This document shows positions 1 through 64,000 of a DNA stretch of 64,000 bases, one piece after another. The notes beneath the pieces were generated by a model that did no database searches, was not told the origin of the DNA, and saw only the letters and a list, made by a program, of their open reading frames with translations. Every line of letters begins with the position of its first letter. The stretch's first letter is position 1. Position numbers and translations under genes: made by a program. The stretch is from NCBI GenBank assembly GCA_016647705.1, contig CM028333.1, positions 9,250,616 to 9,314,615 on the forward strand, read 5' to 3'. The stretch comes from Eucommia ulmoides (taxonomy: Eukaryota; Streptophyta; Magnoliopsida; Garryales; Eucommiaceae).

Positions 1-478
1 TCTCTAACTCAGAATTTAACTGAGCATGTTAGTTCAGAAATTATCTGGGCACCTCAGCCCAGCAATGACTGAGTTCTCTAACTCAGAGTTTAACTAAGTA
101 TGTTAGCTCAGCAATTAACTGGGCACCTCAGCCCAGTAATGACTGAGTTCTTAAACTTAGAGTTTAACTGAGCACGTTAGCTCAGTAATTAACTGGGCAC
201 TTCAGCCCTACAATGACTGAGTTCTTTAACTCAGAGTTTAACTGAGTATGTTAGCTCAACAATTAACTGGGCATCTCAGTCTAGCAATGACTGAGTTCTT
301 TAACTCAGAGTTTAACTGAGTATGCTAGCTCAACAATTAACTGGGCACCACAGCCCAGTAATGTCTGAGTTCTCAAACTCAGAATTTAACTGGGCATGTT
401 AGCTTAGAAATTAACTTGGCACCTCAGCCTGGAAATAACTGAGTTTTTCAACTCAGAATCTAACGGAGCACGTCGGCA
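1..478. repeat. 74-bp tandem repeat array (6.5 copies)
   Basis: The phrase beginning tctctaactcagaatttaac recurs at 1, 75, 149, 223, 297, 371 and 445, an exact 74-bp period. Every unit carries the same sub-motifs (aactgggcacctcagccc, atgactgag). Copies differ by only a few substitutions. Diverged copies continue at about 1,067-1,200 beyond the MITE at 506-1066, so the array was once continuous. There is no coding potential. It is either a minisatellite or the internal repeat of a larger element cut by the window edge. Confidence 0.9.
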
Positions 479-505
479 CAAAGACTAAACATATTTGCTC
501 GGAAC

Positions 506-1066
506 TAGGGCTGATAAAACGGGTATTTATACGATGACACGACACAAGACCGATACGAAATTATCAGGTCTGGGTTTTACTTATCAGGTATCGGGTCGTT
601 ATCGTGTCAGACCTGATAGCACGATAAGAAATAGTGCAGGTTATCAAATTGACCTGATAAGCCGATAGGTTACACGATAAGACACGATAATAATCTCGTG
701 TATTCAGGTTACACGATAACCTGAGACCTAATAGGTTACTCATTAATTTAATAAATTATTTTTACACCCCCAAATTATCCTATATTATAATTTAGTACCT
801 AATATATAAATTTTATTAACATGTTGTCAAGTTAACAAGTCATTAACGTGTAATGAGTAGGTTAACGTGTAATGAAAATCTATCAGATAATTTTATCGTG
901 TCGTGTTTACCTAATAGGTTTCGTGTTTTCGTGTGACACGAAAAATTATCGTGTCGTGTCGTGTTCGTGTTTGGGTAGTCTGACACGATATGCTTATCGT
1001 ATCGTGTTCATATTTGCTCTTATCGTGTTATCGTGTAATGACCTGTTACACGAATTACCAACCCTA
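506..1066. mobile_element. hAT-type MITE inserted in the 74-bp repeat
   Basis: The ends are inverted: tagggctgat at the left and the complement of tagggttggt at the right. The flanking 8 bp are ctcggaac (498-505) and ctcagaac (1067-1074), a target duplication with one mismatch, as expected for hAT elements. The interior is made of repeated cacgata and tatcgtgtc words that can fold on themselves. No transposase is present, so it is non-autonomous. The short ORF within it is a by-product of the repeats. Confidence 0.8.
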
Positions 1067-1074
1067 CTCAGAAC

Positions 1075-1589
1075 TGAACTGAGCACCTCTGCCCACCACC
1101 AACTAGTTTCTTGAAATCATATTTTGACTAAGCACTTCAACTCAGAATTCAACTTAGATTTGTTGTCATCAGAGAAATGAGCAACATAGCCCGCCCAGTG
1201 CTTGTAATATCGGTCAACCAAACCTTGGTTGACATTGTTCAAATCTCTTACAGTTCGAAGGGGTCTTCATTTCTATTATTTACTTATTTCGTTTTTGCAA
1301 CTAAGGAGATGTATCAATTCGACTTGCTGTCATGAGCCTAACGGATAATTCATAACTAGTTCACCTTTTTAACCTAGTTATGAAGGGAGGCAAGCAGGGG
1401 CGAGAGACAACTCAAGCAACTTGAACAGTTCAAGAATATCAAGAACCCTATATATTTTCAATCATAAAAAGATAAATAATAATTAAAAAAAAGAACAGAA
1501 ACAAGACTGTTCTTTCACAAAAAATAAAAATAAAAAAAAAAATAAAAAGATTTTCTTCTTCGTCTTTAACCGGGGCTAAGATAGGAGCT
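1075..1589. other. Repeat remnant and unassigned spacer
   Basis: Positions 1,075-1,200 hold degraded units of the 74-bp repeat (actgagcacctctgccc, aactcagaattcaac). From there to the coiled-coil ORF I see only AT-rich sequence with a purine-rich run near 1,480-1,550. Confidence 0.5.
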
Positions 1590-4560
1590 TCATTCCGACT
1601 CTGGAGAAGTAGGCAAACCCAGATCCTCTGAATCTGAGTTGGAGAAGTAGAAGGCATGCTCCTCATACTTGTAGAGTTTGTTTATCAATTCACGGATCTT
1701 AGCCTTCTTTTTTTCGTTTTTCTCCAGAAGTTTGTCCCACTTCGCCTTCATAGTATCTGAAAAGAGCTTCCAATTGTTGAAGTCAGTGGCTAGGTCTCGT
1801 TTGCTTCTCTCGACTTTCTTCAGTTCATCTTTGAGTTCATAAAGATGGGAGATGGCCTGAAAGTATAATGTCTCCATTGCAGCAAAGACCGCGAAGCCTC
1901 CTCACAGGCACACAAACGGGGATGATCTTCCATAGTAGGTTTCGCTACTAGCATCAAGGAACGGAAGCGTTCTCCCAATTCTATCTCATTGCATCTTTCG
2001 GATTAGATCGTTGCAAAGGCAGAAGAGTTGGTCCATGAGATGAAACCCATAACTATGAAAGATGGAAAAGAAAAAGATTCTTGGAAAAGAAAAGATAAAA
2101 GCAAAAGGGAAAATTTTGGAAGCGTGAAGAATTATCAATACTTGGTTTGACTTTAAATAGCTAGATAAATGAAGAGAGATGATAAAATGAAGCGTCAAAA
2201 AGTGTGCGTTAAATGTGCGAATGATGTGTACTGATAAAATACGTACTACAATTATCATAAATTCTCAGGAATAAAAACGGCAATTACTGTTTTGATACAG
2301 GTCATGATGATAAAGTATTATCATTACTAAAAATTAATTACAAATGTGCAAAAAGGAAAGTTGAAAAGACGGAAATATAGTTCAGAGAGTGGTGCTCTTA
2401 TCAGTGACGTTTGGTGATTTGACATCAACACGGCAACAATGTCAGCCGATGAGGCTTGGTTCAAGGTCTGCATTGAACTCTCCACTGGCACCTCGGCTGC
2501 TAATATGGGTAATTCTTCTTCGTCTTCAGCAATCACATCATCGCCTTCTTCAATATTTTCTCCTTCCGGCTTGTCTTCAAGCTCCTCCACCAAGAAAGAA
2601 AGGTTTAAGTCAGGGAATTCCTCTGATACTCGCCTTTGGCAGAAGGAGAAGCCAACTTTTTGAAGTTTCTTTGACTCACCTTTAAAGAGAATCCTTAGGT
2701 TTTCAATGTCCTGTTGGGATTTCTTGGTCGCAGCAAGTAGCTCGGCCACCAGGCGATCTTTCTTGGATTCCAATTATTGAATGGTGATCTTTTTCTCTTG
2801 AAGTACATCGTCTTTGGTCTGGAGGGCAGCATCTTTATCTTTTAGATCAGCATCCTTTTGATCGATTACTAGGCGAGATGAACTGAGTTCTTTATATAAG
2901 ATGCGGGCATCATCCCTTAAAGACGAGCACTCTCCTCTTGCAGGAGTGATCTCTATCCTAAGCTATTTATTCTCTGTGCAGAAGAATGTGTTGGTTTTTT
3001 GCAAGGCTTCTCTTTGCTCATTAGTATAACAAAATTCTAATTCATACTACTCCTAAGAGGATCTTGCCAGTGCAAGGTCTGTAGCAAGGCTTAGCTTCTC
3101 ATTCTCCAAGGTCTGATTCTTTTCCTCCAACTTGCTGAATTCAGTTATCTAGTGCATCCAGCTCATTTTCATTCTCAGCACAATTGACCAGGATAGAGGA
3201 CATATACATACACTACAATAACAAAGCTAGTGACAAAATAATCAACCAAGCAATTTAAAGAATTCGAAAAACATAATAAGAATTGTGAAAAATACCTGAA
3301 AAAGTGCACAGATCACCATTCGGAATATCTCAGGCCTGTTCCGACCCTCAGTTCTCTTCTTGCCTTTATCCCAGGATTGCTCGTACAAAAATTTGATGGC
3401 ATCATCGAAGATGGCATAGCAACCTGGGATAGAGGGCCCAACCTCATCAATGAGTTGACGCATTTGTTGTTTCGTCATACCCCACCCACTGGAGGTCTTT
3501 TAGTTGGGTGCAGGGGCTAGGGAGGTCTGACGAATGATAAAAAGAGGATCAGCAATAGGAATGTCTATTGACCTCCAAGCAGATTCTGGTTGCCTACGCT
3601 CTTGCGAGCTAGAAACAGGAAGGGAAGGGACCGCAACCAAAATTATTCTCCGCCTACGTACACTCAGAGGCTGAGAATCGTCATCTGATTCCACAGCTTC
3701 TGGGTCAACATGATGGACTATTTGATGGACTTTTGGGAAAGCAAGAGTCTTAGTAAAATGAGGGGTCACCGGACTAGCAGCAGTTGTAGAAGCAGGTTGA
3801 GATGATGATTGTCCAGTCTTTTTAACGAGCTTCTTGGCTAGTCTTTTTCTTTTCTTTGTGCCAAGTTAAGGCTCGCCCAATTTATTGAAGCGAGATGGAT
3901 CCATTTCAGGCTTGATAAATGGACGATGAGTTAGTTCCTTGTAAGAACGCTCTACTGGGACTAGCAGTTTTTCCAATTCTTCTTCGATTTTGGATATGAG
4001 GCTAAGACTTTAGCAAGCACTATCACATGCATTAGAAACCCCAGGAAAGAGATTAATATCACTTGAGCAGAATTTCAAACAGGAAACAGATTGTTAAGTA
4101 AATGATGGGAAAATTACTTGGGGTATTGAAGCGCCTCGGCACAATTGAGGGCTGCCCCCACTTCTTCAGAGAAGAATTCTCAGTCACCTGAGAAGAAAAG
4201 GTACCATGGTTGCTAGTCCCTTACTTTAATTGGAAGATCGGTGAGAAATGAGAACTTTTTGGGAAACGAAAAGTAATACCTTTCGCTATTGGTATGAAGT
4301 TTAAGGTGTCCTATACTTCTAATCATATCAACGGTAAGGGATGCCTAATTTATTCTAGCAAGGGCAATGGTTCCCATAATTTGGTGAAAACTATTTGAGG
4401 TTAACTGGGCAGGAGTAATCTCCAATTGACGAAAAAGATTGCGAAGGAATGGAGAAAAAGGAAGAGTGAGTCCGTTCTCGGACATCCATAAATAAAAGCA
4501 TATTTCGTTTCCTTTAGCGTCATAGGGGCGATCATCCTCAGATGGAACCCTAATCGACAA
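1590..4560 (-). pseudogene. Decayed gypsy-type transposon ORF (Transposase_28-like) with coiled-coil tail
   Basis: Read from the right, the first recognisable block (4560-4345) contains FYLWMSENGLTLPFSPFLRN followed by LEITPAQLTSNSFHQIMG. This matches the conserved start of the plant 'putative gypsy type transposon' domain (Pfam Transposase_28). Then come a charged Ser/Arg-rich segment (3769-3500), a helical block (3478-3242) and a long Lys/Glu-rich coiled coil (about 3,150-2,330 and 1,877-1,590), the usual order in these proteins. The frame is broken by stops; one is a TAA replacing a likely CAA just upstream of 2,773. Introns may lie between blocks. No reverse transcriptase or integrase is visible nearby, so this is an isolated, dead ORF of a large retrotransposon-related family. 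The family call rests mainly on the N-terminal block. Confidence 0.6.
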
Positions 4561-4689
4561 CGATGAAGGAATGTTATATTGTTCCCTAAATGGTGAAAGT
4601 CATTCATGTGGAAACTTGCTCGCACCATGATTCCCTTTATAAGGACTACCGAAATTAAACGTGTTCCAAAATACCAACACATTTATCAT

Positions 4690-5880
4690 TCCAATATTAC
4701 CCTTCTTTTATACATACAAATTTCACTTAAATTTTAAAATTCCACTTAATTTTTTAAAATTTTACTTAATTTTTGAAAAATTCACTGAAATTTAATTTTT
4801 TAATAAAATTTTAATTAATTTTTTATTAAAAATATACACTTTTTAAAATGTCATAAATACTCTTATACGTTTTATTTATTTTTTGTTTTTGTAATATCCA
4901 CTGAATTTTATTTTTAATAGAAATTCCACTTCTTTTTTTCTTTTTTTTTTTTTTTTTTAATTCGAATACATAATTTTTAAAATTTTAATTTTTAATAAAA
5001 TTTCAAATTTTATTTTTTATTCAAAATATATAATTTTTTTTAAAAAAAATATCTTAAATATCATTCCATTGAATTTTATTTTATTTTTTGGAATATTCCA
5101 CTAAAAATACTTTCAAAATCAACTATATATAATTAAGTGGATATCCACTAATATCCACTTAATTAAGTAAAAATGGCACTAAAAATAATTTAATTAGAAA
5201 TAAACCAAATCATCATCAAACAAAGCATCATCCTGCCCAAATCTCATGAACAAATCCATTGAAAATCAAATGGAGAACAACAATTGATTTCAAAATTCAA
5301 AAACCTAAAAAACAAATTCCACAGAATATTAATCTCCAGTTACATTCCACTGAAAAATTCACATAGATTCATTTAAACCCTAAGTAGAAATTCACTAAAA
5401 AAATTAAGTGAAAATCCACTCAAAATTATAGATACTCGAAAAACATAGCTTATCAACTCAAGAATTTAGAAATAACAAATTCATGAATGGATATAAATCA
5501 AGATGTGAAAATCAAACAACGATTGAAATAAATCATTGAGATTCAAGAAATTAAGAATCTCGAACACGTTGAAATTGCAACTAATTAAACATATTACAAA
5601 ATCGAAACAGATCAAACAAATACCACAATATCACATATATAAAACCAAAATTACTCAAAGAATTAAAATTAAAAAATGAATAATCCACCATTGCGCTCCT
5701 TCGTCTTTGTCAATTGTCGCCATGTTGATGGAAACATTTACCAGAAAAAAATTGACGAATGAAATGTTCGCCAGAGACATAAGCTTGAGAAGCTGATTAG
5801 AGGAATCTCTACACCACAGATCGCTACCCGATGTTGTGGACAATGATTTGATTAGAAATGAAGATGCTAATTTCTTTGCA
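4690..5880. other. AT-rich spacer, no gene seen
   Basis: Very AT-rich DNA in which the phrase ccactgaattt/ccacttaattt recurs many times (about 4,730-5,420), suggesting degenerate short repeats. A minus-strand ORF at 5,933-5,655 has no recognisable motif. It could be leader sequence of the fragment-bearing element to its right. Confidence 0.4.
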
Positions 5881-6823
5881 ACTACAACAAAAATTAGCTT
5901 TAGCGGCAATTCAATTAGCCGCTTAAAACTCATTTTTAACCGCTAAAGGTTTTAGTGGCAATTTATACTACTTCTGTAAATATTGTAGTCGCCATAGGTT
6001 ATAGTGGCTAATTTATAATTGCTGCTAAGATTTAGCCGCTAAATATAAAAGATTTAGTGGCTATTTAGATTTCGTATAGTGACAAATTTAAATGCCACTA
6101 AAAATAAATAAAAAAATATAAATTAATTATTTTTTTTATATTTAGTGACAAATAATGATTTAGCGGCTAATTTAGATTTTGTATAGCAACAAATTTAAAT
6201 ACCGTTTTTTATATTTAGTAGCAAATAATGATTTAGCCGGTAAATGCTTTACATTTACCTGCTATTGTATTTTTTAATTTTTCATTTGGTAGCAAATAAT
6301 TATATAGCCAATAAACGCTTTAAGATAATAACGAAATAAGATGAACTTTATTAATTACCAACAAGAATCCGAATGCGAATGCAAATAATTGAAAATATAA
6401 ACCTGATATCCCAAAGAAATGCTGAAAAAATTACATCAATGAAATAATATTGAATTGAACCCCTAATTTAACATTAATCAATACAATCTAAACTAATAAT
6501 TTTCTAAATTCTAGTGGAAGAGTGAAACCCACATCAAACTCTCAATTAGCCAAAAAAAAAAAACCACACTTGCATGTATACGAAAAATGCTCAATTAGCC
6601 AAAAAAAAACTACAACTGCATGTATACGAAAACATAAACAGTTTTATGGTGCTTCATAGAATATTACTGGGAAATGCAAAGCACAACTAAAATGACCATC
6701 ATATCGCCTTTTTAACTCATTTGCAAGTGAAAACCATCTCACTTTTTAAACTTTAAAATCTGGAAGCATCAGAGACAGCCAATAAAGAAGTAAATAAGTG
6801 AGAGAAGAACCAGACGGACATAC

Positions 6824-6959
6824 TTCAGAATAGGTGATTCTCAAGGCTTCCTTGGAACATGAACTCATAAACAAGCAGCCTTTGATCATCCTCGCAGCAA
6901 ATTCCAATCAACTTAACCAAATCAGGATGTCTAAGTTGCCCAAGGAAGTTAACATCAGT
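6824..6959 (-). pseudogene. Exon fragment of a receptor-like cytoplasmic kinase
   Basis: The minus strand reads [19 protein letters not shown], then [14 protein letters not shown], then GSLENHLF, then a stop. This is kinase subdomains III-V of a plant RLCK VII/PBL-type kinase, including the hinge LLVYEFM. An acceptor (tgccag) precedes it and a weakened donor (agtatgt) follows it. A TGA stands where family members have an Arg codon after HLF, so CGA to TGA is likely. No other kinase exons (glycine loop, HRD, DFG) were found, so it is a captured or stranded exon and not a gene. Confidence 0.8.
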
Positions 6960-7613
6960 CTGGCATGGGCAAACCATCATCAAACCAACAAATTAAAAAT
7001 CAAAGAATTGTGTGAGAAATAGAGAAAAAAAAATTTAAATAAAAATAATGCCTTTAAGGAAGAACTACAGTGAAACCCAAGGATATGGGAATTATTTCAA
7101 CTAGAAAACCATCATAAATTGTTGTATTCTCCAAATGGCAAATGCACTTTACAGTAGACTTCAAAAGGGTTCAATTTCGGACATGTGTTCAGCAACAGTC
7201 ATGGGCTAAACAACTTCCTTCGAAACAAGGTAAACAAACACATAGAGTTTGACAGAAGCTAAGATACAACAAGACAGTGCTAAACAACTAGGCAACTCAA
7301 CTTGGCTCCATATAAGGTATGGGTTAGAATTCTTAAACCACCAGCTTTGGCGTGAATAAACTGCAACATCCAAATAGTAAAAATGGAAAAGAGGATATTG
7401 AGTCTGCATAGAAAACAATATAACCCTCAAGGTAAGTTGGATCATTAACACTCCCTCGCATAAATCCGGAGAAGCTCCAATACACTGTATAAAAGGGAGA
7501 CAAAAGGCAACATAATTGCAAGTGCAACAAAGATTGGAAGCAGGGATGTGGACTAAAATAAGAACCAACTCACCAGCCACTCTCGGTGGACCTGAAGGTA
7601 GATTTTGGTTTAC

Positions 7614-7689
7614 CTTCAACTCGTCTCTAGGTTCGGCGGTACAGTTTCAGAGCTTCGGGAAACTTATTGTGCTCTTCATCTGTCCAGTT
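7614..7689 (-). pseudogene. Exon fragment of a REVEILLE/LHY-type MYB gene
   Basis: The minus strand encodes NWTDEEHNKFPEALKLYRRT, a stop, then RRVE, followed at once by a GT donor. This is the first half of the single MYB repeat of the LHY/CCA1/REVEILLE family, whose members read W-T/S-E-E-E-H-x-x-F-L-E-A-L-K-L-Y-G-R-x-W. The TAG occupies the position of the conserved third-helix Trp, consistent with TGG to TAG. The donor falls where these genes have an intron. The rest of the domain (the SHAQK(Y/F)F part) was not found nearby. It is a captured, dead fragment. Confidence 0.7.
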
Positions 7690-7999
7690 TAATTTAATTA
7701 TGATGTACGACTTTCTCACCTATTAAGTTTCAACCTATATGGGCTCAAAAATTCGATATCATGTCTATTCAAGAAATTAAGGAGCAAATCTGAGAGGAAT
7801 TCAAACCTTAGGGGCAAAATCGTCCTCATAAGAGAATCGATACTTAATTTGATTGTCCATTGAGAGGTTAAGATGATATTCTTTGTATAATATTAGTTGA
7901 GATAATACTGAATCGTTTCTAGGCTCATTCAATTCCGCACAACTACTACAGACCAGCAAGGGAGACAAACAAAGGAGCAAGAACCAGAGACGGCAGCGA

Positions 8000-8560
8000 A
8001 CAGAAACAAGTCTCACAATGCTTCGTAGAAATCAATAAATTAACTGAATTTCCACAAAAAAACATCATTAATTTAATCAAATTCAGCAACAATTAAGCAA
8101 AATTCAACTAAACAAGACCGATTGAAATAAACCCTCGAAATTATTAACCTTTTCTCGAAGAGTGAGGATATTAACCCCAATGCTATCTGCAATCGTTGAT
8201 AATATGGTTAGAAAGCGTCCTTCGAATCCTCTGCCATATCTTCGACTTTAAACACAACGTCGAAACTCATTGAATCGGCGACGACGACTCTCATGACGTC
8301 CTCCTCTTCAGATCTGATGAAGACAGTGTTTGCTATCATGGATATGAAGCCTCAGAATTGAAATTAGAATTCAACCGAACACTACAGTAGAAGTCACAAA
8401 CAATGTCATCGATCAATGAATGTTTATAAATCTTACCGGAGATGGAGAACTGGATGTAGGCGACGTGGGTGTTCTTGTAGCCGCGTTGTTGCCCTGTCGT
8501 CGTCAAATTTTCTATCAACGACGGTTCAGGCGGTAGGAACTGATTGATTGATCAAGGTCA
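8000..8560 (-). other. Possible captured exons of an unrecognised gene
   Basis: The minus strand shows a GC-richer stretch with a good donor (ccg|gtaagattta near 8,437) and acceptor (catcag near 8,312), flanking short open segments such as MRVVVADSMSFDVVFKVEDM. I do not recognise the product. The base composition resembles host exons more than the surrounding AT-rich DNA, which fits the other gene scraps in this element. Confidence 0.3.
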
Positions 8561-9667
8561 TAACCGCCGCTTATAGAGAGGAAGGGCAACTGTGCAGTTC
8601 GATTTCTTTAGGGATTGCAGGCTTAGGAGAGGCATTGATTTAGAAATAATTAAATGAGGGTAGTTTTAGTAGGAGGGGATGAAAGAATAAAAAATAGAAT
8701 TTAAAAATATTTAATTGTTGTTTTTAGTTTTTAATTTTTGTTTTTAGTAATAATTGAATAATTTATTTATTTATTACTTTGATTATTTTTATTTATTTTT
8801 ATTTAAAGAGAAGGATATTGAAATTTTTAGCCAAAAATTAGAACCAAAATTATAACATTTAGCGGCATTTAGAACAAATTTACGACAATTAAATAATTTG
8901 TCACTAAAAATACATCATTAGTGGCTATTTTTTAACTACCGTTAAAATAATTGCTGCTATTGGTTAATTAAAGGAGAAATGTTTATCACCGCTATTGATA
9001 TTGGGAATGGAAGGTCTAGATCTGGTTAGAATACGAGGGCAAGATTTGATAGGGGTAGTTCGGTCATTATAAATTATTAGTAGGGATATGTGTATAAGGT
9101 TATTTAAAAAATAGGAGTTTTGAATAAGTTTTAATTTTGTGGAGGTGGAAAAGTTTTTTTTTTTTTAAAAGTAAGAGTTTGGGGAGAAAATTCCTAAAAA
9201 CATTATGGTAAATTCAATTGTTTTTCCAACTTTTTCCCTTCACTTTTACTTCTAATTTATTATTTATCCTTAATAGCAAAGAGGAAAATTAGGTCCAATT
9301 TGGTTACTGTTTTCGTGTCCAGATTTCTGTGCCCACTCCCAAAATAAATTTTGGGATTAATATACAAAAATACCTATGGTAAACAACTTTCCGTTCCGAA
9401 AATTTTGGGAATATTTTTTTGAATTTTTAAGAATCCGAGAAATAAAAAAAAATATTGATTCTTATTCACTCCCACAAAATCATTCTCACGATCACCATAT
9501 CACCCACCACCACCCCGCCGCACACCACCACCAATACACCGGCCACCATACATTTAAAAAAAACAATACAAATGTTACAGTCAAACATATTTCTTGATAA
9601 ATTAAAAGAAACAGTTTCAGGACAATGGTCCTCACCAAATAAGTTTCTATTCTAGGAATACTATGAA

Positions 9668-10481
9668 GGGTATATGTCATTGACTTCCTTTGTCATTTTG
9701 CACTATACTAGATACATTCTCTGTCATTTTATAAATACCAGAGACCTCCTCTATCTTTTACTTAAACACCACTGATCTCCTTTATTGATTAAAAAATAAT
9801 AAAATTTTTATTATAATACAAATTTTACCCTTGGCTATTTAAAAAAGAATTAAATAATAAAAATCTAAAATACATAAATAATCCTTTAATTTATATATAT
9901 TCATCGTCACCTCCTACCACCACACTCGTTGCTGCCGCCGCCACCCGCCGCCACCACTATACATCACCCTCCGCCACCTCCTACCGCCACTTCCTACTGC
10001 CGCCACCACCTACCACCCTCTGCCACCTTCCACCGCTGCCACCTACCACCTCCCACTGCCACTACCCACCCCCATTTTAAAAAAATATTTTTTTTTAACC
10101 ATTTCATTAAAAAAAAAAAAAAAAAATTAACATTTTTTTCTCTCTCTCTCTCTCTCTCTCTCCGGTGGTGGTGGGAGGTGGTGTTGGGTGGCGGCGGTGG
10201 GAGGTGGCGGAGGGTGGTGGGAGTTGGGCAGTGGCGGTGGGAGTTGGGTAGTGGTGAGAGGTAAATATAATTATTTAAAAAGTAATGAGTAAAAAATATA
10301 ATTTTAAAAATATAGGGTGCCAATGATTTTTTTAAAAAAACAACTTAAGGGCAATTTTGTCCAAATAGAGGTAAATGGTGTTTGAGTAAAAAGACATGTG
10401 AGGTCTCTAATATTTGCAAAATAACAGGGGAGATATCTGATATAGTGTAAAATGATAGAGGAGATTAATGACATATACTTA
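9668..10481. mobile_element. MITE with long internal hairpin
   Basis: The flanks carry a 9-bp duplication, tactatgaa (9659-9667 and 10482-10490), and copy B lacks the whole segment. The ends are inverted repeats: gtatatgtcattgac at the left pairs with the complement of agtatatgtcattaat at the right, and similarity extends inward over about 100 bp. The centre holds a CCACC-rich run (about 9,905-10,075), an A-run, a (CT)n run and a GGTGG-rich run (10,160-10,260) that can pair with the CCACC run. A 9-bp duplication suggests mobilisation by a Mutator-type transposase. The ORFs predicted here come from the repeats. Confidence 0.75.
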
Positions 10482-10593
10482 TACTATGAAAATAAAATTC
10501 TCATCTCAATTTATTAGAAATAGAAATAAACACTAACAAAAAAATTTATTTTTTGAAAAAGAAAATTACAACTTGAAGGGAACAAATGATAAA

Positions 10594-10931
10594 TTAACCT
10601 TGGGCACAACAACATGTGGGAGGAGTACCCCTCTCCCCCATACAAACCCCTCCATGATGATATCCCTTTGAGGCACAAACATTATTACAGTTTTGCGAAC
10701 AATCCCCGAAACAAGGCTCTAAAATTCCAAATCCTTCAGATGACTGGGCCCCTGAAAATAAATTAAAAAATCAATTTTCATTTGAAAATAAAAGGGATAA
10801 AAATAAAATAAAATGTTGAATTGTGAGCATTATTTTCAATGATAAAAATTACCAAAAGAAATAAGCAAAACCAAACATAAAAGTCCGGCGAAGAAATGCT
10901 TAGAGTTTGAAGAACTTTTGCCTGCTTCCAT
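10594..10931 (-). CDS. Secreted cysteine-rich (defensin-like) peptide, copy A
   Basis: There are two exons, 10931-10853 and 10751-10594, with GT-AG junctions (g|gtaatt and tttcag|g). The split Gly codon joins them into a 78-residue protein. Residues 1-28 form a signal peptide: a basic start and then the hydrophobic core FFAGLLCLVLLISFG. The mature part has eight Cys in the pattern C-x3-C-x3-C-x3-C-x10-C-x9-CCC (PCFGDCSQNCNNVC ... TCCC). An intron just after the signal peptide and eight Cys in a short secreted protein fit plant defensin-like peptides, whose roles include defence and reproductive signalling; the role here is unknown. A TATA box lies about 60 bp upstream. The frame and splice sites are intact. 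Copy B differs at residues 9, 24, 68 and 77. Confidence 0.8.
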
Positions 10932-10989
10932 TATGTGCTATCTGTTAAGTTCTCTAGAAAAATGTGTTCTTACAATTGACCTCAGAGGC

Positions 10990-11000
10990 TTTTTATATAT
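10990..11000 (-). promoter_or_regulatory. TATA box of peptide gene copy A
   Basis: The minus strand reads atatataaaaagcc about 60 bp before the ATG, leaving a short leader. The equivalent in copy B is tatataaaaagcc. Confidence 0.6.
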
Positions 11001-11765
11001 GGATTAGGGTAATAAATAAAGTATTTATGAAGAAATTAAAGAGAAATTAATTTGACAATTGAATTATTGTACGAGTATGTCAGATTCGATGAATTTATTT
11101 TACAGATTTGAAAGAGATTAATGGTATACCTCCCAAGATTAATAACTTTAAATTTTTTCCCTTTTTGTGTAGTAATTAGGTCATAATTATCATGTAAATA
11201 TAGGATTTCTTGTTGACTTAATTTATGGAAAAATGCATTAATTTTTTGGGATAATTGGTTAATAGTCCCAATTACACAGTCTAATATATAATTTATCTTA
11301 TTTTAATTTTAAAATGTGTATAAATCATTTCATTATTTTTTATCATGTGTTTTAGTCACATGATCAGTACTCCATTATATTTCTTGTAAAATACTTTCAA
11401 TTAAGGTTTGCATGAGGACCGCCTACTCCATACTTCGTTGCTGTCGTCAGTGTCCCGCTATCGAACCTTAGGCTTCCGATTGCCAAAGTTTGACCAACAG
11501 TTTGTGGATTTTTTTTTAGTTAAATGTAACTATTTTCTTAATGTATTTTTTAATTACATGTAATTGTAATTTTTAATGTGTTTTTCACTACATTTTATAT
11601 ACTTTTTAGTTATATTGTTTAGTGTTATTTTCACTTCCATTCATGTGACTTTTTGGGGATAGACAACCAAAAAGTTTATTGAATGTCACTAAAAAATGTA
11701 ACCAAAAAATTAGTAATTTAACTTAAAAATTGATGACCAATGGTAGCAGAAATCTGACAACCAAA
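11001..11765. other. Upstream region of peptide gene copy A
   Basis: AT-rich non-coding DNA, nearly identical in order to 24,012-24,770 in copy B. It ends at the MULE target site. No further gene is seen. Confidence 0.6.
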
Positions 11766-11775
11766 GTCTGGTGGC

Positions 11776-11945
11776 AAGTTCTTTACCTAACAAATACAAA
11801 AAAAAAAAAAAAAAAAAAAAAAAATTACTGACACCAAAATTGTTTAAAGTTGTTTACGGATTACATGTATTTTGGGATTGGCTGCCCCGGGAACTGAGAT
11901 CCCGGCCATGCCAACCCCAGGATATATGGGGATAAAAAATTATTA
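11776..11945 (+). repeat. Left terminal inverted repeat of the PMD-carrying MULE
   Basis: It pairs with 21,340-21,511. Shared landmarks include actgacaccaaaattgttta, tttacggattaca, gaactgagatcccgg and gatatatggggata. Confidence 0.9.
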
Positions 11946-12008
11946 TTATTTTTTTTATATGAGGGATGGTCCCGAGGTTACCAACCCCGGGACCTTCTTC
12001 AACCCGTA

Positions 12009-12152
12009 GCTGCAAAAGCAATTGATTTTTCAGCTGCTTTTGCTACTGATTTTCAGCTGCTTAAAGCAATTGCAGCACGTTAGCTGCAAAAGCAGCTGCT
12101 TTTGCAGCTGCTTAAGGCAGCTGGTCACGGACCAGCTGCTTTAAGTAGCTGT
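12009..12152. promoter_or_regulatory. Left subterminal CAGCTG cluster
   Basis: Six CAGCTG palindromes occur within about 140 bp (words such as gcagctgcttttgcagctgc). The right subterminal region has the same kind of cluster. Symmetrical subterminal repeats are usual binding sites for transposases or host factors. Confidence 0.55.
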
Positions 12153-12218
12153 TCGGTTCTGGCCATCCGGTGGTGGTAACACCCGGACGGTTTGGACCCC
12201 TACCACTACTACCTAAAG

Positions 12219-12228
12219 CTTTATAAAT
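12219..12228 (+). promoter_or_regulatory. TATA box of the MULE transposase
   Basis: The sequence is ctttataaattcc, followed by a pyrimidine-rich leader (ctttcatgcaactctttcct) and a consensus donor (aag|gtaagt) at 12,393/12,394. This fits a capped leader exon spliced to the coding exon at 15,151. Confidence 0.6.
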
Positions 12229-13142
12229 TCCAATCCTCCTACATATTCTTTCATGCAACTCTTTCCTCTCTCTCAACCTTCTCCTTTTCCTTGCTCCTTC
12301 CTCATTTTCACAAGTTTTGCTTCTTGCTCAATTTTCTTCATCAATATTTGACAAATTTTATAACTTCACAACACCTTCCTCTTACTACAAAAGGTAAGTT
12401 TATTTTAATTTTTTTAATTTATTTGTTAATTAGATTAGTATGTTTTTTACTTATTAAATTTACTTGTTTAATTGTTAGTTTAATTTTTTTGTTTAATTTT
12501 CTTGTTTATTAGTTTCATTGATTACTTGTTTTTACACATTATATAATACACTATTTAATAAATTAGTTAGTTTAGTTGTTAATTTAATTTTTTTAAAACA
12601 TGAAAAAAACATTAGAGGATAGTTTAATTTTAATTTGTTACTTGTCTAATTTGTTAGTTAATTTTGTTTGTTTTGTTAGTTAATTTACTGGTTTAATTTG
12701 TTGGTTCGTTAGTTAAATTAATTTGTAAATTAGTTGGTTAGTTTAATTTGTTAATTTAGTTGTTAAATTAAAAATTATACTATGACCCCCTTCACATATG
12801 TAGAAAAATATAGATTAATATATTATTTAAAAACATTGTTAGTTAGTTAGAAAAATACACTTTGACCCCGTAAAGTATAACAATTAGAAAAATATAAGAT
12901 TTAATGTATTGTTTTAGAAAAGTTTTAAAATAAATTGTTAGTTGTTTTTTTTTTTTTAATTTAGTTAAAATATTGAATTATTTAGTTTAATTTATGAATT
13001 TAGTTGTTTAATTATAAAATTTTAATTAAAAATTGTGCACTTTGATCCCTCAAAATTTGACAAATTATAAAAATTTAAATTAAAATATATTGGTTTAAAA
13101 TAAATTCTAAGTTAATTTGAGTTTATTTTTTGAATTTAGTTG

Positions 13143-13297
<155 letters not shown>

Positions 13298-13469
13298 ACC
13301 TCTAAAAGTATGATAATTAGAAAAATATAAAATTTAATGTATTATTTTAAAATAAATTGTTAGTTGGGGTTTTTTTTTTTTTTTTTTTTTTTTAATATAG
13401 TTAAAATTGTTAATTAGTTAGTTTAATTTATGAATTTAGTTGTTTAATTATCAATTTTTAATTAAAAAT

Positions 13470-15020
13470 TGTGCACTTTGACCCCTCAAAAATTTTCAAA
13501 TTAGAAAAATATATATATTGGTTTAAAATAAATTGTAAGTTAATTTGAGTTTAATTAAAAAAATCCACTTTGACCCCTCAAAGTATGACAATTAGAAAAA
13601 TATAAAATTTATTTTATTGTTTTAAAATAAATTGTTAGTTGTTTATTTTTTTTGATTTAGTTAAAATTGTGAATTAGTTAGTTAAATTTTTTAATTTAGT
13701 TCTTTAATTTATAAATTTTTAATTAAAAATTGTGCACTTTGACCCCTCAAAATTTTTCAAATTAGAAAAATATAAAATTTATTTTATTGTTTTAAAATAA
13801 ATTGTTAGTTGTTTAGTTTTTTTTGATTTAGTTAAAATTGTGAATTAGTTAGTTAAATTTTAAGTTAAATTTTTTAATTTAGTTGTTTAATTTATAAATT
13901 TTTAATTAAAAATTGTGCACTTTGACCCCTCAAAATTTTTCAAATTAGAAAAATATATATATTGATTTAAAATAAATTGTAAGTTAATTTGAGTTTAATT
14001 ATAAAAAAATCCACTTTGACCCCTCAAAGTATGGCAATTAGAAAAATATAAAATTTATTTTATTGTTTTAAAATAAATTGTTAGTTTTTTTTTAATTTAG
14101 TTAAAATTGTGAATTAGTTGGTTAAATTTTAAGTTAAATTTTTGAATTTAGTTGTTTAATTTATAAATTTTTAATTAAAAATTGTGCACTTTGACCCCTC
14201 AAAATTTTTCAAATTAGAAAAATATATATATTGGTTTAAAATAAATTATAAGTTAATTTGAGTTTAATTATAAAAAAATCCACTTTGACCCCTCAAAGTA
14301 TGACAATTAGAAAAATATAAAATTTATTTTATTGTTTTAAGATAAATTGTTAGTTGTTTATTTTTTTTTGATTTAGTTAAAATTGTGAATTAGTTAGTTA
14401 AATTTTAAGTTAAATTTTTTAATTTAGTTGTTTAATTTATAAATTTTTAATTAAAAATTGTGCACTTTGACCCCTCAAAATTTTTCAAATTAGAAAAATA
14501 TATATATTGGTTTAAAATAAATTGTAAGTTAATTTGAGTTTAATTAAAAAAATCCACTTTGACCCCTCAAAGTATGACAATTAGAAAAATATAAAATTTA
14601 TTTTATTGTTTTAAAATAAATTGTTAGTTTCTTTTTTTTTTTTTTTTTTTTTTTTATTTATTTAAAATTGTGAATTAGTTAGTTAAATTTTAAGTTAAAT
14701 TTTGAATTTAGTTATTTAATTTATAAATTTTTAATTAAAAATTGTTCACTTTGACCCCTCAAAATTTTTCAAATTAGAAAAATATATATATTGGTTTAAA
14801 ATAAATTGTAAGTTAATTTGAGTTTAATTATAAAAAAATCCACTTTGACCCCTCAAAGTATGATAATTAAAAAAATATAAAATTTATTTTATTGTTTTAA
14901 AATAAATTGTTAGTTGTTTATTTTTTTTGATTTAGTTAAAATTGTGAATTAGTTAGTTAAATTTTAAGTTAAATTTTTTAATTTAGTTGAAAAATATGCA
15001 CTTTAACCCCTCAAACTATG
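13470..15020 (+). repeat. Composite tandem repeat with TTTGACCCCTCAAA dyads
   Basis: The unit alternates two sub-blocks: gcactttgacccctcaaaat and ccactttgacccctcaaagt. The first type occurs near 13,477, 13,738, 13,921, 14,190, 14,467 and 14,751; the second near 13,569, 14,015, 14,284, 14,560 and 14,843. A variant sits near 15,001 and older variants at about 12,860 and 13,036. Each core is an inverted repeat, TTTGA-CCCC-TCAAA. The rest of the unit is AT-rich. Confidence 0.85.
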
Positions 15021-15159
15021 ACAATTAGAAAACATACTTAAAGTCATAAAAAATGAACACTATAAACATTGGTATAAGAATATACTTTTGTGATTGAGTT
15101 TTAATTGATGATATTATTTTCTTGTTTTGTTTTGCCTTTTGAAATGATAGCCGCTTGAA

Positions 15160-17892
15160 ATGGATCACGTTCGTTTGTTATTATATTGGGGTGGTAGAAT
15201 ATTGGAAGGTACTGAATTCGGGATTTGTTACAGTACATCAACTATAAAATATTTGGTTGTCCGTAGGGGAACAACCTTAAATGAATTAATTGAGATGATA
15301 AAACTGTGTGTTCTTAAGAATGAGGCTGATGGGAATTTGAAACTGAAGTATAGGATGCCGATGGCACTTTTCGGGGCGAATTATAAATATACCCTATTTT
15401 CTATCGGGGATGACTCAACATTAAATCAAGTACTTGAGTTACTTCTTTACATACCCTCGCTTCTTGCTGTTGAAGTGTATGTAGAGGTAAAACGAGCATT
15501 TGCTGATGGTTCAAATTTTTTCCCTCGAAGTGGTCATTTTACCAACTTAATGAGTCATAGTTTTAATCCGTACAGTAGCCAATCTGATGGCTAATTTTTT
15601 GGCACCTTCCCCCAAGCAGTTCAGTCTAATTATATTGTCCCACCCCCTTACATTTCAGAACAATATCATTCCCACAGTACTCCCATGCCGCACCCCCAAT
15701 CTGATCATGATCAGGGTACTAGCTCTGGTCTTCCACATCACCATTATTCACCGAGTAGTCCACCGCAACATGACACAAGTAATTATGGTGGTGAGTTTGA
15801 TACAATTGATAGTCGTCATGATGTGTCAGAAGAAGAGTTAGATGCAGATGTTGCGTTTGATCCAGACGAAGTTGTAGATGCTGGGCCTAGTGGGCAAGCG
15901 AGTGAGAATAAAAAATTACCGTTGGAAAGGGATATTCCATTTTTCAGTAACTTGGAATGGGGTGGCGACGATGATATGGCAAAATACGAGCCGAAATTGC
16001 GAAAAAAAATTTGGACACCAGAGATGGACGAATTTCGTATTGATATGGTCTTTACGGATAAGGAACATGTGCAACAAGCCGTTAAATATTACCACGTGAA
16101 GAAAAACAAAGAGTTTCATGTGTTGGAAACGAACAAAAAGGTCTGGTCGGTTCATTGTTTGCATGGATGCAGTTGGAGGTTGCAGGCGGGTAGGAAAAAA
16201 AGTCACGGTATGTTTTAGATTACGCAGTATAAAGGGCAGCACACATGTTTTTATAATCATACTGCTGTAGATCATAAAAATTTGGATTATGGACTCATTG
16301 CGAACCTAATATTTGGACAAGTCGAATAGGATCCAGAATTGAAGATTGACGTGATTGTGGCTTACGTCAAGGAGTCTCAGGGATTCACCATCTCCTACCA
16401 AAAATCTTGGATGACTAGAGCTAAAGCCATCGAGACCTTGTTCGGAGATTGGGACGAATCTTATCAGAAGTTGCCGAAGTTTATGTTCGCATTGCAGCAC
16501 TATAATCTGGGAACGATTATCGAGTGGAGGACTGTGTCGACTGATATGCCTGCCTACAAGACGTTCGACATGGTATTTTGGGCATTCAAAGCTTCAGTTG
16601 ACGGATGGCGTTATTGTCGCCCCGTAATCACCATCGACGGGATGCACTTGTATTGTAAATACGAAGGAAAGATTTTAATCTCTATTGGAATGATGCCGTC
16701 TAACAAGTGCTATCCATTGGAATTCGCCATCGTATCGACAGAGGACTACCGATACTGGCGATGGTTCATCTACATGCTTAAGAGGCATATTGTCGAAAAT
16801 TGCCCTGAGGTAACATTGATATCAGACAGACACGGTGGCATTACTAGTGCGGTTGACAGTATTTGGCTTAATCAACATAATGAGCCTACCTGACATTATC
16901 GATTTTGTTTGCGTCACCTTTGCAGCAATTTCAACAAGATTGCTAAAAATCAGCATCTCAAAGATCTTGCTTGTAATGCGGGTGCTGCGACACAAATTCG
17001 AAAATACATTGCTATCATGGAAGAAATCAAAAAAATTGATGTTCAGGCGCATGCATGGTTGAGCAATCATCCACCTTGTAAATGGACCAGTGCACACGAT
17101 GATGGTAAGCGTTGGGGAGTGATGACGACCAATTATGCAGAGGTATTTAACAACTGTTTGAAGGGTGCAAGAAATGTTCCAATTACTGCATCCGTGAAGA
17201 TTACGTTCTACAGGATGGTTAAATACTTTGATATTGGTCGACAACAAGCTCTAAAGGACTCGGCCGATGGTTACGTATATGCTAACACGTCGTTAAGAAA
17301 ATACTGAAATCTCAAGTCAAGTCTAAAACATACGAAATTCAAATATTCAATTGGTAATTTATTATTTTTTAATTATTTTCATGTTACATATAACTGCATC
17401 GACACATATTTAATGTAATATAATTTGTTTTCTAGAGAGAACATGATCTACCATGTGAAAACTAGAAAGACTCTCATTGGGGGCCTGATTGCTCATGAAG
17501 TCACATTAGGGGATGACGCTAATTGCACATGTGGAAAGTATAAAATTTGGCGATATCCGTGCTCCCATATGCTTGCGGCTACTGAGTATAGTGGAGTTGA
17601 TGCATTTCGCTATATTGCAGCTGAGTACACAATGACGAATCAATTAATGGCATGGGAGTCATCGTTTCGCCCGATTATTCACGAGGACTACTGGCCAAAG
17701 ACCAATTTTCCGAACCTAATTCCAAATCATGATAGACTTCGGGTTGTGCATCGTGGTCGACCAAATTCCACTCGCATTCAAAACGAGATGGATCAATCGT
17801 AGAGAATAATGACAAATCGTTGTGGTTTATGTTCCCAAACTGGACATGATAGGCGGAGGTGTCCATCCCGACCCCGTCATACGCCCAATTGA
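15160..17892 (+). pseudogene. MULE transposase (MuDR/mudrA type), nearly intact frame with in-frame stops
   Basis: The N-terminal ubiquitin-like block (MDHVRLLLYWGGRI) is followed by a Pro/His/Ser-rich linker and the MuDR DNA-binding region (FTDKEHVQQAVKYYHVKKN). The RNase H-like core follows, with all three acidic residues: Asp in TIDGMH (16636-16638), Asp in ISDRHGG (16825-16827) and Glu in NYAEVFNN (17140-17142). A short intron lies near 17,352-17,434. The SWIM finger (CTCGKYKIWRYPCSH) and a CCHC knuckle (CGLCSQTGHDRRRC) end the protein. Stops interrupt the frame at 15592, 16216, 16327, 16891 and 17800, with one shift near 17,295. The stop at 16216 falls on a usually conserved Trp. The enzyme would cut and join element ends, but this copy cannot make a full protein. 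Confidence 0.93.
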
Positions 17893-18077
17893 TCTTGTCG
17901 GTTCATTATAATTATGTTTATGCTACTTTATTTGTTTGTTATGTCAACTTTTATATATTATAAATTCCATGCACACATTTCTTCATGATCAATGCTATAT
18001 TTTGTTTATAAATGTCATTAAATTTTAATTTCATACTAACAAATTTACCACAAGTGTTGACGGACTAAATTTCAGCT

Positions 18078-20393
18078 ATGTCAATCCCTAGACCCGAAGA
18101 TGTTTCAGTTCTACATATGCAGGCACAGCATAGGTCTGAAGTAGTCTGGGCAACACAGGTAAATATTTAGGCTATTGCATTGCATTAATTTTTTTATTTT
18201 AGTTTTTTAAAAAATTAATGTTATTTATTGTGTCTTATTTAATGTTTCAGGATATTCGTTTTCTTGACTGTCCTGGATCCGATGGAGGAGAATGGAGAGA
18301 AAACATCTCCCCTCAAGTTATACAATTGATAGAATCAGCCGGTTTCTACGGCCCGTTCAGGTTGTGGCCGAAGCGGTTAGATAGGGCCCTCATAACCTCA
18401 TTGGTAGAGAGATGTCGTCCGAAAACACACACTTTCCATCTACCCATCGGGGAGATGACCATCACGTTACAGGACGTTGCCGTCTTGTTAGGGTTACCCG
18501 TGCATGGAAAGCCGGTTATCGCCAATGAGCCAGCGCGAAAGGGACCCGAATGGCAAGCACTTTGCCTCCAGATCCTTGGAGTAGTACCGCCAGAGCCACA
18601 GATTAGGAATGGGTGTTTGAAGCTCAAGTGGTTACGGAACACCTTTGCCGAAGTTCCTGAGGATGCCGACGAGGAAGGCATGCATTGCTACGCACGTGCA
18701 TATTGCTTGATTATACTTGGTCAGATGTTGCTGCCTGATAAATCACAGAACAGCGTCAAATTAATCTACCTCCCATTGCTTTGTGACTTGACACCTACCG
18801 TCAAGTATAGCTGGGGTAGTGCGACGCTAGCAGTCCTCTACTGCGAGCTATGTAAGGCGTCGAAAGCCAACACGAAAGACATAGCCGGTTGTCTATTTTT
18901 GTTGGAGTGTTGGGCCTAGGAGCGGTTGCCGAGACTTCAACCTGGAGTTATCCCTGAACCCTAGTATGGCATCATAATCGGAGAGTTGGACTTCGGTAAT
19001 GGTGTGATGTTCCCAGCTGCTCCGAGGGGTGCTTGGTAACTAATTCGTATTTTATTTTTAATTTCATTTACCATGTAATATATATTTATTTATGAATATT
19101 AAACTTATGATTTATATGTTTGTTGTATAGGTGGACCCTTGAGTTCAATTTAGAAAACTTGCCGATGCATGTTTTAGTGGTGTATCGCAATCAGTTAGAT
19201 CGCTTGCAGAATGATGAGGTTAGTTATTTATTTATATCAAAATTTAAATAAATTTATTTCTTTATTTATTTAAATAAATTTATATTTTGTTTTGACAGGT
19301 TATTTGGATGCCCTATATCTTGCCGACTTTGCCTCCATATACTACAGATGGAGAAGATATATGGATAGCATCACTGCCTTTCATTTGTTTCGAGGCCGTC
19401 GAGTACATGTATCCCCTGCGCGTGCTATGACAGTTTGGTTATCGCCAAGGGGTTCCTCAACCGGTAATTATGGATCGGGACTTGCACAAATGACTCGGCG
19501 ATGATATTTTGGTGTAAACTGGACTAAGAAGCACCACGCACATATAGTTGTGTGGAATAGACGACGAGCACTAGATGTGCGCAGATTTCAGCAAGGGATA
19601 GGGGTTGGCCAAGGATAATGGACTGGTATTGGAGAATCACACGAAGATTCTTGGTCAACCCAGAGTACCGACCTCAGTTTAGGTATCTAGCAACGGGAGG
19701 ACGAGCTGTGTTAGAAGTATGGCCCCCATTTGAGTATACCATCTTTTAGTTATATAAGTTTGATTATCCTGTTGTTATTCATGTATTAACTTAACGTTTA
19801 TATGTGTTTCGTATGATCCAGAGGTATCGCAACTGATGCGTATGAGTCATCTTTCTCTACGGACACGTACTATGGACTCATACGAAGAGTTAGCTTATAC
19901 CATGTATGATGCCACCTTTGCGGCGGTGTACCGACGGGTACCGCGCTATGTGCCAGCTGACGTTCCTCCATTTCCTCAGCCTGCTCATCAGTCTCCTCCT
20001 CAGCCATGGACTTTTGATGCCTACTAGCCAGATAGTGTGGGTGATGTCGGACCATCCACATCGTACAACATAGGTGCTTATGACGGACCATCTAGCACGT
20101 ACGGATTGGGTGACGGTGCTGGGCCTTCCGACGTGTACCAGATGCACGACCCTTATTCGCATGAGCCATTGCAGCTAGGTACACAACAGTCACCTTCATT
20201 CTTCACTCCTACGATGGATGAAATTGTCTCAACTTCAGGCGTGATTCCTCTAATGGCATTTGTCCAACCGACAAGATTGGAAAGACAAGTGTCACCGGTG
20301 CCATGGTTGGGGGACGATGGACAAGTTACACAGCTTCATGACGAGGTTGAGGAACCTCCGATTGCTCAACGCCGAGGGCGAAAGAACGTCTGA
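18078..20393 (+). pseudogene. Plant mobile domain (PMD, MAIN-like) gene carried by the MULE
   Basis: Exon 1 (18078-18158) encodes MSIPRPEDVSVLHMQ and joins in phase to 18251. The PMD is clear: FYGPFRLWPKRLDRALITSL, then the hallmark PIGEMTITLQDVAVLLGLPV, and later PSEHA-type helices. Introns near 19,036-19,130 and 19,219-19,299 lead to WTLEFNLENLPMHVLVVYRN and VIWMPYILPTLPPYTTDGED. Stops occur at 18917 (the Trp of WAWER), near 18,962 and at 19428 (CGA to TGA in RVLRQFG). Frameshifts follow before VNWTKKHHAHIVVWNRRR and NPEYRPQFRYLATGGR. A Pro/Ser-rich tail ends at 20,393. PMD proteins of the MAIN/MAIL1 family act in silencing and genome stability; transposon-borne copies are known. This one is decayed. 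Confidence 0.85.
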
Positions 20394-21185
20394 CGTAGGC
20401 CTTGTGGTACATAGTTAGTTAAATAGTAGATAGTTTAAGTATAGGATTGTAAATACAATTTTTTGTAAATAATCCATTTTTTTTTTTTTTTAACGTTTGT
20501 AGAGGTTAAAAAGTTGTTAATCTATCGTACATATTTATTCTTCTTGAATTTGAAAGAAAATTTTTCGAAGGTAGACATGATATAGACAAGATATAACAAA
20601 CACAATACATAACAAAGACAATACATAAGAAATATAATACATAACATCATGAAAAATAGTTGCCAAAAAAACACTAAAGTAACAAACTAACTAAGAAATT
20701 AAACAAGTAATCTAACAAATTAAATTAACTAACTACTTAACAAATTAAATAAGTAAAGTAAATAACAAACATATTAACTAAATAATAATTTATTCAAATT
20801 TTGAGATGTTAAAGTGCTTAATTTTTAATTAAATAACTAAATTAACAAATTAAACTAGCAATATAACTTAAAAAATAAATTAACAAATTAACAAATTAAT
20901 TATAAATTAAGTAAACTAATTGATTAAATAAGTAAAAAATATAATAATCAAATTAACAAATATATTAAAATTACCTGAAGATCCGAGAGATGAAGGAGTT
21001 GTAAGGAGGGGTCGGTTGGAGAAGGTCGAGAGAGAGGAAAGAGTTGCATGGATGAAATAAGAGGGTTGCATGCATGAAATAAGAGAAAGGAATGACATGC
21101 ATGAAATAAGAGGGTTGCATGCATGAAATAAGAGAGAGGAAGGTGGGAAGCCTGTTGGGGTCCCAGTGATGGTATCACCGGGATA
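20394..21185 (-). other. 3' region of the MULE with mirrored leader on the minus strand
   Basis: AT-rich sequence. On the minus strand it repeats the leader seen at the left end (tccatgcaactctttcctct), a donor (cttcag|gtaatt near 20,972) and an intron-like stretch with a variant dyad (gcactttaacatctcaaaat). The inverted repeat is therefore longer than its conserved 170-bp tip. The leader part is internally duplicated (ttatttcatgcatgcaaccc, twice). Transcription could start inward from both ends. Confidence 0.5.
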
Positions 21186-21296
21186 GAGCTACAGTTGCAG
21201 CAGCAGCTGCAGCTCCACGTGCAGCTGCTGCTTCAAGCAGCAGCTGCACGTCTGCTTGAAGTAGCTGCTGCTGCTTCAAGCAGCTGCTTGTGCAGC
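21186..21296. promoter_or_regulatory. Right subterminal CAGCTG cluster
   Basis: Four CAGCTG palindromes lie within agcagctgc repeats, mirroring the left cluster at a similar distance from the terminus. Confidence 0.55.
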
Positions 21297-21339
21297 TAGG
21301 ACCATCCCTTCTAAAAATAAAAAAATAAAAAATAAAAAA

Positions 21340-21511
21340 TAAAAAAAAAAAAAAAAAAAAAATTATCCCCATATATCTCGGGGTTGGCATGCCCGGGATC
21401 TCAGTTCCTGAGGTTGCCAACCCCGAAATACCTGTAATCCGTAAATAAATTTAAACAATTTTGGTGTCAGTAATTTTTTAATTTTTTTTGTATTTATTAG
21501 GTAAAGAACTC
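21340..21511 (-). repeat. Right terminal inverted repeat of the PMD-carrying MULE
   Basis: It is the inverted partner of 11,776-11,945, with a few substitutions and a longer A-run at its inner edge. Confidence 0.9.
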
Positions 21512-21521
21512 GTCTAGTGGC

Positions 21522-23051
21522 TGGCGGCGTTTGGCAATAGAACCCAAAATTAAAACATCATTTTGTATGAACTCTTATAGATGGGACCAAAAGTAAAGTA
21601 CTTATTATGCTTCGGGTGTTTATATTAATTTGGTGAGATTTTTAGGATCTCCACCAAATATTGTTTTTTTTTCCCTTTTTATTTGTATAGCAACCAGGTC
21701 ATAAATATAATGAATTATGAGGATTTTCTAGTTGATTTAATTATGGAAAATTAATCAACTATCTCAAGGTTAAAATTAAATCACTTTACGAAACTATACC
21801 CTTTATTTTGTATTTTTTTCCTAGTACTTTTACAAGTCTGCAGAGAAATTGAATATTTTACAATATTTAGCTTTCCTGTGAAGGATCTTGTATTGTTAAT
21901 ATTGTCTTTAAACTAAATATCACACAAGAGAGAAAGCAAAAGGTGGTGGATATAAATCCACATATAAATCAAGACGGATATATATGTTGACGGTCCGGAT
22001 CAATCTTAAAAAATAAACTACTGAGATTAATTCACTCAAAATTCTAAAAATACAACACACATATGTAATTCACGGAACAACTGCCGAAAAACCCTACCTA
22101 TGCCAACATACAAAAAAAAACAAAAAAAAAACACCCCACGTCTACACTACACCCTCATATCCCCTGCCATTGCAAATAAGGCATTTACATTAGTAAACAT
22201 ACTATTTTAACTCATGAATAGTATTTTGGCTAATAGATATTTGGATTGGGATAATAACTTTTTTGATCCCTCACAAATGCAGTCAGTGTTCAATTGATCC
22301 CTCGTATTTGAAAATAGACATATTTGGTACTTGACATTTCATTTTCATTCCAAATTGGCAATTCTGTTAGGTCAACGTTTTATAGTGAGGGCATTTTGGT
22401 CATTTCGCATCCAAAGTAAATTTTCTCTATTAAGCTAATGTGAATTAATTACACTTTGCACCCCTGTATTTCATTTAACTAATTTAATGGGTCAATTTAA
22501 AAAAGTATCCAGACTTTAAGGTGTGAAAGTATTTTTTTTCTATATTCCATTCTCCATATTCCTCTCTCTTAGCAGTTCTTTCTCTCTTGCTCGCACAACC
22601 GTAAATCGATTTGCTCCGCCCATCCTCCGTCAACATTCTTTAATTTACAATAAAATATTAGAATTCTGTATCAACGATTTACATCTATGTCTTTAAAGAC
22701 GGGAGTATATTTAAGTTTTATAATTTTTTATGACTCACATGATTTTGCTTTATATTAAAGTATAACACAAGCAATTCCTATCCGAAAATTATGTTAAGTG
22801 GACAGTTACAGTTTCTTCGTTGGAGAATGAAAAATGAAAATAAAAGAAACAATAATACGTTCTTCTTCTTTATGGATGGAAAATAATTTTAATTCCCATT
22901 CTTATTTGGTAATGATAGAAAAATGTGAACAAAAGGTTATCTTAATTATTTAATAATTGTGCTCGAAAAAAGAAGTAAAATAATTATTATTTTAATTAAT
23001 TTATTATTTTCCTCTTAAAAATGGTAAAACGAAATTTATTAAATGTAAAAG
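21522..23051. other. Remainder of duplication copy A, no gene seen
   Basis: It continues copy A after the MULE target duplication and aligns with 24,770-25,243 plus 27,222-28,264. No conserved ORF is present. A poly-A/C stretch and polypyrimidine patches are present. Confidence 0.6.
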
Positions 23052-23604
23052 CATTATGCTTAATTCAATTGTTTTTCCCACCTCTTCTTCTAATTTCTTA
23101 TTTATCCTTAATTCCAAAGTGGAAAATTAAGCCCCGTTTGGTTACTGTTTCCATTTCTTGATTTCCGTGCCCACTCCCAAAATTTTGAGATTATAAATGT
23201 GTTTGATAAATAACTTTCTGTCCGCAAAATTTTTGGAGTATTTTACTGAATTCATTAAGAATCTGAGAAAAAAAAATATTAATTCTTATAAAATCCCAAA
23301 AAATCATTATCATTATCACCGTGCCGTCCACCACCACCCTGCCGCACACCACCATCACGCCGGCCACCATACATTAAAAAAGAAAAGTACAAATGTTATA
23401 ACCAAACGTGTTTCTTGATAAATTAAAATAAATAATTTCAGAATAATGGTGGTTACCAAACATATTTCTATTCTAGGAATACTCCAAAACAAAAACAAAA
23501 TTTTCATCCCAATTTATTAAAAGTAAAAACAGATAAACATCAACACTAACCAAAATATTTATTTCTTGAAAACGAAAATTACAACTTCGGGGGAACAAAT
23601 GATA

Positions 23605-23942
23605 TTAACCTTTGGCACAACAACATGTAGGAGGAGTACTCCTCTCCCCCATACAAACCCCTCCATGATGATATCCCTTTGAGGCACAAACATTATTACA
23701 GTTTTGCGAACAATCCCCGAAACAAGGCTCTAAAATTCCAAATCCTTCAGATGACTGGGCCCCTGAAAATAACTTAAAAAATCAATTTTCATTTGAAAAA
23801 CAAAAAGAAAAAAACAAAATAAAATGCTGAATTGTGAGTATTATTTTCAATGCTAAAAATTACCAAAAGAAAGAAGCAAAACCAAACATAAAAGTCCAGC
23901 GAAGAAATGCTTAGAGATTGAAGAACTTTTGCCTGCTTCCAT
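23605..23942 (-). CDS. Secreted cysteine-rich (defensin-like) peptide, copy B
   Basis: The exons are 23942-23864 and 23762-23605, with the same junctions and the same 78-residue length as the copy at 10.6-10.9 kb. The signal peptide core reads LLCLVLLLSFG, and all eight Cys of the C-x3-C-x3-C-x3-C-x10-C-x9-CCC pattern are kept. Four residues differ from copy A (9, 24, 68 and 77) and I count two synonymous changes, so the protein is changing but the scaffold is held. A TATA box (tatataaaaag near 24,002-24,011) and the leader are also conserved. The solo LTR lies about 1.3 kb upstream. I see nothing that would stop expression. The family call rests on Cys spacing and gene structure. Confidence 0.8.
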
Positions 23943-25243
23943 TATGTGCGATCTGTTAAATTCTCTAGAAAAAAGGTGTTATTACAATTGACCTCAAAGG
24001 CTTTTTATATAAGGATTAGGGTAATAAATAAACAATTTATGAAGAAATTAATTCGACGTTTGAATTATTTTACGAGTATGTCAAATTCGATGAATTTATT
24101 TTACAGATTTGAAAGAGATTAATGGTATACCTCCCAATAATAATAACTTTAAAATTTTCCTCTTTTTGTGTAGTAATTAGGTCATAATTATCATGAAAAT
24201 ATAGGATTTCTTGTTGACTTAATTTAAGGAAAAATGCATTAATATTTTGGGATAATTGGTCAATAGTCCTAATTACACAGTCTAATCTATAATTTATCTT
24301 ATTTTAATTTTAAAATGTGTATAAATCATTTCATTATAGTTTATCTAGTGTTTTAGTAACATGATCAGTACTCCTTTATATTTCTTGTAAAATATTTTCA
24401 ATTAAGGTTTGCATGACGATTGCCTACTCCAGGCTCCGTTGCTGTCGTCACTGTCCACCTATCTAATCTTAGGCTTCCAGTTGCCAAAGTTTGATCAACG
24501 GCTTGTAGATTTTTTTTTAGTTACATGTAACTATTTTTTTAATGTATTTTTTAGTTACATCTAATTGTATTTTTTAATGTGTTTTTCACTACATTTTAGT
24601 ATACTTTTTAGTTATATTGTTTAGTGTTATTTTCACTTCCATTCATGTGACTTTTTGGGGACCGACAACCGAAAAGTTTATTTAATGTCACTAAAAAATG
24701 TAACCAAAAAATTAGTAATTTAACTTAAAAATTGACGACCAATGGTAGCTGAAATTTGACAACAGAAGTCTGGTGGCTGACGACGTTTGGCAACAGAACG
24801 CAAAATTGAAACATTATTTTGTATGAACTCTTATAGATGGGATCAAAAGTAAAGTACTTATTATACTTCGGGCATTTATATTAATTTGGTGAGATTTTTA
24901 GGATCTCCACCAACTATCTTTTTTTCTTTTTTATTTGTGTAGCAATCAGGTCATAAATATAATGAATTTTGAGGATTTTCTAGTTGATTTAATTATGGAA
25001 ATTTAATCAACTATCTCAGGGTTAAAATTAAATCACTTTACGATACTATACCCTTTATTTTGTATTTTTTTTCTAGTACTTTTACAAGTTTGTGGAGAAA
25101 TTGAATATTTTTCAATATTTAGCTTTCCTGTGAAGGATCTTGTATTGTTTATGTTATCTTTAAACTAAATATCACACAAGAGAGAAAGCAAAAGGTAGTG
25201 GATGTAAATCCACATATAAATCAGGACGAATATATATGTTGAC

Positions 25244-25435
25244 TGTAAGACCCCGATTTTTAATATACGAATAATTTAAGTCTCGTTTTAAAAATATTTT
25301 GAAAATATCGGGGTCGACTACGATATTAATTTTGTGAATTAAAATTTTAGGGGTTAAATTATAATTTACATAAACATTAAAACTTAAGAAGGGGTTTAAT
25401 TACTATCCTAACTAAAAATGAAGGGGGTTTAGTGC

Positions 25436-25508
<73 letters not shown>

Positions 25509-27216
25509 GGTAGAAGGATCGAGAAGCGAGGAGAGAAATTGGAGAAAGAGAGAGGATCGGCGAGGGAGCTCCGACGAGGAAGGAAGGTTCGTCTGTCAAG
25601 GATGGGTTCGGTTCGTCATATGTGTGAGTGTGTTGTTCCGTCGTCTGGCCGCTGTCGTCGTTACTGTACGTGGGTGAATGGCGCCGTTTCGATGTCGGCT
25701 CAAGTGTACATAGGTATGGTCGTCCGGTGGAGTTGGGTAAATCGAGGGTGTTTGTGTGGGTGTGCTCTGTTACTGTGTGTTGTGTGTGTTCTGTTCTGTT
25801 TAAGCTGGCGATCGTGTGCGTGCGTGGGTTTAATCGAAATGTGTGGGTGTGTTCTACTTCTCCGGCAGTGTATGTGCATGTTTTGATCGTCGAAGTGTGT
25901 GTATGTGTGTGATTAGTGTGTGTGTGTGTGTGTGTGCAAAACGGTATGGGGTGGCTGGTGGTAAATGGCGTGATCGGAGCTCCTCGTTGGTCGGCGGTTG
26001 GTTCAAACAGAAACAGGAAACAGAAGCAGAAAACAAAAGAGGAAGAGAGAGAGGGAGAAGTCGTTGGGGGTGTGTGTGTAAAGTCCACTGCTGTGTATGT
26101 GTGTGTTTGTTTCTGATGTGTGCGTTGTGTATGCTGTAGGAGTGTGGTTGTGAGGTTTAGGTGTGTTGAATTGTTTAGGGTTTTAAAAAAGAAAGACTTT
26201 ATAATTAATCTGTTGGATTTGGTGGTTTTAATAAAAGGTGGGAAAAACATGATTTTTGAATTAAATTGGTTTTGGAAATGAGGTGGATGTTGGTAATTTG
26301 ACGATGTTATTGATTTGAAGGTGGTGATTATTTGCTTGGGCAGAATGATGATTTTGTTTGTAGTTTTACGAGGACATTATTGTTTTGACGATATTGTTGG
26401 TTGGTCTGTCTGGAGGGTGGTCCGGCAGATGGGTATTGATTTGTGATCTGATGATGATATTATTGAGTTGACTATACCATAGTTTATGTCTTGTCCGGAG
26501 GGTAGTCCGGCAGGTGGTGGTATATATTATGTCATGTCTGGAGGGTGATCCAGCAGGTGGTGATTTATATTATGGCCTCCGGAGACGTCCGGTAGGCAGT
26601 GTGATCTGCGCAGTTAAGTCTGCTAGGAAGGCATATCCTACGGATGGTTACAGTACCGTTGCAACTCCCGATCGTGAGGTTAAAACGATCACTATGGCTT
26701 AGCCGGTGGGTATGGGATTGAGATGTGTGTTTGAGTTGGGGTGTTTTATATATATATTGGGTGATTTATTATTAATTATGGTGATTGGTCTTATTTGATA
26801 CTGGATGAATTTGATGGAACTTATTTATACCGCTTTACTTTCACTACTTATTTGATACTGGAGATTTTACCAACTGTGTGCTATTTATATATTTACGCTT
26901 GATCCATTTAAATGTTGTATTATTTAGAATGTATTATTATTATGTTAAAAATGATTTTTACTAAGAAGGCAGTACACTCACAGGTGAATCTTTTAGGAGA
27001 CGGTCCCCTACTGTTATTAGGTGAAGTCAGCTGGAAATCTTTGAGTTGAGCAGTCAGAGGTGAACCATATGAAAGAGAAAGATTATGTATGTCTTGTATA
27101 ATGAATTGTATAGTAATTTATGCATTTTGTAACGTATAAGAAAAAATGTAATAGGTGATGTCATGTTGTTGTCACGCCGGCCCTGGGATGACGGGTGTCT
27201 GGGACGGGTCGTGACA
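25244..27216 (+). mobile_element. Solo LTR of a gypsy-like retrotransposon (family 1)
   Basis: It begins TGTAAGACCCCGATTTTT and ends GGGACGGGTCGTGACA, with the TG...CA termini of an LTR. The target duplication ttgac lies at 25239-25243 and 27217-27221. Copy A has the unoccupied sequence atgttgacggtccgg. No internal region or second LTR is present, so recombination between LTRs removed the body. A (TA)n tract (25,441-25,507) and TG-rich stretches lie inside. A conserved nucleotide block gcaactcccgatcgtgaggt (about 26,660) is shared with the copy at 51-54 kb. ORFs inside are chance. Confidence 0.9.
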
Positions 27217-27871
27217 TTGACGGTCCGGATCAATCTTAAAAATAAACTGTTGAGATTAATTCACTCAAAAGTCTAAAAAAACAACACACATATGTAATTC
27301 ACGAAAGGCACTGCACACCAACTGCCGAAAAACCCTACCTGTGCCAACACACACAAAAAAAAAAAAACCACCCCATGTCTACACTACACCCTCATATCCC
27401 CTGTCTTCGCAAATAAGACATTTACATTAGTAAACATACTATTTTAACTTATGAATAGTGTTTTAGTTAATAGATATTTGGATTGGGATAATAACTTTTT
27501 TGATCCCTCACAAATGCAGTCGGTGTTCAATTGGTCCCTCGTATTTGAAGATAGATACATTTGGTACTTGACATTTCATTTTCTTTCCAAATTGGCAATT
27601 ATGTTAGGTCAACGTTTTATAGTAAGGGCATTTTAGTCATTTCGTGTCCAAAGTAAATTTTCTCTATGAAGCCAATTTGAATTAATTACACTTTGCACCC
27701 ATGTATTTCATTTAACTAATTTAATGGGTCAATTTAAAAAAGTATCCAAACTTTAAGGGTAGAAAGTATTTTTTTTTCTATATTCTATTCTCCATCTTCC
27801 TCTCTCTCTGCAATTCTTTCTCTGTTGCTCGCACAACCATAGATCGATTTGCTCCGCCCATTCTCCGCTAA

Positions 27872-29991
27872 CATTCTTAAATTTACAATAAAATATTAGA
27901 ATTCTGCATCAACGATTTACATCCATGTCTTTAAACACGGGAGTATATTTATTTTTATAATTTTTTTTGACTCACTTGATTTTGCTTTATATTAAAGGAT
28001 AACACAAGCAATTCCCATCCGAAAATGATGTTAAGTGGACAATTACAGTTCTGTGTTGGAAGAATGAAAATAAAAGAAACAATAATACGTTCTTCTTCTT
28101 TATGGATGGAAAATAAATTTAATTCCCATTCTTATTTGGTAATGATAGAAAAACGAGAACGAAAGGTTTTCTTAATTATTTAATAATTGCGCTCGAAAAA
28201 AGAAGTAAAATAATTATTATTTTACTCTTAAAAATGGTAAAACAAAATTTATTAAATGTAAAAGCATTATGGTTAATCAATTGTTTTTCCCACCTTTTCT
28301 TCTAATTTCTTATTTATCCTTAATACCAAAGTGGTGATATTGTTCCTCCATTGATTAATAATTCGATTTTTAGGAAGTATCATGATCATCCAATAAGAAG
28401 GGTTTCCATTTTTTTATCCAATAAGAAGGGTTTCCATTTTTTTCAAATAAACCATTTGAAGACCTTTAGACAAAAATAAAAAGAATTTGGACAAAAAAAA
28501 CGAAGTGGCTTAGACAACTCTTTTTTGTTGATAACCTCAGACCAATCAATCGAATATTGATTAATAATTTCCACTTTGGTATTAAGGATAAATAAAAAAT
28601 TAGAAGAAAAGGTGGGAAAAACAATTGAATTAACCATAATGCTTTTACATTTAATAAATTTTGTTTTACCATTTTTAAGAGTAAAATGATAAACTAATTA
28701 AATTATTTTACTTCTTTTTTCGAGCACAATTATTAAGCCCCCGTTTGGCAATAACTCCCATCCCACTTTTTACCATCTCATTCTCATAATTTTATTTGGC
28801 ATAACGTTTGGTAACCACTCTTATTTTTTTGTTTCTATTCTCATTCCATTCTAAAATGGGAATTGTGCCCATTTTTTCTAGAGGCTTGAGAAACAAAAAA
28901 AAAAGTTATGCCTAAGATTTCCCATTCCATCCTCATTCTTAAAAAAGGACACAAAGGGAATTTTTGGATTTGTTAGTGAGACCAGCCTTCAATCTTAGTA
29001 GGCATCTTTTTTCCTTTTTTTTTTTTTTTTTTTTTCGTTCGGCTCTCGATTTCGAAATCGAAATAGAAATCGATTTCGCAATCGAAACAGAAACACGAGG
29101 GTTTGGCTCTCGATTACAAAATTGTTCGTTCTACTCCATCGTCGCCATCACCTTCGTCGTGCTGCTCCATCGTCCCCATTGTCTTCGCCTTCGTCGTCGT
29201 CGCCTTCGTCATCGTCATCTTGGCCTTCGTCGTCATCGACGAACCCTATTTTGTCGCCATCGTGTTCGTCGTCTACTTTAGGGTTATGATTTTGAAATTG
29301 AAACTCGAAATCAAATTCGAAACTCAAACTCAAACTCAAACTCGAAATCGAAACCTATTTCAATTTCAATTTCCAAATCGAAATCGAAATAGGTTGAATT
29401 TGTTCTTGATTTTTTGGATTTGTGATTATTGTTCTTAAATTCGTTCATGGTGTTCTTGAATTTGTTGTAGGTTTTGTTCTTGAATTTGTGGTTTAGGGTT
29501 CGTTCTTGATTTTTTTAATAAAATTATTATCAAACGCGATTTTGTTCCCAGATCCAAAAAAAATAATTGTCGTTACCAAATGTGATTTTGTTCCCAAAAA
29601 TGAAATAAAATTCTTATCCCATCTCCTCCCATTCTCATCCCATTGCATGGGATGGGCACGAAACGATTATCAAGCGGGTTAAATAATTTAAGAAAACCTT
29701 TCGTTCTCATTTTTCTATCATTACCAAACAAGAATGGGAATTAAAATTATTTTCCATCCATAAAGAAGAAGAACGTATTAGTGTTTCTTTTATTTTCATT
29801 CTTCCAACAAAGAAACTGTAACTGTCTACTTAACATAATTTTCGGATGGGAATTGCTTGTGTTATCCTTTAATATAAAGCAAAATCAAGTGAGTCAAAAA
29901 AAATTATAAAATAAATATACTCTTGTGTTTAAAGACATGGATGTAAATCGTTGATACATAATTCTAATATTTTATTGTAAATTTAAGAATG
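27872..29991. repeat. Large inverted repeat at the end of copy B
   Basis: The arm 27,872-28,334 is repeated in inverted orientation at 28,571-29,991, separated by 236 bp. For example, ccactttggtattaaggata at 28,571 pairs with taataccaaagtgg ending at 28,334, and tttaagaatg at 29,991 pairs with cattcttaaa at 27,872. The right arm is interrupted by a MITE at 28,737-29,680. The spacer contains a duplicated ccaataagaagggtttccat. A transcript through both arms would form a long hairpin. Confidence 0.85.
28737..29680. mobile_element. MITE in the inverted arm (Harbinger/Tourist-like)
   Basis: It interrupts the inverted arm exactly. The left edge is ttaa|gcccccgtttggcaata and the right edge is caagcggg|ttaa, giving a short TAA/TTAA target duplication. 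The ends share inverted words (cccatcccactttttaccat against a complementary cccatctcctcccattctca). The interior has a poly-T run and a tcgaaat-rich tract. No transposase is present. A GTTTGG-type end and a short AT duplication favour Harbinger, but the TIR is imperfect. Confidence 0.55.
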
Positions 29992-30144
29992 GAGAGAGTA
30001 AAAAAACATGAACCCATTTGATGAAAATCGTTTCCACATTTGTAAGTTGGATTAGTTCATGATTGTTTGAGATGTGTAGAGAGAGAAGAGAAAGAGTAGA
30101 GAGAGAAAACTCTGGAAAAAGAGTAAAGAAGGGGTTAGAGAACA

Positions 30145-32140
30145 AATGCCCCTACCCCGTGGCACCTGTCCACGTGAACAGGTGCCCACTTAAATGGGGA
30201 GAAAGGCCCCCCCCCCCCCAATTTGAGCCTTTATTTTTTTTAATATTTTTTTTGGTTATTTTTCTTTTTTTCATATTTTTTTTAATAATAATTAACATTC
30301 TTCTAAAATAATTGTCAAAAAATAAAAATTAAATTATTAAAACTCAAAAATAATTTTTCACTTTTGTCAATTTTATGAATTTTTAAAAATATCTAAATGT
30401 TTCAAAAAAAATTCCCAAAAAATTGATTTCACTTTATTCACCTTTAGAGATTAGAATTGACTAAATAAAATAGGTAAATTTTTAAAGATTTATTTTAATT
30501 TGATCAATTTAATTAAAAAATATTTCATGAACTTTTTTTATTTTGATCTTTTATTATTATTCTGACATCGAAAATAATTTATTTTTTTAAATCGCCGTCC
30601 ATAAATAGTCAAAATAAAAAAGTTTATAAACTTTTTAAATTGTAATCCAAAAAGTTTATAAACTTTATAAACCTTTTTATTTTGACACCGAAAAGTTTAA
30701 TTTTTTTGACATTGATTTTTTTTTTTTTATTTTGACATTGATTTTTTTAAATAGTCGTCTAAAAAAAAAAATTATATATATATAAATTTTATAAACTTTT
30801 TGGACGTCGATTTAAAAAGTTTATAAACCTTTTTATTTTGACCTCTTTTAGATGACGATTCAAAAACAAAATTTATTTTTGGTAACAAAATAAAAAAGTT
30901 TATAAATCTTATAAACTTTTTGGACGACAATTTAGAAAGTTTATAAACTTTTTTATTTTGACACTTTTTGAACAACGATTTAAAAAAAAAAAAAAAAAAT
31001 TCTATATCAAACTATTAATAAAAGGTCAAAACAAAAAAGTTCATAAAATTTATTTTTGGATTAAATTGATCAAATTAAAATAAGTCTTTAAAATTTACTC
31101 TGTTTTATTTGGTGAATTCTAATTTCTAAAGTGAATCAAGTTAAATAAAAATTTTGTGAAAGTTTTATTTTGACCCATAAAATTTAGATATGTTTAAAAA
31201 TTCATAAAATTGACAAACAATGAAAAATTATTTTTGAATTTTAAATAATTAAATTTTTATTTTTAAACAATTATTTTAGAAGAATATTAATTATTATAAA
31301 AAATATATATATGAAAAAAAAAAAACTAAGGGCTCAAATAGGGAAAAAAACTTACCCCATTTGAGTATAGGATGCCATAAAAAATCGAACCGGTGGGTAA
31401 CCGCGAGAAATCGAACCGAATGGTTCGGTTTTAAAATCGACTAAATGGTTTGGTTACGGTTTTGATTTTGAAATTAGCAACTGAAGTGGTTTTAGTTTTT
31501 GTTTTGGGATAGAAACCGCGAAACTGAACCATAAAACCGAACTATGAAACTGAACCACAAAATCGATATTTTAGATCTATTTTTGTTATATATATACCCT
31601 TATTTTTTAACCCTAATATATATATATACACGTTTATTTATTTATTTTCGCTTTCAGCCCTCTTATATATACGTGTGTAAAAAGATTTAGGGTTTCATTT
31701 TTTATTAATGATTTCACAACCGTTTCTCCATTCATTTAATTATGGCTACTTGTTAGAAACTTTAATTATGGTTGATAGTTAGAACCTTCAATTATCATTA
31801 TTTTGTGGTTTCAGTTTTGTTTTTTAGAATTTATGTTTTATATTTTAGTTATGTTTTTGTTTATGTATAAAAAACAACGGTCTACAATTTTGATTTTTAT
31901 AAAATTAAAAAATCTTAAATGGTTTTTTGGTTCTGCGATTTTGGTTTTTGTTTAGAATAAATTCAAATGGTTTTAAAACCGTTTAAAAAAAAAAACGAGG
32001 GTTTTGGTTGCGGTTTTGATTTGATAGATTTCTAATGTATTTTTTTTGGTTTTATATGAAATCGGACCAAAACTGAACTAGTGACATCCCTATTTGATTG
32101 GGCACCTTTTCACGTGGACAGGTGCCAAGCATGGGGCAGA
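30145..32140. mobile_element. Fold-back element with arms of about 450 bp
   Basis: The left arm starts near ggcacctgtccacgtgaaca (30,155) and runs through aatttgagccttt to about 30,590. The right arm is its inverted copy: 31,010-31,366, continuing after the nested hAT MITE as cacgtggacaggtgcc at about 32,110. The centre (30,600-31,000) repeats aaaaagtttataaacttttt many times and is itself palindromic. No coding capacity is present. A phrase of about 80 bp (cacatttgtaagttgga) lies just outside on both sides (30,040 and 32,465) in direct orientation. Confidence 0.65.
31367..32091. mobile_element. hAT-type MITE nested in the fold-back arm
   Basis: The ends are ataggatgccat and the complement of agggatgtcact. 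The flanks are atttgagt (31359-31366) and atttgatt (32092-32099), an 8-bp duplication with one mismatch. The interior is rich in aaaccg/cggttt words, common in hAT MITEs. It splits the right arm of the fold-back element. Confidence 0.7.
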
Positions 32141-34380
32141 GGGCCTTGCATGCATTCCCCCCTTAATTATAAGGGAGGGGTTCACACTATTTGGAAACTG
32201 GCCATTGTACGACGGGTTTCCAAATTGTTAAATCCAACCATTAAAAGGCCGATTTTTTTTAAAAAATTTTTAAAAAATTGTAAAATTTGAATTCGGTCGT
32301 GGGAGAGCCGATTAGCCCTAGAATGGGATTGATGTTTAGGCCAACCCCAGCAAGGAATTTCAATACTTTTAAGCCTTAAAAGTGCAAAGAACTCGTGAAG
32401 AAAAACATGAACAGTGCATAAGGGTGAAGATCTCATGAATCCTTTTCATGAAAATTATTTCTACATTTGTAAGTTGGAATGGTTCATGAGTATGGGAGAT
32501 GTAGGGAGAGAGTTAGGGAAAATGAGGAGAAAAAGCAATAAGGGTATTTATGTCCAATTACTTAAATTAAGAAAGGGTATATATGTCATTTAATTGAAGT
32601 ATAATTAATTTGAGGGTATTATTGTCAATAATATTGTTGCGTCAGCAACTTTAAACTAACAGGGGTGTTTGACTGTTTAAAATATAAAACTACATGAGAT
32701 TAACCGGTATTTGTAAAATGACATGGAAAATATCTAGTTAACGGTAAAAAAGCAAGAAAAGTAAATAGTATAAGTACCACTTTCTATTGGGGTAAGTTAT
32801 TTTGGACCATAAAAACCAGAAATAGTAAAGTTTTACCCCATTACCATTAATTAATCAACCAAAATAGTTAAGTTTTAGCCCACTATATATATTGAGTTAT
32901 TTACCTCCTTAGAGCTAGACAATTGTCATTTTCCCTGACTAGAGCTGAGTTGCACTTTAATACTATCTTAGAGCAAAACGGGTGAGGCTTGACCGGATTC
33001 TTTGAAACCAACTGAATCTCACCCGTTTTCAATTTCTAATATGTTTTATTTATTTTCGTCTTAAATTGAAGAGACCGCCCCTCCATGGGCCGGTTTCTTC
33101 GTGACTGTTAGGGGCTGGCACAGTGTAGTGGAAGCCCCTGTCTCCATCTGGGGGTTGCTTTTGCAGCCCCTATCCCCAAACAAACCCCCCACCCCCATCC
33201 CTCAAAATATTTTTCTAAAAAAATTTAATAAATAAATTTTAAACTATATTTTTTGAAATAATTTAATTTGTAAAAATTAAATTACTTCTAACAAAAATTA
33301 GCTTTTTTTTTAAAAAAAAATCAAATAATTTTTTTTTTGTCTAGTTGTTATAAAATCAAATAAAAAAACTTTAATTTATTTTAAAAGTTGATATATTTAA
33401 TTCTTATAAAAAATTATTTTCTATAACATATCTTACAAATTATTTTTTTATTAAATTATTTATAAAAAAAATAATTATTTTTCTTAATTATTTTGTTAAT
33501 CTGTAAATATGATATTTTATAATAATTTTTTAAATTATATTATTTTTTTGAAAAAAATTATTAAATAATTTAAAATCTAATTTTTAGAAATAATTAACTT
33601 TATGAAAATATTTTATTCTTTTTCTATCTATAAATATTAATATTACTATGTATTAACCCATTTTTGCTATGTAACCTCAATTATTAATACTTTATATATC
33701 AGATAATTCTTTACAATAATTTCGATGTCCAATTTCACAATTTAAATTCTTAACATATTCAGTTTTTTTTATTTTGTAGGATTGACATCAAATATTTTAC
33801 TTTCACTAATTAAAAGATTTAATTATTTCACAACATTAAAATAAATACAAATACAAATGTCATAAAATGTCTGATGAACATTATTACATGAGCCCAAATA
33901 ATATATTTACCAACAAACAAGAAAAAAGAATTAAAGAAAAAGAAAATAGAAAAAGATAAAAAAGAAGAAGAAGTTATGAATAATAAAAAATAATAATAAT
34001 AATACAGTTAAGCACGGCCCTAAGAGAGCTAGCTCCCCATTGGCCAAGGACATTTTGGCTAAGGGCCTGACATTTTGGTTAAAGCATATTTTGTTTGGTG
34101 CCCTCTTAAAGAGCCAAAACATATTTTGTTTGGCGGACATTTTGGCTCTTTGTTTTTCTTCCAAGCAACTTTGCTTTCTGTACACTCCTCTCTCCAACCC
34201 CCTTTTCTCTTAAAAATAACTCTTTGACCTCTCCTTAAAAATAATTAGACAAAAATTAATTTATTTGTCAAAAAATATTTTTTGAAAATAATTTGGGTAT
34301 CTTAATTTATTTTTTTTGGGTGATTGGATAATCAGTGTAATTATAACATATTAAATGGAGGGAGGAGTGTGTTATAATTA
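32141..34380. other. AT-rich intergenic DNA, nothing recognisable
   Basis: A GC-richer patch at 33,060-33,200 (gggccggtttctt, agcccctgtctcc) and a patch with repeated cattttggctaagg/ catattttgtttgg words at 34,020-34,160 look like worn repeat pieces. The rest (33,200-33,980) is nearly pure A/T. Confidence 0.4.
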
Positions 34381-35906
34381 TAGTCTCTTTGCTTCTTGCA
34401 TCAAGCAATCCATGTAATAATATTTTGAAAATATTATTCCATGTAATTTACCCATGGAATAATATTTTCAAAATCAAACAGTATTTTTTATTTATTTATC
34501 TAAATCATTCACTAGCTTCTCTAGGTCGGACCGGTGACAACACTCGTCTTCCTTATCGTTGCAAGGATCCACAAGGGGAGCTCCCGTACTTCTTGATGGC
34601 CAACAGACGTAGGAGGACCCCCCCTGCAAGCTCCTTTTTCATCGCTAAAAGAGGATTAGGATTTGTCCACAAACGAACAACCGGGCATCACATTAGCAGT
34701 GCGACAAACCTCTATTTCCGCTTCACCCGTTGCCCTCAACTGCTGGAACGCTTTCAACTGCAGCTTCCAAGCAACCTGAAGCCTCAAGGCAACTGCAATT
34801 CATGGAGACAAAAAGAATTCCAAACTTCTTTGGATAATAGAAACATTGAAGCCGTCGATTACCTATTCTCAGTTGCTGAATCAGAACCTCCATCTTCAGG
34901 AACGCGTCGTTATGACCACCTCTAGAGCTCATGAAAAGGATCATCAAAAGAGAAATAAGGAGAATGAAAGGAAAAGTCAGGGATGAAAAAAGAAGTAACA
35001 AAACACCCCCTTAAATAGGCATTCCAGATTAAATGCCAAGGGACATGCCTTATTAATAATGTCAGATGGCATGTTGCATTAATGGCTGACATATGAAAAG
35101 ACCGCAGAATCTCCGAAACTCTGCATGTTGATACGCTTCATAAAGACTGCGCCCATATATGCCTTGGAAAAGTTGCACTGGGATAAACGTTGGTAATCCC
35201 TACCTTGGGAGTAGGCGAAAGCTGGCATGTGGCCAAAAAACAACGAGCATGGATTGAGTCAAAGTGGGTTCCAGCTTAGATTTGCCTAGCTGAAAACTCC
35301 ACCTGGGAAAAAGTCCAAACACAATTAAAGACAGACAGACAAAGAGATGGTGCAAAACTCAATTTCATTTAAAAATTGTTTGTTCAAGCCAAGGGGCATA
35401 CCCTACAGATTTGAAGAAAAGAAAGAGGAAAAGTACAAAGAGCTACGACTAAAGACAAGCGCCCCCTCAGGTAAGAGGTTTTCTCTTTGGGCAGGCCCCT
35501 TTTCTCTCCTCCCTTTGGCCAATGCAACAACAACATGCCCTCGAGCATCTCCTTTACTATGGAGCCTGGCCCATTATAGAAACTGCATTTTGTTCCACCC
35601 ATGCATGACATTTCAAAATTAAAAAATTAAAAATAAAAATGAAATTTTTTGCCGAGTCAATTATTCATGAATTTTGAGAATATCCAAACTAAAATGAAAG
35701 GTTGATTCGAAGGTTTCAGGAGTTAATTCAAACTTAAATTTTGCAATTGGAAATCTTATTGTCTTTATTGGAGGTTTAAAATAATAAATTAAGTCTCTAA
35801 GATTTAGATTAATATCTCAAAAATCCGATTAAGTCGAAAGATTATCTAATTGTGGGTTTTGTTTTGAAAAACTTTTGGGACTAAATTGAAATTTTGAAAG
35901 ATTGAT
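34381..35906. other. Unrecognised region with open frames on both strands
   Basis: A plus-strand frame at 34,389-34,925 and a minus-strand frame at 35,001-34,723 overlap. On the minus strand a TATA-like tatttaaggg (about 35,017) precedes MSSRGGHNDAFLKMEVLIQQ. I recognise neither product. Positions 35,000-35,640 have repeat-like composition (atgccaagggacatgcc). It may be the edge of an older retroelement. Confidence 0.3.
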
Positions 35907-37758
35907 TGTAGACACGGCATTTTGACCGTCCTGCAAAAAAATTATACTTTATTTTAAAATTTATTTAAAAAAAAATAAAAAAAATGGAGAAAAAATAAAA
36001 GAAAAAATGAAAAAAAAGAAAAGAGATAAAAGAAAGAAAAAAAAAAGGTTTCCTTGTCAAAATGAGTTTAGGTTTTCTTTTCCCTTTCCTTTTATGTTTT
36101 GTTTCATTTTCCTCGTCGAATTGGGACTAGGGTTTCTTAAGGTTTCTAAGATTTTTCACTCCCCATCCTTATTATAAATATGACCCTCCTCCTCATAGTT
36201 TAAAAACAAAAAAAATTCAAAGAGAAACTCTTTGGAGACATTAAAAAATTGAGAGGAAAAATTCTTAGAGAGTAATTATCATCGTAAACCCTTTCGGGAA
36301 GTTGTCTGCGCGAGAGAAAAGCCCGAGTATCGTGATTCTTGGCCTAGAATAGAAGAAAAACTAAAAAAACAAGTCATCAGATGATCCGATGAAAACGCCG
36401 GGGTAGGTTTCTCGTGCTTAAACCTAACTCCGATCGTTAGGTGAATGATATTTTATTATTTATTTTGCTGTGTTTTTTTTTATTTTGTATTTTTCTGCAT
36501 TTTTTTTATTTTATTCTTCTTATCAAAACCCTAAAATAATAATAATAAAATCTTTTATTGGTAGGAATTAATCCTTACGAACCTTAAGTTGAATCCGACG
36601 ATTCAATAAATCGTGGAAGAGTTTTCCGTGGCCTCGTTTCCATTTCCCGACCCGAGTGGAATTTAGAAACGAATGATTTTAGAAAATTTCTTCCCTCGGT
36701 AGATTTTTCGTGGGATTTCGTTTAAATTTCGGAAAGATTAATTTCAACTAAATTGTTTCCGCGAATTTCCCTTAATTCTCATATCCATAGAATTTTAGGG
36801 AATTTCAAATCGAGACTTCTTTAAATGATTGGGCAAACTTAAGATAAACATTTTTGCATCCATCTAACATATTTACTTCTTGTATTAGTTAGATGACATG
36901 TTTAGTACACTTTCATCACTCACTTTTTTTTTTTTCTTTTCTACATATAGTTTTTGGTTTTATTTTTTATTTTTTTTTGAATTTCATAAATTCATGCTAC
37001 TTTTCATATCTAGTCACGACACTTTTTTTTTTTTTTTTTATATATATATATATATATATAATTAAATTATTATCACATATAATTAGGTTAATTCACGTAG
37101 TATTTACATCAGTTTAAATTGACGTATTTAAATTAAACTCTTTAGTTTTTTTTTTTTTTTGTCACTTTTGTATATAAAATAAAATTCATATAATCTTAGT
37201 TTTTGAATTCATATTTTCATATTTATTCACTTATTTGAATTTGCGCATTTAAAGTAAAGAAATTTTCAGGAAACATATATAAATATTCATCGGGGACAAT
37301 CCTTATCAAATTCTTAATATTCAATAAGAGGTTATACTGGGAGAATATTCCAAAAAATTCGAAAATTTGTCCCACCTTATTTGTGAAAATACTAAAAAGA
37401 TTTTATAAGAAGAAAATGATTTCAAAATAAAATAAAATACTTGGACTAAATTAATTGGACTTAATTGGACATAAGGTACCATTTTTGGACAGGTGTCTTG
37501 GGATGCCTAACACCTTCCTCGAGCGTGACCGGCCCCCGAGCCTTTAAATGAATTTTTGGTTTGACCGTGTTGTTTTAGAGTCAAATTTTTTACTTAGGTC
37601 TTTTAAATTATTTTCTAAAAATTCGGCGATCTAACACACCATTTAAATCCAATACTAGGTAGCAACTCCTTATTTTTTTGAAAACCGACGCTTTAAAAAC
37701 CCCATCTTCTTAAGATTATTTATTATTTTTTCCCTTTTTGAAAAATTGGGGCGTGTCA
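35907..37758 (+). repeat. 5' LTR of the Tat/Ogre-like element
   Basis: Its 1,852 bp match 42,775-43,971 and 56,789-57,431 throughout, including the TATA region ccttattataaata (36,168-36,181), the aaaacgccggggtaggtttc block and the cctaacaccttcc block near the end. It has AT-rich expansions relative to the 3' copy. Confidence 0.9.
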
Positions 37759-37779
37759 GCTAGCGACTCTACTGGGAAC
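37759..37779 (+). promoter_or_regulatory. Primer-binding site
   Basis: The sequence gctagcgactctactggga directly follows the LTR. The element at 61,460 has gctggcgactctgctgggga in the same place. This is the type of PBS found in Tat/Ogre elements. Confidence 0.7.
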
Positions 37780-38323
37780 AAAAGAAGGTCGAGCCTAATA
37801 TGTCTAAATAAATCTTACCATTTCATGTCTGAATGTTATATTTTATTTTGCTATCTTTTCCTTTCTTATGTTTTGTAAATAAGTTGTGATGTTTATTTCT
37901 TTTCTTTTCTTTCTTCTCTCTCGGGCTCTTATATCATTATGAACCCTCTGACACAAATACGATCGTCTTGTATCCATATTATCCCCTTGGGATTCTATGA
38001 TACAAGACAGAGGGTTTCATACTTGATGGATTGATGATATCCTATGAAGTCTTAAAAACTAAATGAGTTCGGACTTTCCAATACCGATTAAGCTACGATT
38101 TTTTTCCCTTCGTAAATCATTATCTATTTTGATCAATCATTATTGAAAATGAAAACTTTGAACTCGGATGGGTTTTAAGACTACCTAAGACCCACGTGGA
38201 CTAATAAATGGGTTTGTTATAAGAACAGAATGAGACAAAAAAATTGATCCCAGAAAAGCAATTCCGGTTCCTCCCATCCGAAGTCCGATCTTAACTCGCA
38301 GCTAGGCCCAGACTCACTCCAGG

Positions 38324-40245
38324 ATGACATCAAAAAGCAATCCTGAATCTCCCTGTACGGCCCAAATGGCTCAGATGCAGGAAACCGTCGACATGTTGAG
38401 GGAAATGATTAACGAACTTAGCCGACCTCAGGAGGTGCCTGTTCCTCCGTCCAGTGGAACTCCTATGACTGAATCACTAGATGGAAATCCTCCAAGTGTC
38501 AAGATGGAGAAATTAGTGCCGAATCCGAACTACGTCGGCCTGAACTTTGCGGTATCGGTCTACCATGGACCCCAGATGGGCCCTCAGCCCTTCACCTATG
38601 GAGTGCCGGCATATCCTAACTAGGGGAATGTCTATTAGACCTTGCCAGAAGGCTTAGCCCCCACCGTACCATAGATCCTCATTCACCCGAAGAGGGTCGT
38701 TGCTCCACCGAACGATCTGAATGGTAATTAACTAACCCCGACCACTAAAATCGAAAATAGAAAAGAAGATAATGGACCCCCTCTGGCCTTGGTTCTGAAA
38801 ATGGAAGAGTTGGAGAAAACCATAAAAGAATTGAAAGAGATAAGTCATCTAGGAAAGCAGCGCACAAGGAGTTGTCAGTACTACCCCGAGTTGTGTATTC
38901 GGAAAACTTCGTAGTTCCAGAGTTCACTAAGTATGATGGCACGGGCCCCCCCAGAGTGGCATGTAAGCATTTACAAGGAAGAATTGGGAGTCCATGCTCA
39001 GAACGAAGACCTTTGTCTAAAGATGTTCCGATGATCATTGAAAGGACTGACTTTCAGCTGGTACATGACCTTGGACCTGGCGCAGATTAAAATGTTCAAG
39101 GATTTAGTAAAAGCCTTCTATGAGTAGTATGTGTACAATAAGGATGTCGCGCTGGATCGTAATACCCTCTACCAGATACTAAAAAAGAAAAATGAGAGTT
39201 TCCGGAGGTACATTGCCCGCTGGAGGGAGGAGGCTGCCAAAGTTGTCCCCAGGCTAAATGAGGAGGCTCAATTAGATATATTCAAGTCAATCCAGATGCC
39301 GCCATTCTATCGAGATCTATTAAGCATAGCAGTAACTTCCTTCGGCGATGCAATTAAATAAGCCGAGGTAATAAAAGATGGAATAAGAAGTGGAAAGATT
39401 GAAGGGACCTTGCTCGATCAGACTAAGAGGTCAGCCCCACCAAAGAAAAAAGAAGATGAAGTAGCTAACGTTGTTTCCCTCCAGCAAACCCATCACCAGA
39501 ACTACCCCCAAGCTTCCTATCCCCAAAACTACCCGAACCAAAATAACTAATATCGCAACTATCCTTCTCAAAATCGCCAAAACCAACATTACCCCCAGAA
39601 CCAATCCTATTCCCAAAGTCGTCCCCGCTATTACCAGAATGTACATTTTTCTTACCAAAACCACATTCCCCAATATTATCCCCAGGCGTACCAAACACCC
39701 TCTTACCATACATATCAACCAAACCCGAACACCCCACCTCAAATTCCTAACCATACCCTAAGGTTAGGAATCCAATACCACCAAGGTTCTCTACCTCGTG
39801 CTACTAGGGAAAACTTCCGGAACGATGATAAGGAGCTGCTAGACCTTCCGATCTCAATCACCAAGATGTATCGGAGTTGTTTGAAGTAGGGATGTTGACA
39901 CCCCTTCTATCCTACAAAGTTAAACTTGGGAGTAAAATAGCTTCTTCAAATGCTTTCTATAAATACCACTCGGGAACCAGAGGACATGCCATCGAGCAAT
40001 GCTTTCAGCTAAATAATAAGATCCGGGAGTTCATACGGACGAGAGCCATCACGCTTCCTAAAAGCTGGAGACTGGTGCGCCAAACTGTCAGCAGAATCCA
40101 CTATTTGAGCATGCACCTTCAAGGAGTGGTGAAGTTAATCTTTACCAAAATGTTGGTGGAGATGGGAGCGAGTCATGTGCCTGAGGCTCGATTTAAAAAA
40201 TCTGAAGGCTACAAAACTGGGTTTTCTTGTTTACTTTCAATTTGC
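38324..40245 (+). pseudogene. Gag of the Tat/Ogre-like element
   Basis: The start MTSKSNPESPCTAQMAQMQE leads into a coiled-coil-like segment. The gag core follows, VVPEFTKYDGTGPPR (plus one frame, near 38,900) and NESFRRYIARWREEAAKV (39,195-39,250), typical of retrotransposon gag. A Gln/Asn/Tyr/Pro-rich stretch (39,483-39,750) and a knuckle-like YHSGTRGHAIEQC end it; the first Cys of the knuckle is replaced. Stops at 38,621 and 39,359, one in the Q/N/Y stretch and at least two frame changes make it non-functional. Gag would form the particle that packages element RNA. Confidence 0.75.
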
Positions 40246-41980
40246 TAGAAGTTTTGATAAAATTGGGATGTTTTTATATACTCACCTCTCCATCCCGTTG
40301 GTCTTTTGGATGGAAAGGGATTTTGCTTTATAATGACTTTTAAATTTCAATAAATGCAATACTGTTTTATCCCAAACTATGGTCTAATATTTGAATATTA
40401 CTCTTTCAGGTACCCAAAATTGCCTGCATATGTTGTATGTGATGTGACTGAGCAAGGATGCAAGTATATGATTTCAATACAGAGCTAGACCACGATCTAA
40501 TGGGAATAGCAACAAATAAAGATTTTGTTAAGCCAAACGATGGTGAGATCCAAAAGGCCCCCTAACTAAATCCGACAACCATTCCAGAGTACCGGAGAAT
40601 TCGAAAATCAAGATTGGCTTCCATTTCTCTAACAATTCCTTAATATATCGTTGCAAGTTGATCAAGCCGTCTCTGGTGGTTCTTTAGTGATTTGATAAAA
40701 TTGAGTATAAACATCTTGGTTCGCCTGCAGTCAGACTCTAGTGGCGAGAAGGGAACACAGTCATCCCAGGCCAATGATCCCAATGAAGAAAGTCTCAATT
40801 CGCAAAGAAAAACAAGTTCATTGATAAGTTTGGCTGCCCCTGAATCATTGTAAGTTCGATCATCTATTTTTATTTTTTTTTTTAAAAAAAAAGAAAAAAT
40901 AAAGGAAAAAATAAAAGAAAATGAAAAACAAAAAGTAGGGTAGTTGAGCAAGAAGCGCTACTGCAAATATGGAAGAGATTTGAAGAGAAAATAAATATGA
41001 TAGATTGATTTGTTTAAGTTTTTCGCCTCGATCCAAATTGGCGGGCAAACGACGTTTTTCAGAATCAAAACTTGATGGATTTGAATGGAATTAGAATTTG
41101 TGAAAAGAAATATTGGTCGTGGTCTGGAAATGTATTGGAATCATATTCCTTTGCAATCCGACTCAAGATCTCACAAAAAATCATATCAGGCATTGAAGGT
41201 ATTCCTTTAGTAATTTTCGACATTTATCCATTTTTTGGACTAAATTAGTTTTGCAGGACTTGAGAAAACACAGAGTATGTAGGAGTATTAGAATCCCAAG
41301 CTTTAAAGCACCTAGAAATTTGAGAAGACAAGAATCCAGTCGTGCAAGCCAAGGAGATCTTGATAAAGGCATGTTGGGCCCTTCCATGAGTTGAAAAGTG
41401 AAATCTCATAAGTAAAAAAAAAAAAGTTTCATCGAACCACCTGAGGCATGTCGGACCGTGAGTGGGAAAGCGAAGCCTCTAAATTCAAATAGAAAAATCT
41501 CCCGATACTATTCCGATCCAAGCTCCATTACCCGAAGCGATTACGGTCGAAAGGGGGGAACGGAATTGTGAGTCATCAAAGGTAATAATTTTTCAGACTA
41601 TGGTTTTGTTTTGAAAGTGTTATTTTACAGAGATCTCAAAAAGACTGGAAGCATGGATTTTCTTATCACTGGGACATCTTACCTTCTTCCCTACTCAAAT
41701 TGGATACTTTTATTACAGAAAATTTAGAAGCTCTAAATGAGCATTCAAGTATGCATTTTGCCCTAAAATGGGCGTTCAGTGAACTACGCTGAACCTAATC
41801 CTTGGCGTAATGCTAAAGTACGTAAGCAAGCTGTAAAGGTTCAGTAATCAAAGGGTCAATTTCGCCCCAGCCCAAAGTTGGGGCACATTATATGGAATTT
41901 GTCTATTTTTGCATTTAGGGAGATTTTGAATTGGGCAGCCCCAGCCATTGGCTGGGGCACACATTTTATATCCTACCCTT
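40246..41980. other. Unrecognised internal region of the Tat/Ogre-like element
   Basis: Here pol would be expected, but no RT (YXDD-type), integrase or chromodomain motif is visible in any frame. Short open frames are unlike one another. It may be a 3' non-coding region retained after deletion of pol. Confidence 0.5.
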
Positions 41981-41984
41981 AGTT

Positions 41985-42640
41985 CACACCTACCTCTCTG
42001 TGGTGACTTTTCCATTTGCATTCTGCCTCTCTGTGATGGTGTTTCTTTTTGCATTATGCCCTCCCGTGGTGGTTTTTTCATTTTTGCATTTGGTCTCTCC
42101 GTGATGGCCTTTTCATTTTTGCATTTGGCCTCTTCGTGATGGCCTTTTCATTTTTGTATTCTGGTTGACTTTTCTATTTGCATTTTACATCTCTATGATG
42201 GCCTTTCATTTTTGCATTATGCCCTTTCGCAGTGGTTATGCCCCTCCGTGATAACTTTTTCCATTTGTATTTTGCCCATTTGTGGTGAGTTTTCATTTTT
42301 TGCATTATACCCCTCCGTGGTGGCTTTTCATTTTTGCATTTTTGTTTCTCCGTGATGGCCTTTTCATTTTGCATTTTGCCTCTCCGTGATAGCTTTTCCA
42401 TTTTTGCATTCGGCCTCTCCGTGATGGCTTTTCATTTTGTATTTGTGCCTCTCCGTGATGACCTTTCATTTTTGCATTATGCTTCTCTATGATGGCTTAT
42501 CATTTTTTTTTTTGCATTATGCCCCTCAGTGGTGATTTTTTATTTTTTGCATTTTTGCCTCTCCGTGATGGCTCTTTTCTATTTTCTGCATTACTTCTCC
42601 GTGAGAGCCACTTTATTTTTGCATTCTTTCATCGCCCCGT
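41985..42640. repeat. Minisatellite in the 3' untranslated region
   Basis: A 33-42-bp unit, built around cctctccgtgatggcctttt followed by catttttgcat, is repeated some 16 times with variation. It yields repetitive minus-strand ORFs that are not genes. Confidence 0.85.
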
Positions 42641-42774
42641 TTGTGGCATATGCTGAACTACGTGTGACTTAATTCTTTGCACTGTCGAGATACGTAGACA
42701 ACCCTTGTAAGGTTCAGTCGCAGTTCATCCATATTTCATTCCCATCTTTTTCCATCATGACAAAGAAGGGCAGC

Positions 42775-43971
42775 TGTAGACACGACATTTTAACCGTTCC
42801 GGAAAAAAATTATATTTTATTTTAAAAATTATTTTATTTTTATTTAAAAAAATAAAGAAAAAAGAAAAGAAAAAAAAAGAAAAAAAAGAAAAGAGAGATA
42901 AAAGAAAAAAAGAAAAAAAATAGAAAAGAAAAAGTTTCCTTGTCAAAATGGGTTTAGGTTTCTTTTTTCTTTTCCTTTTAGGTTTTGTTTCATTTTCCTC
43001 GTCGAATTGGAACAGGGTGTCCTAAGGTTTTAAGGATTTTTCACTTTCCATCCTTATTATAAATAGGACCCTCCTCCTCATAGTTTAAAAACTAAAAAAA
43101 AAGAATAATAATAAATAAAAAAAAATAGAGAAAAACTCTTTGGAGACATTTAAAAATTGAGAGGAAAAATCCTTATAGAGTGATTATCATCGCAAATCCT
43201 TACGGGAAGTTGTCTACGCGAGAGAAAAGCCCGAGTATCGATATTCTTGGCCTAGAACAAAAGAAAAACTAAAAAATCAAGTCGTCAGATGATCCGATGA
43301 AAACGCCGGAGTGAGTTTCTCGTGCTTAAACCTAACTCCGATCGTTAGGTGAATGATGTTTTATTATTTATTTTGCTGCATTTTTTTTTATTTTGTATTT
43401 TTTTTTGCATTTTTTTATTTTTATTTTTATTTTATTCTTCTTATCAAAACCCTAAAAAATAAAATAAAAATAAAAATAACAATAAAATCTTTTATTGGTA
43501 GGAATTAATCCTTACGAACCTTAAGTTGAATTCGACGATTCGATAAATCGCGAGAGAGTTTTCCGTATCCTCGTTTCCATTTTCCGACCCGAGTAGAATT
43601 TAGAAATGAATGATTTTAGGAGATTTCTTCCTCGGTAGATTTTTCGTGGGATTTCGTTTAAGTTTCGAAAAGATTAATTTCAACTAAATTGTTTCCATGA
43701 GCCTTCCTCAATTCTCATATCCATAGAATTTAAGGGAATTTCAAATCGAGACTTCTTTAAATGATTGGGCAAACTTAAAATAAATATTTTTGCATCCATC
43801 TAGCATATTTACTTCTTGTATTATTTAGATGACATGTTTAGTACACTTTCACCACTCACACTTTTTTTTTTCTACATATAGTTTTTTTTTTTTAATTAAA
43901 TCATTATCACATATAATCAGGTTAATTCACGTAATATTCATATCAGTTTGTATTGACGAATTTAAATTAAA
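42775..43971 (+). repeat. 3' LTR, first part
   Basis: Starts TGTAGACACGACATTTTAAC after a purine-rich tract (caaagaaggg at 42,761-42,770). It is cut by the nested MULE at taaattaaa (43,963-43,971) and resumes at 56,780. Confidence 0.9.
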
Positions 43972-44250
43972 AGGATGCTGACTGAACAGTCCCCAAACAC
44001 GCTGAAAACTACCGATTAAACCCTCTGACATTTCCTTGCACCGTCTGATCCTTTTGCCATTTTAGTGACGATATTGCCCCTCTCATGCGCCTCACGCTTA
44101 ACAGCACATCTTCTGTTGCTAACCTCCCCTGTTTTTCGGGATCTATATATGGTAACGAATTCAGTGTATTGCGGACACTGTATATCATTTGATTCTCTTC
44201 GAAAAGAAGTGTTAATCGCATTTTTGGAGATTTTTTCTTGATGTAATTGA

Positions 44251-44834
44251 TGTTACATGTAACATTTAAAAATATCAGAAAAAAAATTCATGCCATCCGT
44301 TGTATAATCATGTTACATGTAACATTTTCAATGTCACATGTAACATCTGCTCGCGTTGCATGCATATTCATGGTGTGCAAAAAAATAAAAAATGTTATAT
44401 GTAACATCCAATGTAACATTACTGATTATGTGACCATAACGATGATTTCATTGATGTTACATGTAACATCCATTTTGAAACTAAAAAATGTGAATATGTG
44501 TCCATGACGATAATTTCATTAATGTTACATGTAACATTTGCACGTTCTGCCAATAATTCCATATCCAAAATGGGGTTGTCGTTAAACATTACTGAATATG
44601 TCATTGATGTTACATGTAACATCTATTTTGAACTAGAAAATATGAATGTGTCCATGACGATAATTTCATTGATGTTACATGTAACATTTGCACGTTCTGC
44701 TAATAATTCCATATCCAAAGTGGGGTTGTCGTTAACCATTATTGAATATGTGTGTCCATAAGAATGACACATGTAACATACTTTTGACCCCCAAAAAATG
44801 TGGATATATCTTGAAAATGTTACATGTAATATTG
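44251..44834. promoter_or_regulatory. Palindrome cluster 1 (3' end of the MULE)
   Basis: Exact TGTTACATGTAACA sites start at 44251, 44311, 44455, 44523, 44608 and 44673. Variants occur near 44332, 44393, 44766 and 44819. Several sites sit in repeated phrases such as cgataatttcattgatg, showing local duplication. Confidence 0.85.
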
Positions 44835-46230
44835 GAAGGTTGGTTCTCAGAATTGTAGGTTTTTTCCCAGTTTGTGTCTCTAAGACGAAACCCAAACTAT
44901 GCAAATAAGTGTCAAACCACCAAAATAATAGTTCGTGCATCCAAAAAATAGTTGTGTTGCATTTTACACAACACAAAACAACAAAAACCCAATTATAGCT
45001 TTCATACAAAAATAAAAATCTAGCTACGTATGATGTTTAAACCAAACAAAGACAGGTTAACAAGTAATTTGTTCTAATCCATACAAAACAAAACTCTGGT
45101 TTTTTAGTTGTTCTGTGCTTCTTCAGCACGACGTGTTTCGTTATTTTTCTTTGTTTGGAAGTCATCAAAAGTCCAAGATCTGGGTGGATCATTGAGGAAT
45201 TTGTGCACAAGTGCTGCTCTTTCTCTTCTGAAACCTTCAATGCCATAATTAACGTTGATTTGTACGCTGTTGAATATGCTCTTCATGATATGAATTATAG
45301 CAACACCGCAATCAACGATGCAAAATATATTATATTAATAGAATTCATCAATAACTGGTGTGTTTGGGTAACATAATTCATTAGCGATAAAGTGAAGTGC
45401 ACTTACACAGATGATTCTTGATCTGGCACATTATTGGAGTTTGAAATTTTAGCATCCAACAGTTGATATTCGCTCGCTTCCTTTGACAATAATGCATTAA
45501 CATAACGAACCTACATTTGACCATGGAACAAAAATGGTGAGGATTACTCATTCAACATTGCTCTGGCACACAAAAAAGCTTCAAACCTATTTATTAAAAC
45601 TCACAAGACTTTTTGCATTCTCGTAAAATCTATCAACATCTCCCGGACGTCAGAGGTTGATCGAATTGTAGTGCGTCCATTTCTTCTCTTGCTTATCACA
45701 GACAAGCAGTGTCCAGTGTCCAGTTGATGATGTCAATCCTAAAGTATTTATTAGGAAATGCACAAATCTATAGTTGTCGAAAAATACTTCTATAATTTTT
45801 GGGTTAAGATTGTCTGCCAATATTTTCTTGTCCCCTTGTGTAATCCAAAACTACATATATTTGAAAAACATATTCAAAACATTAGTGACACGCAAATGTG
45901 TGCATGCAAATCAAACAAAAAAATAAATAAATAACACATTCAAAATGAAAAAAAAAAAATGTAAAAGTTTGATTACCCAGCAACAACTATTGATGAAATA
46001 TGACCTATTTGGAAAATCATGACCAATCCCTTTTAAATCACTTGTAACTTTTGCTTGATCAAGAGACATCATCTCCATACATCCATTGATGACCTAAAAA
46101 ACATTTTATTAATCATCAACATAATGTTATAATCATCTGTATATTTCAAAAAATAAACAAAAAAAGTGTAAGTAACATGACCGGCGTGTTGCATGTTATA
46201 TGTGACATACATATATAGGCTTGTAAAAAA

Positions 46231-46347
46231 TGTTACATGTAACATTGACACAAATATCACAAGATGTAACTATTAAAAATGTTACATGTAACATTACACC
46301 TGAAAAGTTACATGTAACATCGCAAAAATGAAATGTTACATATAACA
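46231..46347. promoter_or_regulatory. Palindrome cluster 2 (intron of the ULP1-type gene)
   Basis: Exact sites start at 46231 and 46280, with one-mismatch forms at 46306 and 46334. They lie between the exons ending near 46,086 and starting near 46,470. Confidence 0.8.
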
Positions 46348-49059
46348 TTTCGCCCTTGTTATAATAATAAGTGACTCACAATATTTGAGAGTTGAGTTTC
46401 CCACATCAATCCAATCAAATCAATGATGGATACTTGAGCGAACACCCATTCTGCTCCCCAAACAAATACTCTGCAATAATATTAAAAAAGTAAAACAAAA
46501 ATTATGTACATCTAATGTCCGTTGTTCCAAAGAATAGCATATTTGACACTTAAACTTACCCACATCCATCCTCCCATATAATCAGATTGAGTTTGTCCCA
46601 ATCATCGTCTACAATCATTTTTGCAACGGCGCTATTACGTGGAGGCAATTCTTGAGGTTCATCATCGTTGTGGGCCAATGTACTTTGCTCATTGCTCTTC
46701 ACAACATCAGGGACTGGTGCATCATACTTTTTCTTCAATCGTCGCGGTTTCTTAACAGGTACATCGTATTTGTGGACCGATTCATCATCAGTCTTCCGTG
46801 TCCTCATGCGACTCTTGACGTTTTTTACAAGTGATGTTGGTGTTTCGGTTTCAGCCTTTGAACACGTAATGCGCCTAAGCTTAAGTTTTGCTGGAATTGA
46901 CGTCCTTGGCGGTAAATTGTGGGCAGCAATGATTGATGCTTGCCTGACAATCACGTTATCTCTGTCTTCAAGCTCACACCGGTAAAACTTTGTCAGACTA
47001 GACATTTTTTCAGTATGTTCCATATCTTTCTCTACTGTCTGTGTTGCCGAATGCACAACAGCTTCTTCAAGCTTTTCCACCATCCTCTCTTGTTGTGTAA
47101 CATTGTAAACTTCAGCTTCTACCAGCTTCTCGTCTGTTTTCTTTTTCTCTTCCATTAACCTCTCTATCTCAGCCTGCAGTTGGTTTTTCTCATCACCAAT
47201 TCGCTCTATCTCACCTTTCATCTGCTGAATCTTTTTTTTTTTTTTCATTCTTTTCTTCATCTTCTTGTGCTTCGTCCTCGCTTTATATACCTTGTGTAAT
47301 AGTTTCTGATTGCTTTCGACATGCTCTGTTAAATTTTGTGAACCTCCACAAAATTTAAGAACGTCCACATCAAATAGCTGCGATATTAACAAATCAAATG
47401 ACGGCATATCGTCAGCAACAGACACCTCATCTTCTCCCTTAATCTTAGCACTAGTATTAGATGAACTAGTCTCTGTGTCACCATGCACAGGTAGTACAAC
47501 ACTTGCCCTAAGCTCCGACACTAGATATGATGTTAGTCCCCGGAAAACCTAAACTCATCAGTAAAAAAGTGCAAAAACAATGTTATGTATCAGAAAAATA
47601 CACTAAAACATCCCCCCCCCCCCCCCCCAAATGTGTTACATATAACATTTTATACCCTGTTTTTTATTGTAACACAAATTCTGTTACATTTAACAAAAAA
47701 AAAACCACCTGGTATGCAGTTAAATTGTGCAATCCAAGGTCGGCCGACATTGATGTTGTCATGTCCCGTTTTAGAAAATTAGGGGAAAAAAACACACACC
47801 TGATCAGCGGTTAAATTATGTAAATCTAGTCCGGGAGCAATCGATGTCAACGCCATCATATCTAATTTTAAAAAACGAGGGACTGCAACCATCTTTGATG
47901 CCACTGGCCGGATCAACCTTGAGTGCTCGCACAACCAAAACTGGAAAAACAACATAAAAACATTTTGCAGAAACAGTTATATATTATGCATAATTACTAC
48001 TGAAAATTAGCACGATTGTTATTACCTGCAAAGCAATGACACATCCAATTACAGAGCTCGGTCTATGATATCCACATTCAATTGATGACATCAAATTTGA
48101 ATGAATGGCGCCAGCCCATTTGTAAGTTGCCATAACATCCAAATCCTCGACAATGTTCAGGTTTGATACTCGAACATACTGCCCCTTATTACTGAAGAAG
48201 CAGGTTGTCAACAAAAGAAGACACAGTAGTCAAACAACATCCTTCACACTTTCTTCGTCTTGTTATTTGATGGCAGCATGTAACATTTGCTTTAACTGTA
48301 CAACACTTACCTTGTTCGTGTTCAAACCTTGACGCGCTAAGAATACACAATCTTGCTTCTTTGCGTACCTATCGGGCAGTTGTACATCACCGCGTGGCAA
48401 ACCAAAAATAAGTTGCACATCATTGCTTGTGAACTCCACAAAGCGTGGCCCCAATTTGAATTTTTTTTTTTCCGGATGATAGCACCGAATAATATTCACT
48501 ATCAAACTGTCTTCAATGGGCTGAAACCTTGTCATCTTGATCATTCATCAGTGCTTTCATGGTGTTCCAAAAGGGGGTGCGTCGTAAATAAGATATATGT
48601 TCATCACCTAGTTATAATTCATTGATTACTGATGAGACCTGTGATAGGTTACATCGGTATTTGATCAGTCCTGATGGGGCTTGGCCAATTGTCGCTACTC
48701 CTTGTTTGCTTGTTGACGCTATTGGCACATCTGGGACATGTTTCCCCCAAAATGGAAGACACATAAATCATTAAATACTAAAAACTGTTCCAAATTCTAA
48801 AAATAAAGCAAATAAGAATTGTGTAAAAACATTTTTTTTCCCATCCTCAATATCATCTGCGCTTATATGCGTGTCATAAGCATCAACAGCCAGTACTGTG
48901 TTGTGATGAGCATCACCAGCAGGTAATGTGTCATCTGCGAAATGTATATTAATGCATAAAAACCCCCACACAAAAGATGTTACATTTCCTGCACTCTAAA
49001 ATCTCTTTCCAACAACATGCAATCAAATTTCTTGTATACAGAACAAGAATAGCCGAAAA

Positions 49060-49423
49060 TGTTACATGTAACATCTGTGAACAAATTTTGAAAACATCGA
49101 TAAAAATGAAAAAATACATTAATGTTACATTTAATGTATTGATGTTACATTTTCACAACAACTAAATCAAAAAATTTGGACACAATATGACAAATTTTTT
49201 AGCACACAAACCAGTGAAAAACTAAAAAATGTTACATGTAACATCTGTGAACAAATTTGAAACATCGACAAAAATGAAAAAATACATTAATGTTACATTT
49301 CATGTATTGATGTTACATTTTCAAAACTGAACATGTTACATGTAACATCTGTGAACAACTTATAAAACACCGACAAATTTTTGAGCACACATCAGTAATA
49401 ACTGAAAAATGTTACATGTAACA
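49060..49423. promoter_or_regulatory. Palindrome cluster 3 (first intron of the ULP1-type gene)
   Basis: Exact sites start at 49060, 49230, 49334 and 49410, with half-sites (tgttacattt) near 49,121, 49,142, 49,289 and 49,310. The sites are embedded in a repeated unit of about 170 bp containing ctgtgaacaaatttt. Confidence 0.85.
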
Positions 49424-50235
49424 TTTGTGCGCAAATTTTTTGAAAAACAACGACAATAGCTGAAGTACTACTTCAAAAATCTGGTAAAAAATGATTCGCA
49501 CCAAATATATGAAATTTGTGACTGGCGTATTGTCACCACACCAAGTAAATCATGATGTACGGCTAAAATCACATAACTGTGCACGAAGAAAATCGATCCA
49601 GATCAGGTTGGCATACTTGTATGGAGAAATCACTAGACATATACAACTGCACTAAACAAATCACAATATCGCTTGTAGAAATCACAAAATGCGATATGCA
49701 AAACAGGACTCTATCATGCACAAATGATAACTAAAAATTGTCACTCCTAGATGTTCAATATACGGTTGTATGCCGTAAACTACGAGTCCAAACGCATAAA
49801 CTAAGACCTATCGTCTGATTTCTACGCCGAAACAGTTGAGATCGTCGTAAAAAATTGCATCAATGTTACCTGCGTCGGAAAGATTGACAGGATCATCCGT
49901 AGTATTGGGTTCTTAGTGATCATCTTCTGCCATGTAGACACCATTATGAACTAATTGATACAAAAATCAAGGTTACGGGACCGACAATGATAGGCGCCGG
50001 CGTTGCAGAATGTTAGGGTTTCGATCGTTTAGGGAATATAGAAAGTTCTCCTTTCCAAAATTGAGGACCAGTTATGCTAACGAGACGTGAATACCAGAAC
50101 CCATTATTTCAAAAAAAAAAAAAAAACGTATTTTCCCTAACAAGTTATCAAATGGAGGTTTAATTTTGGGGTGTAATCCTGTGTTACGCATTTATTTATG
50201 TGACCTGTACAATATGTAACAAAAAAATGTAACAT

Positions 50236-50431
50236 TGTTACATGTAACATTTGGTGCTGAGTCCATGTTGTATGTAACATTATTTTGTATGAAAATAAAG
50301 GGTTAGTTACATTTAACATTTGCAATTAAAAAAAAAAAAAAGGGAATGTTTAACTAAAAAATGCTAATGTTACATGTAACAACAAAAAAAAAAAAACGTT
50401 ACACTAAAACATGATAGTGTTACATGTAACA
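50236..50431. promoter_or_regulatory. Palindrome cluster 4 (between the two MULE genes)
   Basis: Exact sites start at 50236, 50368 and 50418, in the spacer between the 3' end of the transposase gene (50,644) and the start of the ULP1-type gene (49,933). They could act on both transcription units. Confidence 0.8.
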
Positions 50432-51171
50432 AATCCATTATTTTCGTGTTGAAAAAATCATCAACAACTTCGCCAAAAACACACTAACAAAAAATATGGA
50501 ATGCAAAAAAAAAAAAAAACATTTATTGTTTCATTGTTGAATACAAATGTCAATTACTAGATATGCCAAAAATCCGTTTTTGTCAAAAAAAATGAAATTC
50601 AACAGTCGTCTCTCGAATCCAAAAACATAATCTCTTGATATACTCAGTCGTATGTCAACGGGTTTTTGCATGTCTTCCTGTTGTGTCTGCCCATTTTTCC
50701 ACATCTCCCACACTTTCTTTCTTTTATCTCACCTCTTAACGATATTCTTACTTTCTTCGGTCGACCTGGTTGCTTCTTTGACAATGGTAGTAATATAATT
50801 GCTTCGCTCTCAACCCACATAGGTCATTCGATTCTTGGGATTGCATAAATTTCTCTCGAATAGGTCTCTCGGTAAAATTTGACGCCGAAGTATTCTTCTA
50901 TGTAATCATGTGCCGGCAAGCCGCTCTTGTTAATCGTTGCACAACCGTGTACGCAAGGGAACCCCTTTATCTGCCATTGTTTACACGAGCATAATCGTCC
51001 CACCGTATCAACTAGCACTGATAGGGATGAATGAATCTCATAACAGCCATCACCAGATGAGTTAATATTCCATGTTCTTTCTTCATTAATCAACTCGCAC
51101 ATTTGTTATCCCAAAACAGTGTAATATCACCATCCATATTTTTTTATTCTTGTCTTTTATCGAACATTAGG

Positions 51172-53286
51172 TGTCACAACCCGTCCCGGACACCCATCAT
51201 CCCGGGGCTGGCGTGACTACAGCATGACATCACCAAAACTCAAATAACCTAATAGAAATGACAATATACACCCACTGTATAATACATACATCTATTATAG
51301 GGGGCGTACCCGGCCCGAAGTTTTTCTAACTAAAAGTATTTATCCATGAACATTCTTAGGTTCGCCTTTGACAGCTTCTCTCAATCGTCCACATGACTCC
51401 ATCACATAGCTCTACCTAGTGCCAGTAGGGGACCGACTCCTAACTGTTGTACCTGCGAGTGTACTGCTTTCTTAGTAAAACATTTTTAAAATATTAATAC
51501 GTTCTAAATATTTCCACAATTTAGTATGGATCCAGCACAAGTATATAAGCAATGAGAATAAAGCGATATAGATAAGTTTCATCCAAATCCATCTAGTATA
51601 AAATCCTACCAATCATCATAATAAATAATATCAAATCAACCGATATACGTAAAAGACCACATCTCAAGCACCAATCTTAGACACACATCTCCAACACACA
51701 CACACTGGTCAGCCCTAGTGATCATTTTAACCTCACGATCGGGAGTTGCAACGGTACCGTAACATTCATAGGAATGCCTTCTTACGAAATATCCACACCC
51801 CTTCTTGGAGAGAAATATAATCCACACCCTTTACGGGGAGAACAACCATGGCATCGTCAAAATCAAATACAGTATCATCGAATCATAACTCAATAAATAT
51901 TGCCTACTCAACATCGTCAAATCACCACGTCTACCACTTTTCTCAAAACCAGCTTTTAAATTCAAAAATCATATTTCACAATTTCTTTTAAAGAAAACGT
52001 CCGATTTTATCAAAACCACTTTTCCACCATTTATTTTTTTAGAAAACCAGGCATTTTTAGAAAAATAGATGTTTCCTATTCTCTTTTTAAAAACACCGTC
52101 TAATTTCACCAAATCTAGCGGAAATTCATTTTCAACTTCTTTTTGAAAACTATCGAAATCCTCCGGAAATCCAGTTTACCAACTCATTCAAATCCTGCTT
52201 GATCCATATCATTTATAAATTCATACAGTTTAAATAATCACATATTTCATCATATATATACATAGAAAAATAGTTTGACAAGAAGACAGTACAGTCACCT
52301 CGATATCTGTTTTGCAACACTGACACTGCCCGCACTTTATCTGGACGCCAGTGCCTATGAACCTAATAGTGACAGATTCTAAATTAATATCTTATCTAAA
52401 ACATCCTAATCATGCAATGCGGACCCTATAGTCCGAATCGTTACTAATTTTATGTACCACGTACTTAAAATTAATTAATCGTCATGAAATTATTATGATT
52501 TTAGGATTTTTAACACTAACTAAAATTTAATTTAACGAGAATTAATAATCGATTGAAGTTTCACCTGTTTCCGAAACGTTTGGCGACCACGAGATGGGGT
52601 TTAGATTTTCCTGGGGTGGTTTCTGCAATTTCTCCCCCTCCCCCCCCCCCCCTCCCCCTTTTTTTTTTTTTTTTTGCGCCTACTGTTTCTGTTTCTGTTT
52701 CAGTTTGCGATCTTGACGACCGACGCTGGAGAACTCTCGTCGCCGACCAAAACTCTCCGCCAACCTTCACCGTGGGCGATCAACACACATACCCGCAACA
52801 GCATAGCAGAACACACACACACACTCACGCACAATCTCTGTCTGAACACAGCAGTCCCACCGACGACAACCCACGACGATAACACACCGCCGGAGTGAAC
52901 GACCTCTCTGTCGAACGGACGGACATCACGCATACATATAACAACGGTCTGAACGATGGACAAAGCACACACACACATACACACACACAAACGCAGTTAA
53001 CGACGAGCCGAACATATTACCGAACACTTACAGGACGACCGGCGACGATCACCCACCACCTGTACCGAACCACCTTCTCTCTCTCTCCTAAAATTTGACA
53101 ACGGCACACCCACGAAGCTCTCCGTCGACCAAACACACCACCCCACATGATCGTCGACCACCGAATACCCACGCACACCCACAACCCTGTAATCGGAACA
53201 CCCTGCCTCGCCGACTGATCAGACGAAATTCCTTCCTACCGTCGATCACGAACCCCCTCCTCCGATCTTCCCTCTCTCTCTCTAGA

Positions 53287-53331
<45 letters not shown>

Positions 53332-53778
53332 CAGAATGGATTCCCGACCCTCGATCATGAGTTTCTTGATCCTTTCACATGCATGATTTTAGTGGGTCGA
53401 TTTCATCCACGCATGCCACGTCGTTTTTTCGCTCCAACTCCCTGCCAGCCAGCTACTTCCTCCGACCGCCGGTTTATGGGTATGAATTTTTTTTTTATTT
53501 AATTGCTCTCTCCTCCCCCCAATTTCCTTCAAACCTTGATTTTAATCCTTTTCAACTTTTAAAAGTTTCTAAGATTTTCAATTTCACCCCCTGAAAGTTT
53601 CATTTAAATGTTAAATGTCAATTTACCTCCCTAAATTAGGATTTACTGTTTCTATATTTTCAATTTGACCCCTAGACTTTCTATTTGAATTTTTAATTGT
53701 CCTAGTTTCACCCTGAATTTTCACAATTACCCTGAAATACCACTGAAATGACGTACATGCTACGATTGAGGTCTTACA
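51172..53778 (-). mobile_element. Solo LTR of family 1 inside the MULE transposase gene
   Basis: On the minus strand it begins TGTAAGACCTCAATCG and ends GGGACGGGTTGTGACA, matching both ends of the solo LTR at 25-27 kb. The flanks repeat ttagg (51167-51171 and 53779-53783). At 2,607 bp it is longer than the other copy, partly from C, T and CA runs (about 52,637-52,675; 53,290-53,330). It separates GHYGEMTSNMAEYFNS from the SWIM finger exon. No internal retrotransposon sequence remains. Confidence 0.9.
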
Positions 53779-54358
53779 TTAGGTCCATCCACCGTATTCT
53801 AATTTTGTCAATCAACAGTATTGCAGGCAAATGACGATATTCACTTATCCAAGAGTTGAAATATTCCGCCATGTTTGATGTCATCTCACCATAATGTTTT
53901 CCCTGAAAAAGAAAGCATTATTGAATTTCATTGCAGATAGATCGTGCATGAATCGCTGAACTTTTTCTCCGCCTTCGTACATTATCTGATCATACAACAT
54001 TTTATAAACTTCCGGTGTGTGCCCATACGCCAACCCATTCAATTTCTGAATCATTAATTCCTTGAGTGCGGTGTTTCTCCCAGTCATTGTAGCCCTTAGA
54101 TTCATCTTTAAATGCAATAGGCAATATGCATGGTGGCAATTTGGGAATACATTCCGTACTCCCTCTAATATACCATTATGATGATCTGAAATAAATGTTA
54201 TCACAAGATCCGCCGCAACGATCTTTCTGAACTCAGATAAAAACCAATTCCAATTCTCATCATTTTCTACATCCACAATTGCAAATGCAATTGGGAACAT
54301 CCCTGCAAAAACAACCCAATCACAAAAAATCTCAATCAATAAACACATATGATATATT

Positions 54359-54372
54359 TGTTACATGTAACA
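54359..54372. promoter_or_regulatory. Palindrome in a transposase intron
   Basis: A single exact TGTTACATGTAACA in the intron between the exon ending with EKDGNQ and the exon starting GMFPIAFAIV. It is the only site between the flanking coding exons. Confidence 0.8.
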
Positions 54373-55739
54373 TACGTTTTTAGTTTTTTTAGTGTCATCT
54401 GAAAAAATGTTGTACTATACACTAAATGAAAATCATTTACTGACATCACCTTGGTTGCCATCTTTTTCCGTCGCAGCTAATAAATTTCCTTTATATCGGC
54501 CGGTAAGAAATGTTCCATCAAGGGACACCATTGGTCAGCAGAAGCATCAACCATGAATACATGCTTCGAATGCGACAAACATGCGTCTGAAATGTCCCGT
54601 GTCCTCATCATAATCGAGTGTAACATGATTCCCGAGGTTCGTCTATCTACATTTATCAACATACCATCGTAATTGGTCTTACGATGTTGAATAATCCCCA
54701 AACACGCTGTTTCTGGCCTTTTCTACACCAAGCCAAGCATTGCGATACGAGATCTCAATACCATATTGCCTCTTGAAATTGTCAACTACATCAATAGGGC
54801 GCGTTTTTGGGTTTGTCCATACGTCATCGATCAAACAACCAGAAACAATCTCCAAGCTCATTCGTTTGTTTTTGTTTTTGCGGAAAGCAGACCCACAAGT
54901 GTGTTTATTTATCAGATTCCGAATGTAGAATATACCATTTTCTAGCATTACACGTTCGTGCACAAACCATGGGTATTTATTTTCCTCTCTAAGTGCACGT
55001 GCAGCTGTCACGGGCACTTTGTCATTTTTTAAATAATAGAAATTGAATCCAATCTTAATTGCATATTTTTTTAATACATCCCGGAATTCGCTTGTTCCGC
55101 CTCTGAATTTTTAACCCTCCTCTTGGATCCCATTAGCCCACTGAGATGACAATAATACCCTGTCATTACTCCGCTGCAAAATGTCGTCGTAACTACCTAT
55201 GTAGTCAAGTTCATCTTCGTTGTCTCTACCACTGTTTAACAGTGCAGTGGCACTCGTTGATGTACCATTCAATCTACTAGAATCGTTCAGTCTTATTTGG
55301 ATGCATATATCCAACAACTCAATGTTCTGATGCGCTGTTAGCAACATCATCTCCTCAAAGTCGTTTTGGTCAGCAAGCATGCAGTTGGAATGGCCATGCA
55401 ATGCGTATGACAAGTCAAATTTTGACTTAACTAATTCTGGCTATTTGCTTACAATCTTGTTACACAAATCACTAATGTTGTTGTTGTTGACAATCCTCAA
55501 AACTGCATTCGCCTTCTCGTAATTGCACATGCATGCAATCGAAAAATGACCCCTGCTGACATACCAATAACCATCAGAACACATGATCCCCTCTTTTTTT
55601 GCAAAATATAATATGTTACATCTAATATCACCATATATCCACACTGTGGAGTACCTATGTTAAATGTGACATACCCATTTTCCGTTAAAATGTAACAATG
55701 CCTAACAATGTAACACGGTATATGTACAAATATTATGTG

Positions 55740-56154
55740 TATCAGCACACAGTTATGCTTATGTTACATATAACATGACCCTTTTTCGTTAAAATGTAAC
55801 ACGTCCTAATAATGTAACACGCTATGTGTACAAATGTAATGTTTATCAACACACAATTATGCTTGTGTTACATGTAACATGCTATACGTACAAACGTTAT
55901 GTGTATCAGCACACAATTATGCTTATGTTACATGTAACATGTATCTTTCCTTGTTAAGAAAATGTAACACTCTATATGAATGTAACACGCTATGCGTACG
56001 CCGTTATGTGCATGAACACACAATTATGTTTATGTTACATGTAACATACACCTTTTTCTTGTTAAAAAATGTAACACGCCATCAAAAATGTAACATGCTA
56101 TACGTATGACGTTATGTACATCAACACATAATTGTGCTTGTGTTACATGTAACT
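55740..56154. promoter_or_regulatory. Palindrome cluster 5 (first intron of the transposase gene)
   Basis: Exact sites start at 55866, 55926 and 56033, with variants at 55762 (TGTTACATATAACA) and 56141 (one mismatch). The region is a degenerate tandem repeat with shared phrases such as acacaattatgcttatg and tgtaacacgctat. It lies just downstream of the inferred promoter and exon 1. Confidence 0.85.
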
Positions 56155-56558
56155 TACTATATGTACAACGTCATGTGTGTTATTGTACTGCATTACATTT
56201 CAATCCAAAAAACTACTATGTATATCGATCAACAACTAAGATCACTTAATCATGCCTTCGTAAAGCATTTTCATACACGTATGTTCGACAACAAGAACTT
56301 CATCAACCAAAAACTAGGTCTTTGTACGCGTTACTGTCGAAAAACCCTAACTTGATAATCAATATGTCCCTAAAAATCACTACGATTGGCATATATCAAA
56401 TGAGGATGTTTGTTACCTGTTGTTGATCGGCTCGGAATGATTTATCAATTGCCTTTCCATATCTGCTCTGCTTCGATCGTCTCTCTCTACGTCCACGGCG
56501 ATTTCTTGATTTTGAAATTTGAAATGCAATGTATATTAGGAAAAACACCATGATTTGA

Positions 56559-56570
56559 TATTTATAGTAT
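56559..56570 (-). promoter_or_regulatory. Putative TATA box of the nested MULE transposase
   Basis: The minus strand reads catactataaatatc about 100 bp before the ATG at 56,460, followed by a purine-rich exon and a donor (caacag|gtaaca) at 56,416. Confidence 0.45.
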
Positions 56571-56779
56571 GTTTTCACAACTGAAAAACTGGATTGATTA
56601 CTGGAAATCATTTTCGCGTACAACGGGAAGGCAAATCGTCACCGAAATGTGTACGATACTCGAATTTGGGACTGATCTGTGCACAGTAAATTCAGCGAGG
56701 GACTGCGTTATTCGGTAAAACATGAAATGGTTCTATTGGTAGATTAAGGCTAATAATGGGTTCAACCGGTAATTTTCCC

Positions 56780-57431
56780 TAAATTAAACCCTTTAGTTTT
56801 TTGTTTTTTTGTCACTTTTGCATATAAAATAAAATTCATATAATCTTAGTTTTTGCATTCATATTTTCATATTTATTCACTTATTTGAGTTTGCCCATTT
56901 AAAGTAAAGAAGTCTTCATAAAACATATATAAATACTCCCCGGGGACCATCCTTATCGAATTCTTAATATTCAATAAGAGGTTATACCGGAGGAACATTT
57001 CAAAAAATCCAAAAACTTGTCCCACCTTATTTGTGAAAATACCAAAAAGATTTTATAAGAAGAAAATGATTTCAAAAGAAAATAAAATACTCGGACTAAA
57101 CTAATTGGACTTAATTGGACATAAGATAACGTTTTTGGACAGGCGTCTTGGGGTGCCTAACACCCTACCCAAGCGTAACTGACCCCTGAGCCTTTAAATG
57201 AATCTTTAGTTTGACCGTATTTTTTTGGAGTCAATTTTTTACTTAGACTTTTTAAATTGTTTTCTAAAAAGTCGGTGACCTAGCACACCATTTAAATCCA
57301 ATACTAAGTGGCGACTCCTTATTTTTTTTTAAAATGGCCTAAGTATTTTTTTGAAAGCCGGTGCTTTAAAAACCCTCTCTTCTTAAGATTATTTATTATT
57401 TTTTTCTTTTTTGGAAAATCAAGGCGTGTCA
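56780..57431 (+). repeat. 3' LTR, second part
   Basis: It resumes taaattaaaccctttag and ends aaggcgtgtca, matching 37,120-37,758 of the 5' LTR. Confidence 0.9.
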
Positions 57432-57437
57432 ATTGAT

Positions 57438-58115
57438 ATTTGGACTCAGATTTTGAAATTAATCTATGGAATGTTCAGTTAATCTCAAAATGAGTTAAAT
57501 GAAAGTCTCATAATTCTAATTGGTCCCCCCGAGTAAGTCGATTGAGACAATTTTATGAATTAGAAAATTTAGGGGGCCTAATTGAAAATTTTGAGAAACT
57601 TTAAATCGGCATCCAAAAGGGATATGTTAAATATTTTCAAATGATTATTCCTGAAAAAACTCAAATTGGAACTCCAGTTTAGGTTCGGAACGCCAAAAGA
57701 AAGTTTCAGGGTCAAAATACTAAATTTGATTAGATTGAAATGAATCTTGAAAAGTTTATCATGTTTTATTTTGTTGATTCGGGTTTTCAAATTATATTTG
57801 GCAAAAAACAAGTAAAATCAAAAGTATTTAGAAATTTTCATTTTGACCCTTAAGTTTAGTCATTTTCGAAAATTCATGAAATTGGTGAAAATTGAAAATC
57901 ATTTTGAAATCGATTGAATTTTGGATAATCCAATTTTGTGTTTTCGTATAATTTATTGTGGCAAATTACATCAAGAATAAAAGAAATTAAAATGAAAAAG
58001 AAAAAAAAGAAGAGAAAAAAAATATAGAAAGGGAAAGAAAAAGAAAAAGAGAAATAGGACAAGGGTTCTACAAGTAGGTTGTTGGTAAAATTCTCTGTTC
58101 CCACGTAGGTGATCT
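57438..58115. other. Flank of the Tat/Ogre-like insertion, no gene seen
   Basis: AT-rich DNA with an A/G-rich tract at 57,985-58,050. It continues the sequence found left of 35,900 (ggactaaattgaaattttga), as expected for a single target site. Confidence 0.5.
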
Positions 58116-58868
58116 AATATTTTAAAAATCGGACCAGAGCACTTGGTTCAACCGGTTGAACTGCCACCCGAGCTAGTTTCTGGTCCGGTTAACCCCTCAA
58201 AATCGTTTTAACCTAAAAATTGCTGAACTGGCCGGTTCAAACCGATCGAACCGCCGGACTCCTGAACCGGAACGCGCCACAAAGAACCGACCAATTTTTT
58301 TTTACATTTCTCATTTCTATAAATTGCTTCGAAAAAAAAACTAAATCCTAAAAGACGCGTAGCTGCCTTGCTGCCTCCGTCTGCTTTTCTTCCTCTCAAC
58401 TCCGATCTCTGGCCGCCTCCGTCTGTTTGTTTTGATGATGGAAAGCTCTTTTTTCGAAAGACGAACTTTGCTTCTCTGGCAGTCTTTGATAGTTCGACGA
58501 AAGTTGTCGACGAGTGTAGACAGACTATCGGAGTTCCAATTTTGCCTTTGATGGTCAAAACTCAAAAGCTCATAGAACCCCATCTCAAATCGGCTTTTAT
58601 CAGATAGAGATAGAGAGAAAGAGAGGGAGGGAATGCCTTAATTGCATCTAGATGTAACAATTCTTTTGAGATGGGTTTGAGGGGAGTAGCTGGTGGCCAC
58701 TCTATTGATGATATTAGTGTCATCAAATAATATTAAAATAAATAATATGTTTTTAAATTAAAAAAAAAAAAAAAAAAAAAAAAGAGTAAAGGGATGGGGG
58801 CATTTACTTTTAGATAAGTTTTGGGTAGTTTCAAAAGTAAGTATATTAAAGTAGATGACAAAGGGGTA

Positions 58869-58940
<72 letters not shown>

Positions 58941-59047
58941 TTAATGATGTAATTATGATATCACAGTTCAATCGCGGTTTGCCTACCGGTGACCCGTGAC
59001 CTGAGAAATTTTCCGATTCGATGTCCGGTCCAGTTTTTAAAACATTA
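58116..59047. mobile_element. Candidate MITE with ttttaaaaa-cggacc ends
   Basis: The left end aatattttaaaaatcggacc pairs with the complement at the right (a gttttaaaaactggacc form). The inner parts share aaccgg/ccggtt words. The flanks aggtgatct (58107-58115) and aggtagtct (59048-59056) could be a 9-bp duplication with two mismatches. The interior holds a GC-richer stretch (58,350-58,570) and (CT)n/(TA)n runs (58,870-58,936). No protein is recognised. Confidence 0.5.
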
Positions 59048-59059
59048 AGGTAGTCTAGG

Positions 59060-61459
59060 GTTCAAGTCTTGGTGGGTGTAATTTTGAGTTATTGTTCAAA
59101 TTTTAATAAAATTTAAATAATAAATAAAATGAATAAATAAATAAATATGGACGGTGCGCGCCACAAGCGCACCACCCCACCACCCAACCCCGCATGGACA
59201 CGTGTCCATGCGGCCCCCTTCTCTCTCCCTAAGTATCTTGAAAAAAAAAGTTTAAAAAAAAAATGGCCCAAAAAAATGGTGCCCTCTGACCCAGAACAGA
59301 AAAAAATGGCAACCCCCTATCGCATCACTTAAAAAAAATCAGCAGGTGTGGGTTGTCTATAAAAGGCAGCCCCCCTCCCCCCCAATTTGGAAAGGTTGAA
59401 AAAAATTGGAGGGAGATTTTCAGCTAAAAAGGCAAAACCAAAGAGTGAGAGAGAGTATGAGAAAAATCTTGGAGGTTTGGGAGGGTGTTTGGGCCGAAAA
59501 AAGGCAAAAGTGCAAGGGGATTGGGCTTCTATTTTGGTTTTTTTTTTTTTGTTAAATGGGGCTTTGGGATCTCCTTGAGAGAAAATCAAGATAAAGGAAA
59601 TGAGTGGGGGTTTCCACAAGCATAATACACATACACACACATATACATATATATAAAGGGTTATTAGTGGTTGATTTTTTTTTTTGGAAAATGGGGGTTT
59701 TCGGCAGAACAAAAAGGGAGTAGGAAAAGAAGAAGAAAGGGAAGAAACACTCCACCCCCAAGTAAGTTTTTCCTACTCTCCAACTAAATTTTTATTTTTG
59801 TTTAAACCGCTTGAAAAGAATGACCTAAATTTGGACAAAACTTAAAAGAACATTCTACTGGAACACTTAAAAAACGGTTTACTTTTCTGCATTTATCTTC
59901 CTGTTCTACGTCTTTTCACACTTTTATTTTCTGTATTTATTTTTCTTGTTCTGCGGCTTTTTGCGCGTTTTATTGTATTTAATTTGTATTTTGTGCCTTT
60001 CCGCGCTTTCATTTTATTGTATTTGTTTTTCTATTTTGTGCTTTTCCATGCTTTTATTTTTCTGTTTTGCACCTTTTGCGCTTTTATTTCTGTAATTGTA
60101 TTTTACGCATTTTATATATTGTGTTACATTTTTGTAAATATTTGTTTTCTTGCATAAAAAAAATAAAAAAAATGAATTGATTGTTTCGGTTCTAAAATAA
60201 AAAATCAAAAAATCAAAAACAAAAAATAAAATAAAATAACAAAAATAAAAATCAAAACGACGAAAAATCTTAACTTGAAATCTAAGAAATGGAGAATATT
60301 CTGTACCATCGTTTCAGATTTTCTGACCAGTGTGAAATTTTCAAATAGTGGGTTTAGGAAGGCACTACCCTAAGTCAGGTTTTGAGTTTTGGATAAGTTG
60401 ATAAAAAAGAAGAAGAATTTTCTGCATGTCAAATATTCTTGTCACAAAAAATATATAAGCATGTTTTTTCAAAAAAATGATTTTTCTAAAAAAATCAAAT
60501 CATTTTTGTTTCTTATATATATGTGTGTGTGTGTGTTTTCAAAGATCAAATTTTCTAAAAATGTGTTTTACTGTATTTTTCCTAACTAATCAACTCCCAT
60601 ATCTTTTTCTAAAAAAATTATTGAAAAAAATAAAAGAAAAAGAGTTTTGCATTTCGAAAAAAAATATGAAACTTTAACATGCATATTAAATTCTTCCCTT
60701 TTATCAAAATAACCTAAACTTGAAACACGAGACATTAAACCCTATCGGGGGTCATCTTTATTAAATCATTGATATTTGATAAGCGATCATACCGGGAAAC
60801 ATTTAAAAAAATAAAAACAAAACAAAATTTGTTTTTTCATTCTATTAAAAAAATGGTTTTCTCTTTATGAAAAATGAAAAAAAAAATTAAAATTAAAATT
60901 AAAAAACGAAAAACGAAAAAAATATATATATTCTCCTTATTTTAAAAAACCAAAAAAAAAAAAAAAACAACCGAAAACAAAATTAAAGAAAAAAAAAATT
61001 AAATTAATTAAAAAAAACAATATTTTTAAAAGAAGATATTTCATGGTCAAGTAAAACATTCGGAATTAAATTTTGATTGAAGTTAATTGGATAATGTACC
61101 TTCTTCAAACGGGCATCTTGTGGTGCCTAATACCTTCCCCGAGTGTAACTGACCCCTAAGCCCTTTAAAAATGAATCTCTGGTCGGACCGTGCTTTTGAA
61201 GTCAAAGTTTTACTTATTCCATTTTTTAAATTGTTTTTCAAATAAAAATTCGATGAGCTAGCGTACCAATTAAACTCAATGTTAGGTGGTGACTCATTTT
61301 TTTTTTTTCTAAAAATTGGCTGAAGTTATTTTATGAGAAAATCGACGCTTTTAAAAGTTCCTCTCTGTAATGTTTTCAAAAAATAAAAACAAAATAAAGG
61401 CTTATATTTATATGTATTTATTATGTTTATTTTATTTTTCAAAAAACTGGGGTGCGCCA
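59060..61459 (+). repeat. 5' LTR of a second Tat/Ogre-like element (start uncertain)
   Basis: Its end, gggtgcgcca, is followed directly by a primer-binding site. The end region matches the other element's LTR (gtaactgacccctaagcc; accttccccgag), so they are relatives. A TATA box tctataaaaggc lies at 59,352-59,363. I could not fix the left edge; it lies between the MITE at 58,116-59,047 and the TATA box. Most of the interior is A- or T-rich. Confidence 0.65.
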
Positions 61460-61480
61460 GCTGGCGACTCTGCTGGGGAC
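61460..61480 (+). promoter_or_regulatory. Primer-binding site of the second Tat/Ogre-like element
   Basis: The sequence gctggcgactctgctgggga lies immediately after the LTR end, homologous to 37,759-37,779. Confidence 0.75.
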
Positions 61481-61658
61481 ATTTTTAGATGGTTGAGCTT
61501 ACAATATCCCAATAAGTCCAAAAAAAAAATATATCTAAATCCAAATGTCATATTTTATTCTGTAATCTCTCCATTCTTTATTTGTAAATAAGTACGTGTT
61601 CGTGTGTTGGGTTTTATTTTTCTTTCATGATGTATATATTTGTTCCCCCTTCTTCATG

Positions 61659-61659
<1 letters not shown>

Positions 61660-61725
<66 letters not shown>
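61660..61725. repeat. (TTA)n microsatellite
   Basis: About 22 trinucleotide units. The poly-Leu, poly-Ile and poly-Tyr ORFs across it are artefacts. Confidence 0.97.
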
Positions 61726-61727
<2 letters not shown>

Positions 61728-62565
61728 TTCTTGCATTGTTGTTATATTGTACACTCTTCCAAGACACAAGCACAAATTGCATTGCATCCACATTTATCCC
61801 AATCATAACTCTTAGAAGAGCTGATAGTAGGAGTGAAGCCGTAAGGTCCATCTGCTGGGTCTAGTTCTGAAACCATGCAGGATTAGAAAAAAGTTGATAG
61901 TAGGAACTAGGCCGCTCGTGTTTATCCGTCGGGACCGGTTTCGAAACTCACCTTGCTTGAAACACCAACCAACAATAGATATTCCTTCGGGACTCCAGAG
62001 GTTTGAAGATCTGAGAACCGAGCATTTAATAGGATGCATCAGTTAAAAGTCATGAGGCTCATATAGTGATCCCATGTCTAGGTGTCGTTCGAACCTTCAC
62101 AGGACACTTGATTCTAGGAAATGGAAGAGGATTTTGTATATTGTGTCTAGAATGATGATGTTTTAGGGGAGTCTTAGAACAAAACAAGTTTAAGATTTCC
62201 AGTATTGGTGAAGAATTCAATGACGAAGGAATTCCTATAAGTCTCAAGGTAATTGTTATCGAGTCTATAATTTTCTTTCAAAGTTTTATGTCATTGGCTC
62301 AGTGCCATTCGATATGGTTGTAATAATATGTCAAGTTCCTTGAGACAAATGAAAATTCTTTCTCCAAATAGTTGCTTTTATAGATAATCATCACTGAAAT
62401 TGAAAATTTTAAACTCGATTGGGTCTCAGGCTACCTTGGATTCTGTGAACTAACAAATTGGATTCCGTCCAGTGTTTCGAAAAAGAATTGGTCCCAAAAA
62501 GTGATCCTTGTTCCCCGTTCTAAAGTCCGATCTTCACCCATAGTCGAACTTAAAACCGTTCTAAA
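61726..62565. other. Leader of the second Tat/Ogre-like element
   Basis: Homologous in part to 37,900-38,323 of the first element (gtccgatcttcaccc; cgattgggtctcagg). It contains two diverged copies of a phrase gctgatagtaggag at about 61,820 and 61,900. No ORF of note is present. Confidence 0.5.
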
Positions 62566-63881
62566 ATGGCATCCTAAAGTAATCCCTGATCTTATTGTGT
62601 GAGGATATCGTTTCCTAGAAAAATGGTTGTTGGTCAAGCATCGAATACCGGAGTCGCGATGTCTAACCTGCCTAACACTAGCAAAAGGTCCTGAGTGCAT
62701 GATCTAGAGGCTCATTTTTCTATTCACAAGCCTGCTCCATTAGAATGCACCCACCTCGAGTTTAAATCCAACAACCCACGGCTGACTAGTTGGATCGAAT
62801 CGTTAACATCGATGGAGATAGACACGCTAAGCAGATAGTTTGGCTACATCTCTGATTTGAGACATGGCATAGTCAATGGCGGAATGATCAAAGCACTAGT
62901 TCGATATTCTGTTCTAGAGAACTCTTGTTTTTGGTTTGGCACAACAGATATGATTCCTTGCCTTAAAGAGGTGGCGCACCTTTTACGCCTTTCCTTGGCT
63001 GGTGAAATCCCACGTTGTTTCAATAATCCTCACAAAAATCATGTAACCCAGGTACTAGGAATAAAACGAAACCACTTTTGTTGGCATGCAGAGGACTACT
63101 ATCAATCCATCGCCATAGATGTGGTCCTCAGTCAATTCGCAGACAATACCGGGTATGATCAATGCACAAAAAGTTATGGTACCTATAAGGAATGGCAGCA
63201 GCGCCGCGTGACCAATTTGGGTTTGTGATTGCTACAATAGATCTTATTTCCTTACAAAGGCTCAGTCATCCGTACATAGTTGTTCGATCTGGCAGAAAAG
63301 ATGACCAAAGATCCACTGTATACTTTAATTCTAGTGGTATTGGCTAAATTGTACCGCTCTCTAATTTCTTACCATCGTGGGGGGTATTTCTTTTTTGGGA
63401 GTTGTGCGCTGCTCCATGTCTAGTTCATATCACACCTGACAAATTTTTTTGATATAATCTGGTGCACGACGGACTTAATCACCAGGAGTCTCAATGAAAA
63501 AATGGCCTCAATTTAACAAAAGTTGGATTCCTCTCCATATTGGGTTCGAATACTACGTAGCTTGTTGAGACATCCATGGTTTGGACTAGTCACCGAAAGA
63601 TAGCCTCAGGTATTTACCTTGATAGTTTGGGACTTCTTCTGATATCAATATTGGGATTACGGGGATGTGTTCCTTATATCCCGCTTCGCGGCCTGCGACA
63701 ATTCGAGAGAGATCAACGATTTCCCAACTTAGACGAGAAAGTTGTAAGGTGTTTTACTTTCGACTTCAAGAACCCCTCGCAAGAAGCTGAGGCTTTTGCT
63801 CAGTGGAAGTTATATCGACTAAATACATACCCCATAGATCACTCTGAATACCCAGGCGTGGACCCGACATATCCAACATAG
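62566..63881 (+). pseudogene. ORF1 (DUF7745-like) of the second Tat/Ogre-like element
   Basis: The inferred start atggcatcctaaagtaatcc aligns with the gag start of the first element but has a stop at the third codon. Downstream, MIKALVRYSVLENSCFWFGT and DMIPCLKEVAHLLRLSLAGEIP match the plant domain found upstream of gag in Ogre-type elements (family reads W-x-G-N/D-x-x-L-x-PT-L/I-EEY). A later block GLRGCVPYIPLRGLRQFERD resembles the end of the domain, and YRLNTYPIDHSEYPGVDPTY follows. Stops and shifts separate the blocks. The role of ORF1 is unknown. The rest of the element lies beyond the window. Confidence 0.6.
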
Positions 63882-64000
63882 ATCCAATCACTGATACAAC
63901 ACCTAAGCAGTGGGATTTAGAATACAACCTCCACAGAGTCATCGTCTGATGTAGGGGTTTTTGCTTTCGCAAAGTGATCGGGAAGAAATAGAGAAACAAA

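Follow-up and report, generated by a model that had tools for sequence, protein, structure and literature searches.

What purpose does a 14-bp palindrome serve that recurs many times inside one transposon and nowhere else around it? We analysed a window of 64,000 nucleotides from Eucommia ulmoides that contains a Mutator-like element (43972-56779, genes on the minus strand) carrying this palindrome, TGTTACATGTAACA, and predicted to use it for self-recognition, as Arabidopsis VANDAL elements use the motifs bound by their VANC proteins. The predicted limits of the element are right, since a perfect 9-bp target site duplication, TAAATTAAA, flanks it on both sides (left copy at 43963-43971, right copy at 56780-56788). 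Its terminal inverted repeats match best at 17 of 22 positions, with an offset of 33 bases at one end and of 3 at the other. Transposase gene remnants (50644-55659, minus strand) contain DBD_Tnp_Mut, MULE and SWIM stretches; in profile searches PF10551 (MULE, 5.3e-13) and SWIM (2.9e-6) are above cut-off, and DBD_Tnp_Mut (2.3e-4) is below it. This copy of the element is decayed, as the in-frame stops in its transposase frame indicate, and the gene is split by a later, nested solo LTR (51172-53778, with TTAGG duplications at 51167-51171 and, by eye, at 53779-53783), which was excised as 51171-53789 in the analysis.

The second gene of the element (45104-48544, minus strand) comprises DUF1985-like stretches (48263-48544, 47984-48229 and 47779-47976), a coiled-coil-like stretch (46556-47548) and a weak Ulp1 C48-like stretch (45650-45850), all on the minus strand. 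The Ulp1 match (PF02902) has an E value of 0.04 over 22 residues, which is below cut-off, and in the profile search PF09331 (DUF1985) was not reached by the window's own DUF1985-like exons alone. The best of these exons is 45-49% identical to the DUF1985 of a sister family described below (family B; E 1.8e-16 at 49%). Places on contigs C92, C118, C158 and C5, each adjoining a transposase 83-86% identical to the window's, match PF09331 with E values no higher than 3.2e-4, which do not reach the curated cut-off. A run of 17 C at 47612-47628 adjoins one-mismatch forms of TGTTACATGTAACA.

All 19 exact copies of TGTTACATGTAACA are present in the element at their predicted starts, with none elsewhere in the window and none in 100 dinucleotide shuffles of it. 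Six (44251, 44311, 44455, 44523, 44608 and 44673; span 44251-44686) lie at the element's downstream end, partly in a 150-bp tandem repeat, and two (46231 and 46280; span 46231-46293) lie between the Ulp1-like and coiled-coil-like stretches, probably in an intron. Seven (49060, 49230, 49334, 49410, 50236, 50368 and 50418; span 49060-50431) occupy the spacer that separates the transposase gene from the DUF1985 gene, a transposase intron (roughly 54304-54452, splice sites by eye) holds one (54359-54372), and three (55866, 55926 and 56033; span 55866-56046) are found upstream of the transposase gene in 60/104/108-bp tandem repeats. Allowing up to two mismatches, the window has 36 sites, 34 of them inside the element, versus 0.44 expected. 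The nested solo LTR is free of the motif, and the exons were likewise rightly predicted to lack it: none of the 19 exact sites overlaps the putative coding stretches (binomial 2e-5), which as drawn make up 4,403 of the 10,188 element bases, with one open frame trimmed at a by-eye splice acceptor; left untrimmed, that frame would share 2 bases with the site at 54359. These stretches also hold just 2 of the 34 sites with up to two mismatches and 2 of 67 half-sites. Several sites are tandem duplicates, so the count of 19 is inflated; by flank similarity the 19 sites reduce to 11 independent contexts.

Using the assembly of 946.7 Mb (391 contigs) and the reversed motif as a control, we found 6,566 genome copies of TGTTACATGTAACA versus 2 of the control, a contrast that sets the motif apart from words equally dense in unrelated DNA. 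A search with the window transposase exon yielded 150 scored matches at 63-100% identity, and exact TGTTACATGTAACA is present in all of the best 30 places, the window included, at 1-8 copies per 3.4 kb. Read over 10 kb, three of these family A relatives carry 18, 19 and 14 copies, and the words most strongly over-represented in them are fragments of the motif; six motif positions are common to many family A copies. The first A-motif cluster on contig C1, locus L001, has 7 copies and shares about 163 bases of terminal region with family A (79-81% identity; 75% versus locus L066) and little of the interior. On this sequence likeness, L001 is probably a non-autonomous family A relative.

Is the palindrome private to this family? 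A profile search for DUF1985 returned 105 matches, often paired about 5 kb apart, the best 30 of which were fetched as loci; they define family B, which is known here from its DUF1985 loci, some of which pair up as both genes of a single element. Words over-represented in two 10-kb family B stretches assemble into a different palindrome, AGTAGATATCTACT, which occurs exactly in 30 of the 30 fetched loci, where TGTTACATGTAACA occurs in none. Conversely, 33 loci of family A, representing 30 transposase places, hold no AGTAGATATCTACT site even with up to two mismatches. Family B DUF1985 matches PF09331 at 6.5e-9 and the plant mobile domain (PMD) at 3.6e-5, the latter below cut-off. Genome-wide, AGTAGATATCTACT has 4,120 copies versus 6 of its control. 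It also occurs in tandem repeats at C1:269950-270668 (235-base steps) and C1:12306574-12309226 (steps of about 220 bases), and a variant of the B motif at C1:12399874-12431649 repeats every 4,918 and later about 4,957 bases, a spacing suggestive of tandem units about 4.9 kb long.

A third motif came from 6 places chosen from the transposase match list at 65-70% identity (family C). All 6 loci carry TGTTACATTCAACA, with 36 exact copies in total; none has exact TGTTACATGTAACA, and two have a single one-mismatch A site each. Compared with TGTTACATGTAACA, TGTTACATTCAACA keeps the half-site TGTTACA and changes TGTAACA to TTCAACA, and its exact copies occur in either orientation (5 and 7 on the two strands in locus L072, 6 and 5 in L075). 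With 16,912 genome copies versus 15 of the control, it is the most abundant of the 14-mers. The palindrome of the swapped C half-site, TGTTGAATTCAACA, has 1,634 copies versus 1 of the control and is absent from the 6 family C loci; we call its carriers D, known here from TGTTGAATTCAACA sites alone. The 14-mers of the form TGTTACATNNAACA give 36,754 strand matches in all, made up of 13,132 from A, 16,912 from C and 6,710 from the other 14 inner pairs, versus 275 for the control. CG and CHG sites are absent from all four 14-mers. The other 14-mers in sister families rule out a motif private to one family and without counterpart, and the 1,634 copies of TGTTGAATTCAACA refute the idea that TGTTACA is an obligatory half-site. 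The corresponding idea of one fixed half held better for B, where AGTTGATATCAACT, the palindrome of B's other half, has 149 genome copies (most of the 50 listed are single sites) and the mixed form, AGTAGATATCAACT, has 690, versus the 4,120 of AGTAGATATCTACT.

In the first part of C1, about two thirds of adjacent gaps are shorter than 1 kb for each of three motifs, versus less than 1% expected at random; cluster counts on C1 use B positions up to C1:12,300,506, A positions up to 15.3 Mb and all listed C positions but the final two. Up to 15.3 Mb, 4 of 10 A clusters have at least 4 sites, none of them with a C site within 5 kb, and 3 of the 6 smaller A clusters do have a C site within that distance. 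Of the sites listed for A and C, none comes within 5 kb of the two TGTTGAATTCAACA clusters in the first 15.3 Mb (at 5.87 and 14.29 Mb); farther along C1, a TGTTGAATTCAACA site and an A site lie 409 bases apart (19,286,358 and 19,286,767; compared by eye). Other TGTTGAATTCAACA clusters on this contig include C1:21053021-21053534 and C1:31140864-31141136. Segregation of the motifs between families is thus good but not perfect. Motif counts pooled across loci count some elements twice, as the elements in L041, L042 and L045 are read again in L065-L067, and the elements in L009, L021 and L005 again in L068-L069.

The original prediction proposed testing whether the motif changes together with the DUF1985-like protein, and the motif does differ between the DUF1985 and transposase subfamilies of A, B and C. 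In 36 transposase exon sequences (30 A, 6 C), clade and motif correspond one to one, with one label change on the tree; the split between A and C has 100/100 support in an unrooted tree whose bootstrap is not fully settled. The exact sites of each clade share one motif version. When the transposase region is aligned, several motif positions fall together, the A copies having the A version and the C copies the C version within differing surroundings; homology of single aligned sites is not certain, because the motif itself may draw the alignment together. For the second gene, a search with the window's DUF1985 exon gave 150 scored matches, from which 35 pairs of transposase and DUF1985 exon were hand-picked (2.4-6.0 kb apart, all close because they were picked so). 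The 20 pairs with A-like transposases have a DUF1985 exon 83-93% identical to the window's, and 19 of them are family A elements in which the motif was read, with the DUF1985 exon 3-4 kb downstream. In the 15 pairs with 64-68% transposase identity, the DUF1985 exon is 63-68% identical in 12 and 55-57% identical in 3 inverted ones; L072 is the only one of these 15 in which the motif was read. The DUF1985 gene is inverted relative to the transposase (67-68% identical to the window's) at C69:543912-550014, C10:44172618-44177028 and C6:55846632-55853076.

The motif hence goes with the second gene in A, in B and in one C case, and it goes with the transposase too. Since it tracks both, co-variation alone does not name the reader: the proposal that the DUF1985 protein reads the motif gains from the match with DUF1985 subfamilies, but the equal match with the transposase does not single that protein out. 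The one-to-one correspondence in 36 sequences would also fit a transposase that itself binds the motif in the service of transposition, and perhaps of its own regulation, like the subterminal repeats of other DNA transposons such as En/Spm with its TnpA, and the motif-rich L001, which keeps the terminal region and little interior, points in the same direction. However, the sites also occupy the spacer, the transposase intron and the probable second-gene intron, and the outermost exact copies are 279 bases away from one element end and 733 from the other; we regard transposase binding as unlikely.

Alternatively, there may be no reader, and the motif may have been spread by tandem duplication and gene conversion within elements and carried along by transposition. 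Part of the copies do lie in tandem repeats, and in the transposase intron with the site at 54359 a 15-bp motif unit occurs one to three times in relatives (two to three times in 11 of 30, intact or mutated). Conservation at TGTTACATGTAACA within family A is only modestly raised, with 0.72 of motif copies exact versus 0.54 for other non-coding 14-mers, 20% of which are conserved as highly as the motif. Passive spread is nevertheless difficult to reconcile with the 11 flank contexts in the window and the 7 to 12 in three family A relatives, with the avoidance of coding stretches by every exact site, and with the 36 exact clade C sites, all of one version and none of the A version, so that we consider it quite unlikely. 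Strong purifying selection on single sites within family A was also considered and set aside, as the signal is weak only. A host transcription factor using the sites as transposon promoter or enhancer elements is also quite unlikely in our estimate: some clusters do lie upstream of genes, and palindromic sites are common for dimeric host factors, but the fetched A, B and C loci are without exact copies of the other families' 14-mers, where a shared factor predicts otherwise, and sites are also found in introns and at the downstream end.

On balance we favour a VANDAL/VANC-like self-recognition system carried by this MULE family, with the DUF1985 protein as candidate reader, a reading that we hold to be reasonably probable from the sequence comparisons above. 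The palindrome would be the cis half of such a system. The DUF1985 protein of the second gene would bind the 14-mer either in dimeric form or as a monomer with two domains, so that each 7-bp half-site is read by one arm. With sites across introns, spacer and ends, the protein could load along the element's own copies, deleted ones included, and loaded copies would be kept free of silencing, presumably through loss of methylation, as VANC does for VANDAL elements. Given the different 14-mers of the sister families, the action of each reader would be limited to its own relatives. We count against self-recognition the decay of the window copy, the clusters with mixed motifs, the modest conservation, the lack of convincing helical spacing, the window's DUF1985 exons that do not reach PF09331, and its Ulp1 match below cut-off. 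The predicted VANC-like strategy stands in that relatives carry the motif and subfamilies differ in it; it needs amending in that at least four 14-mers of this kind, the palindrome among them, occur in the genome. Similarly, TGTTACATGTAACA is indeed palindromic, as the argument for a dimeric reader requires, but the most abundant 14-mer, TGTTACATTCAACA, is asymmetric, which leaves the plain dimer argument incomplete.

A more tentative proposal, possible but in our view less than probable, accommodates the asymmetric form: a two-armed reader, with one 7-bp half-site per arm, in which families change one arm at a time. Denoting the half-sites H1 and H2, TGTTACATGTAACA (H1.H1), TGTTACATTCAACA (H1.H2) and TGTTGAATTCAACA (H2.H2) would be three states of one system, and AGTAGATATCTACT a further state with the same 7+7 geometry. 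Switching would proceed via the asymmetric pair. With such an intermediate, incompatible anti-silencing systems could evolve while recognition is maintained throughout. At least four high-copy 14-bp signals, related yet distinct, are present in one genome, three of them tied to transposon families, and the rule that links reader to signal, and its change without a non-functional intermediate, becomes directly testable. If the DUF1985 protein reads these sites, it may offer sequence-addressed tools for removing DNA methylation. Judging by the portion of the literature covered here, transposon anti-silencing has so far been worked out mainly in Arabidopsis.

According to the parts of the Arabidopsis work drawn on here, VANC21 binds YAGTATTAY in VANDAL21 non-coding DNA and VANC6 another motif (PMC5735166), VANC21 removes methylation (PMC5735166; PMC10398659), VANC proteins are marked with DUF1985 (PMC5735166), and VANDAL elements have a 9-bp target duplication and terminal inverted repeats that are either lacking or short and degenerate (PMC6446971). 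By these partial sources, family-specific motifs in VANC systems are already published. To the same extent, the elements described here have in common with VANDAL21/VANC21 and VANDAL6/VANC6 a MULE transposase, the 9-bp duplication, weak terminal repeats and a DUF1985 second gene, together with dense short motifs in non-coding DNA, growth by tandem repeats and a difference in motif between families. The target motifs of VANC21 run in one direction in the part of that study used (PMC5735166), whereas here A and B are palindromic and exact C sites lie on both strands; we take a single orientation to be a trait of VANDAL21 and not a definition of the group. The half-sites here start with A or T, followed by GT, and AGTA or AGTT occurs in the Arabidopsis motifs; the likeness is weak and could be due to chance.

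Sasaki 2022 (EMBO J), on co-evolving anti-silencing systems in eudicots, is said to describe motif diversification and helical periodicity, and may already contain motif diversity of the kind found here. Our motifs, in contrast to the periodicity said to be described there, show nothing convincing in helical spacing: the largest uncorrected Rayleigh z over nine periods is 0.9 for A, 3.7 for B and 3.2 for C, in a test that excludes the loci overlapping longer ones (L035, L041, L042, L045, L005, L009 and L021). Another element protein with many short sites is TnpA of En/Spm, which has a 12-bp subterminal motif and a reported role in demethylation; unlike family A, En/Spm belongs to a different superfamily and has its sites near the ends.

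Ulp1-carrying (Kaonashi/KIU-type) VANDALs recognise specific motifs, as stated in the part of a review that we used (PMC13317346, with Sasaki 2022 as its source), and as far as that source goes the element here would resemble them in the order of a DUF1985-like and then an Ulp1-like stretch, the latter a match below cut-off here. The host proteins MAIN and MAIL1, which contain a plant mobile domain and are linked to a short DOWN motif (PMC7156037), are TE-derived, with a domain weakly related to family B DUF1985 (the PMD match given above, below cut-off); in the passages of that paper drawn on, they differ from the elements here in being host genes that act at host promoters and are required for TE silencing. 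Within the searchable parts of the literature, matches to the 14-mers were confined to tobacco small-RNA work, where the small RNA Nta-miR26a contains TGTTACATGTAACA (PMC3306195), probably by coincidence. In the VANDAL/VANC literature looked at, which comprises parts of the papers and lies outside Sasaki 2022 EMBO J, we found no report of paired half-site motifs. Arabidopsis VANC motifs, as given in those parts, are 8-9 bp long and non-palindromic, whereas the putative binding sites here are 14-bp pairs of half-sites. The new part is this form of the signal: two facing 7-bp half-sites, which form a symmetric pair in A, B and D but an asymmetric one in C.
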